From contig NZ_CP107928.1 of assembly GCF_036030735.1 (NCBI RefSeq), positions 4,960,001 to 5,024,000 of the forward strand: 64,000 nucleotides of DNA. Direction: 5' to 3'. Below are positions 1 through 64,000 of this stretch, one piece after another. Made by a program: the position numbers and the translations under genes. Each line of letters opens with the position of its first letter. The first letter of the stretch is position 1. Under the pieces are notes generated by a model, which was given only the letters and a program-made list of their open reading frames with translations, did no database searches and was not told where the DNA came from. The DNA comes from Streptomyces sp. NBC_00425 (GTDB lineage Bacteria > Actinomycetota > Actinomycetes > Streptomycetales > Streptomycetaceae).

Positions 1-1
1 G

Positions 2-454
2 CACGTCACGCAGCACGGCAAGACCCGCAGCCGCAGCGAGAAGGCCATCGTCAAGGCCATCGTGGCCAAGGGCCGGGACCGCAACGACGCCGAGCGCAAG
101 TTCATCAACGCTCTGACCAAGGTGGGCTTCGCCGCCCAGGCCGACGGCGCCGTGGTCAAGAGCGAGGCCCAGGCCGCCGCGCAGGCCGAGGACAGCGCGC
201 AGACGAGCGCGGTCGCCAAGCGCCAACAGCCCAAGCGGCAGTCGAAGTCCCAGCGTCAGTCCACGGCCCCCAAGGCGGCCGGTGAGACCACCTCGCTGAC
301 CAAGTCCGACGAGCCGGAGGACACCAAGCCCTCCCAGGCCGCCGGCGACGCCAAGCAGGCCACGCCCAAGCCCGGCAGCGCCGGCCGCAGCAAGGCACAG
401 TCCGGGCAGCGCAAGGGCGGCCCGCAGCGCCCCAAGTCCCCGTCCAAGAAGTAG
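2..454 (+). CDS. yidC: YidC membrane insertase, C-terminal part
   Basis: The reading frame is open from the left edge, so only the last 150 codons are present. What remains is the cytoplasmic tail after the last membrane segment. It is very rich in Lys, Arg, Gln, Ala and Ser (motifs such as KRQQPKRQ and [15 protein letters not shown]) and has no hydrophobic stretch. Basic tails of this kind occur on actinobacterial YidC/Oxa1 insertases, where they can contact ribosomes. The identity rests mainly on position: jag follows 14 bases after the stop, and rsmG, parA and parB follow that, the standard order beside oriC. The insertase core is outside the window, so the family cannot be confirmed here. 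Confidence 0.8.
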
Positions 455-468
455 AAGGAGCCCATCCC

Positions 469-981
469 GTGACGGAAGGCACCACCTCCGCCGCCGCCGA
501 GGGTGCAGACACCCTGACCCGCCTGGAGCAGGAGGGCGAGATCGCGGCGGACTACCTCGAGGGTCTGCTGGACATCGCCGATCTCGACGGCGACATCGAC
601 ATGGACGTCGAGGCCGACCGCGCCGCTGTGTCGATCATCAGCGACGCGGGCACCCGTGACCTGCAGAAGCTGGTCGGCCGCGACGGCGAGGTGCTGGAGG
701 CGCTGCAGGAGCTGACGCGCCTGGCCGTGCACCGGGAGACCGGCGACCGCAGTCGGCTGATGCTGGACATCGCGGGCTACCGTGCCAACAAGCGCGCCGA
801 GCTCTCGGAGCTGGGCGCCAAGGCGGCCGCCGACGCGAAGAACAACGGCGAGCCGGTGAGGCTGAAGCCGATGACGCCCTTCGAGCGCAAAGTCGTCCAC
901 GACGCGGTCAAGGCCGCCGGCCTGCGCAGCGAGTCCGAGGGCGAGGAGCCGCAGCGCTTCGTCGTCGTGCTGCCCAACTGA
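469..981 (+). CDS. jag: Jag/KhpB-type KH-R3H RNA-binding protein
   Basis: A 170-residue protein with an acidic N-terminus, a KH-like domain with the loop GRDG at residues 70-73, and a C-terminal R3H domain with the RxxxH signature RKVVH at 140-144. KH-R3H proteins bind single-stranded RNA and in other bacteria influence cell elongation and division. The GTG start is supported by AAGGAG at 455-460, eight bases upstream, overlapping the end of yidC, so the two genes are probably co-transcribed. A strong hairpin follows the stop. The usual N-terminal Jag domain is absent, as is typical for actinobacterial members of about 170 residues. Confidence 0.9.
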   Translation: MTEGTTSAAAEGADTLTRLEQEGEIAADYLEGLLDIADLDGDIDMDVEADRAAVSIISDAGTRDLQKLVGRDGEVLEALQELTRLAVHRETGDRSRLMLDIAGYRANKRAELSELGAKAAADAKNNGEPVRLKPMTPFERKVVHDAVKAAGLRSESEGEEPQRFVVVLPN

Positions 982-999
982 TTCGGTACGAACATCACC

Positions 1000-1030
1000 C
1001 CGGCCCCGTCTGTTGTGCAGACGGGGCCGG
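1000..1030 (+). terminator. Intrinsic terminator after jag
   Basis: A perfect 12-bp stem (1000-1011 with 1019-1030), a 7-base loop, and a short T-rich run TCTTTGT. It separates yidC-jag from rsmG. Confidence 0.8.
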
Positions 1031-1099
1031 TCTTTGTCAGCCTGGTAGTTCTGGTGGTCGGCGCTCGAAGCGCTGATGCGGTACGGAAGGACGGTCCCC

Positions 1100-1816
1100 G
1101 TGACGGAGGCAGCGGAGCTCCCCTCTGCGCCCGATGTGGCACGCGAGGTATTCGGCGATCGCTTCGATGATGCGGTCCGATACGCCGAGCTGCTGGCTGA
1201 GGCAGGTGTGCAGCGCGGGCTCATCGGCCCGCGCGAAGTGCCTCGCCTGTGGGAGAGGCACCTGTTGAACTGCGCGGTGCTCTCCGAGGTCGTGCCGGAA
1301 GGTGTGACGGTGTGCGACGTGGGCTCGGGTGCCGGGCTGCCCGGCATCCCCCTGGCGCTCGTGCGGGAGGATCTGAAGATCACCCTGCTCGAGCCACTGC
1401 TGCGCCGCACCAACTTTCTCACCGAGGTCGTCGAACTTCTGGGCCTGGACCATGTGACGGTCGCCCGCGGCCGCGCCGAGGAGGTCATGGGCTCGATGCC
1501 ATCGGTCCACGTGGTCACCGCCCGGGCTGTGGCGCCCCTGGACCGGCTCGCCACCTGGGGCATCCCCCTGCTGCGGCCCTACGGCGAGATGCTCGCCCTC
1601 AAGGGCGACACCGCCGAGGAGGAGCTGAAGAGCGCGGCCACCGCCCTGAGCAAGCTGGGCGCGGTGGGCACCTCCATCCTGCAGGTCGGTGAAGGCGTGG
1701 TCGATCCGCTGTCCACGGTGGTGCGGGTCGAGGTCGGCGAGAGCCCGGGCGGCGTGCGGTTCGCGGCCAAGCGGGCCAAGGCCGCGCGGACCGGCCGGAC
1801 CCGGCGACGCCGCTGA
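1100..1816 (+). CDS. rsmG: 16S rRNA (guanine-N7)-methyltransferase RsmG (GidB)
   Basis: A 238-residue class I SAM-dependent methyltransferase that methylates G527 (E. coli numbering) of 16S rRNA. The SAM-binding glycine loop DVGSGAGLPG and the following acidic strand end (ITLLEP) are visible, as is the TARAVAPL segment typical of RsmG. An upstream ATG at 1076 is in frame, but GGAAGGA at 1085-1091 sits eight bases before the GTG at 1100, so I prefer the GTG. The C-terminus is a very basic tail (KRAKAARTGRTRRRR). In streptomycetes and mycobacteria, loss of rsmG gives low-level streptomycin resistance (family knowledge). It lies directly upstream of parA, the conserved order. Confidence 0.95.
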   Translation: MTEAAELPSAPDVAREVFGDRFDDAVRYAELLAEAGVQRGLIGPREVPRLWERHLLNCAVLSEVVPEGVTVCDVGSGAGLPGIPLALVREDLKITLLEPLLRRTNFLTEVVELLGLDHVTVARGRAEEVMGSMPSVHVVTARAVAPLDRLATWGIPLLRPYGEMLALKGDTAEEELKSAATALSKLGAVGTSILQVGEGVVDPLSTVVRVEVGESPGGVRFAAKRAKAARTGRTRRRR

Positions 1817-1893
1817 GGCCTACTCCACACAAGCTGCCCATCCTCCTCGTCGCGGAGTGTCGCAACGGTCCGGCCGCAGGCGCTGTGCATCGT

Positions 1894-1907
1894 GTTTCAC
1901 GTGAAAC
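1894..1907. other. parS: parS site 1 (perfect), in the parA leader
   Basis: GTTTCACGTGAAAC, the consensus ParB-binding palindrome, between rsmG and parA. It creates an in-frame GTG-TTT-CAC-GTG string that could be misread as a ParA start (peptide MFHVKR). Confidence 0.95.
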
Positions 1908-2002
1908 GTCGCTCACTGCTCCACGGCATCATCAGTCGCGGCCGCGCCGCGGCCGAACCCCGCGACCGCAAGCCTCTCGGTTCACTCGATGAGGTGCGCG
2001 AG

Positions 2003-2029
2003 TTGCCCACAGAGGCGGATTTCTCCACA
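2003..2029 (+). promoter_or_regulatory. Two DnaA-box-like nonamers in the parA leader
   Basis: TTGCCCACA (2003-2011) and TTCTCCACA (2021-2029), each one mismatch from the Streptomyces-preferred box TTGTCCACA, spaced 18 bp apart. They may allow DnaA to influence parAB, but this is inference from sequence only. Confidence 0.35.
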
Positions 2030-2065
2030 GAAGACCAGGCCTCACTGGTTCACGACCCCGAAGAC

Positions 2066-3139
2066 ATGGGAGGCTCTGTTCATTGCGAGCCTGAAGTCGA
2101 GGAGAGTGAAGCCTTGCGGTCCGACGCCAACATCGCGGGACCGATGACCGATCCGGTCCCCGGTCCCCGTACCGAGTCGTTCGGGGAGGATGTTTCACGT
2201 GAAACACCGCCTCCGATGGATGACACCCCGATCGGTCGTGCTGCCCAACTCGCGGTGGAGGCTCTGGGCCGCGCCGGCGAGGGTCTGCCACGCCCTGAGC
2301 AGACCCGTGTGATCGTCGTCGCCAACCAGAAGGGCGGTGTGGGCAAGACGACGACGACCGTCAACCTTGCCGCGTCGCTGGCCCTGCACGGTGGTCGCGT
2401 CCTGGTGGTCGACCTCGACCCGCAAGGCAACGCGTCCACGGCGCTGGGGATCGATCACCACGCCGAGGTTCCGTCCATCTATGACGTGCTGGTGGACAGC
2501 CGCCCGCTTGCGGAGGTTGTGCAGCCCGTCCCCGATGTGGAAGGCCTCTTCTGTGCCCCGGCCACGATCGACCTGGCCGGCGCGGAGATCGAACTCGTCT
2601 CCCTGGTGGCCCGTGAGAGCCGGCTGCAGAGAGCGATCCAGGCGTACGAGCAGCCGTTGGACTACATCCTCATCGACTGTCCGCCCTCCCTCGGCCTGCT
2701 GACGGTGAACGCGCTCGTTGCCGGTGCCGAGGTCCTGATCCCGATCCAGTGCGAGTACTACGCACTGGAGGGACTGGGACAGTTGCTGCGCAACGTCGAC
2801 CTGGTGCGGGGGCACCTCAACCCCACCCTGCATGTGTCGACCATTCTGCTCACCATGTACGACGGCCGGACGCGCCTTGCGTCGCAGGTCGCCGAAGAGG
2901 TGCGCACCCACTTCGGTGAGGAGGTGCTGCGGACGAGCATTCCCCGCTCGGTCCGCATCTCCGAGGCACCGAGCTACGGGCAGACGGTGCTGACCTACGA
3001 TCCCGGATCGAGCGGCGCCCTCTCCTACCTTGAGGCAGCACGAGAGCTCGCGCTGAAGGGCGTAGGGGTCAGCTATGACGCCACGCACGCCCATATCGGC
3101 GCTCAGAACAACCCGAACATGGTGGAGGGCGTCCAGTGA
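2066..3139 (+). CDS. parA: Chromosome-partitioning ATPase ParA
   Basis: A Walker-type ATPase that assembles with ATP and recruits ParB-parS complexes, positioning oriC regions before sporulation septation. The deviant Walker A motif KGGVGKTT is at residues 89-96 and is followed by [10 protein letters not shown] and IDCPPSLG, all hallmarks of the family. The start is uncertain: the frame stays open back to 1892, and I chose the ATG at 2066 (357 residues), close to the length I recall for streptomycete ParA. The conserved part begins near [10 protein letters not shown] (ATG 2216), which is also a possible start. A parS site inside the N-terminal extension encodes VSRET. The stop overlaps the parB start by four bases (GTGA), indicating translational coupling. 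Confidence 0.93.
2192..2205. other. parS: parS site 2 (perfect), inside parA
   Basis: GTTTCACGTGAAAC. In the parA frame it reads V-S-R-E-T, just before the conserved MDDTPIG start of the ATPase domain. Confidence 0.93.
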
Positions 3140-4233
3140 GTGAGCGACGGAGGGGGTTGGGCCGTGGTCTTGGTGCGCTGATCCCCGCTGCCCCGACGGA
3201 GAAGACGCCGGCTCAAGCCGCGGTCGGCGGAGGGTCCACCTCCCCCGCAGCGGTGCCGGTGCTGACGACCGACCGGGGGGTGGCTGCGGCGAAGGTGGCC
3301 ACACTGCCGGCTGTTTCACGTGAAACAGAGGAATCGTCCGCGAGCAGCGTCCTCGACACACCTGCGCCGCCCGTCGGCGCATACTTCGCCGAGATCCCCC
3401 TCGACCAGATCACGCCGAACCCGCGCCAGCCGCGTGAGGTCTTCGACGAGGATGCCCTGCATGAGCTCATCACCTCCATCCAGGAGGTCGGTCTCCTCCA
3501 GCCGGTCGTGGTGCGTCAGCTCGGCCCCGGGCGCTACGAGCTCATCATGGGCGAGCGGCGCTGGCGGGCCTGCCGTGAGGCCGGCCTGGAGGCCATCCCG
3601 GCGATCGTGCGAGCCACGGACGACGAGAAGCTGCTTCTGGACGCCCTCCTGGAGAACCTCCACCGGGCTCAGCTGAATCCGCTGGAAGAGGCGGCCGCCT
3701 ACGACCAGCTGCTCAAGGACTTCAACTGCACGCATGACCAGTTGGCGGACCGTATCGGGCGGTCCCGTCCGCAGGTCTCCAACACTCTGCGCCTCCTGAA
3801 GCTCTCGCCGGCGGTTCAGCGCCGGGTCGCGGCCGGGGTGCTCTCCGCGGGTCACGCCCGGGCGCTGCTCTCGGTCGATGACTCGGAGGAGCAGGACCGG
3901 CTGGCCCACCGCATCGTTGCCGAGGGGCTCTCGGTGCGAGCGGTCGAGGAGATCGTGACCCTGATGGGCTCGCGTCCGCAGACGGCTCAGCGGGCCAAGG
4001 GGCCGCGCGCCGGCGGTCGGCTGTCGCCGGCGCTGACCGACCTCGCGACTCGCCTCTCGGACCGTTTCGAGACGCGGGTGAAGGTCGATCTCGGACAGAA
4101 GAAGGGCAAGATCACCGTCGAGTTCGCCTCTATGGAGGACCTCGAGCGCATCCTCGGCACGCTTGCTCCCGGAGAGGGGCCCGTGCTGCCGAAGGGCGTC
4201 ACGGACGGCGGCGTGGAGGAGACGGAAGACTGA
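3136..4233 (+). CDS. parB: Chromosome-partitioning protein ParB
   Basis: A 365-residue parS-binding CTPase clamp. After a variable N-terminus (1-80) comes the ParB/sulfiredoxin-like CTP-binding domain with GERRWR at 139-144 and [10 protein letters not shown] at 173-182, then a helix-turn-helix at about 197-220 that reads the parS palindrome, and a C-terminal dimerisation region. The GTG start overlaps the parA stop. A perfect parS lies inside the coding sequence and encodes VSRET at residues 60-64, so ParB can bind its own gene. Together with ParA and the many sites in this window it makes up the origin-proximal segregation system. A terminator hairpin follows. Confidence 0.97.
3313..3326. 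other. parS: parS site 3 (perfect), inside parB
   Basis: GTTTCACGTGAAAC within the flexible N-terminal coding region of parB, translated as VSRET. Confidence 0.95.
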
Positions 4234-4275
4234 GCGGCGTCTTGGCCCGGGCAGTGTGGGGCTGAGGAGCCGGTG

Positions 4276-4315
4276 AGCGAGCCGTGTCCGGTTGTCTACC
4301 GGAACACGGCTCGCT
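4276..4315 (+). terminator. Terminator after parAB
   Basis: A 16-bp hairpin (4276-4291 with 4299-4315, one bulged base), GC-rich, followed by CTTTGC. It ends the parAB unit. Confidence 0.75.
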
Positions 4316-4415
4316 CTTTGCTTGCGGGCAGTGTCGATGGTCTCGCATGGTGGATACGATGCGGAGGGGTTGTGGCGCATTCACCTGGCAGTACCTCGGA
4401 GCGGGAGGCGAGGGC

Positions 4416-4673
4416 ATGCGAACGATGAGCCGGACCGGACTGGTGAGCGCAGGACTGGGACTGGGGGCAGTCGGCGGATTCGTCGGCAGTCTGCTCAGGG
4501 AACGGGGCGCTCTGACAGCCGCTCGCGAAGCCGCGGGCGAAGGAAGCGAGGAACAGCCTTCATGGGGCGTCGGCTCGTACCGCTCACACTGGACAACCTT
4601 CAGGACCTTCCCAGACGCTGTCGCTCGTGTGTCTTCTGGGAACTGGATCCCGTCAGGGGTGAGGCCGCGGTAA
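4416..4673 (+). CDS. Small glycine-rich hydrophobic protein overlapping the GNAT gene (tentative)
   Basis: An 86-codon frame starting at an ATG with a good ribosome-binding site (GGAGG at 4404-4408, seven bases away). The N-terminal part reads LVSAGLGLGAVGGFVGSLL, a glycine-zipper-like or membrane segment, followed by a charged stretch. Third positions are fairly G/C-rich up to about codon 48. After that it overlaps the start of the downstream acetyltransferase in another frame and looks less like coding sequence. It could be a real small membrane protein with an overlapping tail, or a gene shortened by a frame change. I do not recognise a family. Confidence 0.4.
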   Translation: MRTMSRTGLVSAGLGLGAVGGFVGSLLRERGALTAAREAAGEGSEEQPSWGVGSYRSHWTTFRTFPDAVARVSSGNWIPSGVRPR

Positions 4674-5179
4674 AGGCGGGGACATCCGCCCTGGAGAAGG
4701 AGTCCTGGATCTCCGCCGTCCTGTTGGACTGGGGATCGTGCGGCAGGGTCGTCTATGTCGACGACATCCCTGTGGGGTTTGTTCTCTACGCTCCGCCTGC
4801 CTACGTGCCCCGCTCGACGGCCTTTCCCACGAGCCCCGTGTCGCCGGATGCCGTGCAGCTGATGACGGCGTTCATCATGCCGGGGTACCAGGGGCAGGGA
4901 CTCGGCCGTGTGATGGTCCAGACGGTCGCCAAGGATCTGCTCCGCCGGGGCTTCAAGGCGATCGAGGCGTTCGGCGACGCCCACTGGTCCGGGCCGGCCT
5001 GTGTGCTGCCTGCCGATCATCTGCTGGCGGTGGGCTTCAAGACGATGCGCTCGCACCCCGCGCATCCCCGCTTGAGGCTGGAGCTGCGGACGACGCTGTC
5101 CTGGAAGGAAGACGTGGAGATGGCACTGGACCGGCTGCTGGGGGCGGTCCAGAAGGAGCCCGCGTTGCGGCCTCTGTAG
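4562..5179 (+). CDS. GNAT-family N-acetyltransferase
   Basis: A 205-residue acetyl-CoA-dependent transferase of the GNAT fold. The acetyl-CoA-binding motif A is visible as MPGYQGQGLGRVMVQ, preceded by the LMTAFI strand. An N-terminal RRCRSCVFWEL segment is a feature I associate with this oriC-linked streptomycete family. A purine-rich ribosome-binding region (GGAAGCGAGG) precedes the ATG. The frame is open further upstream to 4292, but that part is arginine-rich antisense-like sequence and the ATG at 4562 starts the conserved protein. It ends against a terminator shared with the convergent trxA. The substrate is unknown. Confidence 0.85.
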   Translation: MGRRLVPLTLDNLQDLPRRCRSCVFWELDPVRGEAAVKAGTSALEKESWISAVLLDWGSCGRVVYVDDIPVGFVLYAPPAYVPRSTAFPTSPVSPDAVQLMTAFIMPGYQGQGLGRVMVQTVAKDLLRRGFKAIEAFGDAHWSGPACVLPADHLLAVGFKTMRSHPAHPRLRLELRTTLSWKEDVEMALDRLLGAVQKEPALRPL

Positions 5180-5218
5180 CGCGCCGTCGCGAGGCCCGGG
5201 GGGCTTTGGCGAGCTGAT

Positions 5219-5232
5219 GTTTCACGTGAAAC
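5219..5232. other. parS: parS site 4 (perfect), fused to a terminator
   Basis: GTTTCACGTGAAAC between convergent genes. Ten of its bases also form the outer stem of the adjoining hairpin. Confidence 0.93.
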
Positions 5233-5278
5233 GTGTGTGGGCCGACCCTTCAGGGTCGGCCCACACACGTTTCACGTG
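5223..5278. terminator. Bidirectional terminator with parS in its stem
   Basis: A perfect 26-bp inverted repeat (5223-5248 with 5253-5278) with a TTCA loop. The outer arm is part of parS on the left; its complement on the right, GTTTCACGTG at 5269-5278, is only a half-site. It lies between the GNAT gene and trxA, which converge here. Confidence 0.8.
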
Positions 5279-5308
5279 TCCGCTTCGCGATGTCTCACGC
5301 GCAGAGCG

Positions 5309-5641
5309 TCATTCGGAGATGAAGGTCTCCAGGTCGCGTACGAGCGCGGCCTTCGGCTTGGCACCGACGATCGTCTTGGCGACCTCGCCGCCCTGGTACA
5401 CGTTCAGGGTCGGGATCGACATGACGCCGTACTTGGCGGCCGTGGCCGGGTTCTCGTCGATGTTGAGCTTGACGATCTCGATCTTCTCGCCGTGCTCGGC
5501 GGCGATCGCCTCGAGGGAGGGAGCGATCTGGCGGCACGGACCGCACCACTCGGCCCAGAAGTCCACCAGGACGGGCTTGTCGCTCTTGAGGACGACCTCT
5601 TCGAAGTCGGCGTCGGTCACATTCTTCAGGGTGCCGGCCAC
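5309..5641 (-). CDS. trxA: Thioredoxin TrxA
   Basis: A 110-residue cytoplasmic disulfide reductase with the active site WCGPC (Cys33 and Cys36) and the cis-proline loop MSIPT. I chose the GTG at 5641 because AAGGAG precedes it and it begins at the normal thioredoxin N-terminus (AGTLKNVTD); the upstream open frame is arginine- and proline-rich and overlaps trxB. The gene begins 43 bases after trxB ends, so the two form a trxB-trxA operon: TrxB passes NADPH electrons to TrxA. The SigR-type promoter upstream of trxB should make both inducible by thiol oxidation. Confidence 0.97.
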   Translation of the reverse strand: MAGTLKNVTDADFEEVVLKSDKPVLVDFWAEWCGPCRQIAPSLEAIAAEHGEKIEIVKLNIDENPATAAKYGVMSIPTLNVYQGGEVAKTIVGAKPKAALVRDLETFISE

Positions 5642-5684
5642 AGGGGGCTCCTTACTTCTCTGTGCGGTGGGGCGGGGCGGGGGG

Positions 5685-6653
5685 TCAGACAGTGGTCTTC
5701 TCGGGCTCGGCCTGCTCCTCGTCCGCGAGCGCGGCCAGGTAGCGCTCAGCGTCGAGAGCGGAGGAACAGCCGGTGCCGGCTGCGGTGATCGCCTGGCGGT
5801 AGGTGTGGTCCACGACGTCGCCGGCGGCGAAGACACCGGTGAGGTTGGTGCGGGTGGACGGGGCGGCGACCTTCAGGTAGCCCTCCTCGTCGAGGTCGAG
5901 CTGGCCCTTGAAGAGCTCGGTGCGCGGGTCGTGGCCGATGGCGATGAACAGACCGGTCACCGCCAGATCCGACAGCTCGCCGGTCTTGAGGTTGCGCAGC
6001 TTCAGCCCGGCCAGCTTCGGGTCACCGTGGATTTCCGCGACCTCGCTGTCCCAGACGAACTTGATCTTCGGGTCGGCGAAGGCACGCTCCTGCATCGCCT
6101 TGGAGGCGCGCAGCGTGTCACGGCGGTGGACGATCGTCACGGACTTGGCGAAGCGCGAGAGGAACGTGGCCTCCTCCATCGCGGTGTCACCGCCGCCGAT
6201 CACGGCGATGTCCTGGTCCTTGAAGAAGAAGCCGTCACAGGTGGCACACCAGGAGACGCCACGGCCGGACAGAGCGTCCTCGTTCGGCAGGCCGAGCTTG
6301 CGGTGCTGGGATCCGGTGGTGACGATGACGGCCTTGGCGCGGTGGATCGTGCCGGAGGTGTCCGTGACGGTCTTGATCTCACCGGTGAGGTCCACGGAGA
6401 CGATGTCGTCGGGGATCAGCTCGGCACCGAACCGCTCGGCCTGGGCGCGCATGTTGTCCATGAGCTCGGGGCCCATGATGCCGTCCTGGAAGCCGGGAAA
6501 GTTCTCGACCTCGGTGGTGTTCATCAGAGCACCGCCCGCGGTGACGGCGCCTTCGAACACCAGCGGCTTCAGCGACGCACGCGCGGTGTACAGCGCGGCG
6601 GTGTAGCCGGCAGGACCGGAGCCGATGATGATCACGTTACGGACGTCGCTCAC
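5685..6653 (-). CDS. trxB: Thioredoxin reductase TrxB
   Basis: A 322-residue FAD/NADPH flavoprotein. The FAD-binding GSGPAG lies at residues 11-16, the redox-active CATC at 136-139, the NADPH-binding GGGDTA shortly after, and a second FAD contact near GVFAAGDV towards the C-terminus. The GTG at 6653 has GAGGAA upstream and gives the usual TrxB length. It reduces TrxA, encoded next. Conserved linkage of sigM, its anti-sigma factor, trxB and trxA is also known in Mycobacterium. Confidence 0.97.
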
Positions 6654-6723
6654 GGCTGGATTCCTCGTCTCTGGGGACTGCATCGGTCGAGCGGTGGGAG
6701 CCACTTGGACTCTCACCCCACCC

Positions 6724-6750
6724 AACGGATCCTAAGGGGCGCGCATTCCC
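6724..6750 (-). promoter_or_regulatory. SigR-type promoter of trxB-trxA
   Basis: On the minus strand, GGGAAT (6745-6750), exactly 18 bases, then GTT (6724-6726) followed by G. This matches the disulfide-stress sigma factor SigR consensus GGGAAT-N18-GTT. It lies about 70 bases upstream of the trxB start codon. Confidence 0.85.
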
Positions 6751-6844
6751 GGTGTGTCCGGGCACACGGAGGGATGAGACCGCAGGGAACGCCGACGGAG
6801 AGACGCTGCAGGACAGCGGGTGCCGGTGAGGCGGGAAATCCGTG

Positions 6845-7840
6845 TCAGTGACGGGGGTAAGAGGTCGTCAGGAGAACGTCGGCCGGACCCGCCGACGGGT
6901 GAGTCGCACAGGCCTTGTCCACGATGTAGGCGTCGACCCGTGTGCTGTCCGATGCGTCGGGAAGCACGACGAGCAGAGCTGCCGTCCCGTGGTAGGTGCC
7001 CTCTTCGGTGGCGAGAGCCGTGTCGCTGCGTCCGATCCCCTGCTGTACGCACGACGGAACCGTGGGCTGTCGCAGGACCCGCGGCGACCCGTTGCCGGTC
7101 CCGCTGCCGGTCTCGCTGTCGGTCTCTCCGTGGATGCCCATGCTCTGCGGGGTGCGGGAGACTCCGGCCTTGGTCAGGAGAGCGGCGACCTGGCCCTCGA
7201 GCTTGCTCGTGGAGAAGGTGTCCGGCCCGGCGGTCTGCTGCGCCGAGGTGCCTGGGCTCCCGCCGTCCATGAAGGACGACACCAGGACCGAGCCGAGTCC
7301 CAGCGCCGCAGCGGTGAAGACCGCGCCGAGGACGGCTGCCCGGCGGCGACCGAGCCGCTTGCGGTTCCTGCGGTCCCTCTGGCCTTCCTGGCCCTTGTGA
7401 AGTCTCCGGCCCGGCCCCGTGGTTGCGCTGCGGGCATGCCCCGAGGGGCGGCCCGACGCCGCCGCTGTTTCACGTGAAACACCGGCCGCTTCCCCTTCCC
7501 CTTCCCCTTCCCCTTCCGCTTCTGCGTCGGCGGTGACGGAGGCGGGCGTTTCGTGGACATCGTCGGCACGGTCACCGGGGGGCGCGGCGCTCTGCAGGGC
7601 CTCGGAGGCGAGGGCGGCGTCGATACGGCGGGCGACGTCGTCCGGCATCCGCGGCGGTTCGGGCAGAGAGCCGAGGAGGCCTTGGATCTCCTCCAGCGAA
7701 GCGTGGACGTCCGCGCAGAGGGTGCAGGAGTCCAGGTGCCGGCGGACCGCGGCGCTCCGGGCGGGATCGAGAAGGCCCTCGGTGAGGTCGGAGATCTCCG
7801 CGACATCCGGGTGCCCGGTCGTGTCCGTCGTCGATGTCAC
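6845..7840 (-). CDS. Membrane-anchored zinc-finger anti-sigma factor (partner of SigM)
   Basis: A 331-residue protein with an N-terminal ZAS-like zinc motif HxxxCxxC (His35, Cys39, Cys42), a disordered linker, one membrane helix at about 167-189, and an extracytoplasmic C-terminal domain. It should hold SigM at the membrane until an envelope signal releases it. Its GTG start overlaps the sigM stop by four bases, the usual arrangement for a sigma and anti-sigma pair. The linker contains an EGEGEGEGE run encoded by a CCCCTT repeat (as read on the plus strand) and a parS site translated as VSRET (121-125). The C-terminal domain resembles nothing I can name. Confidence 0.85.
   Translation of the reverse strand: MTSTTDTTGHPDVAEISDLTEGLLDPARSAAVRRHLDSCTLCADVHASLEEIQGLLGSLPEPPRMPDDVARRIDAALASEALQSAAPPGDRADDVHETPASVTADAEAEGEGEGEGEAAGVSRETAAASGRPSGHARSATTGPGRRLHKGQEGQRDRRNRKRLGRRRAAVLGAVFTAAALGLGSVLVSSFMDGGSPGTSAQQTAGPDTFSTSKLEGQVAALLTKAGVSRTPQSMGIHGETDSETGSGTGNGSPRVLRQPTVPSCVQQGIGRSDTALATEEGTYHGTAALLVVLPDASDSTRVDAYIVDKACATHPSAGPADVLLTTSYPRH
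7467..7480. other. parS: parS site 5 (perfect), inside the anti-sigma gene
   Basis: GTTTCACGTGAAAC in the sequence for the disordered linker of the anti-sigma factor, where a VSRET insertion should be tolerated. Confidence 0.94.
7493..7520. repeat. Short tandem repeat CCCCTT
   Basis: About four copies of a 6-bp unit next to parS site 5, encoding the alternating Glu-Gly run of the anti-sigma linker. Copy number could vary between strains. Confidence 0.7.
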
Positions 7841-8568
7841 GCCCGCCCACCTCCGCCCTTCACAGCAGCTGAATCGCCCGTCCCGGCGCTGTCCGGACCC
7901 TCGACGTGAGGTTCCGCTGCCGGTGGGACGGATGCCCCCTGCGCCCGGTTCCGTCCTGGACCGCTTTCTCTTCCGCCGGCCTCGGGATTCCTGTCGGCGT
8001 CACCGCCGCCCGGCCGTAGATGGGTGAGCAGGGGCAGGAGTCTCGCTCGGCCACGGGCGCAGCGGCTCTTGACCGTCCCTGTCGGCACGTCGAGCACGCG
8101 GGCGGCCTCGGCGACGGGGTAGCCCTGCATGTCCACGAGGACCAGCGCGGCCCGCTGATCGGGCGGCAGGGTGCCGAGCGCCTCGATGAGCTGGCGGTGC
8201 AGGTCGTTGCGTTCCGCAGGCGCGGATGCGGACTCGTGCGGCTCCAGCAACTGCTCGAGCCGCTCGGCGTCGTCGACCGGCGAGGTCTTGCGTGAAGCGG
8301 CCTTGCGGGCTCGGTCCAGACAGGCGTTGACCGTGATGCGGTGCAGCCAGGTCGTGACGGCTGACTGGCCTCGGAAGGTGTGCGCGGCCCGGTAGGCGGA
8401 CACGAGAGCGTCCTGGACGGCGTCAGCGGCTTCCTCGCGGTCTCCCAGCGTACGCAGGGCCACCGCCCAGAGGCGGTCACGATGACGCCGCACAAGCTCC
8501 CCGAAGGCGTCCGGATCCCCCTCGACGTGAAGAGCGAGGAGGCGGGTATCGGAATCCTCGGTGCCCAC
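7837..8568 (-). CDS. sigM: ECF sigma factor SigM
   Basis: A 243-residue extracytoplasmic-function sigma factor. Region 2 (about residues 20-90) includes the core-binding and -10 recognition segment DAFGELVRRHRDRLWAVA...AADAVQDALV; region 4 (about 125-180) has the helix-turn-helix PVAEAARVLDVPTGTVKSR. A long Gly/Pro-rich C-terminal tail of about 60 residues is unusual for a minimal ECF factor. The start is GTG with GGAGGGG upstream. It is translationally coupled to its anti-sigma gene by a GTGA overlap. I named it from synteny with trxB-trxA and murJ. Confidence 0.9.
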   Translation of the reverse strand: MGTEDSDTRLLALHVEGDPDAFGELVRRHRDRLWAVALRTLGDREEAADAVQDALVSAYRAAHTFRGQSAVTTWLHRITVNACLDRARKAASRKTSPVDDAERLEQLLEPHESASAPAERNDLHRQLIEALGTLPPDQRAALVLVDMQGYPVAEAARVLDVPTGTVKSRCARGRARLLPLLTHLRPGGGDADRNPEAGGRESGPGRNRAQGASVPPAAEPHVEGPDSAGTGDSAAVKGGGGRA

Positions 8569-8678
8569 GCCCCTCCAATCTGACGCCGTTCCCCCTTACA
8601 GCAACGATCCGCTCAACATACTCGCTTGGATTCTGGGCGGCAAAGGTGAACTAAAAAGGAAATATCGAACATGTGTTC

Positions 8679-8707
8679 TTGCCGGGAGGGGCGGGTGAAC
8701 ATACGCT
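8679..8707 (+). promoter_or_regulatory. Housekeeping-type promoter of the secreted orphan
   Basis: TTGCCG (8679-8684), a 17-base spacer, and TACGCT (8702-8707), close to the -35/-10 pattern of the principal sigma factor. It lies in an unusually AT-rich stretch 31 bases before the start codon. Confidence 0.5.
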
Positions 8708-8737
8708 ATTCAGCGGTCAATTCAAGAGAGGTCGAAC

Positions 8738-9145
8738 ATGAGAAAAGTGTCGGTTTTATTTTCCGTTGCTGCGATATCGGCGGGGTTGCTCATGGCCTCC
8801 GCGCCGACCGCATCTGCGGCGGGCACCGGTTGCACCGTCGAAGGAGCACGGGGCAGCTGGTCCGGTAGCTGGTCGAGCAGTACGACGTTGAAGCCACTGG
8901 TGCTCTCTGTCACCGATGTCCTGGCTGACGGGCATCATCCTGCTGTCCAACTCGTGACCAGGAACAATGCGGGAGCTTATAAGTGGTGGCCTTGGCACCA
9001 CGTCTACGGTGGCCTGGGCGATGACGGTTCCTGGAGCACCTCCGCGACCGATTCGTCGGGAATCGCATCGGCGACGATCAATGTCGCTGTTTTCGAAGGT
9101 GACCACGAACTCGTCAGCGGATACTGCGACTGGCAATACCGCTGA
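8738..9145 (+). CDS. Small secreted protein with a TTA codon, family unknown
   Basis: A 135-residue precursor. Residues 1-27 form a clear signal peptide (MRKVSVLFSVAAISAGLLMA, Ala-x-Ala cleavage near APTASA-A), leaving a secreted protein of about 108 residues with two cysteines (Cys32 and Cys130), likely a disulfide, and an aromatic WWPWHH segment. Codon 7 is TTA, which in Streptomyces requires the developmentally regulated bldA tRNA, so expression is probably tied to aerial growth. Codon usage and base composition at the 5' end are more AT-rich than in the neighbours. It interrupts the otherwise conserved order between sigM and the pseudokinase gene, suggesting acquisition. AGAGAGG gives a ribosome-binding site. 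Confidence 0.8.
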   Translation: MRKVSVLFSVAAISAGLLMASAPTASAAGTGCTVEGARGSWSGSWSSSTTLKPLVLSVTDVLADGHHPAVQLVTRNNAGAYKWWPWHHVYGGLGDDGSWSTSATDSSGIASATINVAVFEGDHELVSGYCDWQYR

Positions 9146-9160
9146 CACCGGTTGATTCCG

Positions 9161-9203
9161 GGAAGGACGTGAGGGCGAGCCGCAAGGGCCCTCTCGCGTC
9201 CTT
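9161..9203. terminator. Terminator between convergent genes
   Basis: An imperfect hairpin: GGAAGGACGTGAGGGC pairs with GCCCTCTCGCGTCCTTC. It lies between the secreted-protein gene and the convergent pseudokinase gene. Confidence 0.6.
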
Positions 9204-9292
9204 CTGAGCGTGCGCTCCGGCGCTCCGTCGGCTGGGAAGGGTGTTGCCGGACGACGAACCGCACGCCGCTTGCCGTCCGGCAACGCGTTGGA

Positions 9293-10987
9293 TCAGCTCG
9301 ACACCTTGATGTCGCCCACCCTCCCCCGGTACTTCCCCTCGTCGTCCAACGGAAGCTTCGTCAGCCACACGAGCAGGTACCGGGTCATGAGGGACTTGCC
9401 GGGTTTGAGTGTGACGGTGGAACCAGACCCCTCGGTCACCTTGGGATAGGCATCGAACGAGGTGGGTTCCGAGGTTGTCGCCGAGTCGGCCGCACGGAGT
9501 TCGACTGAGGTGTCGCCCACGAACGCCACGGTCACCTTCCCGACCTTCTGAACCTTGCCGAGATCCAGAATGACACCGACACCCGGCTTCAGGTTGCCCA
9601 AGCGTGAGCTCAGGTAGTGGTCCGTCTGCCAGTAAGTGGCCGCACTGCTGTCATAGGTCTTCCCTATTTCAGCCGGCTTCTCCGAATGATCGGGGCCGAA
9701 CGGATCGAAATCGCGGGCACCGGTGATGGCGATCGGCTTACCGGATACAGGTTTCTGGGGTGACTTGTCGCCCTCGTCCGTCGTCTGGGTCTGGTTGGTG
9801 TCGTCGGGCTTGCTCCGGTCCATCAGGGCGTCCGCGAGCTGCCAGCTGCCGAGGCCGAGCGCGGCGATGAGGAGGGCGGAGACCGCCCACTTCAGGGCCT
9901 TGCCGGCGCGGCTCTGCAGCGGAGGCGGCGGCACCGGCACCCGCTGTGTGGCGCCCGGGTGCGGCGCGGGGCGGCCGTAGGTGCCCTGTTGGTACGTCGT
10001 GCGCTGGTATTCCGGCGGTGCGGTGAACGCCGGCTCCGGCGGGCGGATGCGGGGCATCTCGCCGATCGCCTTCACCAGCTCCTCCGGCGTGGTGCAGGCG
10101 GCCTCGTGCCGGGAGGCGGTCGCGCCGTCGTTGACGAGCGCGCGCATGGACAGCTCCGACAGCCCGCGGTGGACGCCGGCGCGCACCTGGTCGGGGGCGA
10201 TCAGCCCGACGTCCTTCGGCAGGCCGGACAGCCCGTAGGCGTCGTTCTCGTAGGGCCAGCGCTGGGTGAGCGCCGCGTAGAGCAGGGCGCCGATCGCCTC
10301 GGTGTCGGTGCGCTGCGGGGTGTCGGTGGCGACGCCGCGCAGGGCGGCGTTCACGGCGAGGCCGCGGATGCGCCACTGCCCCGAGGAGGTGCGCAGCACG
10401 GCGTTGGGGTTCAGCCGCAGATGCGACAGGCCTTCGCGGTGTGCCGCGGCCATCGCGGAGGCGATCTGACTGACCATCTGGTAGGCGTCGTGCGGCTCCA
10501 GCGGACCGGCCGCGAGCAGCGCGGTCAGTTCGGTGGCGTCGGGCAGCCACTCGTGGACCACGTAGACGAGGTCGTTCTCCTCGACGGCGTCCAGCACCTG
10601 GACGAAGCGCGGATCGCCGAGCAGGGCGGAGGAGCGGGCCGCGGCCAGCACCGAACGAGCCCGTGAGTGGTCCGCGGGCAGGATGTGGACGCCCACGGCC
10701 CGGCGGAGTTTCTCGTCGACCGCACGCCAACTGCTGAAACCGTCCAGACGGGTGACGCACTCTTCGAGGCGGTAGCGTCTGGCGAGCTTGTGACCGCTGT
10801 GCAGTTCTGGCGGTGAGGCCTTTCCGGGATGTTCCGTCCCGCCGCTCCCCTGTGCCTCGTCGCTGTCCGTGTCCTGCTCCCCGTTCTTGACCACCCCGTC
10901 GGCCGTGGACTGGTCCGCTTGTGCGGTCAGCGGCTCGTCACCGCTGTTGTCTGCCACGTCGACGGCAGCTGTGCTCCGTTCCGCCAC
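9293..10987 (-). CDS. Membrane pseudokinase with extracytoplasmic discoidin-like domain (MurJ partner)
   Basis: A protein of about 564 residues. Residues 67-315 follow the Ser/Thr kinase fold, but the catalytic motifs are gone: the ATP-lysine strand reads GVHIL (99-103), the HRDxxxxN loop reads HLRLNPN (189-195), and no DFG is present (IRGLAVN, 207-213). A membrane helix lies at 365-385 and a beta-rich C-terminal domain (about 415-564) resembles sugar-binding discoidin folds. In mycobacteria the same pseudokinase and outer domain are fused to MurJ (MviN); here it is a separate gene directly downstream of murJ. I chose GTG 10987 because AGGA/GGGGAGG lies upstream; ATG 11011 is possible. The role is probably phospho-dependent control of lipid II flipping or septal synthesis. 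Confidence 0.88.
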   Translation of the reverse strand: MAERSTAAVDVADNSGDEPLTAQADQSTADGVVKNGEQDTDSDEAQGSGGTEHPGKASPPELHSGHKLARRYRLEECVTRLDGFSSWRAVDEKLRRAVGVHILPADHSRARSVLAAARSSALLGDPRFVQVLDAVEENDLVYVVHEWLPDATELTALLAAGPLEPHDAYQMVSQIASAMAAAHREGLSHLRLNPNAVLRTSSGQWRIRGLAVNAALRGVATDTPQRTDTEAIGALLYAALTQRWPYENDAYGLSGLPKDVGLIAPDQVRAGVHRGLSELSMRALVNDGATASRHEAACTTPEELVKAIGEMPRIRPPEPAFTAPPEYQRTTYQQGTYGRPAPHPGATQRVPVPPPPLQSRAGKALKWAVSALLIAALGLGSWQLADALMDRSKPDDTNQTQTTDEGDKSPQKPVSGKPIAITGARDFDPFGPDHSEKPAEIGKTYDSSAATYWQTDHYLSSRLGNLKPGVGVILDLGKVQKVGKVTVAFVGDTSVELRAADSATTSEPTSFDAYPKVTEGSGSTVTLKPGKSLMTRYLLVWLTKLPLDDEGKYRGRVGDIKVSS

Positions 10988-11125
10988 CGTCGTTCCTGCC
11001 TCCCCATCCATTGCGCGCCGTCCGACCCCGTGCGCGCCGTCCGACGCCGAACCCAATTGTGCCCACAGTCCGCCGCTATGCACGACACGCGGCGGCGGGC
11101 GATGGTTGTGCGACTACCCCTTGTC

Positions 11126-13414
11126 TCAGCGACCCAGGCGTCCGCGCACCATACCGACGAGCGAGTTGAGCTCCTCGATGCGCATGCGGCGGGCGGCGAC
11201 GAAGAAGACGCCGAGCAGCAGCGCCCCGCCGGCCAGCAGCGCGGCGAACGAGCCGAGGACACCCTGACCGAGGCTGTGGCCGATGGCGTAGCAGGCCGCG
11301 CCGCTGATCAGGGCGGCCGGTACGGAGGCGATGCACAGACGGGCGTACGTGCGCAGGACGTGGGAGCCGTCGAGGTCGCCGCCCAGCCGCTTGCGCAGCC
11401 GGTTCCAGGCGACGCCGACGCCGATGGCGTACGCCAGGCCGTAGGAGGCCGCCATGCCGACCACCGCCCAGCGGGCGGGGAGGACGAAGTAGCAGACCGC
11501 CGAGGCGCTCGCGTTGACCGCGGCCACGATGACCGTGTTGTAGAACGGGGTGCGGGTGTCTTCGTAGGCGTAGAACGCGCGCAGGACGACGTACTGCACG
11601 GAGTAGGGGATCAGGCCGAGGCCGAAGGCCATCAGCATGAACCCCATGTTCGTGGCCTCACGGGTACCCGAGGAGCCGAAGATCAGCGTGCACATCGGGA
11701 TGCCGAGCGCGAGGAAGCCGAACGCGATCGGCACGATCGCGACCGCGGTGGTGCGCAGGCCCTGCGAGATGTCGTCGCGGACGGCGCCGCCGTCGCCCTC
11801 TGCGGCCGAGCGGGAGATGCGGGGCAGCAGCGCGGCCATCAGGGAGACGGTGATGATGGCCTGCGGCAGACCCCAGATGAGCTGGGCGTTGGCGTAGGCG
11901 GCGAAGCCGGTGCCGTCGACCGGCGAGTCCTCGCCGGCGGACGTGGACAGCTGGGAGACGACGAGCGCGCCGGCCTGGTTGGCCAGGACGAACAGCACGG
12001 TCCACTTGGCGAGGGTCGCCGCCTTGCCGAGGCCGTGGCCCTTCCAGTCGAAGCGCAGCCGCAGCCGGAACCCGGTCTCGCGCAGATACGGGATCATCGC
12101 GAGGGCCTGCACGACCAGCCCGAGCAGGATTCCTGCGCCGAGGAGCCGCTCGGCCTCCGGCGGGATGGTCGTGACCTTCATGCCCGAGTCGGCGGAGGTG
12201 CCGTAGACATAGATGAACATGCCCAGCGTCACGATGATGACGATGTTGTTGAGGACCGGCGTCCACATCATCGCGCCGAACTTCCCGCGCGCGTTGAGGA
12301 TCTGACCCATCACCACGTGGACGCCCATGAAGAAGATCGAGGGCAGGAAGTAGCGGACGAAGGTGACGCCGACCTCGTTGGCCGCCGGGTTGCTGGCCAC
12401 CGAGTCGGACAGCAGACGGATCAGGACGGGCGCGGCGGCGATCGCGGCGACGGTGAGCACGCCGAGCGCCACCATGACCAGGGTGAGCAGCCGGTTGGCG
12501 AAGGCCTCGCCGCCGTCCTCGTCCTCCTTCATGGCGCGCACGAGCTGCGGCACGAAGACGGAGTTGAGTCCGCCGCCGACGGTCAGGATGTAGATCATCG
12601 TCGGCAGCTGGTAGGCGACCTGGAAGGTGTCGCCGAGGACACCGACGCCCAGTGCGGAGACGATCAGTGCGGAACGGACGAAGCCGGTGAGGCGGGAGAC
12701 CATCGTGCCCGCCGCCATGACGGCGCTGGACTTCAGCAGACCCGCGGCGCGTCCGCCCTTCTTCGAGGCGGCCGCGGTGTCGGGCACGGGTGCGGCGTCG
12801 GGCGTGGCGGTGAGGTTCATCGTCTGGTCCACCGCGGGGGACGGGGACGCCGGGGCCTGGTAGCGGGCAGCCGCGGACGGGCCGCCGGGCGCCTGGGCGG
12901 GGCCCGGCACAGCCGGGGGCTCCGCCGAGCCGGCCTGCTGCGGGGGACCGCTGTGCTGCTGGTCCCGGAAGAGGTGGGCGAAGGCGTCGGGCTGGTGCTG
13001 CTGCTCGCCGGAGTGCGTCACCAGGTCGTCGACGCCGACGAACCGGGTGGTGCGAGGGTCGTCGCCGTAGGGCAGGTACTGGGTGGGGCCTTCCGGCTCG
13101 GGCGCCGGGGTCTGGGCCCACATACGCGGATCGGGGGCGTACGGGGACTGCGCAGGCGTGCCGTACAGCGGCTGGGGCGGCTGGTGGGCGCCCGGGGGCG
13201 GCGGCGGGTGCGCGGCACGGTCGTAGAGGGCCTCGGCGACCGGGTCCTGTGCGGTGAGGTCCTGGGACCGGTAGGGATCCTGGTCGTAGGCGTCCTGGAG
13301 GTACATGTCCGCGGGGTGCTGCGGCGGCACCTGCCCGTTCTCGGGCGGCATGCCCTCGGGAGGGCCCGAGCCGCCCGCGGCCTGGCCGCGGTCACCCTCG
13401 TACGGCGCGTTCAT
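11126..13414 (-). CDS. murJ: Lipid II flippase MurJ (MviN)
   Basis: A 762-residue MOP-superfamily transporter that moves lipid II across the membrane for peptidoglycan synthesis. About 210 N-terminal residues are a disordered Pro/Gln/Tyr-rich cytoplasmic extension typical of actinomycetes. It is followed by the multi-helix core starting near KSSAVMAAGTMVSRLTGFVR, the signature start of MurJ, with an essential-type Arg in that segment. The ATG at 13414 begins MNAPYEGDRG. It lies between the DUF6049 gene upstream and the pseudokinase gene downstream, all on the minus strand, and these probably form one cell-envelope operon. Confidence 0.95.
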   Translation of the reverse strand: MNAPYEGDRGQAAGGSGPPEGMPPENGQVPPQHPADMYLQDAYDQDPYRSQDLTAQDPVAEALYDRAAHPPPPPGAHQPPQPLYGTPAQSPYAPDPRMWAQTPAPEPEGPTQYLPYGDDPRTTRFVGVDDLVTHSGEQQHQPDAFAHLFRDQQHSGPPQQAGSAEPPAVPGPAQAPGGPSAAARYQAPASPSPAVDQTMNLTATPDAAPVPDTAAASKKGGRAAGLLKSSAVMAAGTMVSRLTGFVRSALIVSALGVGVLGDTFQVAYQLPTMIYILTVGGGLNSVFVPQLVRAMKEDEDGGEAFANRLLTLVMVALGVLTVAAIAAAPVLIRLLSDSVASNPAANEVGVTFVRYFLPSIFFMGVHVVMGQILNARGKFGAMMWTPVLNNIVIIVTLGMFIYVYGTSADSGMKVTTIPPEAERLLGAGILLGLVVQALAMIPYLRETGFRLRLRFDWKGHGLGKAATLAKWTVLFVLANQAGALVVSQLSTSAGEDSPVDGTGFAAYANAQLIWGLPQAIITVSLMAALLPRISRSAAEGDGGAVRDDISQGLRTTAVAIVPIAFGFLALGIPMCTLIFGSSGTREATNMGFMLMAFGLGLIPYSVQYVVLRAFYAYEDTRTPFYNTVIVAAVNASASAVCYFVLPARWAVVGMAASYGLAYAIGVGVAWNRLRKRLGGDLDGSHVLRTYARLCIASVPAALISGAACYAIGHSLGQGVLGSFAALLAGGALLLGVFFVAARRMRIEELNSLVGMVRGRLGR

Positions 13415-13458
13415 GGTTACCCCACCTCATCGTCCCGGGCCCACCGGCCACGACATCC

Positions 13459-15870
13459 TCAACGGTCCACTCTCTCACCCGTGCCGGGCGGGTCCGCGCT
13501 TTCCGCTGCGGTGTCCGGGGTCCCGTCACTCGGCTGCTGCGGGCCGTCCGCCCCCGTCGGGACGCCGGAGTCCTCGCCGGCGTGACCCACGGAATCCCCG
13601 GGATCCTCCGGGCCGGCGGCGGGCTCGCCCGACGCGTCGGAACCGGCGTCCGGGCCGGCCTCACCGGTCTCTTGGGCCTCGCCCGGCTGCTCGGCCCGCC
13701 GGGCCGCGGCGCGTTTGCGCTGGGTGTACATGCGGAAGCCCGCCAGCACGAGGAGCAGGACGCCGCCGCCGATGACCAGCATCACCGTGGCCGTGATCTC
13801 GGTGACCTTCACCTCGAAGGCGACCGCCTTGCCGTACTTCTGTCCGTCCTCGGTGTACAGCTGCGCGATCACCCGCGTCTGGCCGTTGACGTTGGCCGAC
13901 GTGGGGAACTTCACCGTCGACGTGTGCCCGCCGGAGACGGTGACGCGCTGCTCGGCGTAGTCGTAGCCGCCGATCTCCAGACGGGTCGGGTTGGTCGACG
14001 TGAGCCGCAGAATCAGGTGGTCGACGCCCTGCACCAGGTTGTTCTGCACGGTCACCGGGATGGTGGCGCTGCGCCCGGAGAGCTTCGTGTCCGACTTGTC
14101 GATCAGCTTCACCTGGCCGGTGAGCGTGTCGAGGTACGCCCGCACGCTCTGCCGGAACGCGCTCGCGGCGGTGCTGCGGCCTCGCCAGGACGTGGACATC
14201 TCGCGGTTTATGGCCCGCCCGAAGGGGGTCACCACGCGGGCTTCCCGGGCGAGGATCACCTTGAAGTTGTCGAGTTCTTCCTGGGTCTCGGCCATCTGCT
14301 CGAAGGCCGACCGGGGCAGCTGCTGCTTGCGCAGCGCGGAGGGGTACGCCTTCTTCGGCGGGACCGTGGTGCTGGCGCGCGGATCGGGCTTGGTCTTGGC
14401 GGCCGCCGTGAGCGGCTGGGACTGCGACCAGGTGCCGGTCTGGAGCGTCGTGAGGGCCTGCGCCAGAGCCCGGGCCTGGGCGGCGGTCTGCATGCGCTGC
14501 GGGGCGACGACGATGCTGCGCTGCTTGTCCGTCTGCAGGTTCAGCTCGAGGCTCTGGGCGAGGAACTGCTGCACGGCGAGCGTGGTCGCGGAGGCCCTCG
14601 TCAGATCGCCCTGGAACGCCGTCGACAGCCGTGCGTCCGCCACCACCGCCGTGATGCCGCCGCCGATCGGCCGGGCCGCGGACGGCGTGTACGACAGGTC
14701 GCCGTCCGTCAGGCTGTCGCTGCGCGCGATCACCTTGTCGGCCCCGGCGGAGGTGGCGACCTTCACGATCGAGGGGTCGACGGCGCCTTCCACCGGCCAG
14801 GCGTAGTCGGTGCTCGGGGTCACGTGGAGCACCGTCTCCACCGTGGTGGCGGCGACGTCGGTGGCGGCCTTGAGCTGGTTCAGCGAGCCGGTGACGCCGG
14901 TGCCGTTGTGCGCGAGCGAGGCCAGGTCGGGGTCGGCGAAGGGCAGCGCCACGACTTCCTTGCCGGTCACCGCGCTCTGCAGATCGGCGAGCCACTGCTT
15001 GGCGACCGCCTGCCGGGTGCCGGCCGTGGTGGTGTCGCCCTCGCCGCGGATCCGGTAGCTGCCGGTCATGGCGTCGACGGACGCCAGCAGGTCGGGGTCG
15101 ATCACCCAGGTGACGTCGAGGTCCCTGCCGAGGCTCAGGAGCTGGTCGAGGCGGCCGCCGGGAGCGATCTCACGGGCCAGGTCGTCGTTGAGGAAGACCG
15201 GCGTCTGCTGGGCGTTCGAGCCGGTCTCCGCCGTCATGTGGACGCTGGACGTCAGCGGCCACAGCACGGTCGTCCGGGTGCGGGTGTCCGCGGCGTCGGG
15301 CTGCCACGGCAGGAAGGTCCGCTGGACGCCCAGCACCTGCTCCCACCGCCTGGCCGACGTCTCGCCGGACAGGGTGACGCTCAGCGGGTAGACGCCGTCC
15401 TTGTCGAGGTCGAGCTTGTCGACCGGGACGGCGATGGTGAAGTGCTCGGCGACGCCCGGCGCGAGCTCGGCGAACGCGGCGACGTACTTGCCGCCCACCT
15501 CGGCGCCGTCGGCGGGGAGGGCGTCCGCGTGGTCGGCGGCACTGTCGATCGCCGAGCGGGTGGTGAGCGGTGAACCCACGCTCAGGCCCACGTGGGCGTC
15601 GGTGACCGCCTGCTTGCCCTTGTTGGTGACCGTGCCGGAGACGGTCACCGTGTCCCCGTCGCCGGGAGCGGCGGGGGTGAGCGAGTCGACGGCGACGGCG
15701 ACGGTTCCCGCGTCGGAGGAGTCCTTGGCGACGGACTGGCCGGCGGCCTGCGCGGGCAGCTGAAGGAGACCGGCCAGCAGAGGCGCCCCGGCGAGCAGTG
15801 CGCCGGTGCGCCGCAGCCACCGGCGGGCAGGTGAGGGATGCATCCCCGGGAAGTCTGCCGCCTCGGCCAC
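13459..15870 (-). CDS. Secreted/membrane protein of the DUF6049 family
   Basis: An 803-residue protein with an N-terminal signal peptide (LLAGAPLLAGLLQLPAQA then AGQ), a long extracytoplasmic region containing Ig-like beta segments, one membrane helix near the C-terminus (ITATVMLVIGGGVLLLVLAGF), and a cytoplasmic acidic Gly/Pro/Asp-rich tail. No catalytic motif is recognisable. Its place directly upstream of murJ is conserved in actinobacteria (the mycobacterial counterpart sits beside mviN), so a part in cell-wall export is likely but unproven. The GTG at 15870 has a purine-rich GAGGGACGG upstream; an ATG nine codons later lacks one. Confidence 0.82.
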   Translation of the reverse strand: MAEAADFPGMHPSPARRWLRRTGALLAGAPLLAGLLQLPAQAAGQSVAKDSSDAGTVAVAVDSLTPAAPGDGDTVTVSGTVTNKGKQAVTDAHVGLSVGSPLTTRSAIDSAADHADALPADGAEVGGKYVAAFAELAPGVAEHFTIAVPVDKLDLDKDGVYPLSVTLSGETSARRWEQVLGVQRTFLPWQPDAADTRTRTTVLWPLTSSVHMTAETGSNAQQTPVFLNDDLAREIAPGGRLDQLLSLGRDLDVTWVIDPDLLASVDAMTGSYRIRGEGDTTTAGTRQAVAKQWLADLQSAVTGKEVVALPFADPDLASLAHNGTGVTGSLNQLKAATDVAATTVETVLHVTPSTDYAWPVEGAVDPSIVKVATSAGADKVIARSDSLTDGDLSYTPSAARPIGGGITAVVADARLSTAFQGDLTRASATTLAVQQFLAQSLELNLQTDKQRSIVVAPQRMQTAAQARALAQALTTLQTGTWSQSQPLTAAAKTKPDPRASTTVPPKKAYPSALRKQQLPRSAFEQMAETQEELDNFKVILAREARVVTPFGRAINREMSTSWRGRSTAASAFRQSVRAYLDTLTGQVKLIDKSDTKLSGRSATIPVTVQNNLVQGVDHLILRLTSTNPTRLEIGGYDYAEQRVTVSGGHTSTVKFPTSANVNGQTRVIAQLYTEDGQKYGKAVAFEVKVTEITATVMLVIGGGVLLLVLAGFRMYTQRKRAAARRAEQPGEAQETGEAGPDAGSDASGEPAAGPEDPGDSVGHAGEDSGVPTGADGPQQPSDGTPDTAAESADPPGTGERVDR

Positions 15871-16138
15871 GCGTTCGTCCGTCCCTCGTCGTCGTCAGTG
15901 GTCGTCGGAATGTGCGTCCACGCATGGTAACGATGCGCGCTGAGGGGAAGTGCCGCGGAGTGCGCCACAAGATCGTGAAAGAACGGTGGGCCGTCCGCTG
16001 TGTGCCGGTATGCAGTCGGACATTCTTGGAGAGGCTTATAGGCAGCAAAAACCGGGTTTGCACCCTTACTCCAGGGTACGTCCGGCGGCACCGAAACAGG
16101 GCGGCCTAGGCTCGCCGGGCCACGTACCCTCTTCTGTT

Positions 16139-17605
16139 GTGCCGAACGCCAACGAAGACAACCTCAGCGCCCTGAGCCAGGTGCAGCACCGTGCGGTGAG
16201 CGAACTCCTGCGGGTCGCCCCTGTCGCCGACGATCTCGCCCGCCGTTTCCAGGAGGCCGGGTTCTCCCTCGCCCTGGTCGGCGGCTCGGTCCGGGACGCG
16301 TTGCTCGACCGGCTCGGCAACGATCTGGACTTCACGACGGACGCCCGGCCCGAGGACGTCCTGAAGATCGTGCGCCCCTGGGCGGACTCCGTGTGGGAGG
16401 TCGGGATCGCCTTCGGCACCGTGGGGCTTCAGAAGGAGGCCCGCGTCGAAGGCGTCGACCGGTGCTTCCAGATCGAGGTCACCACCTACCGTTCGGAGGC
16501 GTACGACCGCACCTCGCGCAAGCCCGAGGTGTCGTACGGGGACTCCATCGAGCAGGACCTCGTTCGGCGCGACTTCACCGTGAACGCCATGGCTGTCGCG
16601 CTGCCCGAGAAGGAGTTCATCGACCCGCACGGCGGACTCGGCGACCTCGCGGCCCGGGTTCTGCGTACTCCGGGCACGCCGGAGGAGTCCTTCTCGGACG
16701 ACCCGCTGCGCATGATGCGCGCCGCCCGATTCGCCGCCCAGCTGGACTTCGAGGTCGCTGCCGAGGTCGTCACGGCGATGACGGAGATGGCCGGCCGTAT
16801 CGAGATCGTCTCGGCCGAGCGGGTACGGGACGAGCTGAACAAGCTGATCCTCTCCGCGCACCCGCGCAAGGGACTGGCCCTGCTGGCCGACACCGGCATC
16901 GCCGGTCATGTGCTGCCCGAGCTGCCCGCCCTGCGGCTGGAGAGCGACGAGCACCACCGGCACAAGGACGTCTACGAGCACACGTTGATCGTCCTCGAGC
17001 AGGCGATAGACCTGGAGGAGGACGGCCCCGACCTCGTGCTGAGGCTCGCGGCGCTGCTGCATGACATCGGCAAGCCGCGCACCCGCCGCTTCGAGAAGGA
17101 CGGCCGCGTCTCGTTCCACCACCACGAGGTGGTCGGAGCGAAGATGACGAAGAAGCGCATGACGGCCCTGAAGTACTCCAACGAGCTGGTGAAGGACGTC
17201 TCACGGCTGGTCGAACTCCACCTGCGCTTCCACGGGTACGGCATGGGCGAGTGGACGGACTCCGCGGTGCGTCGCTACGTCCGGGACGCCGGATCGCTCC
17301 TGGAGCGCCTCCACAAGCTGACCCGCTCGGACTGCACCACGCGGAACAAGCGCAAGGCGGTATCGCTCTCGCGGGCGTACGACGGACTGGAGGAACGCAT
17401 CGCCCAGCTGAAGGAGAAGGAGCAGCTGGACGCGATCCGCCCCGACCTCGACGGCAACCAGATCATGGAGATCCTGGGCGTCGGCCCTGGCCCCGCCATC
17501 GGCAACGCGTACAAGCATCTGCTGGAGCTGCGCCTGGAGCACGGGCCGATGGAACACGACGCGGCCGTGAACGCCCTCAAGCAGTGGTGGGCCGAGCAGG
17601 GCTGA
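16139..17605 (+). CDS. cca: CCA tRNA nucleotidyltransferase
   Basis: A 488-residue class II nucleotidyltransferase that adds or repairs the 3' CCA of tRNAs. The head domain shows GGSVRD and the catalytic DLDFTT; the RRDFTVNAMA segment recognises the nucleotide. A C-terminal HD domain (LLHDIGKP) is fused, as in other actinobacterial members. The GTG at 16139 has no ribosome-binding site. A TACCCT box at 16125-16130 would place transcription start on or next to the GTG, suggesting a leaderless mRNA. It is divergent from the DUF6049-murJ group. The fold is shared with poly(A) polymerases, but synteny favours the CCA enzyme. Confidence 0.92.
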   Translation: MPNANEDNLSALSQVQHRAVSELLRVAPVADDLARRFQEAGFSLALVGGSVRDALLDRLGNDLDFTTDARPEDVLKIVRPWADSVWEVGIAFGTVGLQKEARVEGVDRCFQIEVTTYRSEAYDRTSRKPEVSYGDSIEQDLVRRDFTVNAMAVALPEKEFIDPHGGLGDLAARVLRTPGTPEESFSDDPLRMMRAARFAAQLDFEVAAEVVTAMTEMAGRIEIVSAERVRDELNKLILSAHPRKGLALLADTGIAGHVLPELPALRLESDEHHRHKDVYEHTLIVLEQAIDLEEDGPDLVLRLAALLHDIGKPRTRRFEKDGRVSFHHHEVVGAKMTKKRMTALKYSNELVKDVSRLVELHLRFHGYGMGEWTDSAVRRYVRDAGSLLERLHKLTRSDCTTRNKRKAVSLSRAYDGLEERIAQLKEKEQLDAIRPDLDGNQIMEILGVGPGPAIGNAYKHLLELRLEHGPMEHDAAVNALKQWWAEQG

Positions 17606-17615
17606 GATCGCGACG

Positions 17616-17645
17616 CGGGTCATGTTTCACGTGAAACATGACCCG
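17616..17645. terminator. 30-bp perfect palindrome built around parS
   Basis: parS extended to CGGGTCAT-parS core-ATGACCCG, 30 bp with no mismatch. It lies between the convergent cca and the LppU-type gene, where it can act as terminator and ParB site together. Confidence 0.75.
17624..17637. other. parS: parS site 6 (perfect)
   Basis: GTTTCACGTGAAAC at the centre of the first of two long palindromes downstream of cca. Confidence 0.96.
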
Positions 17646-17669
17646 GAGCGGTCTGGCCGCCGGACGTGA

Positions 17670-17705
17670 GAAGGGGCGGTGTTTCACGTGAAACACCGCC
17701 CCTTC
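17670..17705. terminator. 36-bp perfect palindrome built around parS
   Basis: GAAGGGGCGGT, the parS core, and ACCGCCCCTTC: 36 bp with perfect symmetry. It is oriented as the terminator of the minus-strand LppU-type gene. Confidence 0.78.
17681..17694. other. parS: parS site 7 (perfect)
   Basis: GTTTCACGTGAAAC, 57 bp from site 6, the same distance-scale pairing seen at other double sites in the window. Confidence 0.96.
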
Positions 17706-17715
17706 GTGCACTGCC

Positions 17716-18216
17716 TTACTTCTTCGCGTAGTCCTTCAGGCAGAGCAGGAAGTTGCTGCCGTCGCCGGTCTCCGTGTACGAGTACTGGAAGTCCTTGGCC
17801 TCGGCCTTGCACTTGCTGTCGGCCGTGAGCTCCGTGAACGTGCCCTTGACCTTCGCGAGCACGATGTACTGCGCCTGCGACGAGTCGCACTTGACGACCT
17901 CGAGGTCGGGGTCGTTGTCGCTGCTGCTGCCGCGGTGCATGCAGTCGCCGACCGCTGCCGTGTTGGCGTCGTCCTGGCTCGATATGTAGGCGAAGATGGC
18001 CGCACCGATGACCGCGACCACGATGACGATGTTCTTGATCAGCTTGAAGCTGACCTTGCGGCGCGGCGGCTCGGGAGGAACGGCGCCGTAGGGAGCAGCA
18101 CCCGGCTGGGGGTAGCCGCCCTGCGGCGGGTAGGGCGCCTGGCCCTGGGGCTGGCCGTAGGGCTGCTGGCCCTGCTGCGCAAACGGGTTCTGGCCCTGGG
18201 GCGGCGGAGTCGACAC
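17716..18216 (-). CDS. LppU/SCO3897-family membrane protein
   Basis: A 166-residue protein: a Pro/Gln/Gly/Tyr-rich cytoplasmic N-terminus (1-50, repeats of QPYGQ and PPQGGYP type), one membrane helix (about 57-78, LIKNIVIVVAVIGAAIFAYI), and a small outside domain with four cysteines (DCMHRG, VVKCDS, SKCKAE, LLCLK) that could form two disulfides. The architecture matches the LppU/SCO3897 family; its function is unknown. The GTG start is preceded by AGGGGG. It ends against parS palindrome 17670-17705. Confidence 0.8.
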   Translation of the reverse strand: MSTPPPQGQNPFAQQGQQPYGQPQGQAPYPPQGGYPQPGAAPYGAVPPEPPRRKVSFKLIKNIVIVVAVIGAAIFAYISSQDDANTAAVGDCMHRGSSSDNDPDLEVVKCDSSQAQYIVLAKVKGTFTELTADSKCKAEAKDFQYSYTETGDGSNFLLCLKDYAKK

Positions 18217-18325
18217 TTGGGGGTCCCCCTAGAAACTTAGGTGTGGCGCGAAATCACTCGCGAAGTAAGACGCACGTAAGTTACCGGGCCCCACTGACAA
18301 CGCCGTACCTGAGGGGGAGTCTGTG

Positions 18326-19603
18326 TCATTCATGTGACACACGGCGACGTACAAAGCGGGCCATAGCGCAAGCATTTGCTCCGTAGATAACGGAGATCGT
18401 GACCACCAGCGCAGCGGAACGGCCGTCAGGCGGCAGCATCAGGGCGGAGATTGCGGCGGCGCCGACGAACGCGACGTTGAACAGAACGTCGTAGAAAGAG
18501 AAGATCCGGCCGCGGAAGCCGTCCTCCACACGGGACTGGACGACGGTGTCGGTGGCGATCTTCGCGCCCTGGGTGGCCAGCCCCAGCACGAACGCGGCGA
18601 CGAACGCGGCGGTCCGGGCGAAGGGGAGCATCAGCAGGGGTTCCAGGACCATGGCCGCCGCGGAGCAGACGACGATCCAGCGGAGTGGGCCCAGCCGTCC
18701 CACCGCCGCGGGCGTCACCACCGCCGCGACGAAGAAGCCGGCTCCGGAGACGCCCACCGCGACCCCCAGCAGGGCCAGCCCGTCGTCCGGGTCGGACGAC
18801 CAGGCGTACCGGCACAGCATCAGCACCATGACGGTCAGTGCGCCGTAGCAGAACCGCATCAATGAGATCGAGACGAGCGCCCATGCGGCCTCGCTGCGCC
18901 GCGGCTCGGACAGATGCCGCACGCCGGCCGAGAAGCCGCGGACGGTGCCTCTGAGCGCGGCGGCCAGTGGGGGCCGGGCCGGCGCACGGTCGGGCCCGAG
19001 CAGATCCGCTGCCATGGACAGGGACATGAGCGCGGCGCACAGGTACAGCGCGCACGCCAGCAGCACCACCGCTGCATCGGAGTCCGCGACCACGAGCCGG
19101 ACGACGAAGGCGAGACCACCGCCCGCGACGGCTGCCAGCGTCCCGGCCGTCGGCGAAAGGGAGTTGGCCATCACCAGGCGCTCGCCGTCGACCACGCGCG
19201 GAAGGGCCGCGGACAGTCCGGCGAGGACGAAGCGGTTGACCGCGGTGACGCACAGCGCGGAGGCGTAGAAGAGCCAGTCGGGCACCTGGCCGACCATCAG
19301 GGCGGCGGTCGCGGACGCCAGCAGAGCGCGCAGCAGGTTGCCGTGGAGCAAGACCTGCCGACGTCGCCAGCGGTCCAGGAGGACGCCGGCGAAGGGGCCG
19401 ACCAGTGAGTAGGGCAGAAGCAGGACCGCCATGGCGGAGGCGATCGCGGTGGCCGACGTCTGCTTCTCCGGGGAGAACACGACGTAGGTGGCGAGCGCGA
19501 CCTGGTAGACGCCGTCCGCGCTCTGGGAGAGCAACCGCACGGCGAGCAGGCGACGGAAGTTCCCGAAGCGCAGCAGGACGCGCAGATCACGGACGACGGC
19601 CAT
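18326..19603 (-). CDS. Major facilitator superfamily transporter
   Basis: About 425 residues with a 12-helix MFS pattern; the loop between helices 2 and 3 carries the family's G-x-L-x-D-R signature as VGPFAGVLLDRWRRRQ. It resembles the macrolide-efflux/enterobactin-exporter-like branch, but the substrate cannot be told from sequence. I chose the ATG at 19603 (MAVVRDLRVLL) over an in-frame GTG 18 bases upstream. A terminator separates it from the inositol-phosphate synthase gene, so it is probably transcribed on its own. Confidence 0.85.
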   Translation of the reverse strand: MAVVRDLRVLLRFGNFRRLLAVRLLSQSADGVYQVALATYVVFSPEKQTSATAIASAMAVLLLPYSLVGPFAGVLLDRWRRRQVLLHGNLLRALLASATAALMVGQVPDWLFYASALCVTAVNRFVLAGLSAALPRVVDGERLVMANSLSPTAGTLAAVAGGGLAFVVRLVVADSDAAVVLLACALYLCAALMSLSMAADLLGPDRAPARPPLAAALRGTVRGFSAGVRHLSEPRRSEAAWALVSISLMRFCYGALTVMVLMLCRYAWSSDPDDGLALLGVAVGVSGAGFFVAAVVTPAAVGRLGPLRWIVVCSAAAMVLEPLLMLPFARTAAFVAAFVLGLATQGAKIATDTVVQSRVEDGFRGRIFSFYDVLFNVAFVGAAAISALMLPPDGRSAALVVTISVIYGANACAMARFVRRRVSHE

Positions 19604-19623
19604 GGGCACAGCTTCACACAAGG

Positions 19624-19659
19624 GAAGGGTCCCCGGGTCGGATGACCCGGGGACCCTTC
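19624..19659 (-). terminator. Terminator after inositol-phosphate synthase
   Basis: A perfect 16-bp stem (19624-19639 with 19644-19659) and a 4-base loop, just after the stop of the minus-strand ino1-type gene. Confidence 0.85.
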
Positions 19660-19697
19660 TCAGCCCTGGCAGGAGCGAATTTCCGTGCGGGGTCGGA

Positions 19698-20780
19698 CTA
19701 GCGCTCGACCTCGCCGCGGATGAACTTCTCGACGTTGGCGTAGGCCTCGTCGTCGAAGTACTGGACCGGCGGGGACTTCATGAAGTAGCTCGACGCCGAC
19801 AGGATCGGGCCGCCGATGCCGCGGTCCTTCGCGATCTTCGCGGCGCGCAGGGCGTCGATGATGACACCCGCGGAGTTCGGGGAGTCCCACACCTCGAGCT
19901 TGTACTCGAGGTTCAGGGGGACGTCACCGAAGGCACGGCCCTCGAGGCGGACGTACGCCCACTTGCGGTCGTCCAGCCAGGCCACGTAGTCCGAGGGGCC
20001 GATGTGGACGTTCTTCTCGCCCAGATCGCGGTCGGGGATCTGCGAGGTGACGGCCTGCGTCTTCGAGATCTTCTTGGACTCGAGGCGGTCGCGCTCCAGC
20101 ATGTTCTTGAAGTCCATGTTGCCGCCGACGTTGAGCTGCATGGTGCGCTCGAGTCGGACACCGCGGTCCTCGAACAGCTTCGCCATCACACGGTGCGTGA
20201 TGGTGGCGCCGACCTGGGACTTGATGTCGTCGCCGACGATCGGGACGCCCGCCTCGGTGAACTTGTCCGCCCACTCCTTGGTGCCGGCGATGAAGACCGG
20301 GAGGGCGTTGACGAACGCGACCTTGGCGTCGATGGCGCACTGGGCGTAGAACTTCGCCGCGTCCTCGGAGCCGACGGGCAGGTAGCAGACGAGGACGTCG
20401 ACCTGCCGGTCCTTGAGGATCTGGACCACGTCGACCGGGGTCTCGGCGGACTCCTCGATGGTCTCGCGGTAGTACTTGCCGAGACCGTCCAGGGTGTGGC
20501 CGCGCTGGACCGTGACGCCCTTGCTCGGGACGTCGCAGATCTTGATGGTGTTGTTCTCGCTGGCGCCGATGGCGTCCGAGAGGTCGAGGCCGACCTTCTT
20601 CGCGTCGACGTCGAAAGCCGCGACGAACTCGACGTCACCGACGTGGTAGTCCCCGAACTGCACGTGCATCAGGCCCGGCACCTTGGTCGCCGGGTCGGCG
20701 TCCTTGTAGTACTCGACGCCCTGCACCAGCGATGCCGCGCAGTTGCCCACGCCGACGATGGCTACGCGAACCGAACCCAT
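19698..20780 (-). CDS. ino1: Inositol-3-phosphate synthase
   Basis: A 360-residue NAD-dependent enzyme converting glucose 6-phosphate to inositol 3-phosphate, the entry step to phosphatidylinositol, PIMs and mycothiol. The N-terminal Rossmann segment [16 protein letters not shown] and the [13 protein letters not shown] and [10 protein letters not shown] regions fit the actinobacterial MIPS family. The start is ATG 20780 with GGGAGC upstream; the frame is open to 20828 but that part overlaps padR. The padR-family gene ends 44 bases upstream on the same strand, so they may be co-transcribed. A strong terminator follows. Confidence 0.93.
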
Positions 20781-20824
20781 TCCGGTTGCTCCCTGTGTGT
20801 ACGTGTGAGGCCCTGAGTGGGCGC

Positions 20825-21508
20825 TCACGTGGCGGTGTCGTCGGGCGAATCCGCCCCGGGGGTGTCCCCGGGACGGGGCAGGACGCCCGTCGATCCAGAT
20901 GTGGTGTTCTGCTGAGCGGGCCCCCCGGAGTCGGAACCCTTCAGGTCCCGTCCGGCCCGCTCGCTCTCGATGAGCTCGTTCAGCCAGCGCACTTCGCGCT
21001 CCACGGACTCCATTCCGTGGCGCTGGAGCTCGAGCGTGTAGTCGTCGAGGCGCTCCCGTGTGCGCACCAGGGAGGCGCGCATCTTCTCGAGACGCTCCTC
21101 CAGCCGGCTGCGGCGGCCCTCCAGCACGCGCATGCGCACATCACGTGACGTCTGCCCGAAGAAGGCGAAACGAGCGGCGAAGGTCTCGTCCTCGTACGCG
21201 TCGGGACCGGTCTGTGAGAGCAGTTCCTCGAAGTGCTCCTTACCCTCCGCCGTCAACCGGTAGACGATCTTGGCGCGCCGCCCGGTGAGGGGAGCGGCGA
21301 GGGCGTCCTCGGAGGTGTGCCCCGGCTCTTCGATCAACCAGCCGTTGGCGACCAGCGTCTTGAGGCAGGGGTAGAGCGTGCCGTAGCTGAACGCACGGAA
21401 CACGCCCAGTGATGTGTTGAGCCGTTTGCGCAGCTCATAGCCGTGCATCGGGGACTCGCGGAGCAGCCCGAGGACGGCGAACTCGAGAATCCCGGAACGC
21501 CGGCTCAT
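20825..21508 (-). CDS. PadR-family transcriptional regulator
   Basis: A 227-residue winged-helix regulator. The N-terminal PadR domain is evident ([24 protein letters not shown], then [18 protein letters not shown]), followed by a coiled-coil dimerisation region rich in Arg and Glu (about 105-165) and an acidic disordered tail. GGGGAGG precedes the ATG. It is adjacent to and co-directional with the inositol-phosphate synthase gene, a conserved streptomycete pairing, so that gene is a candidate target. A near-palindrome around TATCGACTCGATA upstream (about 21550-21562) is a plausible operator. Confidence 0.88.
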
Positions 21509-21870
21509 CGTCGCCTCCCCTCGGTCCGCCTCGGCTTATCTCGCTCTGATGTATCGACTCGATACATCACGACGATAGAACGGCCTTCCGGAAGGGACAA
21601 GAGGAGAAACGGTGAACGGGATCACATCCCCGATTAGTTGGAGGCAGGTTGTCTGATTTGGGCTGAACTTTGGGGCTGGGTAGGTTTTGGCGGTGCGTAG
21701 TCTGTGCGCCATGCAGACCACCGGGACCGATGAGACGCCGGGGGGCGTCGAGGTCCTCGGTGCAGTACGGGTGAATGCGCGACCGACCGCGTCCGTACTT
21801 TGGGGGGACAGGAAACCAGCCGCCTTTTCCAGGCGCGCACGGATGCGCCTGCCCGAGGAGTAATCGTTCG

Positions 21871-24561
21871 ATGAGCGAGCACCGTCGCAAACCGCCGCAG
21901 CCGCAGGGAGGCGGACGTGCCGCGGCCCGACGCGGCCAGTCCGGTCCGTCCTCCGGCCGCCGCGCGGCACCGCGAGGCGCCACCGGATCTCCCTCCGACT
22001 ACGGCTTGGGGCAAGGGGCCGGAGGCGAGGAGCAGCCGTTCGGCAGCCGCGCCGACGCCCGGCGCGCGCCCCAGAGGAACGCGGGCGGCCGGCGTAGAGC
22101 AGCCGAGCCCGCGGGAGGCCGCCGTGGCGGCTCCACCGGCCCGGGCCGGGGCAGAGGGCGTGCCACGCCCGACCGGAAGCGTCTGGTCGACTACCCGCGC
22201 GCCGGGAAGGACGGCTGGCAGCGCTGGGTGCCGTCCTGGAAGCTCGTCACCGGACTGTTCGTCGGTTTCGTCGGCAGCCTCGTGGCCGTGGCCGGCATCG
22301 GGTACGCGATGGTGGGCATCCCGGACATCGCCAAGACGGCGACGGCCCAGAACAACGTCTACTACTGGAAGGACGGCAGCCAGATGGTTGCCACCGGTGG
22401 GGAGACGAACCGGCAGAACATCGACCTCTCGCAGATCCCTGAGGAGATGCGCTGGGCGGTGATCTCGCAGGAGAACAAGACCTTCTACGACGACAGCGGC
22501 ATCGACCCCAAGGGCATCGCCCGCGCCGTGTTCAACATGGCCAGGGGCGGACAGACGCAGGGTGGATCCACGATCACCCAGCAGTACGTCAAGAACGCGA
22601 TGCTCAACGACCAGTCGCAGACGATCTCCCGCAAGTTCAAGGAGATCTTCGTGTCCATCAAGGTGGGCGCCGAGGTCGACAAGAACCAGATCATGGCCGG
22701 CTACCTGAACTCGGCGTACTACGGGCGCAACGCCTACGGCATCCAAGCCGCGGCGCGCGCCTATTTCGACAAGGACGCGATCAAGCTCAACCCGGGTGAG
22801 TGCGCCTTCCTGGCCGCAATGCTCAAGGGCGCCACGTACTACGACCCGGCCGGCGCCACCTCTGTCGACCCGGTCGGCGCCACGCCCGCCGCCAACAGCA
22901 AGCGGGCCCTGCGCCAGATGCAGGACACGCTCGACAAGATGGTCGAGTACGACCATCTGGACGCTTCGGTGCGGGCCAAGTACATGACCCTGCCCGCGTG
23001 GGAGAACCCCCGGTCGAACACCGACCTCAAGGGCCAGGTCGGCTATCTCGTCGACCTCGCCAACGGATACCTGGTCACCAACAGCAAGAAGACCGGGATC
23101 ACCCAGGACTCGCTGCAGCAGGGCGGCTACTCGATCTACACGACCTTCGACAAGGACAAGGTCACGAAGCTCGAGGACGCGGTCAAGAAGGTCCAGAAGG
23201 ACAACATCAAGCCGAAGCAACGCCCGGACACCGACACCCACGTGCAGTTCGGCGGGGCGTCCGTGGAACCGTCCACAGGCGCCATCCGGGCCGTCTACGG
23301 CGGTGAGGACGCCACCAAGCACTTCACCGACAACGCCGACCAGACCGGCGCGCAGGTCGGTTCGACGTTCAAGCCGTTCGTGCTGGCGGCCGCGATGACC
23401 TGGGGCGTGCGCGATCCGGATCAGGGGTCGTCGCAGGCGCAGGACGAGCGCACCATCGTCTCGCCGAAGAGCCTGTTCAGCGGCAAGAACAAGCTAAAGA
23501 TCGAGAACTATGACGGCACGGTCTGGAAGAACGAGAAGGGCGAGGAGTGGCTGCAGACGAACGACGGCAACGTCTCCCTCGGTACTCCGCCCAAGTTCAA
23601 GATCGACCTGCGTGAGGCCATGCGCGAGTCGGTGAACTCCGCCTTCGTGCAGCTGGGCATGGACGTCGGGCTGGAGAAGGTGAAGGACTCCGCGATGAAG
23701 GCGGGTCTGAAGCCGTCCAGCCTGACCAACAGCGGCTTCCCGTCGTTCTCCATCGGCATCTCCGACCCGAGCGCGATCCGGATGGCGGGCGCCTACGCCA
23801 CCTTCGCCGCCAGTGGCAAGCAGCGCGATCCGTACTCCGTGGAGAAGGTCACCAGCGAGAAGGGTCAGATCTTCACGCACGAGAACGAGACGAATCAGGC
23901 ATTCACCGACAAGGTCGCCAACAACGTCACGGACGTGCTGAAGACCGTGGTCGAGAAGGGCACCGGCACCAACGCCCAGCTGCCCGGCCGAGAGGTCGCG
24001 GGCAAGACCGGTACCACCGACGGCAACAAGTCGGCCTGGTTCGTGGGCTACACCCCGCAGCTGTCGACCGCGGTGAGCATGTTCCGCTACGACGACGACG
24101 AGTCGAACAAGAACCGTACGTTCCTGAAGATGTTCGGAACGGGTGGCCAGAAGAAGATCCACGGTGCCTCGTTCCCGGCGCAGATCTGGCACGACTACAT
24201 GGCCGAAGCGTTGAAGGGCACCCCGGCGAAGGACTTCCCGGAGCCCGAGCCCATCGGCGAGGTCGTGAACGCGGAGCCGTCGCCGTCGCCGTCGCCGTCG
24301 GCTTCCGAAACCGAGGAAGAGCAGCCGTCGCCGTCGCCGTCGCCCAGTGAGCCCTCGATCGAACCCTCGCCCTCCACGTCGGAGACCTGCAACCGCTTCT
24401 TCGGCTGCGACGGCGAAAGCAACGGCGGGACGAACAACGGGAACGGAAACGGCGGCAATGGCGGCAACGGCGGTAACGGCGGTAACAGCCCATCGCCGAC
24501 CACGTCGGAGACCCAAGGCGACAACAGAGGCACCGGGTTCTTCGGCGGCCCAGCCGGTTAG
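21871..24561 (+). CDS. Class A penicillin-binding protein
   Basis: An 896-residue bifunctional peptidoglycan synthase. A basic, disordered cytoplasmic N-terminus (1-120) is followed by one membrane helix (about 124-147), a GT51 glycosyltransferase domain with catalytic Glu in SQENKTFYDDSGID (about 199-212), and a transpeptidase domain with S498TFK, S587VN and K712TG. The GT51 loop lacks the usual ED/H pattern (ENKTF, DDSG). The tail is low-complexity: SPSPSPS runs then NGNGGNGGNGGN, probably spanning the wall. CGAGGAG supports the ATG at 21871. It builds glycan strands and cross-links them outside the membrane. Double parS and a terminator follow. Confidence 0.95.
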   Translation: MSEHRRKPPQPQGGGRAAARRGQSGPSSGRRAAPRGATGSPSDYGLGQGAGGEEQPFGSRADARRAPQRNAGGRRRAAEPAGGRRGGSTGPGRGRGRATPDRKRLVDYPRAGKDGWQRWVPSWKLVTGLFVGFVGSLVAVAGIGYAMVGIPDIAKTATAQNNVYYWKDGSQMVATGGETNRQNIDLSQIPEEMRWAVISQENKTFYDDSGIDPKGIARAVFNMARGGQTQGGSTITQQYVKNAMLNDQSQTISRKFKEIFVSIKVGAEVDKNQIMAGYLNSAYYGRNAYGIQAAARAYFDKDAIKLNPGECAFLAAMLKGATYYDPAGATSVDPVGATPAANSKRALRQMQDTLDKMVEYDHLDASVRAKYMTLPAWENPRSNTDLKGQVGYLVDLANGYLVTNSKKTGITQDSLQQGGYSIYTTFDKDKVTKLEDAVKKVQKDNIKPKQRPDTDTHVQFGGASVEPSTGAIRAVYGGEDATKHFTDNADQTGAQVGSTFKPFVLAAAMTWGVRDPDQGSSQAQDERTIVSPKSLFSGKNKLKIENYDGTVWKNEKGEEWLQTNDGNVSLGTPPKFKIDLREAMRESVNSAFVQLGMDVGLEKVKDSAMKAGLKPSSLTNSGFPSFSIGISDPSAIRMAGAYATFAASGKQRDPYSVEKVTSEKGQIFTHENETNQAFTDKVANNVTDVLKTVVEKGTGTNAQLPGREVAGKTGTTDGNKSAWFVGYTPQLSTAVSMFRYDDDESNKNRTFLKMFGTGGQKKIHGASFPAQIWHDYMAEALKGTPAKDFPEPEPIGEVVNAEPSPSPSPSASETEEEQPSPSPSPSEPSIEPSPSTSETCNRFFGCDGESNGGTNNGNGNGGNGGNGGNGGNSPSPTTSETQGDNRGTGFFGGPAG

Positions 24562-24595
24562 CCGTAGATCGGCCGGCGCGCAGTCCGGCTTGGGT

Positions 24596-24609
24596 GTTTC
24601 ACGTGAAAC
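24596..24609. other. parS: parS site 8 (perfect)
   Basis: GTTTCACGTGAAAC, left half of a symmetrical pair with site 9. Confidence 0.96.
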
Positions 24610-24617
24610 ATGCGCAT

Positions 24618-24631
24618 GTTTCACGTGAAAC
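24618..24631. other. parS: parS site 9 (perfect)
   Basis: GTTTCACGTGAAAC, 22 bp centre-to-centre from site 8 (two helical turns). The pair with its ATGCGCAT spacer is a perfect 36-bp palindrome (24596-24631). Confidence 0.96.
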
Positions 24632-24668
24632 GAGGGCCGCTCCACCGCACCAGGTGGAGCGGCCCTCG
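24631..24668 (+). terminator. Terminator after the penicillin-binding protein
   Basis: A perfect 16-bp stem (24631-24646 with 24653-24668) with a 6-base loop, starting on the last base of parS site 9. Confidence 0.85.
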
Positions 24669-24694
24669 GCGTTTACCTAGGTCTGTACGGCAGG

Positions 24695-26203
24695 ATGTCG
24701 CCCATGCCCAGTGCAGAATCGACGCCGGCCCGCGTGAATGAGCCCGATCCGGTAAAGCCGACCAGCGACGACCCGGTGGCCGCGGCCGGCAGTGAGCTGA
24801 TCGGCGGCCCCCTCGGCCGACGAGCCCTGCTGGGGACGTCCTGGTGGACGCCCGTGCGGATCATCGCGCTCGTGGCGATCGGGATGTTCGCCCTAGGACT
24901 GATCCAGAAGGCGCCCTGCTACAACGGCGGCTGGTTCTTCGGCGCCAGCTCCCAGTACACGCACGCCTGCTACTCGGACATCCCGCACCTCTACCAGGGG
25001 CGCGGATTCGCCGACGGACTCGTGCCGTACTTCGACAAGCTCCCCGGCGACATGGACTACCTCGAGTACCCGGTGCTGACCGGTGTGTTCATGGAGGTGG
25101 CCGGCTGGCTGACGCCGGGCAGCGGCAGCATCCAGCACCAGGAGCAGTGGTACTGGATGGTCAACGCCGGGATGCTGATGGCGTGCGCCGCCGTCATCGC
25201 CGTGTGTGTGACCCGGACGCACGCGCGGCGGCCGTGGGACGGCCTGCTGGTCGCTCTGGCGCCCGCCGTCGCGCTGACCGCGACCATCAACTGGGACCTG
25301 CTGGCGGTCGCCCTGACGGCCCTGGCCATGCTCATGTGGTCCCGGGGGCGGGCGCTGGCGTTCGGCCTCCTGCTGGGGCTCGCCACAGCCGCCAAGCTCT
25401 ACCCGGTCTTCCTGCTCGGTCCGCTGTTCGTCCTGTGCTGGCGTGCCGGGAAGTGGCGGGACTTCGGCAAGGCGCTGGGAGGCGCCGCCGTGGCCTGGCT
25501 CGTGGTGAACCTGCCGGTCATGCTCTTCGCCTTCGAGGGATGGTCCAAGTTCTACCGGTTCAGCCAGGAGAGGGGCGTCGACTTCGGCTCCTTCTGGCTG
25601 ATCCTGGCCCAGAACTCCAGCGACCCGCTCACCACCGACAGCGTCAACACGCTCGCCACGCTCCTGGTCGTGCTGTGCGCCGTGGGCATCGCGGCGCTCA
25701 CGCTGACCGCGCCGCGCCGGCCCCGCTTCGCTCAGCTGGCCTTCCTGATCGTCGCGGCCTTCATCCTGACCAACAAGGTCTACTCACCGCAGTACGTCCT
25801 GTGGTTGGTGCCGCTGGCGGTGCTCGCCCGGCCGAAGTGGCGGGACTTCCTGATCTGGCAGGCGTGCGAGGTCGTGTACTTCCTGGGCATCTGGATGTAC
25901 CTCGCGTACACGACCAGCGGCGACGCCCACAAAGGCCTGCCGACCGACGGCTATCACTGGGCCATCGGCGTCCACCTGTTGGGGACGCTCTATCTGTGCG
26001 GCGTGGTGGTGCGCGACATCCTGATGCCGGAACGGGACGTCGTGCGTCTGGGCGGCGACGACGATCCCTCGGGCGGGGTGCTCGACGGAGCGGAGGACGT
26101 CTTCGTCCTGGGCTCGGCGGCCCATCCGCCCCGGCACGCTTCCCACTTCGACGGCCCCCAGGTGGACTGGGGCAAGCAGGAGGTCATCGACAGTTCGCCG
26201 TGA
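24695..26203 (+). CDS. GT87-type mannosyltransferase, multi-pass membrane protein
   Basis: About 502 residues with roughly ten hydrophobic helices, resembling DUF2029/GT87 polyprenyl-phosphate-mannose-dependent glycosyltransferases. Such enzymes add mannose to lipid or protein acceptors on the outer membrane face. Acidic residues after the first helix (CYSDIPHLYQGRGF; PGDMDYLEYPVLTG) are placed like the catalytic loop of GT-C enzymes. The C-terminus after the last helix is a cytoplasmic tail (MPERDVVRLGGDDD). The start is ATG 24695 or 24704; the ribosome-binding site is weak. It converges with the Alr-like gene at a shared terminator. Confidence 0.82.
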   Translation: MSPMPSAESTPARVNEPDPVKPTSDDPVAAAGSELIGGPLGRRALLGTSWWTPVRIIALVAIGMFALGLIQKAPCYNGGWFFGASSQYTHACYSDIPHLYQGRGFADGLVPYFDKLPGDMDYLEYPVLTGVFMEVAGWLTPGSGSIQHQEQWYWMVNAGMLMACAAVIAVCVTRTHARRPWDGLLVALAPAVALTATINWDLLAVALTALAMLMWSRGRALAFGLLLGLATAAKLYPVFLLGPLFVLCWRAGKWRDFGKALGGAAVAWLVVNLPVMLFAFEGWSKFYRFSQERGVDFGSFWLILAQNSSDPLTTDSVNTLATLLVVLCAVGIAALTLTAPRRPRFAQLAFLIVAAFILTNKVYSPQYVLWLVPLAVLARPKWRDFLIWQACEVVYFLGIWMYLAYTTSGDAHKGLPTDGYHWAIGVHLLGTLYLCGVVVRDILMPERDVVRLGGDDDPSGGVLDGAEDVFVLGSAAHPPRHASHFDGPQVDWGKQEVIDSSP

Positions 26204-26228
26204 GCGAACATCGCGCCGGGTGGACGTG

Positions 26229-26267
26229 ACAGAGGCCGTACGCGGTGGTTCCGCGTACGGCCTCTGT
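26229..26267. terminator. Bidirectional terminator
   Basis: A perfect 17-bp stem (26229-26245 with 26251-26267) and a 5-base loop between the convergent GT87 and Alr-like genes. Confidence 0.85.
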
Positions 26268-26283
26268 GCTGTCCGTAGGCCGC

Positions 26284-27315
26284 TCAGCGGTCCACGAGCC
26301 GGTCGAACTGGGTGGTGGTGTGCCGCAGATGGGCCACCAGCTCGTCGCCGACGTGCGGCTCCGGCGCGTCCGACGGCACGAACAGGATGGACACCTGCAT
26401 GTGCGGCGGCTCGGCGAACCAGCGCTGCTTGCCGCCCCAGACGAACGGCGAGAGGTTCCGGTTCACGGTGGCGAGACCGGCGCGTGCGACGCCCTTGGCG
26501 CGCGGCATGACGCCGTGCAGGGCCTTGGGGGCCTCCAGGCCCACCCCGTGCGACGTACCGCCCGCCACGACCACCAGGAAGCCGTCGGAGGCGGCCTTCT
26601 GCTGCCGGTAGCCGAAGCGGTCCCCCTTGGCGACCTTGGTGACGTCCAGGACCGCGCCGCGGTACTCGGTGGCGTCGTGGTCCCCGAGCCACAGCCGCGT
26701 GCCGATCCGGGCGCGGAAGCGGGTCTGCGGGAACTGCTGCTGCAGCCGGGCGAGTTCGTCCGCCTTGAGGTGGCTGACGAACATCGTGTGCAGCGGCAGA
26801 CGGGCCGCCCGCAGCCGGTCCATCCAGCCGATGACCTCCTCGACGGCGTCGGAGCCGTCGGTGCGGTCCAGCGGCAGGTGGATGGCGAAGCCCTCCAGCC
26901 GGACGTTCTCGATGGCCGAGTGCAGCTGCGGCAGGTCCTGCTCGCTGATGCCGTGGCGCTTCATCGACGACATCACCTCGATGACCACACGGGCCCCCAC
27001 GAGGCCGTACACGCCGTCGACCGACGAGACCGAGCGCACGACCCGGTCGGGCAGCGGGACGGGCTCCTCACCGCGCCGGTAGGGCGTCAGCACCAGGAGG
27101 TCGCCGCCGAAGAAGTCCTTGATGCGCGCGGCCTCGTACGTCGTGCCGACGGCGAGGACGTCCGAACCCAGCCGGGTGGCCTCCTCCGCCAGCCGGTCGT
27201 GCCCGAAGCCGTAGCCGTTGCCCTTGCAGACCGGTACGAGCCCCGGGAACTGCTCCTGCACGTGCTTGTGGTGCGCCCGCCAGCGCGCGGTGTCGACGTA
27301 GAGCGTGAGCGCCAT
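26284..27315 (-). CDS. Alanine-racemase-like PLP protein
   Basis: A 343-residue fold-type III PLP protein. The N-terminal barrel motif PVCKGNGYGFG carries the expected PLP lysine, and MFVSHL, RIGTRLWLGD and the later GGTSHGVGLEAP resemble the family. The C-terminal half departs from ordinary alanine racemases: I see no GYxDG tyrosine segment and no GRVCMD motif. It is also shorter than usual. It sits 99 bases downstream of femX on the same strand, so it may supply or edit an amino acid for the peptidoglycan stem or bridge. A true biosynthetic Alr is expected elsewhere in a streptomycete genome. Start ATG 27315 with AAAGGTCCCAGG upstream. Confidence 0.8.
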   Translation of the reverse strand: MALTLYVDTARWRAHHKHVQEQFPGLVPVCKGNGYGFGHDRLAEEATRLGSDVLAVGTTYEAARIKDFFGGDLLVLTPYRRGEEPVPLPDRVVRSVSSVDGVYGLVGARVVIEVMSSMKRHGISEQDLPQLHSAIENVRLEGFAIHLPLDRTDGSDAVEEVIGWMDRLRAARLPLHTMFVSHLKADELARLQQQFPQTRFRARIGTRLWLGDHDATEYRGAVLDVTKVAKGDRFGYRQQKAASDGFLVVVAGGTSHGVGLEAPKALHGVMPRAKGVARAGLATVNRNLSPFVWGGKQRWFAEPPHMQVSILFVPSDAPEPHVGDELVAHLRHTTTQFDRLVDR

Positions 27316-27414
27316 GGCCGGACCTGGGACCTTTCTCGTGGCTGCGGTTGTGGGGGAAGTGCGTCAGAGGTGTCAGAGGTGTCGAAGACATGCAAGCACT
27401 GAACGTGACTGACG

Positions 27415-28536
27415 TCAGCGGCGCGACATGTAGATGTCGAGTGCCTTGTGGAGCAGCTTGTTCAGCGGGAAGTCCCACTCGCCGAGGTACTCGGCCGCCT
27501 GGCCGCCGGTGCCGACCTTGAACTGGATCAGGCCGAAGAGGTGGTCGGTCTCGTCCAGCGAGTCGGAGATGCCGCGCAGGTCGTAGACGGTGGCGCCGAG
27601 CGCGTAGGCGTCGCGCAGCATGCGCCACTGCATGGCGTTCGACGGACGGAACTCACGGCCGATGTTGTCGGAGGCGCCGTAGGAGTACCAGACGTGTCCG
27701 CCGACGATCAGCATCGTGGCCGCCGAGAGGTTCACGCCGTTGTGGCGGGCGAAGTACAGCCGCATCCGGTTGGGGTCCTCGGAGTTGAGGGCCGTCCACA
27801 TGCGCTGGAAGTACGACAGCGGGCGCGGCCGGAAGTGGTCGCGCACGGCCGTGATCTCGTACAGCCGCTGCCATTCCTCGAGGTCGTGGTAACCGCCCTG
27901 GACGACCTCGACGCCGGCCTTCTCGGCCTTCTTGATGTTGCGGCGCCACAGCTGGTTGAAGTTCTTGTGGACCTCTTCGAGGGAACGGTTCGCCAGCGGC
28001 ACCTGGTAGACGTAGCGCGGCTGGACGTCGCCGAAACCGGCTCCGCCGTCCTCGCCCTGCTGCCAGCCCATGCGGCGCAGCTTGTCGGCCACCTCGAAGG
28101 CCCGCGGCTCGATGAAGTCGGCTTCGATGTCGCGCAGCCGCTTCACGTCCGGGCTCTGGATGCCGGCCTTGATGGAGGTGGCCTCCCAGCGGCGGATGAT
28201 CACCGGCGGACCCATCTTCACCGAGAACGCGCCCTGCTGCTTGAGGTGCGCCAGCATCGGTTCCAGCCACTCGGTGAGATTCGGCGCGTACCAGTTGATG
28301 ACCGGGCCCTCGGGCAGATAGGCCAGGTAGCGCTTGATCTTGGGCAGCTGGCGGTAGAGGACGAGACCCGCGCCGACCAGTTCCCCGGTCCGCTCGTCGA
28401 ACCAGCCGAGGCTCTCCGAGCGCCACTCGGCCTTGACGTCGGCCCAGGCCGGAACCTGCATGTGGCTCGCCGACGGCAGGCTCTGGATGTATGCCAGATG
28501 CTGCTCGCGGCTGATCGTCCTCAGGGTCAGGCTCAT
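27415..28536 (-). CDS. femX: FemX-type peptidoglycan bridge aminoacyltransferase
   Basis: A 373-residue FemABX-family enzyme (two GNAT-like domains) that uses aminoacyl-tRNA to add the first bridge amino acid, glycine in LL-diaminopimelate-containing Streptomyces, to the lipid II stem peptide. Segments QVPAWADVKAEWRSE, SVKMGPPVI and LWRRNIKKAEKAGVEV are characteristic. There is no coiled-coil insertion of the staphylococcal FemA type. GAGGAGCGCC precedes ATG 28536. The downstream Alr-like gene on the same strand suggests a small wall-peptide operon. Confidence 0.9.
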   Translation of the reverse strand: MSLTLRTISREQHLAYIQSLPSASHMQVPAWADVKAEWRSESLGWFDERTGELVGAGLVLYRQLPKIKRYLAYLPEGPVINWYAPNLTEWLEPMLAHLKQQGAFSVKMGPPVIIRRWEATSIKAGIQSPDVKRLRDIEADFIEPRAFEVADKLRRMGWQQGEDGGAGFGDVQPRYVYQVPLANRSLEEVHKNFNQLWRRNIKKAEKAGVEVVQGGYHDLEEWQRLYEITAVRDHFRPRPLSYFQRMWTALNSEDPNRMRLYFARHNGVNLSAATMLIVGGHVWYSYGASDNIGREFRPSNAMQWRMLRDAYALGATVYDLRGISDSLDETDHLFGLIQFKVGTGGQAAEYLGEWDFPLNKLLHKALDIYMSRR

Positions 28537-28643
28537 TCGGGGCGCTCCTCGGGCTGGTGTGTCCCCATCCGTTCAGGGGCTCCGGCTCTCGCGCCGAAGC
28601 CTACTGCGCCTTTCGAGCGGCCTGACTGGGCGTAGGGAACCTG

Positions 28644-28670
28644 CGCCCCGGCCCGTGCGCGGCCGGGGCG
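28644..28670 (-). terminator. Terminator upstream of femX
   Basis: A perfect 10-bp stem (28644-28653 with 28661-28670) after the stop of the minus-strand small membrane protein gene. Confidence 0.65.
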
Positions 28671-28752
28671 TTCCGTGTGGGTTCGTGGGTGTTCCGGGTG
28701 TCCTACGGGACGCAGGGGACCCGGGGCGCCGCGACCGGCGGCGCCGGCCGGG

Positions 28753-29064
28753 TCACCAGAGTCCGCCGAAGAGGCCGCCGTGCGCCATGCCGATGAAGAA
28801 GCCGAAGCCCGCGGCGCCGAGACCCAGGATCAGACCGAAGCGTTCACGGGTGGTCTCTGAGACCCACTGCCCGTACGCGCCCGTCAGGATCCCGACCAGG
28901 CCGGTCCAGGAGCTGAGCAGATGCAGGCTGTGGAAGAACGACGTGATGAAGGCCGTCAGTCCGAGCACCAGCGTCACCGCGAGCAGCGCGTCCTGGAGCG
29001 GATGGGGTCTGCCGTCGGTGGCGAAGAGAGATCCGGCGGTATTGGGTCGCAATGCCTGTGCCAT
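28753..29064 (-). CDS. Small membrane protein, function unknown
   Basis: A 103-residue protein with three probable membrane helices (about 27-47, 53-70 and 80-100; the last is [21 protein letters not shown]) and a short polar N-terminus. GCAGGAGGT precedes ATG 29064; the open frame further upstream is arginine- and cysteine-rich and unlikely to be translated. It is divergent from the rpsF-ssb-rpsR-rplI operon. No family is recognised. Confidence 0.75.
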
Positions 29065-29351
29065 ACGGCACCTCCTGCGGAAGGCGGCGCATCGTAGCGC
29101 CATACACACCCGACGTGTACAGATTGACGGTCACCCACGCCGGATTTCAACCGGAAGCGTGTGTGCAGGTAGTCTGTACCCTCTGCACCGGTGTCTGCCC
29201 AGGCCATGCCAGGGAGTCCGCCCAGCTCAGATCGAGGATGTCGCCAGCCGACCCCCGATTGTCAGTGGCGGCCGATACCGTTGCGTACGCATCACAACCC
29301 TCCTGCCACGGATCGACCGTGGCCGCTGAGTCCAAAGGAGGTGGGTTCCAC

Positions 29352-29642
29352 ATGCGTCACTACGAGGTGATGGTCATCCTCGACCCCGATCTCGAGGAGC
29401 GCGCTGTCTCCCCGCTGATCGAGAACTTCCTCTCCGTCGTCCGTGAGGGCAACGGAAAGGTCGAGAAGGTCGACACCTGGGGCCGTCGTCGTCTCTCGTA
29501 CGAGATCAAGAAGAAGCCCGAGGGCATCTACTCGGTCATCGACCTGCAGGCCGAGCCTGCGGTCGTCAAGGAGCTCGACCGCCAGATGAACCTGAACGAG
29601 TCGGTCCTCCGGACCAAGGTCCTCCGCCCCGAGACCCACTGA
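29352..29642 (+). CDS. rpsF: 30S ribosomal protein S6
   Basis: A 96-residue ribosomal protein with the S6 signature [17 protein letters not shown] and central [21 protein letters not shown]. It binds S18 on the small-subunit platform; S18 is encoded two genes on. A strong AAAGGAGGTGG site lies just upstream. The frame is open further left but the ATG is unambiguous. The roughly 240-base leader (29110-29351) is long enough for an S6:S18-binding autoregulatory RNA, which I could not confirm by eye. It is the first gene of rpsF-ssb-rpsR-rplI, read away from oriC. Confidence 0.98.
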
Positions 29643-29718
29643 GCTCACGCTCAGCTGATCTCGGGATTCCGAGTAGCAGCACCAGCAGCCAGCAGCAAAC
29701 CCGCCGAGAGGTTCCCCC

Positions 29719-30330
29719 ATGGCAGGCGAGACCGTCATCACGGTCGTCGGCAATCTTGTCGACGACCCCGAGCTGCGCTTCACCCCCTCCGGTGCGGCGG
29801 TCGCGAAGTTCCGTGTCGCGTCCACTCCCCGCACCTTCGACCGTCAGACGAACGAGTGGAAGGACGGCGAGAGCCTGTTCCTGACCTGCTCGGTCTGGCG
29901 TCAGGCGGCGGAGAACGTCGCGGAGTCGCTCCAGCGAGGCATGCGCGTCATCGTGCAGGGCCGGCTGAAGCAGCGGTCCTACGAGGACCGTGAGGGCGTC
30001 AAGCGCACGGTCTACGAGCTGGACGTCGAGGAAGTCGGCGCCAGCCTGCGCAGTGCCACGGCCAAGGTCACCAAGGCTTCCGGCCGAAGTGGCCAGGGCG
30101 GCCAGGGTGGTTACGGCGGCGGCGGTGGCGGCCAGGGTGGCGGCGGCTGGGGTGGAAACTCCGGCGGCGGCCAGCAGGGCGGCGGCGGCGCTCCCGCCGA
30201 AGACCCCTGGGCGACCGGCGCTCCCGCCGGTGGCAACCAGGGCGGCGGTGGCGGCCAGGGTGGCGGCGGCTGGGGTGGAAACTCCGGCGGCGCCAGCGGC
30301 GGCGGCTACTCGGACGAACCCCCCTTCTAG
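29719..30330 (+). CDS. ssb: Single-stranded DNA-binding protein
   Basis: A 203-residue protein. An OB-fold (1-110, [20 protein letters not shown] and [20 protein letters not shown]) binds ssDNA as a tetramer; a long Gly/Gln/Trp-rich linker (about 118-195) leads to the conserved tip DEPPF that recruits replication and repair proteins. The linker contains a near-exact internal duplication at DNA level. It lies in the ribosomal operon between rpsF and rpsR, the standard bacterial order, coupling its supply to growth. ATG 29719 follows CGAGAGG. Confidence 0.97.
30118..30292 (+). repeat. 52-bp direct repeat in ssb
   Basis: Positions 30118-30169 and 30241-30292 are identical over 52 bp and encode the duplicated [17 protein letters not shown] segment of the SSB linker. 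Such perfect repeats can expand or contract by slippage or recombination. Confidence 0.8.
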
Positions 30331-30411
30331 GCCTTCGGGCCCGGTTGTCCGGGCCCGATCGGGTCGAAGGCGGGTCGTATCCCAACTTCTTGATCACACA
30401 GGAGAAACACC

Positions 30412-30648
30412 ATGGCGAAGCCGCCTGTGCGCAAGCCTAAGAAGAAGGTCTGCGCTTTTTGCAAGGACAAGGTCACGTACGTGGACTACAAGGACACGAA
30501 CATGCTGCGGAAGTTCATTTCCGACCGCGGCAAGATCCGTGCCCGTCGCGTGACCGGCAACTGCACGCAGCACCAGCGTGACGTCGCCACGGCCGTCAAG
30601 AACAGCCGTGAGATGGCGCTGCTGCCCTACACCGCCCAGGCGCGATAA
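30412..30648 (+). CDS. rpsR: 30S ribosomal protein S18
   Basis: A 78-residue S18. It carries cysteines in CAFCKDK and GNC plus a nearby His, the zinc-binding (C+) form; streptomycetes often carry a second, cysteine-free copy elsewhere for zinc starvation. GGAGAAACACC lies upstream of ATG 30412. It is placed between ssb and rplI. Confidence 0.98.
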
Positions 30649-30666
30649 GGGAAGGGTGACCGACAA

Positions 30667-31113
30667 ATGAAGATCATCCTCACTCACGAGGTCTCCGGCC
30701 TCGGCGCCGCGGGCGACGTCGTCGACGTCAAGGACGGCTACGCTCGCAACTACCTGATCCCGCGGAACTTCGCGATCCGTTGGACCAAGGGTGGCGAGAA
30801 GGACGTCGAGCAGATCCGTCGTGCTCGCAAGATCCACGAGATCCAGACCATCGAGCAGGCCAACTCTGTGAAGGCCCAGCTCGAGGGCGTCAGGGTTCGT
30901 CTGGCCGTCCGCTCCGGCGACGCCGGTCGTCTCTTCGGTTCCGTCACCCCGGCCGACGTCGCCTCGGCGATCAAGGCTTCCGGTGGCCCCGAGGTCGACA
31001 AGCGCCGCATCGAGCTCGGCTCGCCGATCAAGACCCTGGGCGCTCACGAGACGTTCGTGCGTCTGCACCCCGAGGTTGCCGCCAAGGTCAACATCGAGGT
31101 CGTCGCGGCCTGA
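30667..31113 (+). CDS. rplI: 50S ribosomal protein L9
   Basis: A 148-residue L9 with the rRNA-binding N-terminal domain ([19 protein letters not shown], then [13 protein letters not shown]), a connecting helix and a C-terminal domain. GGGAAGGG precedes the ATG, 18 bases after rpsR. It is the last gene of the operon; a terminator and two parS sites follow. Confidence 0.98.
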
Positions 31114-31157
31114 TCGCTGCGCTCGCCCGGCTCGCAAAGCTGGGGCTTGAGAGCTGG

Positions 31158-31190
31158 GAAGGGGCCGTACCCATCGGGTGCGGCCCCTTC
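31158..31190 (+). terminator. Terminator of the rpsF-rplI operon
   Basis: A 15-bp stem with one G-T pair (31158-31172 with 31176-31190) and a 3-base loop. Confidence 0.8.
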
Positions 31191-31199
31191 CGCTTGCCT

Positions 31200-31213
31200 G
31201 TTTCACGTGAAAC
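31200..31213. other. parS: parS site 10 (perfect)
   Basis: GTTTCACGTGAAAC downstream of the ribosomal operon. Confidence 0.96.
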
Positions 31214-31237
31214 CCGGCTGGGCGACTACAACCCTCG

Positions 31238-31251
31238 GTTTCACGTGAAAC
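31238..31251. other. parS: parS site 11 (perfect)
   Basis: GTTTCACGTGAAAC, 38 bp from site 10 and two bases before the stop of the minus-strand MATE gene. Confidence 0.96.
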
Positions 31252-31253
31252 GG

Positions 31254-32597
31254 TCAGCGGGTCGCACCGGTGATGACCCAGCGCCCTGAGCGGGCCCGCA
31301 GCCAGAGGGTGAGCATCCGCACGGCCATCATCAGCGTCATCGCTCCCCATACCGCGGTCAGACCACCGCCGAGGACCGGCACCAGCAGTGCCACGGGGGT
31401 GAAGACAGCCAGCGTGGCCACCATCGCCCAGGCCAGATAGGGGCCGTCTCCCGCACCCATCAGCACTCCGTCCAGTACGAACACGATCCCGCAGAGGGGC
31501 TGGGCGAGTGCCACCAGGAGCAGAGCGGGCAACGCGGCGTCCTTCACGGCCTGGTCGCCGGTGAACAGCGGAAGGAAGAGCGGCCGGGTGACGACGACCA
31601 GCAGGCCGAGTGCCACACCCACGGCGATGCCCCACTCGACCATGCGGCGGCAGACGTCCCGGGCGCCTTGGGGATCGTCGGCCCCCAGGTAGCGCCCGAT
31701 GATGGCCTGTCCGGCGATGGCGATGGCGTCGAGGGCGAAGGCGAGCAGGCTCCACAGGCCCAGAGCGATCTGATGGGCCGCGATGTCGTCGTCCCCGAGG
31801 CGGGCGGCCACGGCGGTGGCGATCATCAGAATCGCTCGCAGGGACAGCGTTCGGACGAGCAAGGGGGCTCCGGCCTGCGCCGACGCCCGGATTCCGGCGG
31901 CGTCGGGCCGCAGTGACGCACCATGACGGCGGGCTCCCCGGACCACCACGGCGAGGTAGACGACGGCCATGGCCCACTGGGCGATGACGGTGCCCCAGGC
32001 GGATCCGGCGATGCCGAGATCCGCACCGTAGACGAGAGCCACGTTCAGTGCGGCGTTGGCGACGAATCCACCGACGGCGACGTAGAGAGGTGTCCTCGTG
32101 TCCTGAAGTCCGCGCAGTACTCCTGTCGCCGCCAGGACGACGAGCATGGCCGGGATGCCGAGGGCCGAGACGCGCAGATAGGTCGTGGCGTACGGTGCGG
32201 CCGTGTCCGATGCGCCGAAGAGGCCTACGAGGGACGGGGCGCAGGGCAGGACGGTAATGATCACGGCGGTGCCCAGCACGAGTGCCAGCCAGATGCCGTC
32301 CATGCCCTGCCGGATGGCGGCCGGGAGGTCACCGGCGCCGACGCGGCGGGCAACGGCGGCGGTGGTGGCGTAGGCGAGGAAGACGAAGACGCTGACGGCG
32401 GTCGTGAGGAGGGCGGAGGCGATGCCGAGTCCGGCCAGTTGGGCGGTGCCGAGATGACCGACGATCGCGCTGTCGGCCAGGACGAAGAGCGGCTCGGCGA
32501 CGAGTGCGCCGAACGCCGGCACGGCCAGTGCGAGGATCTCGCGATCATGCCGTCGCCGGGGGGCCTTGGCGGGCGCGGGAGCCTGTGTCATGAGCAC
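31254..32597 (-). CDS. MATE-family efflux transporter (DinF-like)
   Basis: A 447-residue, 12-helix exporter coupled to Na+ or H+. MATE hallmarks include the LAVPAFGALVAEPLFVLADSAIVGHLG start and the second-half repeat around HQIALGLWSLLAFALDAIAIAGQAI. DinF-type members export toxic or oxidised metabolites; the substrate here is unknown. The gene runs toward oriC, unlike the flanking ribosomal and dnaB genes. Its start is close to the DnaA-box cluster that precedes dnaB. Confidence 0.9.
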   Translation of the reverse strand: MLMTQAPAPAKAPRRRHDREILALAVPAFGALVAEPLFVLADSAIVGHLGTAQLAGLGIASALLTTAVSVFVFLAYATTAAVARRVGAGDLPAAIRQGMDGIWLALVLGTAVIITVLPCAPSLVGLFGASDTAAPYATTYLRVSALGIPAMLVVLAATGVLRGLQDTRTPLYVAVGGFVANAALNVALVYGADLGIAGSAWGTVIAQWAMAVVYLAVVVRGARRHGASLRPDAAGIRASAQAGAPLLVRTLSLRAILMIATAVAARLGDDDIAAHQIALGLWSLLAFALDAIAIAGQAIIGRYLGADDPQGARDVCRRMVEWGIAVGVALGLLVVVTRPLFLPLFTGDQAVKDAALPALLLVALAQPLCGIVFVLDGVLMGAGDGPYLAWAMVATLAVFTPVALLVPVLGGGLTAVWGAMTLMMAVRMLTLWLRARSGRWVITGATR

Positions 32598-32605
32598 TAA
32601 TCTAA

Positions 32606-32868
32606 TCGTCCACAGGTAAGAGACGCAATTGTGTTGTGACCCTTACTCGGCGTTGCGTCCCACTCCTTCTCGCGCGTCGTTCGAAGGGATCTTGGTCCGA
32701 CCGGGCAACTTTTTCTTCTGCACAGCCGGTGGACGGGGAAGTCGCAGCTCAGGAGGGGTGGTCGAGAAAAATCGAGGGCTTGTTCACAGGCCTGTCCACC
32801 GGGTCGTGCACAGGTTTGGCGGAGTTCTCCACAGCATCGGGGCCGTCGTCCACATGGCCTGTGGATAA
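32606..32868. promoter_or_regulatory. Cluster of seven DnaA-box-like nonamers upstream of dnaB
   Basis: The 451-base spacer between the MATE gene and dnaB contains TCGTCCACA (32606), TTGTTCACA (32780), CTGTCCACC (32792), TCGTGCACA (32804), TTCTCCACA (32825), TCGTCCACA (32846) and, inverted, TTATCCACA (32860-32868). Starts from 32780 are spaced 12, 12, 21 and 21 bp. The last is the exact E. coli consensus; the others are within one to three changes of TTGTCCACA. It may serve DnaA titration, dnaB autoregulation or an auxiliary origin element. The remaining spacer (32870-33033) shows no gene. Confidence 0.55.
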
Positions 32869-33048
32869 CCAGATTGGCTGACGGTGCCCGCGGGCCTACC
32901 GTGGTCCGGCGCCCGCTCCGTCCGTCGGCCGGTGAAAGCTCACAAAACCGACGCATCACAAGCGGAGTTGGGCATCTCAATTGTCAGTGTCGTGCCGTAG
33001 AACAGATGCACGGCGAGGTCCGCTCGGCGGACGGGAGGAGGTGGCTCG

Positions 33049-34527
33049 GTGAGCATTTCCGAGCCCTTGGACGACCCGTGGGCCGACAGCGGTCCCAGTG
33101 ATCGTCTGCCCGCCTCCCGCCGCCGAGGTGACGGGGGCCGTGGACGTGAGGAGCAGCACGAGCGGGGCCGGGACAGCGGCGACTGGGAGGGCGGCGGGAC
33201 GCCTTTCGAGCGGGTGCCGCCGCAGGACCTCGACGCCGAGCAGTCCGTCCTCGGCGGCATGCTCCTGTCGAAGGACGCCATCGCGGACGTGGTGGAGGTC
33301 CTCAAGGGCCATGACTTCTACAAGCCGGCCCACGAGACGATCTACCAGGCGATCCTCGACGTCTACGCCAAGGGCGAGCCGGCCGACCCGATCACCATCG
33401 CGGCCGAGCTCACCAAGCGCGGCGAGATCAACAAGGTCGGCGGGGCCTCCTATCTCCACACCCTCGTCCAGACGGTGCCGACGGCCGCCAACGCGGAGTA
33501 CTACGCGGAGATCGTCCACGAGCGGGCGGTGCTGCGCCGACTGGTCGAGGCCGGCACCCGCATCACCCAGATGGGATACGCGGCCGACGACGACGTCGAC
33601 GAGATCGTCAACCGGGCCCAGGCGGAGATCTACGCCGTCACCGAGCAGCGCACCAGCGAGGACTACCTGCCGCTCGGCGACATCATGGAGGGCGCTCTCG
33701 ACGAGATCGAGGCGATCGGCTCGCGCAGCGGTGAGATGACGGGCGTGCCCACCGGCTTCACGGACCTCGACTCCCTCACCAACGGACTGCACCCGGGCCA
33801 GATGATCGTCATCGCGGCCCGTCCCGCCATGGGAAAGTCCACGCTCGCGCTGGACTTCGCGCGCGCGGCGTCGATCAAGCACAACCTGCCGAGCGTCATC
33901 TTCTCCCTCGAAATGGGTCGCAACGAGATCGCGATGCGTCTGCTGTCCGCCGAGGCCCGCGTCGCCCTTCACCACATGCGCTCCGGCACCATGACCGACG
34001 ACGACTGGACCCGGCTGGCCCGCCGGATGCCCGAGGTCTCCTCGGCGCCGCTCTACATCGACGACTCCCCGAACCTGTCGATGATGGAGATCCGCGCCAA
34101 GTGCCGCCGGCTGAAGCAGCGCAGCGACATCAAGCTCGTGATCATCGACTATCTGCAGCTGATGCAGGCCGGTGGCTCCAAGCGCTCCGAGAGCCGTCAG
34201 CAGGAGGTCTCGGACATGTCCCGTAACCTCAAGCTGCTGGCCAAGGAGCTGGAGGTGCCGGTGATCGCGCTCTCGCAGCTCAACCGTGGCCCCGAGCAGC
34301 GCACGGACAAGAAGCCGATGGTGTCCGACCTGCGTGAGTCCGGCTCCATCGAGCAGGACGCCGACATGGTGATCCTGCTGCACCGCGAGGACGCGTACGA
34401 GAAGGAGTCCCCGCGCGCGGGCGAGGCCGACATCATCGTGGGCAAGCACCGTAACGGTCCGACGGCCACGATCACGGTCGCCTTCCAGGGCCACTACTCA
34501 CGATTCGTGGACATGGCCCAGACCTGA
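33049..34527 (+). CDS. dnaB: Replicative DNA helicase DnaB
   Basis: A 492-residue hexameric 5'-3' helicase that opens the fork. An N-terminal DnaB domain (after a disordered Arg/Gly-rich start of about 50 residues) is followed by the RecA-like motor with Walker A ARPAMGKST (Lys263), Walker B region VIIDYLQLM and the QLNRGPEQR motif. No intein is present. GTG 33049 is supported by GGGAGGAGG at 33033-33041. It is located on the leading strand away from oriC, beside the ribosomal/ssb operon as in many actinobacteria. Confidence 0.97.
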   Translation: MSISEPLDDPWADSGPSDRLPASRRRGDGGRGREEQHERGRDSGDWEGGGTPFERVPPQDLDAEQSVLGGMLLSKDAIADVVEVLKGHDFYKPAHETIYQAILDVYAKGEPADPITIAAELTKRGEINKVGGASYLHTLVQTVPTAANAEYYAEIVHERAVLRRLVEAGTRITQMGYAADDDVDEIVNRAQAEIYAVTEQRTSEDYLPLGDIMEGALDEIEAIGSRSGEMTGVPTGFTDLDSLTNGLHPGQMIVIAARPAMGKSTLALDFARAASIKHNLPSVIFSLEMGRNEIAMRLLSAEARVALHHMRSGTMTDDDWTRLARRMPEVSSAPLYIDDSPNLSMMEIRAKCRRLKQRSDIKLVIIDYLQLMQAGGSKRSESRQQEVSDMSRNLKLLAKELEVPVIALSQLNRGPEQRTDKKPMVSDLRESGSIEQDADMVILLHREDAYEKESPRAGEADIIVGKHRNGPTATITVAFQGHYSRFVDMAQT

Positions 34528-34587
34528 TCGGCGAGCCCCGGGCCAAATGAACTCGACGCCGAGGGTTCCGGCGGGTGGACTGGGCCC

Positions 34588-35973
34588 ATGACGACACCTC
34601 AGGAAGGCCTGCTGGCCGGCACCCGTCGGGCGCTGCTGCACCGGATCGCCGTGGCCCAGTCGGAGGGCCGGGCCCCGTCGCTCGTCGCCGCGGTCGTAAG
34701 GGACGGGCAGGCCGTGTGGCACGGGTCGCGGACCTCGGTCGAGGGACACGCACCGGACCACAACGTGCAGTACCGGATCGGCTCGATCACCAAGACCTTC
34801 ACCGCCGTCCTCGTGCTGCGGCTGCGTGACGAGGGTGCGCTCGGCCTCGATGACCCGCTGGAGAAGCACCTGCCCGGCACCGGCGCGGGCGAGGCCACCG
34901 TGGCCGAACTGCTCTCCCACACCGCCGGGTTGGCCGCCGAGTCGCCTGGCCCGTGGTGGGAGCGCACTCCGGGCTCGCTGCGCCCCGAACTCGCCGACGT
35001 CCTGGGTGATCAGGCCGCTCCCTGCGCTGCCGGACGTCGGTATCACTACTCGAACGTCGGCTATACCCTCCTGGGCGCCCTCGTGGAGAAGCTCCGCGGG
35101 GTCCCCTGGGAAGAGGCGGTGCGGCGCGAGGTGATCGAACCGCTGGGGCTGTCGCGCACGGGTGTCCGGCCGCAGGCGCCGGCGGCGGGAGGCTGGGCGG
35201 TGCATCCGTGGGCCGACGTCATGCAGCCCGAGCCCGTCGAGGACTTCGGGCGCATGGCCTCCGCGGGACAGCTCTGGTCCACGACCGGCGACCTAGCACG
35301 CTTCGCCGCCTTTCTGGCGCACGGCGACGACCGGGTGCTCGGCGTGGAGACCCTGCGCGAGATGCAGACGCCGTCCGCGCCCGCCGGTCCGGGGGATCTG
35401 GCCGAGGGAGCCACCTATGGTCTCGGGCTGCAGATCCAGCAGCGTGACGGCCGCCTGCTCGTGGGGCACTCAGGGTCGGTGCCGGGCTTCCTTGCGTCCC
35501 TCACGATCGGCGTGGCGGACGACGTGGCCGCTGTGGTGCTCGCCAACTGCACATCCGGCCTCATGGTGTCCCAGGTGGCGTCCGATCTCGTACGCATCGT
35601 CGCCGACGCCGAGCCGCGGATCCCCGAGCCCTGGTGCCCGTTGCCGGAAGTCGACGCGGCCGTACTGGAGTTGGCGGGGCAGTGGTACTGGGGCACGAGC
35701 GCTTTCGCTCTGCGGGTCACGGCCGACGGGCTCGTCTCCCTGGGGCCGCTGTCCGACGGCGGCCGGCGTTCCCGGTTCCGGCCGAACGGGGACGGTACCT
35801 GGACCGGCCTGGAGGGCTACTACGCCGGAGAGCCCCTGAAGGCCGTACGGCGGCCCGACGGGAGCGTGGACCACCTGGACCTGGGGTCGTTCGTGTTCAC
35901 GCGCCAGCCGTACGACGAGGGGGCCGCAGTGCCCGGTGGAGTCGCCCCGGGGGGATGGCGGGGGATCGCCTGA
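34588..35973 (+). CDS. Serine hydrolase, beta-lactamase/DD-peptidase superfamily
   Basis: A 461-residue protein of the class C beta-lactamase fold. The nucleophile motif S66ITK, the YSN triad element (YHYSNVGYTLLG) and an HSG-type third motif (LVGHSGSVPG) are all present, so it should be catalytically active. No signal peptide or membrane helix is seen, suggesting a cytoplasmic esterase or peptidase rather than a secreted lactamase. An extra C-terminal beta domain (about 360-460, WYWGTSAFALRVTADG) follows. Start ATG 34588 with a weak GGGTGG site. It is followed by a parS palindrome. Confidence 0.85.
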   Translation: MTTPQEGLLAGTRRALLHRIAVAQSEGRAPSLVAAVVRDGQAVWHGSRTSVEGHAPDHNVQYRIGSITKTFTAVLVLRLRDEGALGLDDPLEKHLPGTGAGEATVAELLSHTAGLAAESPGPWWERTPGSLRPELADVLGDQAAPCAAGRRYHYSNVGYTLLGALVEKLRGVPWEEAVRREVIEPLGLSRTGVRPQAPAAGGWAVHPWADVMQPEPVEDFGRMASAGQLWSTTGDLARFAAFLAHGDDRVLGVETLREMQTPSAPAGPGDLAEGATYGLGLQIQQRDGRLLVGHSGSVPGFLASLTIGVADDVAAVVLANCTSGLMVSQVASDLVRIVADAEPRIPEPWCPLPEVDAAVLELAGQWYWGTSAFALRVTADGLVSLGPLSDGGRRSRFRPNGDGTWTGLEGYYAGEPLKAVRRPDGSVDHLDLGSFVFTRQPYDEGAAVPGGVAPGGWRGIA

Positions 35974-36019
35974 CCGGCCTGCGGGCGGAACGGGGCGGGA
36001 GGCCGGATGCCGACGAAGG

Positions 36020-36053
36020 GAGGCGCCCTGTTTCACGTGAAACAGGGCGCCTC
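36020..36053. terminator. 34-bp perfect palindrome built around parS
   Basis: GAGGCGCCCT, the parS core, and AGGGCGCCTC, between the convergent serine hydrolase and GNAT genes. It is likely a bidirectional terminator as well as a ParB site. Confidence 0.75.
36030..36043. other. parS: parS site 12 (perfect)
   Basis: GTTTCACGTGAAAC at the centre of the palindrome. Confidence 0.96.
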
Positions 36054-36080
36054 TCCGGCCTGGTGTTCCGCTCCCGGGTC

Positions 36081-36533
36081 TCAGAGTTGCAGCTTGAAGC
36101 CGACGTGTGAGGCGGTGAAGCCGAGTCGTTCGTAGAACCGGTGGGCGTCGGTGCGAGTGGTGTCCGAGGTCAACTGCACGAGTTGGCAGTTCTCCCCGCG
36201 GGACTCTTCGATCGCCCACTCGATGAACCGGGTGCCCAGACCGCTGCCGCGCTCGTCGGCGTGTACGCGCACCCCTTCGATGATCGACCTGGTCGCACCC
36301 CGCCGGGACAGACCCGGCACGATCGTCAGCTGCAGCGTGCCGACGACGCGTCCCTCGCGTACGGCGACGACCAATCGCTGGTTGGGGTCGGCGGTCAACC
36401 GTTCCAGAGCGGCCAGATAGGGACCCAGGTCGTCCGGCGACTCGCGCTGCGCGCCCAGCGGGTCGTCCGCGAGCATGCCGACGATCGCGGGAAGGTCCTC
36501 AGCGACCGCGGCTCGTATTTCAAGATCTCCCAT
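36081..36533 (-). CDS. GNAT-family N-acetyltransferase
   Basis: A 150-residue acetyltransferase with a complete GNAT core: GDLEIRAAVAEDLPAIVGML start, VVGTLQLTIVPGL beta strands, acetyl-CoA loop ADERGSGLGTRFIEWA, and CQLVQLTSDTTRTDAHRFYERLGF near the end. It resembles small-amine or glutamine-type acetyltransferases; the substrate is not predictable. It lies 15 bases downstream of the MarR-type gene on the same strand, so both are probably co-transcribed. Confidence 0.88.
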   Translation of the reverse strand: MGDLEIRAAVAEDLPAIVGMLADDPLGAQRESPDDLGPYLAALERLTADPNQRLVVAVREGRVVGTLQLTIVPGLSRRGATRSIIEGVRVHADERGSGLGTRFIEWAIEESRGENCQLVQLTSDTTRTDAHRFYERLGFTASHVGFKLQL

Positions 36534-36548
36534 GGCGCCACCCTAGGT

Positions 36549-37016
36549 TCATGCGGCGGCAGCAGGTGCCTTGAGTGACTCCACGACCCGGACCAGGGGA
36601 GCCAGCTCCGGGGTCTCGGCGGCTTCGTCGAGGGCCTCACGCAGGGCGGCGTCGTTGGTCGGACGCGCGGCGGCGAGCAGTGTCAGGCCGGCTTCGGTGA
36701 CGTTGGTGTAGATGCCCCGGCGGTCGGTGGGGCAGAGGTAACGCTCGAGGAGCCCGCGGTCCTCGAGCCGGGTGACGAGCCGGGTCGTGGCGCTCTGGCT
36801 GAGAACGACCGCGTCGGCCACCTGCTTCATCTGCAGATGCCCTCCGTCGCCGTCGTGCTGTCGGCTGAGCACGTCGAGCAGGGAGTACTCGCGCACGCTC
36901 AGGTCGTGCCCGGCCTGCAGGGCGCGCTCGATGTGGGCCTCGATTCTCCCGTGCAGAAGGGAGAGCGCGCACCAGCCCTGGGCGAGAGCAGTGAGCGCGG
37001 GGTCCGTCGCAGTCAT
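36549..37016 (-). CDS. MarR-family transcriptional regulator
   Basis: A 155-residue winged-helix repressor: MKQVADAVVLSQSATTRLVTRLEDRGLLER is the recognition helix and wing region. GGAGGAG precedes ATG 37016; the frame open to 37115 is not needed. It is divergent from an MFS exporter across a 141-base, AT-rich spacer, the classic layout of a repressor controlling a drug exporter on ligand binding. The downstream GNAT may belong to the same response. Confidence 0.9.
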   Translation of the reverse strand: MTATDPALTALAQGWCALSLLHGRIEAHIERALQAGHDLSVREYSLLDVLSRQHDGDGGHLQMKQVADAVVLSQSATTRLVTRLEDRGLLERYLCPTDRRGIYTNVTEAGLTLLAAARPTNDAALREALDEAAETPELAPLVRVVESLKAPAAAA

Positions 37017-37099
37017 GGGCGTTCTCCTCCGTCCCGGGCGGCTGACACCAGGATAGGCCAGTACCGAGACAGTCGGCGTTTGCGGATAGCCCGCGTATG

Positions 37100-37134
37100 C
37101 AATTATTGTAGGCAAGCGTTAAGTGCTTCTGCAA
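37100..37134. promoter_or_regulatory. Candidate MarR operator
   Basis: An AT-rich island in the marR-MFS spacer containing CAATTATTG (37100-37108) and an imperfect inverted repeat, TTGTAGGCAAGC (37106-37117) with GCTTCTGCAA (37125-37134). It is placed to repress both divergent genes. Confidence 0.45.
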
Positions 37135-37157
37135 TCATCTGGAAGGGGCTGCCTCTC

Positions 37158-38375
37158 ATGCCTCTCGCGCTTCTGGCTCTCGCGGTCGGGGCCTTCGGGA
37201 TCGGAACGACCGAATTCGTGATCATGGGGCTATTGCCCGAGGTCGCAGGTGATTTCGGTGTCTCCATCCCCACCGCGGGCCTCCTGGTGACGGGCTACGC
37301 CCTCGGCGTCATGTTCGGTGCTCCACTGATGACCGTTCTCGGCACCAAGGTGTCCCGCAAGCGGATGCTGATGGTGCTGATGGGCCTGTTCATCGTGGGT
37401 AACCTGCTGTCCGCCGTCGCCCCGACCTTCGCCGTGATGCTGACAGGCCGTGTCGTGGCCTCTCTGGCGCACGGGGCTTTCTTCGGCATCGGATCGGTCG
37501 TCGCCGCCGACCTCGTCGCCCCCGACAAGAAAGCCGGCGCCATCGCGATGATGTTCACCGGGCTCACCGTCGCCAACGTGGTCGGCGTCCCGCTGGGCAC
37601 GCTGGTCGGCCAGACCGTCGGCTGGCGGTTCACGTTCGCCGTCGTCGCCGCGCTGGGCGTCGTGGGTCTCGTGGGCATCGCCCGGCTCGTGCCCGAGATG
37701 CCGCGGACCGCAGGCGTACACCTGCGGCACGAACTGGCCGCCTTCAAGAACGCCCAGGTCCTGCTCGCCATGGCGATGACCGTCCTCGGCTTCGGCGGCG
37801 TCTTCGCGGCCATCACCTACATCGCGCCGATGATGACCCACGTGGCGGGCTTCGCCGACGGGTCCGTCACCTGGCTGCTGGTCCTCTTCGGGCTCGGGAT
37901 GGTGGGCGGGAACCTCGTCGGCGGCAGGTACGCCGACCGTGCCCTGATGCCCCTGCTGTACGTGTCCCTGGGCGCCCTGGCGGTCGTCCTGGGGCTGTTC
38001 ACCCTGACCGCTCACCACAAGATCCTCGCGGCCGTCACCGTCGTCCTCATCGGCGCTCTCGGCTTCGCCACCGTCCCGCCGCTGCAGAAACGCGTCCTGG
38101 ACCAGGCGCACGGCGCTCCGACGCTCGCGTCGGCGGTGAACATCGGCGCCTTCAACCTGGGCAACGCGCTGTCCGCCTGGCTCGGAGGCATGGTCATCTC
38201 CGCCGGTCTGGGCTACACCGCGCCGAACTGGGTGGGAGCGACCCTCGCCGCGGGCGCGCTCGTCCTCGCCGTCGTCTCCGCTGCCCTGGAGCGCCGTGGC
38301 GGCACCGCCGGCCGACCCGGTCTCCTGGTCGCCGAGGGCGCCGGCGACGGGCGGCGGGCCGCTGCCCGACACTGA
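37158..38375 (+). CDS. MFS transporter, DHA1-type drug exporter
   Basis: A 405-residue, 12-helix proton antiporter. The start LALAVGAFGIGTTEFVIMGLLPEVAGDF is typical of the DHA1 chloramphenicol/arabinose-exporter-like branch, and the loop 2-3 signature GTKVSRKRMLM is present. GGAAGGGG precedes ATG 37158. It is controlled, by layout, by the divergent MarR gene. It converges with the following GNAT gene. Confidence 0.88.
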   Translation: MPLALLALAVGAFGIGTTEFVIMGLLPEVAGDFGVSIPTAGLLVTGYALGVMFGAPLMTVLGTKVSRKRMLMVLMGLFIVGNLLSAVAPTFAVMLTGRVVASLAHGAFFGIGSVVAADLVAPDKKAGAIAMMFTGLTVANVVGVPLGTLVGQTVGWRFTFAVVAALGVVGLVGIARLVPEMPRTAGVHLRHELAAFKNAQVLLAMAMTVLGFGGVFAAITYIAPMMTHVAGFADGSVTWLLVLFGLGMVGGNLVGGRYADRALMPLLYVSLGALAVVLGLFTLTAHHKILAAVTVVLIGALGFATVPPLQKRVLDQAHGAPTLASAVNIGAFNLGNALSAWLGGMVISAGLGYTAPNWVGATLAAGALVLAVVSAALERRGGTAGRPGLLVAEGAGDGRRAAARH

Positions 38376-38436
38376 TCAGCCGGCGTACGCCTGTGCCTCA
38401 GTTCGCCCGCTCCTCAGCTGTCGTCAGGCGCTTTCG

Positions 38437-39303
38437 TCAGCCGGCGGCCACGGTCAGTGGAGCGAAGCGCCGGCGCCAGTCCCCTGGCAACTCCGGGATG
38501 CCGTAGGTCATCACGGAGTTGAAGGCGACCGACTCCAGTCCTCCGGCCTTCGCCCACGACAGCAGCTCCTCGTGCCGTACGTCGATGTCCGTGCGCAGCG
38601 GCCGGTCGGTGCGGTCCGCGAGCGAGGCCAGAAGGGATTGCGCGGTCTTCGTGTCCCGGGCGATCAACGGACCGACGACCTGCGTGTCCATGTTGGGCCA
38701 GGTCGCCGAGTAGCCGATGATCCGGCCGGACTCCTCGGCGACCCGGAACTGGTCGGCGAAGGCGGGCAGGCGGGTGATCACATGCGTGCGGTCGGCCCCG
38801 AAGACCTCCTCGTCGAGGCGCAGGATCGAGGGGAGGTCCTCGGCCGTGGCGGCGCGGGTCGTGACGTCCGGCGCCGGGACGCCCAGGGTGAGACGCCCGC
38901 GCAGCATTTCCGCCCGGCCCGTGGTTTTGAAGCCGAGCTCCTCATAGAGCGGACGCCCGTTCGGTGTCGCGTGCAGGGTCAAGGGCGTGGTGCCCATCAG
39001 GGAGACGATGTGCCGCATGAGGCGTCGGCCGACGCCTCGCCGGGCGTGCCGCTCGGCGACCAGCACCATGCCGACGGCCCCGAAGGAAGGGCGGCCGTAC
39101 GGGCCGTACTCGGTGACGACACAGGCACTGACGAGGCCTCCGTCCGGGTCGTCGATGCCGTAACCCGTCCCGGCTGACAGGAGGAGGCCCCACTTGTGCT
39201 CCTCGCGTGGCCACCCCCGATCCTCGGACAAGTCGGCGCAGGCGGCGAGATCGCGGTGCGTCAGACGGCGGATGGGCAGATCAGTGAGGGAAGGAGTCGG
39301 CAC
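38437..39303 (-). CDS. GNAT-family acetyltransferase, two-domain
   Basis: A protein of about 288 residues. An N-terminal GNAT domain has the acetyl-CoA loop ERHARRGVGRRLMRHI, and an SCP2-like/second GNAT-type C-terminal domain (about 150-288, TTRAATAEDLPSILRLDEEVFGADR) is fused to it, as in the YitI/Eis-like double-GNAT group. I chose GTG 39303 because the upstream frame runs through a parS site and looks non-coding; the ribosome-binding site is weak, so the start is uncertain. Substrate unknown. Confidence 0.8.
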   Translation of the reverse strand: MPTPSLTDLPIRRLTHRDLAACADLSEDRGWPREEHKWGLLLSAGTGYGIDDPDGGLVSACVVTEYGPYGRPSFGAVGMVLVAERHARRGVGRRLMRHIVSLMGTTPLTLHATPNGRPLYEELGFKTTGRAEMLRGRLTLGVPAPDVTTRAATAEDLPSILRLDEEVFGADRTHVITRLPAFADQFRVAEESGRIIGYSATWPNMDTQVVGPLIARDTKTAQSLLASLADRTDRPLRTDIDVRHEELLSWAKAGGLESVAFNSVMTYGIPELPGDWRRRFAPLTVAAG

Positions 39304-39403
39304 GCCGCTCAGGCTGTCCGAACAGCGCTGTTGGCGTCCACTCGTTTCCCCTCGAGCGCACGTGCTTTTGGCCACCCCGCTACTCGGATGCTGAGCGAGA
39401 GGT

Positions 39404-39417
39404 GTTTCACGTGAAAC
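39404..39417. other. parS: parS site 13 (perfect)
   Basis: GTTTCACGTGAAAC in the spacer between the NUDIX and two-domain GNAT genes. Confidence 0.96.
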
Positions 39418-39484
39418 GTGGACCGGGACCCAGCCCGAGCGCTGCACGCCGGTACCCGGTGTCGCGCCCTGGAGGATCTGGACG

Positions 39485-39967
39485 TCAGCCGAGGTCGGGT
39501 GCGTGCATGGCACGGACGCCCTCGATGTTGCCGTCGAGGTAGTGCCGCAGTGACAGCGGCACCAGATGGACGGAGGCGATCCCGACGCGGGTGAACGGCA
39601 CACGGACGATCTCGTACTCGCCGGCCGGTTCCTCGATCTCGGGGCCGTGTCGCTGTGCCGGGTCCATGGACTCCAGACGGCAGACGAAGAAGTGCTGCAC
39701 CTTCACGCCGGTCGCACCGCCGTCGTCGCCGATGTGCTCGACGGTGTCCACGAAACAGGGGACCACATCAGTGATCTTGGCGCCCAGTTCCTCGTGGACT
39801 TCGCGGTGCAGGGCGTCCACGACGGTCGCGTCGTCCGGCTCGACCCCGCCACCGGGCGTGACCCAGTAGGGATCCACACCGGGCTTGGTGCGTTTGATCA
39901 GGATCAGGTTGTCGCCATCAAGCAGTACGGCTCGTGCGGTGCGCTTGACCACGGGTCGGACGGTCAT
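39485..39967 (-). CDS. NUDIX hydrolase
   Basis: A 160-residue NUDIX-fold protein that cleaves nucleoside-diphosphate-X substrates. The NUDIX box reads GGVEPDDATVVDALHREVHEELGA. The metal-binding REVHEELG part is intact, but the first Glu of the consensus GX5EX7REUXEEXGU is Ala; that Glu is not one of the main Mg ligands, so activity is likely retained. ATG 39967 has no good ribosome-binding site, and a one-mismatch parS lies just upstream. Confidence 0.87.
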   Translation of the reverse strand: MTVRPVVKRTARAVLLDGDNLILIKRTKPGVDPYWVTPGGGVEPDDATVVDALHREVHEELGAKITDVVPCFVDTVEHIGDDGGATGVKVQHFFVCRLESMDPAQRHGPEIEEPAGEYEIVRVPFTRVGIASVHLVPLSLRHYLDGNIEGVRAMHAPDLG

Positions 39968-39988
39968 GGGAGAAATGTGGCCCGGCTG

Positions 39989-40002
39989 GTTCCACGTGAA
40001 AC
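39989..40002. other. parS: parS-like site 14 (one mismatch)
   Basis: GTTCCACGTGAAAC, differing from consensus at position 4. It lies between the NUDIX and LysR genes. Confidence 0.7.
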
Positions 40003-40055
40003 ATCGTGATGCGTGACCAGACCGAGCCAGACTGTGACATCGCCCGAAAACGGCG

Positions 40056-40961
40056 TCAGCACCACGCTGCAGCGGCCGCCAGCAAGCGCTCGTGGGCCCT
40101 TGCCACCTGGGGCACGGCCAGTGTTCCGGTGCGCACGACCAGGACGTACGTGCGCAGTGGAGGCACCGCCGGCTCATGCAGCGCGACGACCTCACCGCGT
40201 TCGAGAGCGGCCGCGCACAGATAGCGGGGCAACACCGCCAGGCCCGCTCCGGCGATCGCGCAGGCGAGCACCGCGCGGAGGTCGGGAACGATGACGGCGC
40301 CCGAGGCCGCCGGGTCGGAGTCGAAGACCGCGGCCCAGTAGCGGGACACCAGGGGAAGTGACTCATGAACCTCGATGACGGGCAGGTTCTCCAGCGCGGT
40401 CGCGCCCTTGCGGCACAGCTTCCCGGCGTCGATCAGCTCGTCCCATCGAGGGGCGGCGACCAGGACGTGCTCCTCGTCGCACAGCGGGGTGGCCGTCAGG
40501 AGTGGCCCGCGTGGCCGGACCGTGCTGATGGCCAGGTCGTGATGCCCGGCGGCCAGGCCCTCCAGGACCTCTTCGGCGTTGCCGAAGGCGGCGCGCACGG
40601 TGAACCCGTGCCCGTCGTCGAGGGACGGTCCGGTGAGCGCCGGCAGGGCCCGCTCGGCGGTGAACTCGGGAGGCCCGGCCAGATGCAGCGTGCGCTCGGC
40701 GGACTCGTCGTCCAGGCCGGTCTGGGCGATCTCCGCCAGGGCGTCGAGATGCGGAGCGGCCTTGTGGGCGAGCTCGTCGCCGATGCTGGTCGGGGTGACG
40801 CCGCGAGCCTGACGCAGGAACAGGGGGCGTCCCAACTGCCGCTCCAGGGTGCGGATCTGAGAGGTGACGGCCGGCTGGGACAGGCCCAGCAGAGCGGCGG
40901 CGCGGGTGAAGGAGCCGGCCCGGTGCACGGTCACGAACGTGCGCAACAAGGCCAGATCCAT
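40056..40961 (-). CDS. LysR-family transcriptional regulator
   Basis: A 301-residue LTTR. The N-terminal winged helix is clear (MDLALLRTFVTVHRAGSFTR, LSQPAVTSQIRTLERQLG), followed by a co-inducer-binding domain. AGAGGAGGAAG precedes ATG 40961. It lies downstream of, and on the same strand as, the PLP enzyme gene, behind two hairpins, so it probably has its own promoter. Nearby TATAAATAAGTCGATAG (about 41014-41030) is an AT-rich region suitable for it. The target is unknown. Confidence 0.9.
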   Translation of the reverse strand: MDLALLRTFVTVHRAGSFTRAAALLGLSQPAVTSQIRTLERQLGRPLFLRQARGVTPTSIGDELAHKAAPHLDALAEIAQTGLDDESAERTLHLAGPPEFTAERALPALTGPSLDDGHGFTVRAAFGNAEEVLEGLAAGHHDLAISTVRPRGPLLTATPLCDEEHVLVAAPRWDELIDAGKLCRKGATALENLPVIEVHESLPLVSRYWAAVFDSDPAASGAVIVPDLRAVLACAIAGAGLAVLPRYLCAAALERGEVVALHEPAVPPLRTYVLVVRTGTLAVPQVARAHERLLAAAAAWC

Positions 40962-41085
40962 GGCGCTTCCTCCTCTTTCCCGACTCCCTCCCGGCTCCGA
41001 GGCAGGGCTCAACTATAAATAAGTCGATAGGTCTCTGCCGCTAGAGTGATTGGACACTGACACAGAGTCAACTAGCCTTGTGGAC

Positions 41086-41145
41086 GCGGTTCTTCGCGCG
41101 CAGAACCGCGGGCGGTCCGAGCCACGAGGGGGGAGGCTCGGACCG
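41086..41145 (-). terminator. Two tandem hairpins after the PLP enzyme gene
   Basis: An 8-bp stem (41086-41093 with 41102-41109) and an 11-bp stem (41113-41123 with 41135-41145) between the PLP-enzyme stop and the LysR start, read on the minus strand. Confidence 0.6.
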
Positions 41146-41188
41146 TCCGTCGCGGTCGGGGGACGCCCGCAGGGGGTTCCTGACCTGG

Positions 41189-42346
41189 TCATCGCTCCGA
41201 CTCCTCCAGCGCACGCAGCACGTCCGCCACCAGGTCCTCGGTGTCCTCGGCGCCCACGGACAGCCGGATGAACCCCTCCGGTACCGCGTCCCCGCCCCAG
41301 CGTCCACGCCGCTCCGCGGTGGAGCGGACCCCGCCGAAGCTCGTGGCCTCGTCCACCAGGCGCAGGGCCTCGAGGAAACGCTCGGCACGCGCGCGCGTGG
41401 GCAGCGTGAAGGAGACCACACAGCCATAACGCCGCATCTGCCGCGAGGCGACCTCGTGCGCGGGATCGTCCGGCAGCCCCGGATAGCGCAGCCCGCTCAC
41501 CTCGGGCCTCCCCCGCAGCGCCTCGGCCACGGCCAGAGCGCCGGCGCTCTGCCGGTCGACACGCAGCTGCAGGGTGGCGATCGACCGGTGCGCGAGCCAC
41601 GCTTCCATGGGCCCGGGAATCGCCCCGACGATCTTGCGCCAGCGTCGTACGGCCGTCATCGCCTCGCCGCTGCGCCCCGTGACGTAGCCGAGGAGAACGT
41701 CGCCGTGTCCCGTGAGCTGCTTGGTACCGCTGGCCACAGAGAAGTCGGCGCCCAGGACCAGCGGCCGCTGGCCGAGCGGGGTGGCGAGCGTGTTGTCGAC
41801 GGCCACCAGCGCGCCGCGCGCGTGCGCCGCCTCGACCAGCCGGCCGATGTCGCACACGTCGAGCCCGGGGTTCGACGGGGACTCGATCCACAGCAGCTTC
41901 GCACCGTCGAGGAGGGCGAGTTGCGCGTCACCGCCCGTCGGCGCGGTGCGCACCTCGATGCCGAACGCCTCCAGCTGTGTGCGTGCCAGGGGCAGCGCCT
42001 GGTAGCCGTCACCGGGCAGCACGACGGCGTCGCCGGCGCGCAGCTGGGAGAAGAGCACCGAGGAGATCGCGGCCATGCCGGAGGCGAAGACGAGCGTCTC
42101 GACGCCGTCCTGCCCCGGCGCCTCGAGCTCGCCGATGGCGTGCTCCAGGTGCGTCCACGTCGGGTTCTCGTCGCGTCCGTAGGTGTAGGGCCCCGTGGGC
42201 TCGCCCGGCAGGTGGAAATGGGCTGCGAACACCGGACCGGGGAGGGTCGGCTCGTACTTCACGGGCTCGGGCACCCCGGCCCGCACCGCGCGGGTGCCCT
42301 CGCCGTCGCCTCCCGGAGAGCCCCCGTTCCCAGCGGAATCGTTCAT
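41189..42346 (-). CDS. Cystathionine gamma-lyase/synthase-type PLP enzyme
   Basis: A 385-residue Cys/Met-metabolism PLP enzyme. Motifs: TYGRDENPTWTHLE at the substrate entrance, ASGMAAISSV (PLP phosphate), VAVDNTLATP, and SGTKQLTGHGD with the PLP-binding Lys. The choice between gamma-lyase and gamma-synthase cannot be made by eye. Its ATG overlaps the stop of the upstream phosphatase gene by four bases (ATGA), indicating translational coupling. Confidence 0.88.
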   Translation of the reverse strand: MNDSAGNGGSPGGDGEGTRAVRAGVPEPVKYEPTLPGPVFAAHFHLPGEPTGPYTYGRDENPTWTHLEHAIGELEAPGQDGVETLVFASGMAAISSVLFSQLRAGDAVVLPGDGYQALPLARTQLEAFGIEVRTAPTGGDAQLALLDGAKLLWIESPSNPGLDVCDIGRLVEAAHARGALVAVDNTLATPLGQRPLVLGADFSVASGTKQLTGHGDVLLGYVTGRSGEAMTAVRRWRKIVGAIPGPMEAWLAHRSIATLQLRVDRQSAGALAVAEALRGRPEVSGLRYPGLPDDPAHEVASRQMRRYGCVVSFTLPTRARAERFLEALRLVDEATSFGGVRSTAERRGRWGGDAVPEGFIRLSVGAEDTEDLVADVLRALEESER

Positions 42347-42882
42347 GCCGTTCGTCCTTCCACGTCGTCCCGTACGGCGGCGAGGAGACCGTCGCTCGCC
42401 TCCTCCACCATCTCAAGACACTCCTCGAAGCCCTCCCGGCCCCCGTAGTAGGGGTCGGGGACGTCGAGGTCGCCGTCGGCAGGCTCGGAGGAAGGGGGTG
42501 AACCGGCCGCCGGGCGACGGCCGGCCTCCGGGCGGGCGTAGGACCGCAGCAGCCGTACCTTCGCCGCGTCCTTCGGCGAGGGGGCGAGCCCGCGCAGGGC
42601 CCTGAGGTGGCCGGAGTCCAGGGCGATCACCAGGTCGAGGCGGGCGAACCAGGACGGCTCGAACCGCCGGGCCCTGTGGTCGAGGGCGTAGCCGTGCCCC
42701 TCCAGGACGTCGAGCGCGCGCGGGTCGGCGTTCTCGCCCTCGTGCCAGTCACCCGTGCCGGCGCTGTCGACGTCGATCAGCGCCTCGAGACCGGCGTCCG
42801 CCACGCGCGCGCGGAAGACCGCCTCGGCCATCGGCGAGCGGCAGATGTTGCCGGTGCAGACGAAACAGACGCGGTAGGTCAT
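42343..42882 (-). CDS. Low-molecular-weight protein-tyrosine phosphatase
   Basis: A 179-residue phosphatase. The P-loop C9TGNICR15 (CX5R) begins the protein (VCFVCTGNICRSPMAE) and the general-acid DPYYGG is near residue 145; both define the LMW-PTP/arsenate-reductase fold. A Gly/Pro insertion around 105-135 is longer than usual. It starts seven bases after the stop of the holin-like gene and is coupled to the PLP enzyme gene, so three genes form one operon. A PtpA-like role in dephosphorylating Tyr in cells or hosts is family knowledge; the target here is unknown. Confidence 0.92.
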   Translation of the reverse strand: MTYRVCFVCTGNICRSPMAEAVFRARVADAGLEALIDVDSAGTGDWHEGENADPRALDVLEGHGYALDHRARRFEPSWFARLDLVIALDSGHLRALRGLAPSPKDAAKVRLLRSYARPEAGRRPAAGSPPSSEPADGDLDVPDPYYGGREGFEECLEMVEEASDGLLAAVRDDVEGRTA

Positions 42883-42889
42883 CGACCGG

Positions 42890-43267
42890 TCAGTCCCCGT
42901 CCGGCAGGACGACGTTGAGCGCCCAGGAGACGACCGAGATGATCAGACCGCCCAGGACCGCGGTCCAGAATCCGTCGACGTGGAAACTCAGGTCGAACGT
43001 GTCGGCCAGCCATGAGGTGAGCAGCAGCATCAGCGCGTTGACCACCAGGGTGATCAGACCGAGCGTGAGGATGAACAGGGGGAAGGTCAGCACCTTGACT
43101 ATCGGCTTGACCAGGGAGTTCACCAGGCCGAAGAGCAGGGCGACGAGGATGAGGGTGCCGATCTTCTTGCCCGTGCTGTCACCGGTCAGGGTGATCTTGT
43201 CGAGCAGCCAGACGGCGACCGCCAGGGCGCCTGCGTTGGCGATCGTCTTGACTACGAAATTCTTCAT
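42890..43267 (-). CDS. Phage-holin-like (PF04020-type) membrane protein
   Basis: A 125-residue protein with four hydrophobic helices (about 5-20, 32-52, 58-82 and 100-120), matching the small YvlD/phage-holin 4 family. It begins MKNFVVKTIANAGALAVAVW; upstream in-frame codons read as low-quality sequence overlapping the divergent cupin gene. It is the first gene of an operon with the phosphatase and PLP enzyme genes. Despite the family name there is no phage here. Confidence 0.85.
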   Translation of the reverse strand: MKNFVVKTIANAGALAVAVWLLDKITLTGDSTGKKIGTLILVALLFGLVNSLVKPIVKVLTFPLFILTLGLITLVVNALMLLLTSWLADTFDLSFHVDGFWTAVLGGLIISVVSWALNVVLPDGD

Positions 43268-43325
43268 GTGTCTGATCGTGGCAGAGAGATCGGCAACGAG
43301 CACCGGACGAGGGCGGACTAGGTCG

Positions 43326-43643
43326 ATGAAGGCATTCCGGTTGGATGAACTCGAGGCGGAACGCGCCTCCAACGACGGTGCCTACCTGCAGTTTCTGCGC
43401 GAACGGAACATGTCGGTCGGACTGTACGCGCTCGACGCCGGCACGCATGATCCACAGAACCCGCACAACCAGGACGAGGTGTACTTCGTCGTGAGCGGAC
43501 GGGCGTCGATCACCGTCGGCCTGGAGACCACGCAGGTGGCGCGCGGCAGCGTGGTGTACGTCCCGGCGGGCGTCGCCCACAAGTTCCATCACATCAGCGA
43601 GGACCTGCGGGTCCTCGTCGTGTTCTCGCCGCCGGAGGGTTGA
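43326..43643 (+). CDS. Cupin-domain protein
   Basis: A 105-residue single beta-barrel cupin. Motif 1 is recognisable (HDPQNPHNQDEVYFVVSG, with metal-type His and Glu) and motif 2 as PAGVAHKFHH. It may bind a metal and a small ligand. It is divergent from the holin-like gene by 58 bases. Start ATG 43326 with a weak site. A hairpin AGGGGTGC/GCACCCCT (43709-43737) follows. Confidence 0.85.
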   Translation: MKAFRLDELEAERASNDGAYLQFLRERNMSVGLYALDAGTHDPQNPHNQDEVYFVVSGRASITVGLETTQVARGSVVYVPAGVAHKFHHISEDLRVLVVFSPPEG

Positions 43644-43826
43644 CCGTCTCCGTCTCGCAGCCGAGTCCAGGCCTCGGGGTTCCCTAGGGGATCGGTCAGG
43701 GGAGGACAAGGGGTGCGAGGCCCCCGCGGGCACCCCTCCCGGCCCTAGCATCGACGGCAGGACATCGAAAGGATCCGGCCCGACAGGGGTGCCGGACTTC
43801 GACCGAAGAGGATGAGGACCAGGGCG

Positions 43827-44039
43827 ATGCAGGAGATTTTCTCGGGACTGCCGTGGTGGGTGAAGTGGGTTGCGGTGCCGGTCATCGCCCTGGTCGTGTT
43901 CGGCGGGCTGATAGCCAGCGTCGTGGGGTTCGTGATCGGCCTGCTGTTCAAGCTGCTGGTCTTCGTCGCGCTGGTCGGCGGACTGATCTACGTGGTGCGG
44001 AAGTTCCTCTCGAGTTCCTCCTCGCGCAGCGACTGGTGA
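43827..44039 (+). CDS. Small membrane protein (DUF5326-like)
   Basis: A 70-residue protein: MQEIFSGLPWWVKWVAVPV, two closely packed helices (about 12-34 and 38-58) and a Ser-rich C-terminus SSSSSRSDW. ATG 43812 is in frame but GAGGA sits eight bases before 43827, so I prefer the latter. It is a conserved actinobacterial family that I recognise as DUF5326; its function is unknown. Confidence 0.8.
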   Translation: MQEIFSGLPWWVKWVAVPVIALVVFGGLIASVVGFVIGLLFKLLVFVALVGGLIYVVRKFLSSSSSRSDW

Positions 44040-44236
44040 GGCGGTGCGGGGCGCGGGCGACCGGTGGTCGGTAACACGATTCGCTGGTTCCCTCGCCCGG
44101 GGGAAGTTTTCCTGACAGCCCGTCTGCATGCGGTGGCAGCCGGTTAAAGTCCGGAACTCGACGCGGGGACGCCCCCGCGAGCGGCGCACACCCCCCGCAC
44201 GGACCGCCCCTCGCCCTTCGAGAGTGACCCTTGGCC

Positions 44237-45097
44237 ATGGTTGACACCGCATCCGCAGAGCCGCACGCGCCTCCCGACCAGCCGCGCCCACCGGCGCCAC
44301 CCCTCCAACGACCCCCGAACCCCGGGGTTCCCGAGCAGCCGCATCCGGCGGCGGCCACCCTGATCGGCTCGGTACAGCGCGCCATGCGGCTGCTGGAGTC
44401 CGTCGCCGAACACGCATACGGAGCCCCGGCCAAGCAACTGGCCCGGGAGACCGGTCTGGCGCTGCCCACGGCCTACCACCTGCTCCGCACGCTGGTGCAC
44501 GAGGGCTATCTGCGCCGGGACAAGGGACTGTTCTTCCTCGGCGAGGCCGCTGAGCGGCTCGGCAGCAGCGGAGCGGCGCAGAAACGTCGCAGCACGGTCG
44601 CCGACACTCTCGCGCAATGGCGCGATTCGATCGGTGTGCCCGTGTACTACGCCCGCTACCGCGAGGGCGAGATCGAGATCATGTGCGTCTCCGACACCCC
44701 GGGTAATCCGGCGGTGGAGGAATGGGCCGACTTCCGCGAGACCGCACATGCGCACGCCATCGGCCAGTGCCTGCTGTCCCAGCTGGACGAGGACACGCGC
44801 CGCGACCATCTCGGCCGCTACCCGGCGCAGTCGATCACCCCGTACACCGTGCGGGACAACCACGCACTGTTGCGGCGCCTGGAACGCATGCGGCGCATGG
44901 ACCCCGTCATCGAGCGGCAGGAGTACGCGCTGGGCACGGTCTGCGCCGCGATTCCGATCACCGTGGGCACCACGGCCGCCACCATGGCGATCTCCCTGCC
45001 CGCCCATCACGCCGACCGGTTGCTGCCCGCGGCCCGGGAGTTGCAGAACGAGGTGGGGCGACTGCTGGGGTCGCTCGCGATCTCTATCAGTATCTGA
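44237..45097 (+). CDS. ssgR: SsgR, IclR-type activator of ssgA
   Basis: A 286-residue IclR-family regulator: a Pro-rich N-terminus (1-45), a winged helix (LIGSVQRAMRLLESVAEHAYGAPAKQLARETG then LPTAYHLLRTLVHEGYL), and the IclR effector domain (about 120-280). Its position immediately upstream of ssgA is diagnostic of ssgR, which activates ssgA and so controls sporulation-specific division. ATG 44237 is six bases inside an in-frame TTG; no strong ribosome-binding site. Confidence 0.93.
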   Translation: MVDTASAEPHAPPDQPRPPAPPLQRPPNPGVPEQPHPAAATLIGSVQRAMRLLESVAEHAYGAPAKQLARETGLALPTAYHLLRTLVHEGYLRRDKGLFFLGEAAERLGSSGAAQKRRSTVADTLAQWRDSIGVPVYYARYREGEIEIMCVSDTPGNPAVEEWADFRETAHAHAIGQCLLSQLDEDTRRDHLGRYPAQSITPYTVRDNHALLRRLERMRRMDPVIERQEYALGTVCAAIPITVGTTAATMAISLPAHHADRLLPAARELQNEVGRLLGSLAISISI

Positions 45098-45195
45098 AAA
45101 CTCACTCCTTGTGATCTGTCGTGTACTTTCTGCAAGATGCGTGCAGTCAGATGGTCCATTCCCGGCCAGTCGACGGCAAATGACGGGGTAAGGCG

Positions 45196-45642
45196 ATGCG
45201 CGAGTCCGTGCAGGCAGTACAGGCAGAGGTCATGATGAGCTTCCTCGTCTCCGAGGAGCTCTCGTTCCGCATCCCCGTGGAGCTGGGGTACGAGTCGTGC
45301 GATCCCTATGCCGTGCGGCTCACCTTCCATCTGCCCGGCGACGCCCCGGTGACCTGGGCGTTCGGGCGCGAGCTGCTCATCGACGGGGTGGGCAGGCCCT
45401 GTGGGGAGGGAGACGTCCGGGTGTCACCTGTGGAACCGGACGTGCTGGGCGAAGTGCTGATCCGGCTTCAGGTCGGCTGCGACCAGGCGCTGTTCCGCTC
45501 GTCGGCCGCCCCGCTCGTGGCTTTCCTCGACCGCACCGACAAGGTGGTCCCGCTCGGCCAGGAGGGTGCGCTCGCCGACTTCGACGCGCATCTCGACGAG
45601 GCGCTGAACCGCATTCTGGCGGAAGAGCAGAACGCCGGCTGA
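45196..45642 (+). CDS. ssgA: SsgA, sporulation-specific cell-division activator
   Basis: A 148-residue SsgA-like protein, the founding member of a family unique to morphologically complex actinomycetes. SsgA promotes FtsZ-dependent septation and branching in aerial hyphae. The signature MMSFLVSEELSFRIPVEL and VTWAFGRELLIDGVGRPCG are present. The N-terminus reads MRESVQAVQAEVMMSF with VQA twice, due to a 9-bp tandem duplication (45208-45225). GGGGTAAGG precedes the ATG. Expected to be driven by SsgR from the 98-base spacer. The next gene converges. Confidence 0.95.
   Translation: MRESVQAVQAEVMMSFLVSEELSFRIPVELGYESCDPYAVRLTFHLPGDAPVTWAFGRELLIDGVGRPCGEGDVRVSPVEPDVLGEVLIRLQVGCDQALFRSSAAPLVAFLDRTDKVVPLGQEGALADFDAHLDEALNRILAEEQNAG
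45208..45225 (+). repeat. 9-bp tandem duplication at the ssgA start
   Basis: GTGCAGGCA then GTACAGGCA, encoding VQA-VQA in the SsgA N-terminus. The copies differ by one base, so the duplication is not brand new. Confidence 0.65.
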
Positions 45643-45863
45643 GGTGACGGTGGCGGGCGGTGCCGAACTTGGGTGCCTCGGTCCGGACGGCGTTGCGCAG
45701 GAACGGTTCTTCGTCTCTGGCGGTGACGTTCACGGCCGCGAGTGCTGCCGGTTCGACGCCGCCCGTACGCCCTTGCCTGCGTACGGGCCGCGCCGCCCGA
45801 GCGGCCTGTGCCGCCCGAGCGGCCCGTACCGCCCGAGCCGTCGGCACCGCCCAGCCTGCGTGA
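45643..45863. other. Spacer with short tandem repeats, possible gene remnant
   Basis: A 221-base spacer between convergent ssgA and YibE/F. It holds three degenerate copies of a GCCGCCCGAGCGGCC-like unit of about 18 bp (45792-45845). On the minus strand, the stretch NVTARDEEPFLRNAVRTEA (about 45668-45725) has G/C-rich third positions, but no intact start, stop or family is visible. Confidence 0.35.
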
Positions 45864-47894
45864 TCAGTGCTTGCGTCGTCTGCCCCGGCCGCTACGGGAC
45901 GGGGCCGGGGCCGAACCGACGGGCACCGCCTCCGCCGAAGCCGTCGATGCGGCCGGAGACGCACTCCGCGGCGACGTGGGCACCGCCGGCGGGGACGGGC
46001 GGTCCGCGGCGACCACGAGGGCCGCCAGAGCCGTCGTGACGGGCACGGAGGCGACCAGGCCGATCGAGCCCACCAGCGTCCGCACGATCTCCTCGGCGAC
46101 CAGCTCGCTGTTGGCCACCGTCCCCACGCTGCTCTGCGCGATCGAGAAGAGCAGCAGGAGGGGCAACGCCGCGCCCGCGTAGGCGAGGACGAGCGTGTTC
46201 ACCACGGAGGCGATGTGGTCCCGGCCGATGCGGATGCCGGCGCGGTACAGGGCGCGCCAGCCCATCGCCGGGTTGGCCTCGTGCAGTTCCCAGACCGCCG
46301 ACGTCTGGGTGACGGTCACGTCGTCGAGGACACCGAGCGAGCCGATGATGATGCCGGCGAGCAGCAGTCCGCTCATGTCGATGGACGGGTACAGGCCGTG
46401 GATCAGGCCCGTGTTGTCGTCCGTGTTGCCGGTCAGGAAGGCCCAGTCGATGAACAGCGAGCCGAGGACGCCGATCAGCAGCAGTGAGATGAGCGTGCCG
46501 AGCACCGCGACGGAGGTCCGGGCCGAGAGGCCGTGACAGAGATACAACGCGATCAGCATGATGGCGCTCGACCCGACCACCGCCACGATCAGCGGGTTGG
46601 AACCCTGCAGGATCGCGGGGAGGACGAAGAAGTTCAGCACCATGAAGCTGATGGCCAGCGCGATCAGCGCCATGACGCCGCGGAGCCGCCCGACGACCAC
46701 GACGGCGACCGCGAAGATGATGGCCAGCAACGCCATCGGAACACGACGGTTCACGTCGGCGACCGAGTACTGCAGGTCCTTCGGCGCGGAGGGCTCGTAG
46801 GCGACCACGACCTTCTCGCCCTGCTCCAACTGCCGTGACTGGTCCGGTTGGACGATCTCGGTGAACGTGCGGCCCTTGTCGTCGCCGGTGTCCACCCGGA
46901 TCGTGGCCTTCTTGCAGGTGCCGCCCGCCTGCTGCTGGGCGGAGGACCCTTCGGCCGTGGAGGTGTCCCCGGTGGGGGTCTCGCCGGAGGCGTTCACCGA
47001 CGCGCAGCTCACGCGCAGCACCTTGGTGACCGTGGCCTGCTGGGTCTGGCGGTCGAAGCCGACGCCGGTGCGCTCGTGCGCGGGCGCCCCGCCGGGCCAC
47101 AACACCACGAGCCCCACCAGCACCGCGGCGCCGAACGGGATGAGGATGGCCGCGATGACCTTGCGCAGATGCCGGGAGACGGGGGCGGCCGGTCCGTGGC
47201 TGTGGCTGTGACCGTGCGTATGCCCGGGCCCGGGCCCATGTCCGCCGCCGCCGTTCCCGCCGCCGGTGCCGTCGCCGACGGCACCGGGACCAGCACCGGC
47301 ACCGGCACCGGCATCGTGCCCGTGGTCGGCATCGTGACCGTGACGGGAGGCATGGCCGTGACCATGGCCGGGCCCTTGTGTGTCTACGCGGCGGGGTCCT
47401 TGAGCGTCGGCGCGGCCGGACCTCTGAGCGTTGTCGTGGCGGTGGCCGTCGTCGTGCCCCTCGCCGGGGCTGTTCCCCCAGCCGCTGTGACGAGGCGCGT
47501 CGGGGAACGGGTCGCGGCCGTCGCCGGGCTGGTGCCCTCGCCCGTACCCGGGCGGCTGCCCCGGCGGGTTGCCGCGCTCGCGTTGGGCGGGCCCGGACCC
47601 CTGCGCAGGAGTTCCGCCGGGACTTCTGTCCTGGCCGCCGGGAGCCGCACCACGAGCCTGACGACGCAGACCTCCCAGACCGCCGGCGTATCCCGGAGGC
47701 CGATCAGGGCTGGAGCCGTGAGGGCGCTCCTGAAAGCGACCGCGGTCGACACTGCGGTCCTCGCCGGGGTCGTGGCCGGGGCCTTGTCCGAAGCCGTTTC
47801 CGGCACCGGCGCCCGGGCCACTGCCGGGACCGTTTCCGGCGGCGGGCCGGCGGGGCGGCTCAGGCGGCGGGTACGGGGGCTGGTGTGTCGTCAC
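45864..47894 (-). CDS. YibE/F-family membrane protein with His-rich extension
   Basis: About 676 residues. Residues 1-240 are Gly/Pro/His/Asp-rich and disordered, including GHGHGHASRHGHDADHGHD (about 177-193) and HTHGHSHSHG (225-234), which could bind metal. A first helix (246-266) leads to an outside domain with RADDS-like features and then a multi-helix YibE/F domain of about eight helices, a family of unknown transport role. An actinobacterial YibE/F without such an extension starts close to the first helix. GTG 47894 has a poor ribosome-binding site, so part of the N-terminus is uncertain. Confidence 0.8.
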   Translation of the reverse strand: MTTHQPPYPPPEPPRRPAAGNGPGSGPGAGAGNGFGQGPGHDPGEDRSVDRGRFQERPHGSSPDRPPGYAGGLGGLRRQARGAAPGGQDRSPGGTPAQGSGPAQRERGNPPGQPPGYGRGHQPGDGRDPFPDAPRHSGWGNSPGEGHDDGHRHDNAQRSGRADAQGPRRVDTQGPGHGHGHASRHGHDADHGHDAGAGAGAGPGAVGDGTGGGNGGGGHGPGPGHTHGHSHSHGPAAPVSRHLRKVIAAILIPFGAAVLVGLVVLWPGGAPAHERTGVGFDRQTQQATVTKVLRVSCASVNASGETPTGDTSTAEGSSAQQQAGGTCKKATIRVDTGDDKGRTFTEIVQPDQSRQLEQGEKVVVAYEPSAPKDLQYSVADVNRRVPMALLAIIFAVAVVVVGRLRGVMALIALAISFMVLNFFVLPAILQGSNPLIVAVVGSSAIMLIALYLCHGLSARTSVAVLGTLISLLLIGVLGSLFIDWAFLTGNTDDNTGLIHGLYPSIDMSGLLLAGIIIGSLGVLDDVTVTQTSAVWELHEANPAMGWRALYRAGIRIGRDHIASVVNTLVLAYAGAALPLLLLFSIAQSSVGTVANSELVAEEIVRTLVGSIGLVASVPVTTALAALVVAADRPSPPAVPTSPRSASPAASTASAEAVPVGSAPAPSRSGRGRRRKH

Positions 47895-47978
47895 CGCCCG
47901 ATCATCGCAAGAACGAAAGAGGCCCACTGTTCACCGCGCCACATGAGCCGCTAGCGTGGAGCCACCTTTTGCACACGC

Positions 47979-49956
<1,978 letters not shown>

Positions 49957-50084
49957 CGGCGGTGGTCGACGTACGACCCGGGCCGTCCTGAGGCTCGGGT
50001 GCGGTTCACCGAAGTTCCCGGTCGGGGAGGCTCACCCGGCCGGGGCCGGGGCTGGGACCGGGACCGCGGTGCTTGACTGTGCTC

Positions 50085-51587
50085 ATGACTGCGCGATCCA
50101 TGAGCAAGGGCGCCAACCTGGCGGTCGACTCGCCCGCCGTTCGTGTGGAACTCAGCTGGTCCGAGGGGGCCGGAGGGCCGGACGTCGACGCCTCGGCGCT
50201 GTTGCTGACCGCCGACGGACGGGTGCGGGGCGACGGTGACTTCGTCTTCTACAACCAGCCCCGCCACGCGTCCGGCGCCGTGCGGCACCTCGGCAAGCAG
50301 CGCGCCGGCGACGTCACGACCGACACGGTGGACGTGGACTTCGGTGCGCTGGAGGCCGTCATCACGCGGGTGGTGCTGTGTGCGTCGGCCGACGGCGGGG
50401 TCTTCGGACAGGTCACCGGTCTGACGCTGCGGTTGCTGGACCCGGACGGGCGATCCGAACTGGCTCGCTTCGAGATGCGGGCAGACACGGAGACGGCGTT
50501 CATCGGCGGTGAGCTGTACCTGCGCGAAGGCCGCTGGAAGTTCCGGGCGGTCGGGCAGGGGTACGCGTCCGGACTCGCGGGGCTGGCCACCGACTTCGGG
50601 ATCACGGTCGACGAGGAGCAGGAGGAGACGGCCGCTCGGCCGGGCAGGCCGCCTCAGGTCCGCCCGGACCCGCCCCGGGCCGGCAGCCCGGGCATGCCCC
50701 CGACCGTCCCGCCGACCTCGCCGACAATCCCGCCGATTTCGCCGACACCCGTGCGCCCGGGCGTGCCGGGGACGGGCGCGGTGGGGACGGGTGCGGTGGG
50801 CACCGGGCCCACGGTTCCCCGCCTGACCAAGGGGGAGGAGCGGCTCCCCGTGGACATGCGCAAGCGCCTGTCACTGCGCAAGGAGCAGGTGGCCGTCAGC
50901 CTGAGCAAGCGGGGAGCGGCCGGGATCACCGCGCGGGTCGTGCTCGTCCTCGACGCCTCCGGTTCCATGGCGTTCCTGTACTCCCGGGGGGTGGTCGCGG
51001 ACGTCGTGGAGCGGATGGCGGCCGTGGTGGCGCAGCTCGACGACGACGGCGAGATGCAGGCCTGGACGTTCGCCAGCGAAGCCGCTCGCCTCCCCGACCT
51101 GCGTCTGGGGGAGCTGCCCGAGTGGCTGCGGCTGCATGTGCGCGGGGGAGAGATGAGCCTGTTCCGGCGCGGCAAGAAGCCTCGCAAGGGGATGGAGCCC
51201 GGGCAGGTCGACATGCGCGCGGTCGGCATCCAGAACGAGGAGCAGAAGGCGATCGCGCAGGTCAGGTCCTACGTTCAGGAGAATCCGGCGCCTGTTCCGA
51301 CGTTGGTGCTGTTCTTCTCCGACGGAGGGGTCTACCGGGACGCGGCGATCGAGCGGGAGCTGCGGGCCGCGGTCGAGGAGCCGATCTTCTGGCAGTTCGT
51401 GGGACTCGGCAGGTCCGACTACGGGGTCCTGGAGCGGTTCGACACGCTGCCCGGCCGCCGGGTGGACAACGTGGGCTTCTTCGCCGTCGACGACATCGGC
51501 AGCGTCCCGGACCAGGAGCTCTACGACCGGCTTCTCTCCGAGTTCCCCAGCTGGATCAGGGCTGCGGGGCAGGCCGGCATCCTCTGA
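50085..51587 (+). CDS. TerD-vWA fusion protein
   Basis: A 500-residue protein combining an N-terminal TerD-like domain (about 1-170, [19 protein letters not shown] through [33 protein letters not shown]), a Pro-rich linker (about 185-250) and a C-terminal von Willebrand A domain with MIDAS D290ASGSM and [10 protein letters not shown]. TerD/vWA proteins occur in the tellurite-resistance-associated signalling networks and bind calcium or metals. ATG 50085 is preferred over an in-frame TTG at 50073. It converges with the next gene, a membrane protein, and a metallophosphatase follows. Confidence 0.85.
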
Positions 51588-51857
51588 CGGGCCGTCCGGC
51601 CGTCGGACGTGCCCCGATCCCTCCCCGCCGTTCGTCGTCCGGGACAGGGCAGGCTGCAGCCCAGCCTCGGCACGGGCCGCCGCATTCGCCCCTCGGCACC
51701 CTGCCTCACCCGAGGCCCGAGGCCCGAGACCGGAGCCGGAGACCCGGCCCTCGGGGCGCCGCGCCGTCCTCGGTCTGCGCTCCCGGCGTCGGGCAGCGGA
51801 CCTGTCGGACCGGTGGCCAGTAGCCGGTGGCCGGTGGCAGGGGCGCAGGCCGGACTC

Positions 51858-52751
51858 CTATTCCGGCTGGTGGTCCGGCCCGCCGAAGTCCGGGCTGGAG
51901 TAGTCCGGGCTGCTGAAGCTGGGCCGTGAGCCGGCCGTGCGGCCGTCGTCGGGGCTGCTGAAGCCCGGGCGGTCGTAGCCGATCTTCGGGAGACGGCTGA
52001 CGGGAGCGGGCGGTACCGGGTCGCTGTGCACGGGGGTCACGGCGCCGGGAGCCGTCAGGGCCTCCCGGAGGAACGGCAGGATGCCGCGCTCCAGCAGGGC
52101 TTCCCGCCAGGCTTCCCTGGCCTGGTCCACCTCTTCGCTCAGTTCGCCGTACGGCCCGGCTTCCAGGGAGGGGCGGTTGCGCAGGGCGGTGAGCAGCAGC
52201 GCGACGGTGGCGACGAGGATCGCGGCCGCGGCCACGGCCCCGAACGCCCAGCCCGCCGTGAGCATCGTCCGGGCGAACGCCTGTTGGGGGTCGAGCACTC
52301 TGAGGATGTAGCCGACGAGGAGGAATATCGCCGCGGCGGTCGCGGCGAGGACGGGGGTGAGGACGGCGGCGACCGCGCCGGCGCCGGCGGCTTCGGCGGC
52401 CTGGGCCGCCTCCCCCATGCTGGTGGCGATGCCCATCGCGGTCGCGCCCGGTTCCGCGGGGCCGGTCCCGGCGGTGGACGAGGGGCCCGACGCGGCCGTC
52501 GGGTTCGCCGGTGCGGGATGGCGCAGTTCCTCGCGGATCTTCACGTAGTGCTGGTACTCGGCCGCCGCGGCCACCGTGATGAGCGCGGAGGCGTTGAGGG
52601 CCATGGTGCGCAGTTGTTCGGGGTTCAGCCGCTGTCCGACAGCGGCCAGTTCCGGGTGGTGTGGGGCGGAGCGCAGCGCCTCGTCGAGGATCCGCTCGTA
52701 CTCCTGGCGGTCCTCGCTGTGCAGGTGCTGCGGAACGCTGTTCATGTGCAT
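51858..52751 (-). CDS. Membrane protein of unknown function
   Basis: A 297-residue protein: a charged helical N-terminal domain (about 1-80, HSEDRQEYERILDEALRSA), an Ala/Gly-rich segment, two membrane helices (about 140-165 and 180-205), and a Pro/Ser/Asp-rich C-terminus with short repeats of FSSPD. ATG 52751 is one of two close starts (also 52745); GGAG and GGGGG lie upstream. No family is recognised. It converges with the TerD-vWA gene and shares a strand with the phosphatase gene to its right. Confidence 0.7.
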   Translation of the reverse strand: MHMNSVPQHLHSEDRQEYERILDEALRSAPHHPELAAVGQRLNPEQLRTMALNASALITVAAAAEYQHYVKIREELRHPAPANPTAASGPSSTAGTGPAEPGATAMGIATSMGEAAQAAEAAGAGAVAAVLTPVLAATAAAIFLLVGYILRVLDPQQAFARTMLTAGWAFGAVAAAAILVATVALLLTALRNRPSLEAGPYGELSEEVDQAREAWREALLERGILPFLREALTAPGAVTPVHSDPVPPAPVSRLPKIGYDRPGFSSPDDGRTAGSRPSFSSPDYSSPDFGGPDHQPE

Positions 52752-52954
52752 CCCCCGATGCTCCGTAGGGCTTGGGGCTCGCATGCCAACGAGCCGTCGG
52801 GCAGAAACGGAGGGGAGCCTGCTACGGATGAACCGATGGTAGAGCGGCGACGGCATGGCGTGACAGGGGGTTTGCCGAAATTGGCCCCTGGCCTGCGGCG
52901 CAGACGACGGGTCCGGAGCGGGGCGGGTGACGCCCCGCTGTCATCCGGTGACGC

Positions 52955-54040
52955 TCAGATGTTCAGGGGCAATTGCTGGACCAGGAGTTTCCCGGCCATC
53001 GTCACGCCGCCGTCCATCGCGATGGCCAGCCCGTCGGCGTAGACGTGCGGTCCCTCGACGTGCGGTCCGCTGTTGTCCTCGCCCTCCTCGGAGCCGACTT
53101 CGCCGAGCAGGTAGGGAATCGGGCTGTGGCCGTGAACGATGCGGGTGCCGCCGTACGTATCGAGGAGGGAGCGCACGGCGTCGGCGCCGCCCTCGTCACG
53201 GAAGGAGAAACGCTTCGTGAACTTGCGGAACAGATCCCACACCTCGTCCGCGTCGTTACGCGTGATCGTTTCGCGGACGGTGTCGTTGACCGCCTCGATC
53301 GAGTCGCCGTAGTCGAGGTAGGCGGTGGTGTCGGAGTGGACGAGGAGATGGCCGTCGACCTCCTCCATGGCGTCCAGACGGGACATCCACTGCAGGTGGT
53401 GGTCCTGGAGCCGGTCCATGTCGTACTTCTGGCCGCCGTTGAGCAGCCAGGCCGCCTGGAAGGTGGCGGTGCCCGCGCCGGAGTTGACCGGGGTGTCGCC
53501 GAACCGCTTGGCGCCGAGCAGCAGCAGTTCGTGGTTGCCCATGAGCGCCTTGCAGTACCCGCCGGCCGCGGCGGCTTCGGCGGACAGCCGCATGACGAGG
53601 TCGATGACGCCGATGCCGTCCGGGCCGCGGTCGGTGAAGTCGCCGAGGAACCAGAGGCGGGCCGTGCCCGCGCACCAGTTGCCGGCCGCGTCGACCAGGC
53701 CCTTCTCGCGCAGGGCGGCCACCAGGTCGTCGAGGTAGCCGTGCACGTCGCCGACGACGAAGAGCGGGCCCGGGCCGGTCACGGTGACCGGCGCCTGCAC
53801 GACCGCCGGGTCCACGGCCACCTGGAGGGTGTCGCCGCGACGGTTGATGACGGGCAGGTCGCGCTGGGTCGGCGTGTAGCCGTCCGGGTGCTCCAGCGGC
53901 TCCTCGAGGGGCGGTGCGGCGTTCCCGGGATGGGTGTCGTGGTCGTACGGACCGGTCTCGTTGACGTACGCGGGCACCCGGAAGTCACGCAACGTCGCCG
54001 TCCGCTCCACCTCGGGTCCCTGACCGGCCCCCTGAGTCAT
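52955..54040 (-). CDS. Calcineurin-type metallophosphoesterase
   Basis: A 361-residue phosphatase. Metal-ligand motifs GDVHGYLDDL, GDFTDRGPDG and GNHE, plus a later VHSD and HGHSP, are present in the order of the PPP/metallophosphoesterase family. An N-terminal acidic region of about 90 residues precedes the catalytic core. GGAGGGG supports ATG 54040; the frame open further to 54640 is arginine-rich and non-coding. It is a Ser/Thr- or nucleotide-phosphatase of unknown substrate, part of a TerD-vWA neighbourhood. Confidence 0.88.
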   Translation of the reverse strand: MTQGAGQGPEVERTATLRDFRVPAYVNETGPYDHDTHPGNAAPPLEEPLEHPDGYTPTQRDLPVINRRGDTLQVAVDPAVVQAPVTVTGPGPLFVVGDVHGYLDDLVAALREKGLVDAAGNWCAGTARLWFLGDFTDRGPDGIGVIDLVMRLSAEAAAAGGYCKALMGNHELLLLGAKRFGDTPVNSGAGTATFQAAWLLNGGQKYDMDRLQDHHLQWMSRLDAMEEVDGHLLVHSDTTAYLDYGDSIEAVNDTVRETITRNDADEVWDLFRKFTKRFSFRDEGGADAVRSLLDTYGGTRIVHGHSPIPYLLGEVGSEEGEDNSGPHVEGPHVYADGLAIAMDGGVTMAGKLLVQQLPLNI

Positions 54041-54656
54041 CAGACCCCTCCACCATCGCGCCGCATCTGCACCCTTCGGGCTGCCTGGTCGCAGCGGCCC
54101 GGGGTGCCGTGCGCCCATCATAGGAATGCGGATCGCGCCGTGTGATGACCCAGGGGTGGGGAATCGAGGCGGGGCTCCGGTTCGTCGCGGCTTTCGCCCC
54201 GATTGGACCGGGCTTCGGCAGTCCCCGCCCATCCCACGCACACCGTGTCCGCACCACCGCACCACCGGAGGACTCCCGCCGGTCGGCGGGGTGCGCGCCG
54301 GCCGGGGACCCGGTGAGGGGCGTCGAGTCGGCCGGGGCGCGTGTGACTTCGGTGACTGCAGTGGACGAACGCGAAGCGCGGGGGTGCTGCCGGTCGTCCG
54401 CCGCGGCCGACGGCCGGGACCGTGTCCGGCGCCCGAAGGGCCTCGGGCACCCCGGTCGCCCGAGCCGTTCCCCGTCCGGCGGAAATCGCCCGTACGTGCT
54501 GCCCGCTCACCGGAGTTGACGCGACGCGGTCCGCCCCGGACCGAGCCCCTGCCCCGACCACCGAGCCCCGACGCCACCGCACCCCCTGGCTTCCCCTCGG
54601 CGTCCCCGGGTGGGTTCATCCCCTCGGAGTGCCCGTCCACGAGCGGGTCGCCCCGC
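54041..54656. other. 616-base region without a supported gene
   Basis: Between the metallophosphatase start and the LacI stop. Frames open here are Arg/Pro-rich and have no ribosome-binding site or family. The only recognisable signal is a minus-strand -10-like TATGAT (54117-54122) about 75 bases upstream of the phosphatase start. Two short inverted GC-rich stretches are not convincing terminators. Confidence 0.4.
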
Positions 54657-55769
54657 TCACCCCTTCTCCGGCGCCCGGGGCGGGCTGACCGTCGTGCGGG
54701 GCGGGCGGCGCTGTGACGACGTGCGCACCATCAGCTCGGTCGGTATCACCTGCTCGACCGTCCGTTCCGACTCCACGCCCTCGATCGCGTCGATGAGGAG
54801 CTGCACCACCGCCGTTCCGATGCGGCGCGGCTTGAGGGAGAGCGTGGTCACGGGCGGCTCGGTGTTGGCGTACACCATGGACTCGCTGCAGCAGACGATC
54901 AGCAGCTCCTCCGGCACGCGCAGCCCGTAGCGCCGGGCGGCGGCGAGGAGGTCGGTGCCGTTGGGGTCGAACAGGCCGTAGACGGCGTCGGGGCGGTCCG
55001 GGCGGGCCAGCAGCCGGTCGGCGGCCACGGCGCCCGCACACGGGTCGTGGGCGGGGTAGGCCTCGTAGACGGGGTCCTGGCCGACCCGCTCGCACCACTG
55101 CAGGTAGGCGCTGGTCGACAGGTGGGTGTAGGTGTCGGTCGTGGTGCCCGTGAGCAGGCCGATGCGGCGGGCGCCGGCGTCGGCCAGATGGTCGAGGATG
55201 TCGAGGACGGCCGCCTCGTGGTCGTTGTCCACCCACGCGGTGACCGGGAGCGTGCCGGCCGGGCGGCCGTCGGAGACGACCGGTAAACCCTGCCGGACCA
55301 GCTCGCTGACCACCGGATCCTGGTCGGAGGGGTCGATGACGACCGTGCCGTCCAGGGCGACGTTCGACCACACGTCGTGGCGCGAGGTCGCGGGGAGGAT
55401 GACGAGCGCGTAGCCGCGGGCCAGCGCGGCCGACGTGGCGGCGCGCGCCATCTCCGCGAAGTACGCGAACTCGGTGAAGGTGAAAGGTTCATCCCCGTAC
55501 GTGGTCACGGTCAGGCCGATGAGGCCCGACTTGCCGGTACGGAGGGTTCGGGCGGCCGCGGAGGGGCGGTAGCCCAGTCGGTCGGCGACCTCGCGGACAT
55601 GGCGTCGGGTGGCGTCGGGGAGCCTGCCCTTGCCGTTGAGGGCGTCCGAGACGGTCGTGATGGACACTCCGGCGGCGGCGGCCACGTCCCTGATGCCCGC
55701 CCGGCCCGGCCGGCTGCCTCGGCGTGAGGTTTCCGCGCGGCTCACCTGGTGCTTCCCTGCTGCTGTCAT
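54657..55769 (-). CDS. LacI-family transcriptional regulator
   Basis: A 370-residue regulator: an N-terminal LacI helix-turn-helix with hinge (GIRDVAAAAGVSITTVSDALNG, LPDATRRHVREVADRLGYRPSAAARTLR) and a periplasmic-binding-protein-like effector domain. An Arg-rich N-terminal extension of about 25 residues precedes the DNA-binding helix. ATG 55769 has no clear ribosome-binding site, and a TACTAT box (minus strand, 55779-55784) sits so close that the mRNA may be leaderless. Its target is unknown; it is divergent from the aminotransferase gene. Confidence 0.9.
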   Translation of the reverse strand: MTAAGKHQVSRAETSRRGSRPGRAGIRDVAAAAGVSITTVSDALNGKGRLPDATRRHVREVADRLGYRPSAAARTLRTGKSGLIGLTVTTYGDEPFTFTEFAYFAEMARAATSAALARGYALVILPATSRHDVWSNVALDGTVVIDPSDQDPVVSELVRQGLPVVSDGRPAGTLPVTAWVDNDHEAAVLDILDHLADAGARRIGLLTGTTTDTYTHLSTSAYLQWCERVGQDPVYEAYPAHDPCAGAVAADRLLARPDRPDAVYGLFDPNGTDLLAAARRYGLRVPEELLIVCCSESMVYANTEPPVTTLSLKPRRIGTAVVQLLIDAIEGVESERTVEQVIPTELMVRTSSQRRPPRTTVSPPRAPEKG

Positions 55770-56227
55770 GGCGAGCCGATAGTAGGGCTCATTCGGTGGG
55801 GTAGGGCGGACGCATATGCACGCATTGACAGGCACGTTTCTGCAAGGCAACAGGGGGTCAAGTGCACTAGAAACAAAGTCAGTTGGCGGTTTCAACCCCA
55901 GGACGTGACGTGTCGGCACGGATGAGCCTGCCAACGCACCGATGTTTCGAAGAGGTCTCAACTCACCTGCACGAGGGATGCGCGCCACGGCGCGAGCCAC
56001 CGGCGCATAGATATATGTGCGGCGCGCCCCCGGGTGTCCGCCCCTTCGTCCGTCTTCGTCCCCAGAAGTCGCGGAGCTCCCCGCGTCCCGGGGCGGCCGG
56101 GCGGACCGCTCGCTCCGCCCCGTCTCCCCAGACCGACTTCTCGCCGGCTCCTCACCTGTACGCACCGGGGCCGAATCCTCATAAGGTGAGCAGTATTGAA
56201 GCCGGTGGTGTCACGAGGAGGACTGCG
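55770..56227. other. 458-base divergent regulatory region
   Basis: Spacer between the LacI and aminotransferase starts. It holds an AT-rich island, GCGCATA-GATA-TATGTGC (56002-56019), a near inverted repeat within GC-rich sequence and a possible operator, and CATAAG near 56180 as a possible -10 for the aminotransferase gene. No small gene is convincing. Confidence 0.4.
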
Positions 56228-57307
56228 GTGAGCGAGACGAGCCCCAAGCTGCGCGCCGAGCTGGAGGGTATCCCCACCTACAAGCCGGGCAGGCCGGCTG
56301 CGGCGGGCGGTCCCGTGGCCTACAAGCTGTCCTCCAACGAGAACCCCTATCCGCCGCTGCCCGGGGTGATGGAGAGCGTGACGGCCGCGGCCGCCGCCTT
56401 CAACCGCTACCCGGACCTGGCCTGCACGGCGCTGGTCAACGAGCTCTCCGAGCGCTTCGGCGTCCCGGCCGCCCATCTGGCCACCGGCACCGGCTCGGTC
56501 GGCGTGGCCCAGCAGCTGGTGCAGGCGACCGCGGGCGCCGGCGACGAGGTCGTCTACGCGTGGCGGTCCTTCGAGGCGTATCCGATCATCACGCAGATCA
56601 ACGGCGCACGGCCGGTGCAGGTGCCGCTGACGCCGGGGGACGTCCACGACCTGGACGCCATGGCCGACGCGATCACCGACCGGACGCGGCTGGTCTTCGT
56701 CTGCAACCCCAACAACCCCACAGGTACCGTCGTCAGGCGTGCCGAGCTGGAACGTTTCCTGGACCGGGTGCCGCGGGACGTGCTGGTCGTGCTCGACGAG
56801 GCCTATCGCGAGTTCATCCGCGACCCCGAGGTGCCGGACGGCGTCGAGTTCTACCGCAAGCGGCCCAACGTGTGCGTGCTGCGGACCTTCTCCAAGGCGT
56901 ACGGCCTGGCCGGCCTGCGGGTGGGCTTCGCCATCGCCCACGAGCCGGTCGCGGAGGCGCTGCGCAAGACGGCGGTGCCGTTCGGCGTCAGCCAGCTCGC
57001 CCAGGAGGCGGCGATCGCCTCGCTGCGCGCCGAGGACGCGCTGCTCGGCCGGGTCGGCTCCCTGGTGGGCGAGCGTCTGCGGGTGGTCGAGGCCCTGCGT
57101 GGGCAGGGCTGGACGGTGCCCGAGACGCAGGCCAACTTCGTGTGGCTGCGGCTGGGCGAGCAGACGGCGGCCTTCGCGGGGGCGTGCGAGCAGGCCGGCG
57201 TCGTGGTGCGGCCGTTCCCGGGCGAGGGCGTGCGGGTGACGATCGGCGAGAACGAGGCGAACGACATCTTCCTGAAGGCGGCGGAGGGGTTCCGTCAGGA
57301 GCAGTAA
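56228..57307 (+). CDS. HisC-like/aromatic aminotransferase
   Basis: A 359-residue class I/II PLP aminotransferase. [33 protein letters not shown] and [13 protein letters not shown] (PLP Lys) fit the histidinol-phosphate/aromatic (Pat) branch. Streptomyces has a separate hisC in its histidine operon, so this copy may serve phenylalanine/tyrosine transamination. GTG 56228 has CGAGGAGGA upstream. It precedes the cyd genes on the same strand. Confidence 0.9.
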
Positions 57308-57423
57308 CTCCCGCTGCGGGTGGTTGTCGCCGTTCGCCGGAGCGTTTTTGCTGGTCAGGTGACGTGTGGGAGGTCTCCGCGGCAGAGCGGGGACCCCCCT
57401 TCGCATGTCGAAAGTCCGTGCGG

Positions 57424-57456
57424 CATAATGGCTTGTGAATGTGAACGCATTCACAA
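57424..57456 (+). promoter_or_regulatory. cydA promoter region with Rex operator
   Basis: CATAAT (57424-57429) is a good -10. Overlapping the expected start is ATGTGAA-CGCA-TTCACAA (57439-57456), one mismatch from the Rex consensus TTGTGAA-N4-TTCACAA. Rex, the NADH-sensing repressor, should release it at high NADH/NAD+, i.e. low oxygen. Confidence 0.85.
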
Positions 57457-57478
57457 GCGTGGAGTAAGGAGCGGCGAC

Positions 57479-58987
57479 GTGGACCTGGCTTTGGCGCCGG
57501 AGACCCTGGCGCGCTGGCAGTTCGGCATCACCACCGTCTACCACTTCCTCTTCGTCCCCCTGACGATCTCCCTGGCGGCCCTGACCGCCGGACTGCAGAC
57601 CGCCTGGGTGCGCACGGAGAACGAGAAGTACCTCAGGGCGACGAAGTTCTGGGGCAAGCTCTTCCTGATCAACATCGCGATGGGCGTCGTCACGGGCATC
57701 GTGCAGGAGTTCCAGTTCGGCATGAACTGGTCCGACTACTCGCGCTTCGTCGGCGACGTCTTCGGCGCCCCGCTCGCCTTCGAGGCCCTGATCGCCTTCT
57801 TCTTCGAGTCCACCTTCATCGGCCTGTGGATCTTCGGCTGGGACAAGCTGCCGAAGAAGATCCACCTGGCCTGCATCTGGATGGTCTCGATCGGCACGAT
57901 CCTGTCGGCCTACTTCATCCTCGCGGCCAACTCGTGGATGCAGCATCCCGTGGGCTACCGGATCAACGAGAAGAAGGGCCGGGCCGAGCTGACCGACTTC
58001 TGGGCCGTGCTCACCCAGAACACCGCGCTCGCCCAGGTCTTCCACACCCTGTCGGCGGCCTTCCTGACCGGTGGCGCCTTCATGGTGGGCATCGCCGCCT
58101 TCCACCTGTACCGCAGGAAGCACATCCCGGTGATGAAGACCTCGCTGCGGCTGGGCCTGATCACCGTGGTCATCGCCGGTCTGCTCACGGCGGTCAGCGG
58201 CGACACCCTCGGCAAGGTGATGTTCAAGCAGCAGCCGATGAAGATGGCGGCAGCCGAGGCACTGTGGGACGGCGAGGCGCCCGCTCCCTTCTCCGTCTTC
58301 GCCTACGGCGACGTCGAGAAGGGCCACAACACGGTCGCCGTCGAGATCCCGGGACTGCTGTCCTTCCTCGCGAATGACGACTTCAGCTCGTACGTCCCCG
58401 GCATCAACGACGTGAACAAGGCCGAGCAGGAGAAGTTCGGGCCCGGCGACTACCGGCCCAACATCCCCGTCGCCTACTGGGGCTTCCGCTGGATGATCGG
58501 CTTCGGCATGGCCTCCTTCACGATCGGACTGGCCGGACTCTGGCTCACCCGCCGCAAGTTCCTGCTGCCGCAGCACCTGAGGGTCGGCGAGGACGAGGTG
58601 CCGCACGTGGTGCTGTTCGGAAAGAAGGCGCTCGGCCCCAAGCTCACGAGGCTCTACTGGCTGGTGGCGATCTGGACCCTGGGCTTCCCGCTGATCGCCA
58701 ACTCCTGGGGCTGGATCTTCACCGAGATGGGCCGCCAGCCCTGGGTGGTCTACGGCGTTCTGCAGACCCGGGACGCGGTCTCCCCCGGGGTCTCCCAGGG
58801 CGAGGTCCTTCTCTCGATGACCGTCTTCACCGCGCTGTACGCCATCCTCGCCGTCGTCGAGGTCAAGCTGCTGGCCAAGTACGTGAAGGCCGGCCCGCCG
58901 GAGCTCACCGAGGCCGACCTCAACCCGCCCACGAAGATCGGCGGCGACTCCCAGGACGCCGACAAGCCGATGGCCTTCTCCTACTAG
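57479..58987 (+). CDS. cydA: Cytochrome bd oxidase subunit I
   Basis: A 502-residue, multi-helix quinol oxidase subunit that carries hemes b558, b595 and d. Conserved: the start RWQFGITTVYHFLFVPLTIS (His22, a heme ligand), QEFQFGMNWSDYSRFVGDVFGAPLA, and GWIFTEMGRQPWVVYG near the C-terminus. The Q-loop is of the short type. GTG 57479 has AAGGAGC upstream. First gene of cydA-cydB-cydDC; controlled by the Rex operator. Confidence 0.97.
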   Translation: MDLALAPETLARWQFGITTVYHFLFVPLTISLAALTAGLQTAWVRTENEKYLRATKFWGKLFLINIAMGVVTGIVQEFQFGMNWSDYSRFVGDVFGAPLAFEALIAFFFESTFIGLWIFGWDKLPKKIHLACIWMVSIGTILSAYFILAANSWMQHPVGYRINEKKGRAELTDFWAVLTQNTALAQVFHTLSAAFLTGGAFMVGIAAFHLYRRKHIPVMKTSLRLGLITVVIAGLLTAVSGDTLGKVMFKQQPMKMAAAEALWDGEAPAPFSVFAYGDVEKGHNTVAVEIPGLLSFLANDDFSSYVPGINDVNKAEQEKFGPGDYRPNIPVAYWGFRWMIGFGMASFTIGLAGLWLTRRKFLLPQHLRVGEDEVPHVVLFGKKALGPKLTRLYWLVAIWTLGFPLIANSWGWIFTEMGRQPWVVYGVLQTRDAVSPGVSQGEVLLSMTVFTALYAILAVVEVKLLAKYVKAGPPELTEADLNPPTKIGGDSQDADKPMAFSY

Positions 58988-59007
58988 GCCGAGGGAGCTG
59001 CACAGTC

Positions 59008-60012
59008 ATGGAACTGCACGACGTCTGGTTCGTCCTCATCGCCGTCCTGTGGACCGGCTACTTCTTCCTGGAGGGCTTCGACTTCGGGGTCGGAATCCTC
59101 ACCAGGCTGCTCGCCCGCGACCGGCCCGAGCGGCGGGTGCTGATCAACACCATCGGGCCGGTCTGGGACGGCAACGAGGTGTGGCTGCTCACGGCGGGTG
59201 GCGCGACGTTCGCCGCCTTCCCCGAGTGGTACGCCACGCTCTTCTCCGGCTTCTACCTGCCCCTGCTGCTCATCCTGGTCTGCCTGATCGTGCGCGGCGT
59301 CGCCTTCGAGTACCGGGCCAAGCGGCCGGAGGAGAACTGGCAGCGCAACTGGGAGACCGCGATCTTCTGGACCTCGCTCCTCCCGGCGTTCCTGTGGGGC
59401 GTCGCCTTCGGCAACATCGTGGGAGGCGTCAAGATCGACCGGAACTTCGAGTACGTGGGCGGCTTCTGGGACCTGCTCAACCCGTACGCGTTGCTCGGCG
59501 GCCTGGTGACGCTGACGCTGTTCACCTTCCACGGAGCGGTGTTCACCGCGCTGAAGACCGTGGGTGACATCCGGGCGCGGGCACGGAAGCTGGCGTCGAA
59601 GGTCGGCGTCGTGACCGCCGTCCTCGCGTTGGTCTTCCTGACCTGGACGCAGATCGACAGCGGTGACGCCAAGAGTCTGGTCGCCCTCGTCGTGGCGGTC
59701 GCCGCCCTGATCGCGGCCCTCGTGGCGAACCGATCGGGGCGGGAGGGCTGGTCGTTCGCCCTCTCCGGCGTGACCATCGTGGCCGCCGTGGCGATGCTCT
59801 TCCTGTCGCTCTTCCCGAACGTCATGCCGTCCTCGCTCAACGAGGACTGGAGCCTGACGGTGACCAACGCCTCGTCGAGTCCGTACACCTTGAAGATCAT
59901 GACGTGGTGTGCAGGGGTCGCCACCCCGCTCGTCCTGCTCTACCAGGGCTGGACGTACTGGGTGTTCCGCAAGCGGATCGGCACACAGCACCTCGCCGAG
60001 CCGGTGCACTGA
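59008..60012 (+). CDS. cydB: Cytochrome bd oxidase subunit II
   Basis: A 334-residue integral membrane subunit, about eight helices, starting MELHDVWFVLIAVLWTGYFFLEGFDFGVG, the CydB signature. It pairs with CydA, 20 bases upstream, to form the high-affinity terminal oxidase. GAGGGAG precedes the ATG. A terminator-like hairpin follows before cydDC, so cydDC may be partly separately expressed. Confidence 0.96.
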   Translation: MELHDVWFVLIAVLWTGYFFLEGFDFGVGILTRLLARDRPERRVLINTIGPVWDGNEVWLLTAGGATFAAFPEWYATLFSGFYLPLLLILVCLIVRGVAFEYRAKRPEENWQRNWETAIFWTSLLPAFLWGVAFGNIVGGVKIDRNFEYVGGFWDLLNPYALLGGLVTLTLFTFHGAVFTALKTVGDIRARARKLASKVGVVTAVLALVFLTWTQIDSGDAKSLVALVVAVAALIAALVANRSGREGWSFALSGVTIVAAVAMLFLSLFPNVMPSSLNEDWSLTVTNASSSPYTLKIMTWCAGVATPLVLLYQGWTYWVFRKRIGTQHLAEPVH

Positions 60013-60030
60013 GTTCGACTCAGGCTGACG

Positions 60031-60060
60031 TAGGTGGTGTTTCACGTGTAACACCACCTA
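60031..60060. terminator. Hairpin containing a parS-like site after cydB
   Basis: An 11-bp stem (60031-60041 with 60050-60060) whose loop contains TCACGTGT. It is placed between cydB and cydDC. Confidence 0.6.
60039..60052. other. parS: parS-like site 16 (one mismatch)
   Basis: GTTTCACGTGTAAC, A to T at position 11 of the consensus, inside the cydB terminator-like hairpin. Confidence 0.7.
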
Positions 60061-60070
60061 CGGGAAGAGA

Positions 60071-60096
60071 GGGCGTGTTTCACGTGAAACACGCCC
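60071..60096. terminator. 26-bp perfect palindrome built around parS
   Basis: GGGCGT, the parS core, ACGCCC. With the neighbouring sites it makes a run of three ParB sites before cydDC. Confidence 0.6.
60077..60090. other. parS: parS site 17 (perfect)
   Basis: GTTTCACGTGAAAC, 34 bp from site 18. Confidence 0.96.
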
Positions 60097-60110
60097 GTCG
60101 AGAAGAGGGT

Positions 60111-60124
60111 GTTTCACGTGAAAC
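60111..60124. other. parS: parS site 18 (perfect), supplying the cydDC start codon
   Basis: GTTTCACGTGAAAC. The GTG at 60118-60120 inside it is the best start codon of cydDC. Confidence 0.95.
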
Positions 60125-63100
60125 CGATCGACCCGCGTCTCCTGCGGTACGCCGGGGCCACCCGCCTCTTCCTGGTGGCGGTCGTCGGCCTGGGCGCTGT
60201 CGGGGCGGCGCTGGTCATCGCGCAGGCGATGCTGATCGCCGAGGCGGTGGTCGGCGCCTTCCAGCACGGTATGACCGTCGCCGAACTGCGCACCCCCCTG
60301 GTGCTGTTGGCGGCGGTGGCGGTCGGCCGCGCACTGGTCGCCTGGCTCACCGAACTCGCCGCCCACAGGGCCAGCGCCGCCGTGAAGTCCGAGCTGCGGG
60401 GCCGGCTGCTGGAACGCGCCACCGCCCTGGGACCAGGCTGGCTCGCCGGGCAGCGCACGGGCTCGCTGGTCGCCCTCGCCACGCGTGGTGTGGACGCCCT
60501 GGACGACTACTTCTCGCGTTATCTGCCGCAGCTGGGTCTGGCGGTGGTGGTGCCGGTCGCGGTGCTGGCGCGGATCGTGACCGAGGACTGGGTGTCCGCC
60601 GCGATCATCGTCGGGACCCTGCCGCTGATCCCGGTCTTCATGATGCTGATCGGCTGGGCCACACAGTCGCGGATGGACCGTCAGTGGCGACTGCTGTCCC
60701 GACTGTCGGGACATTTCCTGGACGTCGTCGCAGGCCTGCCCACGCTGAAGGTGTTCGGGCGGGCCAAGGCGCAGGCCGAGTCGATCCGCCGCATCACCGG
60801 TGAGTACCGGCAGGCGACCATGCGGACGCTGCGGATCGCCTTCATCTCGTCGTTCGCGCTGGAGTTGCTGTCGACGCTCTCGGTGGCCCTGGTCGCCGTG
60901 ACGATCGGCATGAGGCTCGTGCACGGCGAGATGGACCTGTACATAGGGCTGGTGATCCTCGTGCTCGCCCCCGAGGCGTACCTCCCGCTGCGGCAGGTCG
61001 GAGCGCAGTACCACGCGGCTGCCGAGGGTCTGGCAGCCGCCGAGGAGATCTTCGAGGTGCTGGAGACGACGGTGTCCGAGCCGGGCACGGTCGCGGTGAC
61101 CGGAGGCGGCCTGGCCTTCGAGGGAGTGACCGTCCGCTACCCCGGGCGGACCGCCGACGCCGTCTCGCACACGTCCTTCACCGTCCGGCCCGGAGAGACG
61201 GTCGCGCTCGTCGGACCGAGCGGCGCGGGCAAGTCGACCCTGCTGAACACGCTGTTGGGCTTCGTGCGGCCGGCCGAGGGCCGGGTGCTGGCCGGGGGAG
61301 TCGACCTGGCGGAGGCCGACCTGGAGCAGTGGCGGTCACGGGTCGCGTGGGTGCCCCAGCGGCCGCACCTCTTCGCAGGGACGATCGCGGAGAACGTCCG
61401 GCTGGCGCGTCCCGATGCCGACGACGCGGACGTGCGGCGGGCGCTGGCGGACGCGGGGGCGCTGGAGTTCGTCGACGCCCTGCCCGCCGGGGCCGACGCC
61501 GTGCTCGGTGAGGACGGTGCCGGACTGTCCGCCGGGCAACGGCAGCGGCTCGCGCTGGCCCGGGCGTTCCTCGCGGACCGTCCTGTGCTGCTGCTGGACG
61601 AGCCGACGGCGGCGCTCGACGGGGAGACCGAGGCGGGGGTCGTGGCGGCCGTACGGCGGCTGGCAACCGGCCGGACCGTGCTGCTGGTCGTGCACCGGCC
61701 GGCGTTGCTCGCGGTGGCGGACCGTGTGGTGCGGCTCGAGCCGGCCGGGACCCAGACCGACACCACAGCCGACACCGGGGCCGGGACCGGGGCAGGCCTC
61801 GGAGCCGGACCGGAGGCGGCGGCCTGGAAGGAGGGGTGCGGACCTCTGGAGGCCGCCCCCGAGAACGATCACGTCCCTCCGGCGGAGACGGCGGTCGTGG
61901 CCGGCCCGGGTGCACTGGGGCCCTACCGATACGGGAACGGCGCAAGCAACGGCGACGGCGACGGTGGAAGCGACGGCGACGGGAACGGGAACGGCGTGCT
62001 CGCCCGGATTCGTGCCATGGCCGGGGCGCGGCGCGGGCGGCTCACCCTCGCGCTGCTGCTGGGCAGCCTGGCTCTCGGCAGCGCGGTGGGCCTCATGGCC
62101 ACCTCCGGCTGGCTCATCTCACGGGCCGCGCAGCAGCCGCCCGTGCTGTACCTGATGGTGGCCGTGACGGCGACCCGTGCCTTCGGTATCGGACGGGCGG
62201 TGTTCCGGTACGCCGAGCGGCTCGTGTCGCACGACGCCGTACTGCGGATGCTGGCCGACACCCGGGTCGCCGTCTACCGGCGACTGGAGCGGCTGGCCCC
62301 CGCCGGGCTGCGCACGACGCGCCGCGGCGACCTGCTGTCGCGACTCGTCGCCGACGTGGACGCCCTCCAGGACTACTGGCTGCGCTGGCTGCTGCCCGTC
62401 GGCGCGGCCGTCGTCGTCTCGACGGGGTCCGTCGCCTTCACGGCGTGGCTGCTGCCCGAGGCCGGCGCCGTGCTCGCCGCCGGGCTGCTGGCGGCCGGGG
62501 TGGGCGTCCCGCTGGTCACCGGCACGGTGGCGCGCCGGGCGGAGCGTCGGCTGGCCCCCGCCCGGGGCGCGCTCGCCGCCCGTACGGCCGACCTGCTCAC
62601 GGGCACGGCCGAGCTGACCGTGGCGGGCGCCCTGCCCTCCCGTACCGCGGGGGTGCGCGCGGCGGACTCCGTGCTCACCCGGATCGCCTCGCGCACCGCG
62701 ACCGCCACCGCGCTCGGCGACGGACTGACCGCGCTCGTGTCCGGGCTGACCGTGACGGCCGCGGCACTCGTGGGGGCCCGGGCGGTCGCGGACGGGCGGC
62801 TGGACGGCGTGATCATGGCGGTGGTGGTCCTTACCCCGCTGGCCGCGTTCGAGGCCGTCCTGGGACTGCCCGCAGCCGTGCGGTACCGCCAGCGGGTGCG
62901 CCGGAGCGCGGAGCGGGTGTTCGAGGTGCTGGACTCCCCCGAGCCGGTGCGCGAACCCGAGCGGCCGGGCAGTGCGCCCGCGTCGCCGTTCCCGCTCGTG
63001 GTGCGGGGGCTCGCGGCCCGCCACGCCGGACAGGACCGGGACGCGCTCACCGGCGTCGACCTCACATTGACGCAGGGGCGCAGGATCGCCGTCGTGGGCG

Positions 63101-63738
63101 CCTCGGGCTCAGGCAAGACCACGCTCGCGCAGGTGCTGTTGCGGTTCCTGGACCCGGGCGCCGGCTCGTACACGCTGGCCGGGGTGGACGCGCGCTCGCT
63201 GGACGGCGACGACGTGCGCCGGTTCGTGGGGCTGTGCGCCCAGGACGCGCATCTCTTCGACAGCTCGGTCCGGGAGAACCTGCTGCTGGCGCGCAAGGGG
63301 GCGAGTGAGGCGGAGCTGAGGGACGCGCTGGCGCGGGCCCGGCTGCTGGAGTGGGCCGACGGCCTGCCCGACGGGCTCGACACCCTGGTGGGCGAGCACG
63401 GGGCCCGGCTGTCCGGCGGACAACGGCAGCGGCTGGCGCTGGCCAGGGCACTGCTCGCCGACTTCCCCGTCCTGGTGCTCGACGAGCCCGCCGAGCATCT
63501 GGACCTGGCGACCGCCGACGCGCTCACCCACGATCTGCTGGCCGCCACCGAGGGCCGTACGACCCTGCTCATCACTCACCGGCTGGCCGGCCTCGAGGCG
63601 GTCGACGAGGTGGTCGTCCTGGACGAGGGGCGGGTGGTGCAGCGCGGCCGGTACGCCGAGTTGACCGCCGTGGCGGGCCCGCTGCGCCGCATGACGGAGC
63701 GGGAGGAAGCCGCGGAGGTCCTGGCGGCGGCGCGGTGA
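60118..63738 (+). CDS. cydDC: CydDC fusion ABC transporter for bd-oxidase assembly
   Basis: A 1206-residue fusion of CydD and CydC, each with a membrane domain and an ATPase domain. Walker A motifs are GPSGAGKST (first) and GASGSGKTT (second); signatures LSAGQRQR and LSGGQRQR are present. It exports thiol reductant (glutathione/cysteine type in E. coli; likely mycothiol or cysteine here) needed to mature the bd oxidase. The linker (about 560-630) is Gly/Asn/Asp-rich (NGDGDGGSDGDGNGNG). I place the start at GTG 60118, with GAGG nine bases before it; GTG 60109 has almost no spacing. The fusion is common in actinobacteria. Confidence 0.95.
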   Translation: MKPIDPRLLRYAGATRLFLVAVVGLGAVGAALVIAQAMLIAEAVVGAFQHGMTVAELRTPLVLLAAVAVGRALVAWLTELAAHRASAAVKSELRGRLLERATALGPGWLAGQRTGSLVALATRGVDALDDYFSRYLPQLGLAVVVPVAVLARIVTEDWVSAAIIVGTLPLIPVFMMLIGWATQSRMDRQWRLLSRLSGHFLDVVAGLPTLKVFGRAKAQAESIRRITGEYRQATMRTLRIAFISSFALELLSTLSVALVAVTIGMRLVHGEMDLYIGLVILVLAPEAYLPLRQVGAQYHAAAEGLAAAEEIFEVLETTVSEPGTVAVTGGGLAFEGVTVRYPGRTADAVSHTSFTVRPGETVALVGPSGAGKSTLLNTLLGFVRPAEGRVLAGGVDLAEADLEQWRSRVAWVPQRPHLFAGTIAENVRLARPDADDADVRRALADAGALEFVDALPAGADAVLGEDGAGLSAGQRQRLALARAFLADRPVLLLDEPTAALDGETEAGVVAAVRRLATGRTVLLVVHRPALLAVADRVVRLEPAGTQTDTTADTGAGTGAGLGAGPEAAAWKEGCGPLEAAPENDHVPPAETAVVAGPGALGPYRYGNGASNGDGDGGSDGDGNGNGVLARIRAMAGARRGRLTLALLLGSLALGSAVGLMATSGWLISRAAQQPPVLYLMVAVTATRAFGIGRAVFRYAERLVSHDAVLRMLADTRVAVYRRLERLAPAGLRTTRRGDLLSRLVADVDALQDYWLRWLLPVGAAVVVSTGSVAFTAWLLPEAGAVLAAGLLAAGVGVPLVTGTVARRAERRLAPARGALAARTADLLTGTAELTVAGALPSRTAGVRAADSVLTRIASRTATATALGDGLTALVSGLTVTAAALVGARAVADGRLDGVIMAVVVLTPLAAFEAVLGLPAAVRYRQRVRRSAERVFEVLDSPEPVREPERPGSAPASPFPLVVRGLAARHAGQDRDALTGVDLTLTQGRRIAVVGASGSGKTTLAQVLLRFLDPGAGSYTLAGVDARSLDGDDVRRFVGLCAQDAHLFDSSVRENLLLARKGASEAELRDALARARLLEWADGLPDGLDTLVGEHGARLSGGQRQRLALARALLADFPVLVLDEPAEHLDLATADALTHDLLAATEGRTTLLITHRLAGLEAVDEVVVLDEGRVVQRGRYAELTAVAGPLRRMTEREEAAEVLAAAR

Positions 63739-63851
63739 ACGGATGCTTCGGCCGAAGGGTCCGTGGTCGGACAGTCCGTGGTCGAACTGGCCGTGGCCGG
63801 ACTGTCCGTGCGGCCGCCGTCGGTACCGGCCGCAACGGCAGTACCGGGGGT

Positions 63852-63872
63852 ACGGCACGGGAGCCGTGCCGT
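63852..63872. terminator. Terminator between cydDC and the HAD gene
   Basis: A 9-bp stem (63852-63860 with 63864-63872) with a GAG loop between convergent genes. The preceding 63755-63815 holds short CCGTGGCCG-like repeats of no evident function. Confidence 0.65.
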
Positions 63873-63895
63873 CGGGTGGGTGCACGCGGCCCGGG

Positions 63896-64000
63896 CTAGC
63901 CCCGCTCGGCGAGCAGCCGCTCGATGACGACGGCGACCCCGTCCTCGTTGTTGGCGACGGTGTGCCCGGAGGCCGCCGCGAGCACGTCCGGGTGGGCGTT
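63896..64000 (-). CDS. HAD-family (Cof-type) hydrolase, C-terminal part
   Basis: The last 34 codons of a minus-strand gene cut by the window edge. It ends with PDVLAAASGHTVANNEDGVA, where the N-N-E-D-G-V-A pattern matches the C-terminal motif (GNxxND...AxxVAxxNxEDGVA) of Cof/YidA sugar-phosphate phosphatases. Start and catalytic core lie outside the window. Confidence 0.8.
   Translation of the reverse strand, partial: NAHPDVLAAASGHTVANNEDGVAVVIERLLAERG

What the first reader, a model, noticed from the sequence alone, without database searches (positions are those of the whole stretch)
32606..32868. Phased cluster of DnaA-box-like sites upstream of dnaB
Seven nonamers close to TTGTCCACA lie in one 450-bp spacer; five share spacings of 12, 12, 21 and 21 bp, near integral helical turns, and an exact TTATCCACA ends the array. 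This resembles part of an origin or a DnaA-titration locus, placed in front of the replicative helicase gene. It could be an auxiliary DnaA reservoir, a dnaB control region, or a relic of a wider origin.
Basis: partly seen in the sequence, partly recalled or inferred. Interest (0 to 1): 0.75.

Follow-up and report, generated by a model that had tools for sequence, protein, structure and literature searches.

The report
Phased DnaA array at dnaB promoter
In front of the gene for the replication helicase, this Streptomyces carries a rigidly spaced row of likely binding sites for the replication-starting protein DnaA, locked to the helicase gene's promoter and kept in most of the actinomycetes examined, so the starter protein probably controls supply of the helicase it loads.

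Summary
The 451-bp spacer between a divergent MATE gene and dnaB holds six nonamers within one mismatch of TTNTCCACA (shuffle mean 0.28; 0 of 20,000 reach six), with the claimed 12, 12, 21, 21 spacings. In Streptomycetaceae the register is kept: 103 of 107 aligned sequences have the terminal inverted box, and of these 101, 96 and 89 have boxes (two mismatches allowed) at -14, -35 and -80. A sigma70-type promoter motif starts 13-15 bp from that box in 102 of 107. Beyond the family, the dnaB spacer is the densest DnaA-box window of its locus in 33 of 40 unnamed and 38 of 42 named loci (reversed-pattern controls 3 and 6), and boxes repeat every 10.85 bp (0 of 2000 random placements). DnaA binds upstream of dnaB in mycobacteria, and a variant that binds less there under-expresses dnaB (PMC7738170, passages). 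Best reading: a DnaA-responsive, probably activating, control platform of dnaB that also titrates DnaA; an origin relic is unlikely. Binding and activation are inferred for this genome. Related DnaA-box clusters of S. coelicolor are already known.

The parts
32606..32614 (+). outlying DnaA box TCGTCCACA (register -254), lying in the putative promoter of the divergent MATE gene
   Evidence: within two mismatches in 79 of 103 sequences. Its flank GGTAAG is conserved too, so part of the conservation may belong to the MATE promoter.
32716..32724 (+). DnaA box TTCTGCACA (register -144)
   Evidence: within two mismatches in 85 of 103 sequences, within one in 31
32780..32788 (+). DnaA box TTGTTCACA (register -80); TTGTCCACA or TTATCCACA in many relatives
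   Evidence: 89 of 103 within two mismatches
32792..32800 (+). weak DnaA box CTGTCCACC (register -68), the least conserved position
   Evidence: 51 of 103 within two mismatches, 14 within one
32804..32812 (+). DnaA box TCGTGCACA (register -56)
   Evidence: 75 of 103 within two mismatches, 21 within one
32825..32833 (+). DnaA box TTCTCCACA (register -35), strong
   Evidence: 96 of 103 within two mismatches, 95 within one
32846..32854 (+). DnaA box TCGTCCACA (register -14)
   Evidence: 101 of 103 within two mismatches, 87 within one
32860..32868 (-). terminal inverted DnaA box TTATCCACA (register 0), strong
   Evidence: present within one mismatch in 103 of 107 aligned sequences, the window included
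32874..32902 (+). predicted dnaB promoter: -35 TTGGCT (32874-32879), 17-bp spacer, -10 TACCGT (32897-32902); start of transcription inferred near 32909
   Evidence: motif downstream of the terminal box in 104 of 107, starting 13-15 bp from it in 102; conserved hexamers; no measured start site
33049..34527 (+). dnaB, replicative DNA helicase (492 aa)
   Evidence: TIGR00665, 560 bits, cut-off 385
31254..32597 (-). divergent MATE-family efflux transporter gene
   Evidence: TIGR00797, 351 bits, cut-off 147

Best explanation
The array is a DnaA-responsive control platform of the dnaB promoter. DnaA monomers bind boxes spaced by near-whole helical turns, so they line up on one face of the DNA. The terminal inverted box ends 5 bp before the -35 hexamer, centred about 45 bp upstream of the inferred start, where activators that touch RNA polymerase usually sit (general knowledge). 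DnaA therefore most probably activates dnaB, matching helicase supply to initiator level. The same cluster will also hold DnaA and so act as a titration site close to oriC. Shown here: the boxes, their conserved register, their helical phase, the fixed docking to a promoter motif in the family, and the association with dnaB across the class. Inferred: DnaA binding in this organism, the start site, activation rather than repression, and the titration effect.
For: Box excess over shuffles. Register conserved in Streptomycetaceae while linkers vary: 1.59 against 0.77 bits per column in an unanchored alignment, 53 non-redundant of 107 sequences; position counts, where other offsets average 0.4 and reach at most 16 of 103. 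Promoter motif downstream of the terminal box in 104 of 107 rows, starting 13-15 bp from it in 102 (51 of 53 non-redundant rows have the motif; shuffles 0.2%), although the distance from array to dnaB start, taken from the protein match, ranges from about 61 to 370 bp: the promoter, not the start codon, is the fixed partner. Four family sequences (L037, L040, L051, L129) have one more box and 11 more bases, one helical turn, and the same longer form (-46, -25, -14, 0) is found in 10 of 10 loci of the neighbouring family f3. Beyond the order: top box window in 33 of 40 loci from 26 families, reversed-pattern control 3 of 40; 38 of 42 named loci, control 6. Period 10.85 bp, mean cosine 0.69; test value 0.68 over periods 10.0-11.5, 0 of 2000 random placements; one locus per family 0.70, maximum of 1000 null sets 0.44. 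The array is the top window whether rplI is adjacent (13 of 16) or not (20 of 24), and it is present where dnaB lies about 370 kb from dnaA, G201/L167. DnaA binds upstream of dnaB in M. tuberculosis in vitro and M. smegmatis in vivo; [quoted passage not shown] dnaB is in the DnaA regulon of Caulobacter (PMC8203912, passage).
Against: I have no binding, footprint or expression data for this genome. Outside Streptomycetaceae a promoter motif within 40 bp after a box was found in only 14 of 35 loci with two or more boxes. Seven of 40 class loci and 4 of 42 named loci do not have the dnaB window on top. The I282T link is one allele and correlative. Most boxes of the array are one or two mismatches from consensus. 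Sequences are related, so counts are not independent events. Near oriC and near dnaB are almost always the same place.
Confidence: 0.68

Rival explanations
1. DnaA titration or datA-like locus: the cluster serves mainly to hold or inactivate DnaA near oriC, and dnaB is only the neighbour.
For: It is one of several strong clusters within about 100 kb of oriC (PWM hits per 300 bp: oriC 14, left 11, right 9, dnaB 9; overlapping pairs on both strands are counted twice). Chromosomal clusters in S. coelicolor repress untimely initiation (as cited in PMC5742627, PMC4585315, PMC10950094; passages). Of 22 genomes with few contigs, dnaB lies 21-85 kb from dnaA in the 19 that could be measured apart from one exception (places; in 6 of them a circular contig is assumed).
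Against: The array is locked to the dnaB promoter motif and follows dnaB while upstream neighbours change; it is present in the one genome with dnaB about 370 kb from dnaA. Titration alone needs no fixed distance to a promoter.
Confidence: 0.17
2. DnaA represses dnaB: a DnaA oligomer grown from the array covers the -35 element and limits helicase when DnaA is abundant.
For: The terminal box is 5 bp from the -35 hexamer, close enough for interference; DnaA is known as activator and repressor (PMC8203912, passages).
Against: No listed box overlaps -35, -10 or the inferred start; the under-expression of dnaB together with reduced binding in M. tuberculosis I282T (PMC7738170, passages) points to activation.
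Confidence: 0.1
3. Relic or accessory part of a replication origin.
For: Box number and type resemble oriC; the own oriC shows a 12-21-21-11 run on its minus strand and is itself weakly phased (20 of 1000 random placements reach its value).
Against: A full oriC lies beside dnaA about 37 kb away. Phase at 10.85 bp is stricter here (mean cosine 0.83 on 7 distances) than in oriC (0.26 on 30). A relic would not be expected to keep register and promoter offset over a family.
Confidence: 0.03
4. Chance or general sequence conservation of a promoter region, without DnaA function.
For: Parts of the spacer outside boxes are conserved too (promoter hexamers, 32743-32751, 32981-33003).
Against: Core box columns are twice as informative as core linkers; shuffles and reversed-pattern controls give far fewer.
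Confidence: 0.02

Closest known systems
DnaA binding region upstream of dnaB in mycobacteria (Rv0057 region; PMC7738170, passages seen)
   Same: DnaA bound in front of dnaB, in vitro and in vivo, in an actinomycete; lower binding goes with lower dnaB expression in one variant
   Different: There a binding peak was reported; in the passages seen nothing was said of box register, helical phase, promoter docking or conservation at dnaB. Here these are described, without binding data.
S. coelicolor DnaA-box clusters near oriC (Smulczyk-Krawczyszyn et al. 2006, J Bacteriol 188:6184; text not held, known from citing papers and recall)
   Same: Clusters of DnaA boxes outside oriC but near it in Streptomyces. 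From recall the clusters are called H69, H24 and D78, and this array may well be the counterpart of H24.
   Different: From recall the study centred on titration by D78 and on replication frequency; identity with H24 could not be checked.
DnaA regulon of Caulobacter crescentus, with predicted DnaA boxes upstream of dnaB (Hottes et al. 2005, as cited in PMC8203912 and PMC7738170, passages)
   Same: dnaB responds to DnaA and has predicted boxes upstream
   Different: Another phylum; whether an array of this form exists there was not tested.
E. coli datA
   Same: A chromosomal cluster of DnaA boxes outside oriC
   Different: datA promotes DnaA-ATP hydrolysis with IHF; nothing here tests that, and datA is not a promoter platform of dnaB (the latter recalled).

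Membership tests
DnaA-regulated promoter (DnaA as transcription factor) | DnaA boxes at a plausible regulatory distance from a promoter | tested here: met
   boxes and fixed offset to a promoter motif; the promoter itself is predicted, not mapped
DnaA-regulated promoter (DnaA as transcription factor) | DnaA binds the site | not testable with these tools
   Reported for the region upstream of dnaB in mycobacteria in PMC7738170 (passages); no data for this genome
DnaA-regulated promoter (DnaA as transcription factor) | expression changes with DnaA or with loss of the boxes | not testable with these tools
   only the I282T correlation in PMC7738170 and the Caulobacter regulon cited in PMC8203912
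DnaA titration cluster of the S. coelicolor / datA kind | dense cluster of DnaA boxes outside oriC, close to oriC | tested here: met
   about 37 kb from oriC, 9 PWM hits in 300 bp
DnaA titration cluster of the S. coelicolor / datA kind | removal raises initiation frequency | not testable with these tools
   experiment needed
Replication origin | dnaA as neighbour and main box cluster of the chromosome | tested here: not met
   dnaA and the largest cluster found lie about 37 kb away; neighbours here are MATE and dnaB
Replication origin | unwinding element and start of replication | not tested
   no unwinding or replication data; spacer 61% GC

The most novel reading that the evidence does not exclude
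Across Actinomycetes DnaA is a dedicated activator of the replicative helicase gene: a helically phased row of DnaA molecules on duplex DNA, ending 5 bp from the -35 element, contacts RNA polymerase, so that initiator accumulation both fires oriC and raises supply of the helicase that DnaA loads. This would be an ancestral feed-forward link of the class, kept over great sequence divergence by helical phase rather than by sequence.
Probability: 0.42. Interest if true: 0.66.

Novelty: new variant of a known kind. Interest (0 to 1): 0.52.

Why it matters
If true, it turns the binding upstream of dnaB, seen as one region among five in mycobacteria, into part of an old and widespread regulatory device, and links initiator level to helicase supply in a class that includes the main antibiotic producers. 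It gives a clean test of how DnaA acts as a transcription factor: the geometry (phase of 10.85 bp, 5 bp to -35) makes definite predictions for half-turn insertions. It also warns that deleting such a cluster in a titration study may change dnaB expression as well.

Tried and rejected
The first estimate of box against linker conservation anchored rows on the boxes themselves, 89 of 108 rows in register, and was biased; it was replaced by the unanchored MAFFT alignment. Similarity of spacing to oriC (12-21-21) was considered as a sign of common descent; the oriC phase is looser (mean cosine 0.26-0.27 at 10.85 bp; best period 0.34 with two mismatches allowed, reached by 20 of 1000 random placements), so no duplication is claimed. 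An RNA leader was looked for: no Rfam match in 32400-33200 up to E = 1. The first attempt to find rplI used a wrong reading frame (0 of 40 loci) and was redone with 30667-31113 (33 of 40). Depth beyond the class: 7 of 20 loci from elsewhere in the phylum have the dnaB window on top, control 1, so the trait is mainly one of Actinomycetes.

Rows left out before counts: L116 (contig end) and the 11 order-level loci (L163-L172, L182) from the family alignment. Class: 40 loci were fetched of 132 matching genomes outside the own genus, picked for spread over families and for a listed dnaB N-terminus, before their boxes were looked at; the match list was cut. Phylum: 20 loci of 89 matching genomes outside the class. 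Family and order: 80 regions fetched. The 80 named loci are the best of 589 matches, and the 42 outside Streptomycetaceae are uneven (many Microbacterium and Arthrobacter) and hold a few uncultured bins. In one search the split by rplI was made from lists entered by hand.

Full report
What is there. The window lies at 4,960,001-5,024,000 of a 9.8-Mb one-contig genome. The spacer 32598-33048 separates a divergent MATE transporter gene from dnaB. rpsF and ssb lie further upstream on the plus strand, then rplI (30667-31113; recognised by its translation and by tblastn matches beside dnaB in other genomes, not by a family search). dnaA is at 4,955,925 on the minus strand with oriC beside it, about 37 kb from the array. 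All seven nonamers of the finding are present at the stated places with the stated spacings, plus one at 32716. Shuffles of the spacer show a clear excess; the whole window does not, so it is the clustering that is unusual.

Chromosomal setting. TTNTCCACA occurs 93 times in the genome, against 38 for the reversed pattern. In 220 kb around oriC, a matrix made from 25 oriC boxes finds four outstanding 300-bp windows: oriC (14 hits), 4,935,228 (11), 5,053,350 (9) and the dnaB spacer (9); the next have 7 and 5. Overlapping hits on both strands are counted twice. In nine stretches from elsewhere in the genome (144 kb) no window exceeded 4. The matrix was made from oriC, which therefore scores high by construction.

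Conservation in the family. Thirty-eight named dnaB loci (Streptomyces, one Kitasatospora, one labelled Saccharothrix) and regions from unnamed family genomes were compared. In an unanchored alignment of 107 sequences, the window included (53 below 80% identity), core box columns carry 1.59 bits and core linkers 0.77. Of 107, 103 hold the terminal inverted box within one mismatch; among these the counts within two mismatches are 101 (-14), 96 (-35), 75 (-56), 51 (-68), 89 (-80), 85 (-144) and 79 (-254); other offsets average 0.4 and reach at most 16. Within one mismatch they are 87, 95, 21, 14, 88, 31 and 73. Thus the frame is kept while the letters between change, but the -68 box, which makes the 12+12 pair of the finding, is the weakest. 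Four sequences (L037, L040, L051, L129) have one more box and 11 more bases, one helical turn. All 10 loci of the neighbouring family f3 show that longer form, with boxes at -46, -25, -14 and 0, so it may be the older one. Genera g2 and g5 have a terminal module at about -35, -24, -14 and 0.

Docking to the promoter. TTGNNN-N16-18-TANNNT occurs within 75 bp from the start of the terminal box in 104 of 107 rows: it starts 14 bp after the start of the box in 98, 13-15 bp in 102, and 24 bp in two. Shuffled sequence gives 0.2%. The distance to the dnaB start (approximate, from the protein match) varies from 61 to 370 bp. In the window the promoter is 32874-32902. The sigma70-type reading of these hexamers is from general knowledge; no start site is measured.

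The class. Forty loci from 26 families, with up to 8 kb on each side, were ranked by weighted count of boxes per 400 bp: the dnaB window is strictly first in 33; with the reversed pattern in 3. In named loci: 38 of 38 of the Streptomyces group (control 1) and 38 of 42 others (control 6). Distances between boxes on the dnaB strand gather at 11-12, 21, 44-45, 53-56, 64-66 and 76 bp; the best period is 10.85 bp with mean cosine 0.69. Tested over periods 10.0-11.5 the value is 0.68 against a random mean of 0.14, and 0 of 2000 random placements reach it. With one locus per family the value is 0.70, maximum of 1000 null sets 0.44. Some loci of families f18 and f24 show positions near -14/-15, -79/-80 and -144/-145 as in Streptomyces. 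A promoter motif (spacer 16-19 allowed) within 40 bp after a box was found in 14 of 35 loci with two or more boxes, at offsets 13-14 (4), 16 (2), 27-29 (3) and 38-40 (5); the chance is 2% per box. The other 21 show none. Elsewhere in the phylum, 7 of 20 loci are on top, control 1.

Which gene does it belong to? rplI was found in 33 of 40 class loci and lies within 1.5 kb upstream of dnaB in 16; the dnaB window is on top in 13 of these 16 and in 20 of the other 24. For 22 genomes with few contigs dnaA was placed and compared with dnaB: 19 have them 21-85 kb apart (6 of these on the assumption of a circular contig), two could not be measured (G216, different contigs; G294, contig length known only roughly), and in G201 they are about 370 kb apart with the array present (L167). 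Nearness to oriC therefore cannot be separated from nearness to dnaB except in one case.

Literature. PMC7738170 (passages): DNA affinity sequencing with M. tuberculosis DnaA gave five regions, one being Rv0057 upstream of dnaB; ChIP-seq in M. smegmatis found homologs of the same five; [quoted passage not shown] PMC8203912 (passages): dnaB belongs to the DnaA regulon of Caulobacter, with predicted boxes upstream. PMC5742627, PMC4585315 and PMC10950094 (passages) cite Smulczyk-Krawczyszyn et al. 2006 for S. coelicolor clusters that repress untimely initiation. PMC4285127 (passages) gives TT(G/C)TCCACA as the best box of actinomycetes and reports that S. coelicolor DnaA binds a single box only weakly, which fits the use of arrays. 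Passages of PMC3411110, PMC13152386 and PMC5461407 held nothing on this locus. The 2006 paper itself is not held; names and places of its clusters are recalled. A full-text search for 'DnaA' with 'upstream of dnaB' found one paper, PMC7738170, and 'DnaA box' with 'dnaB promoter' the same one; of 16 papers holding Streptomyces, DnaA box, cluster, dnaB and oriC I opened two. In what I saw there is no description of the phased, promoter-docked array; subscription papers are mostly outside this library.

Judgement. A DnaA control platform of dnaB is well supported by anatomy and by the mycobacterial data; activation is the likelier sign because of the place just upstream of -35 and the I282T result. 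Titration is a likely side effect. The finding is a refinement and wide extension of known facts rather than a new kind of system.

Noticed in passing
own genome 4935228-4935506 (L006:15228-15506) and 5053350-5053631 (L012:13350-13631): Two further strong DnaA-box clusters: the left one beside the 3' end of a rhomboid-family protease gene, the right one beside the 3' end of a prephenate dehydratase gene (both genes on the minus strand). From recall they may correspond to S. coelicolor clusters H69 and D78.
   Followed up: partly
own genome 4920750-4920776 and 5044066-5044119: Smaller groups of strong DnaA boxes within 90 kb of oriC.
   Followed up: no
window 32599-32646: Probable promoter of the divergent MATE gene on the minus strand (TTGCGT, 18 bp, TAGATT, read by eye) with a DnaA box between its hexamers and a conserved inverted repeat GTAAG...CTTAC; DnaA could affect this gene too.
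   Followed up: partly
window 32981-33003: A conserved block TTGTCA-N11-TAGAAC between the predicted promoter and the dnaB start; no Rfam match, function unknown.
   Followed up: partly
dnaB of G005, G018, G025, G044, G200, G203 and others: The dnaB match is split in two within one long open frame, which suggests inteins in a number of actinomycete dnaB genes.
   Followed up: no
L058 (record titled Saccharothrix sp. ST-888): Its array follows the Streptomycetaceae register and resembles the Kitasatospora locus L057, so the organism name of the record may be wrong.
   Followed up: no
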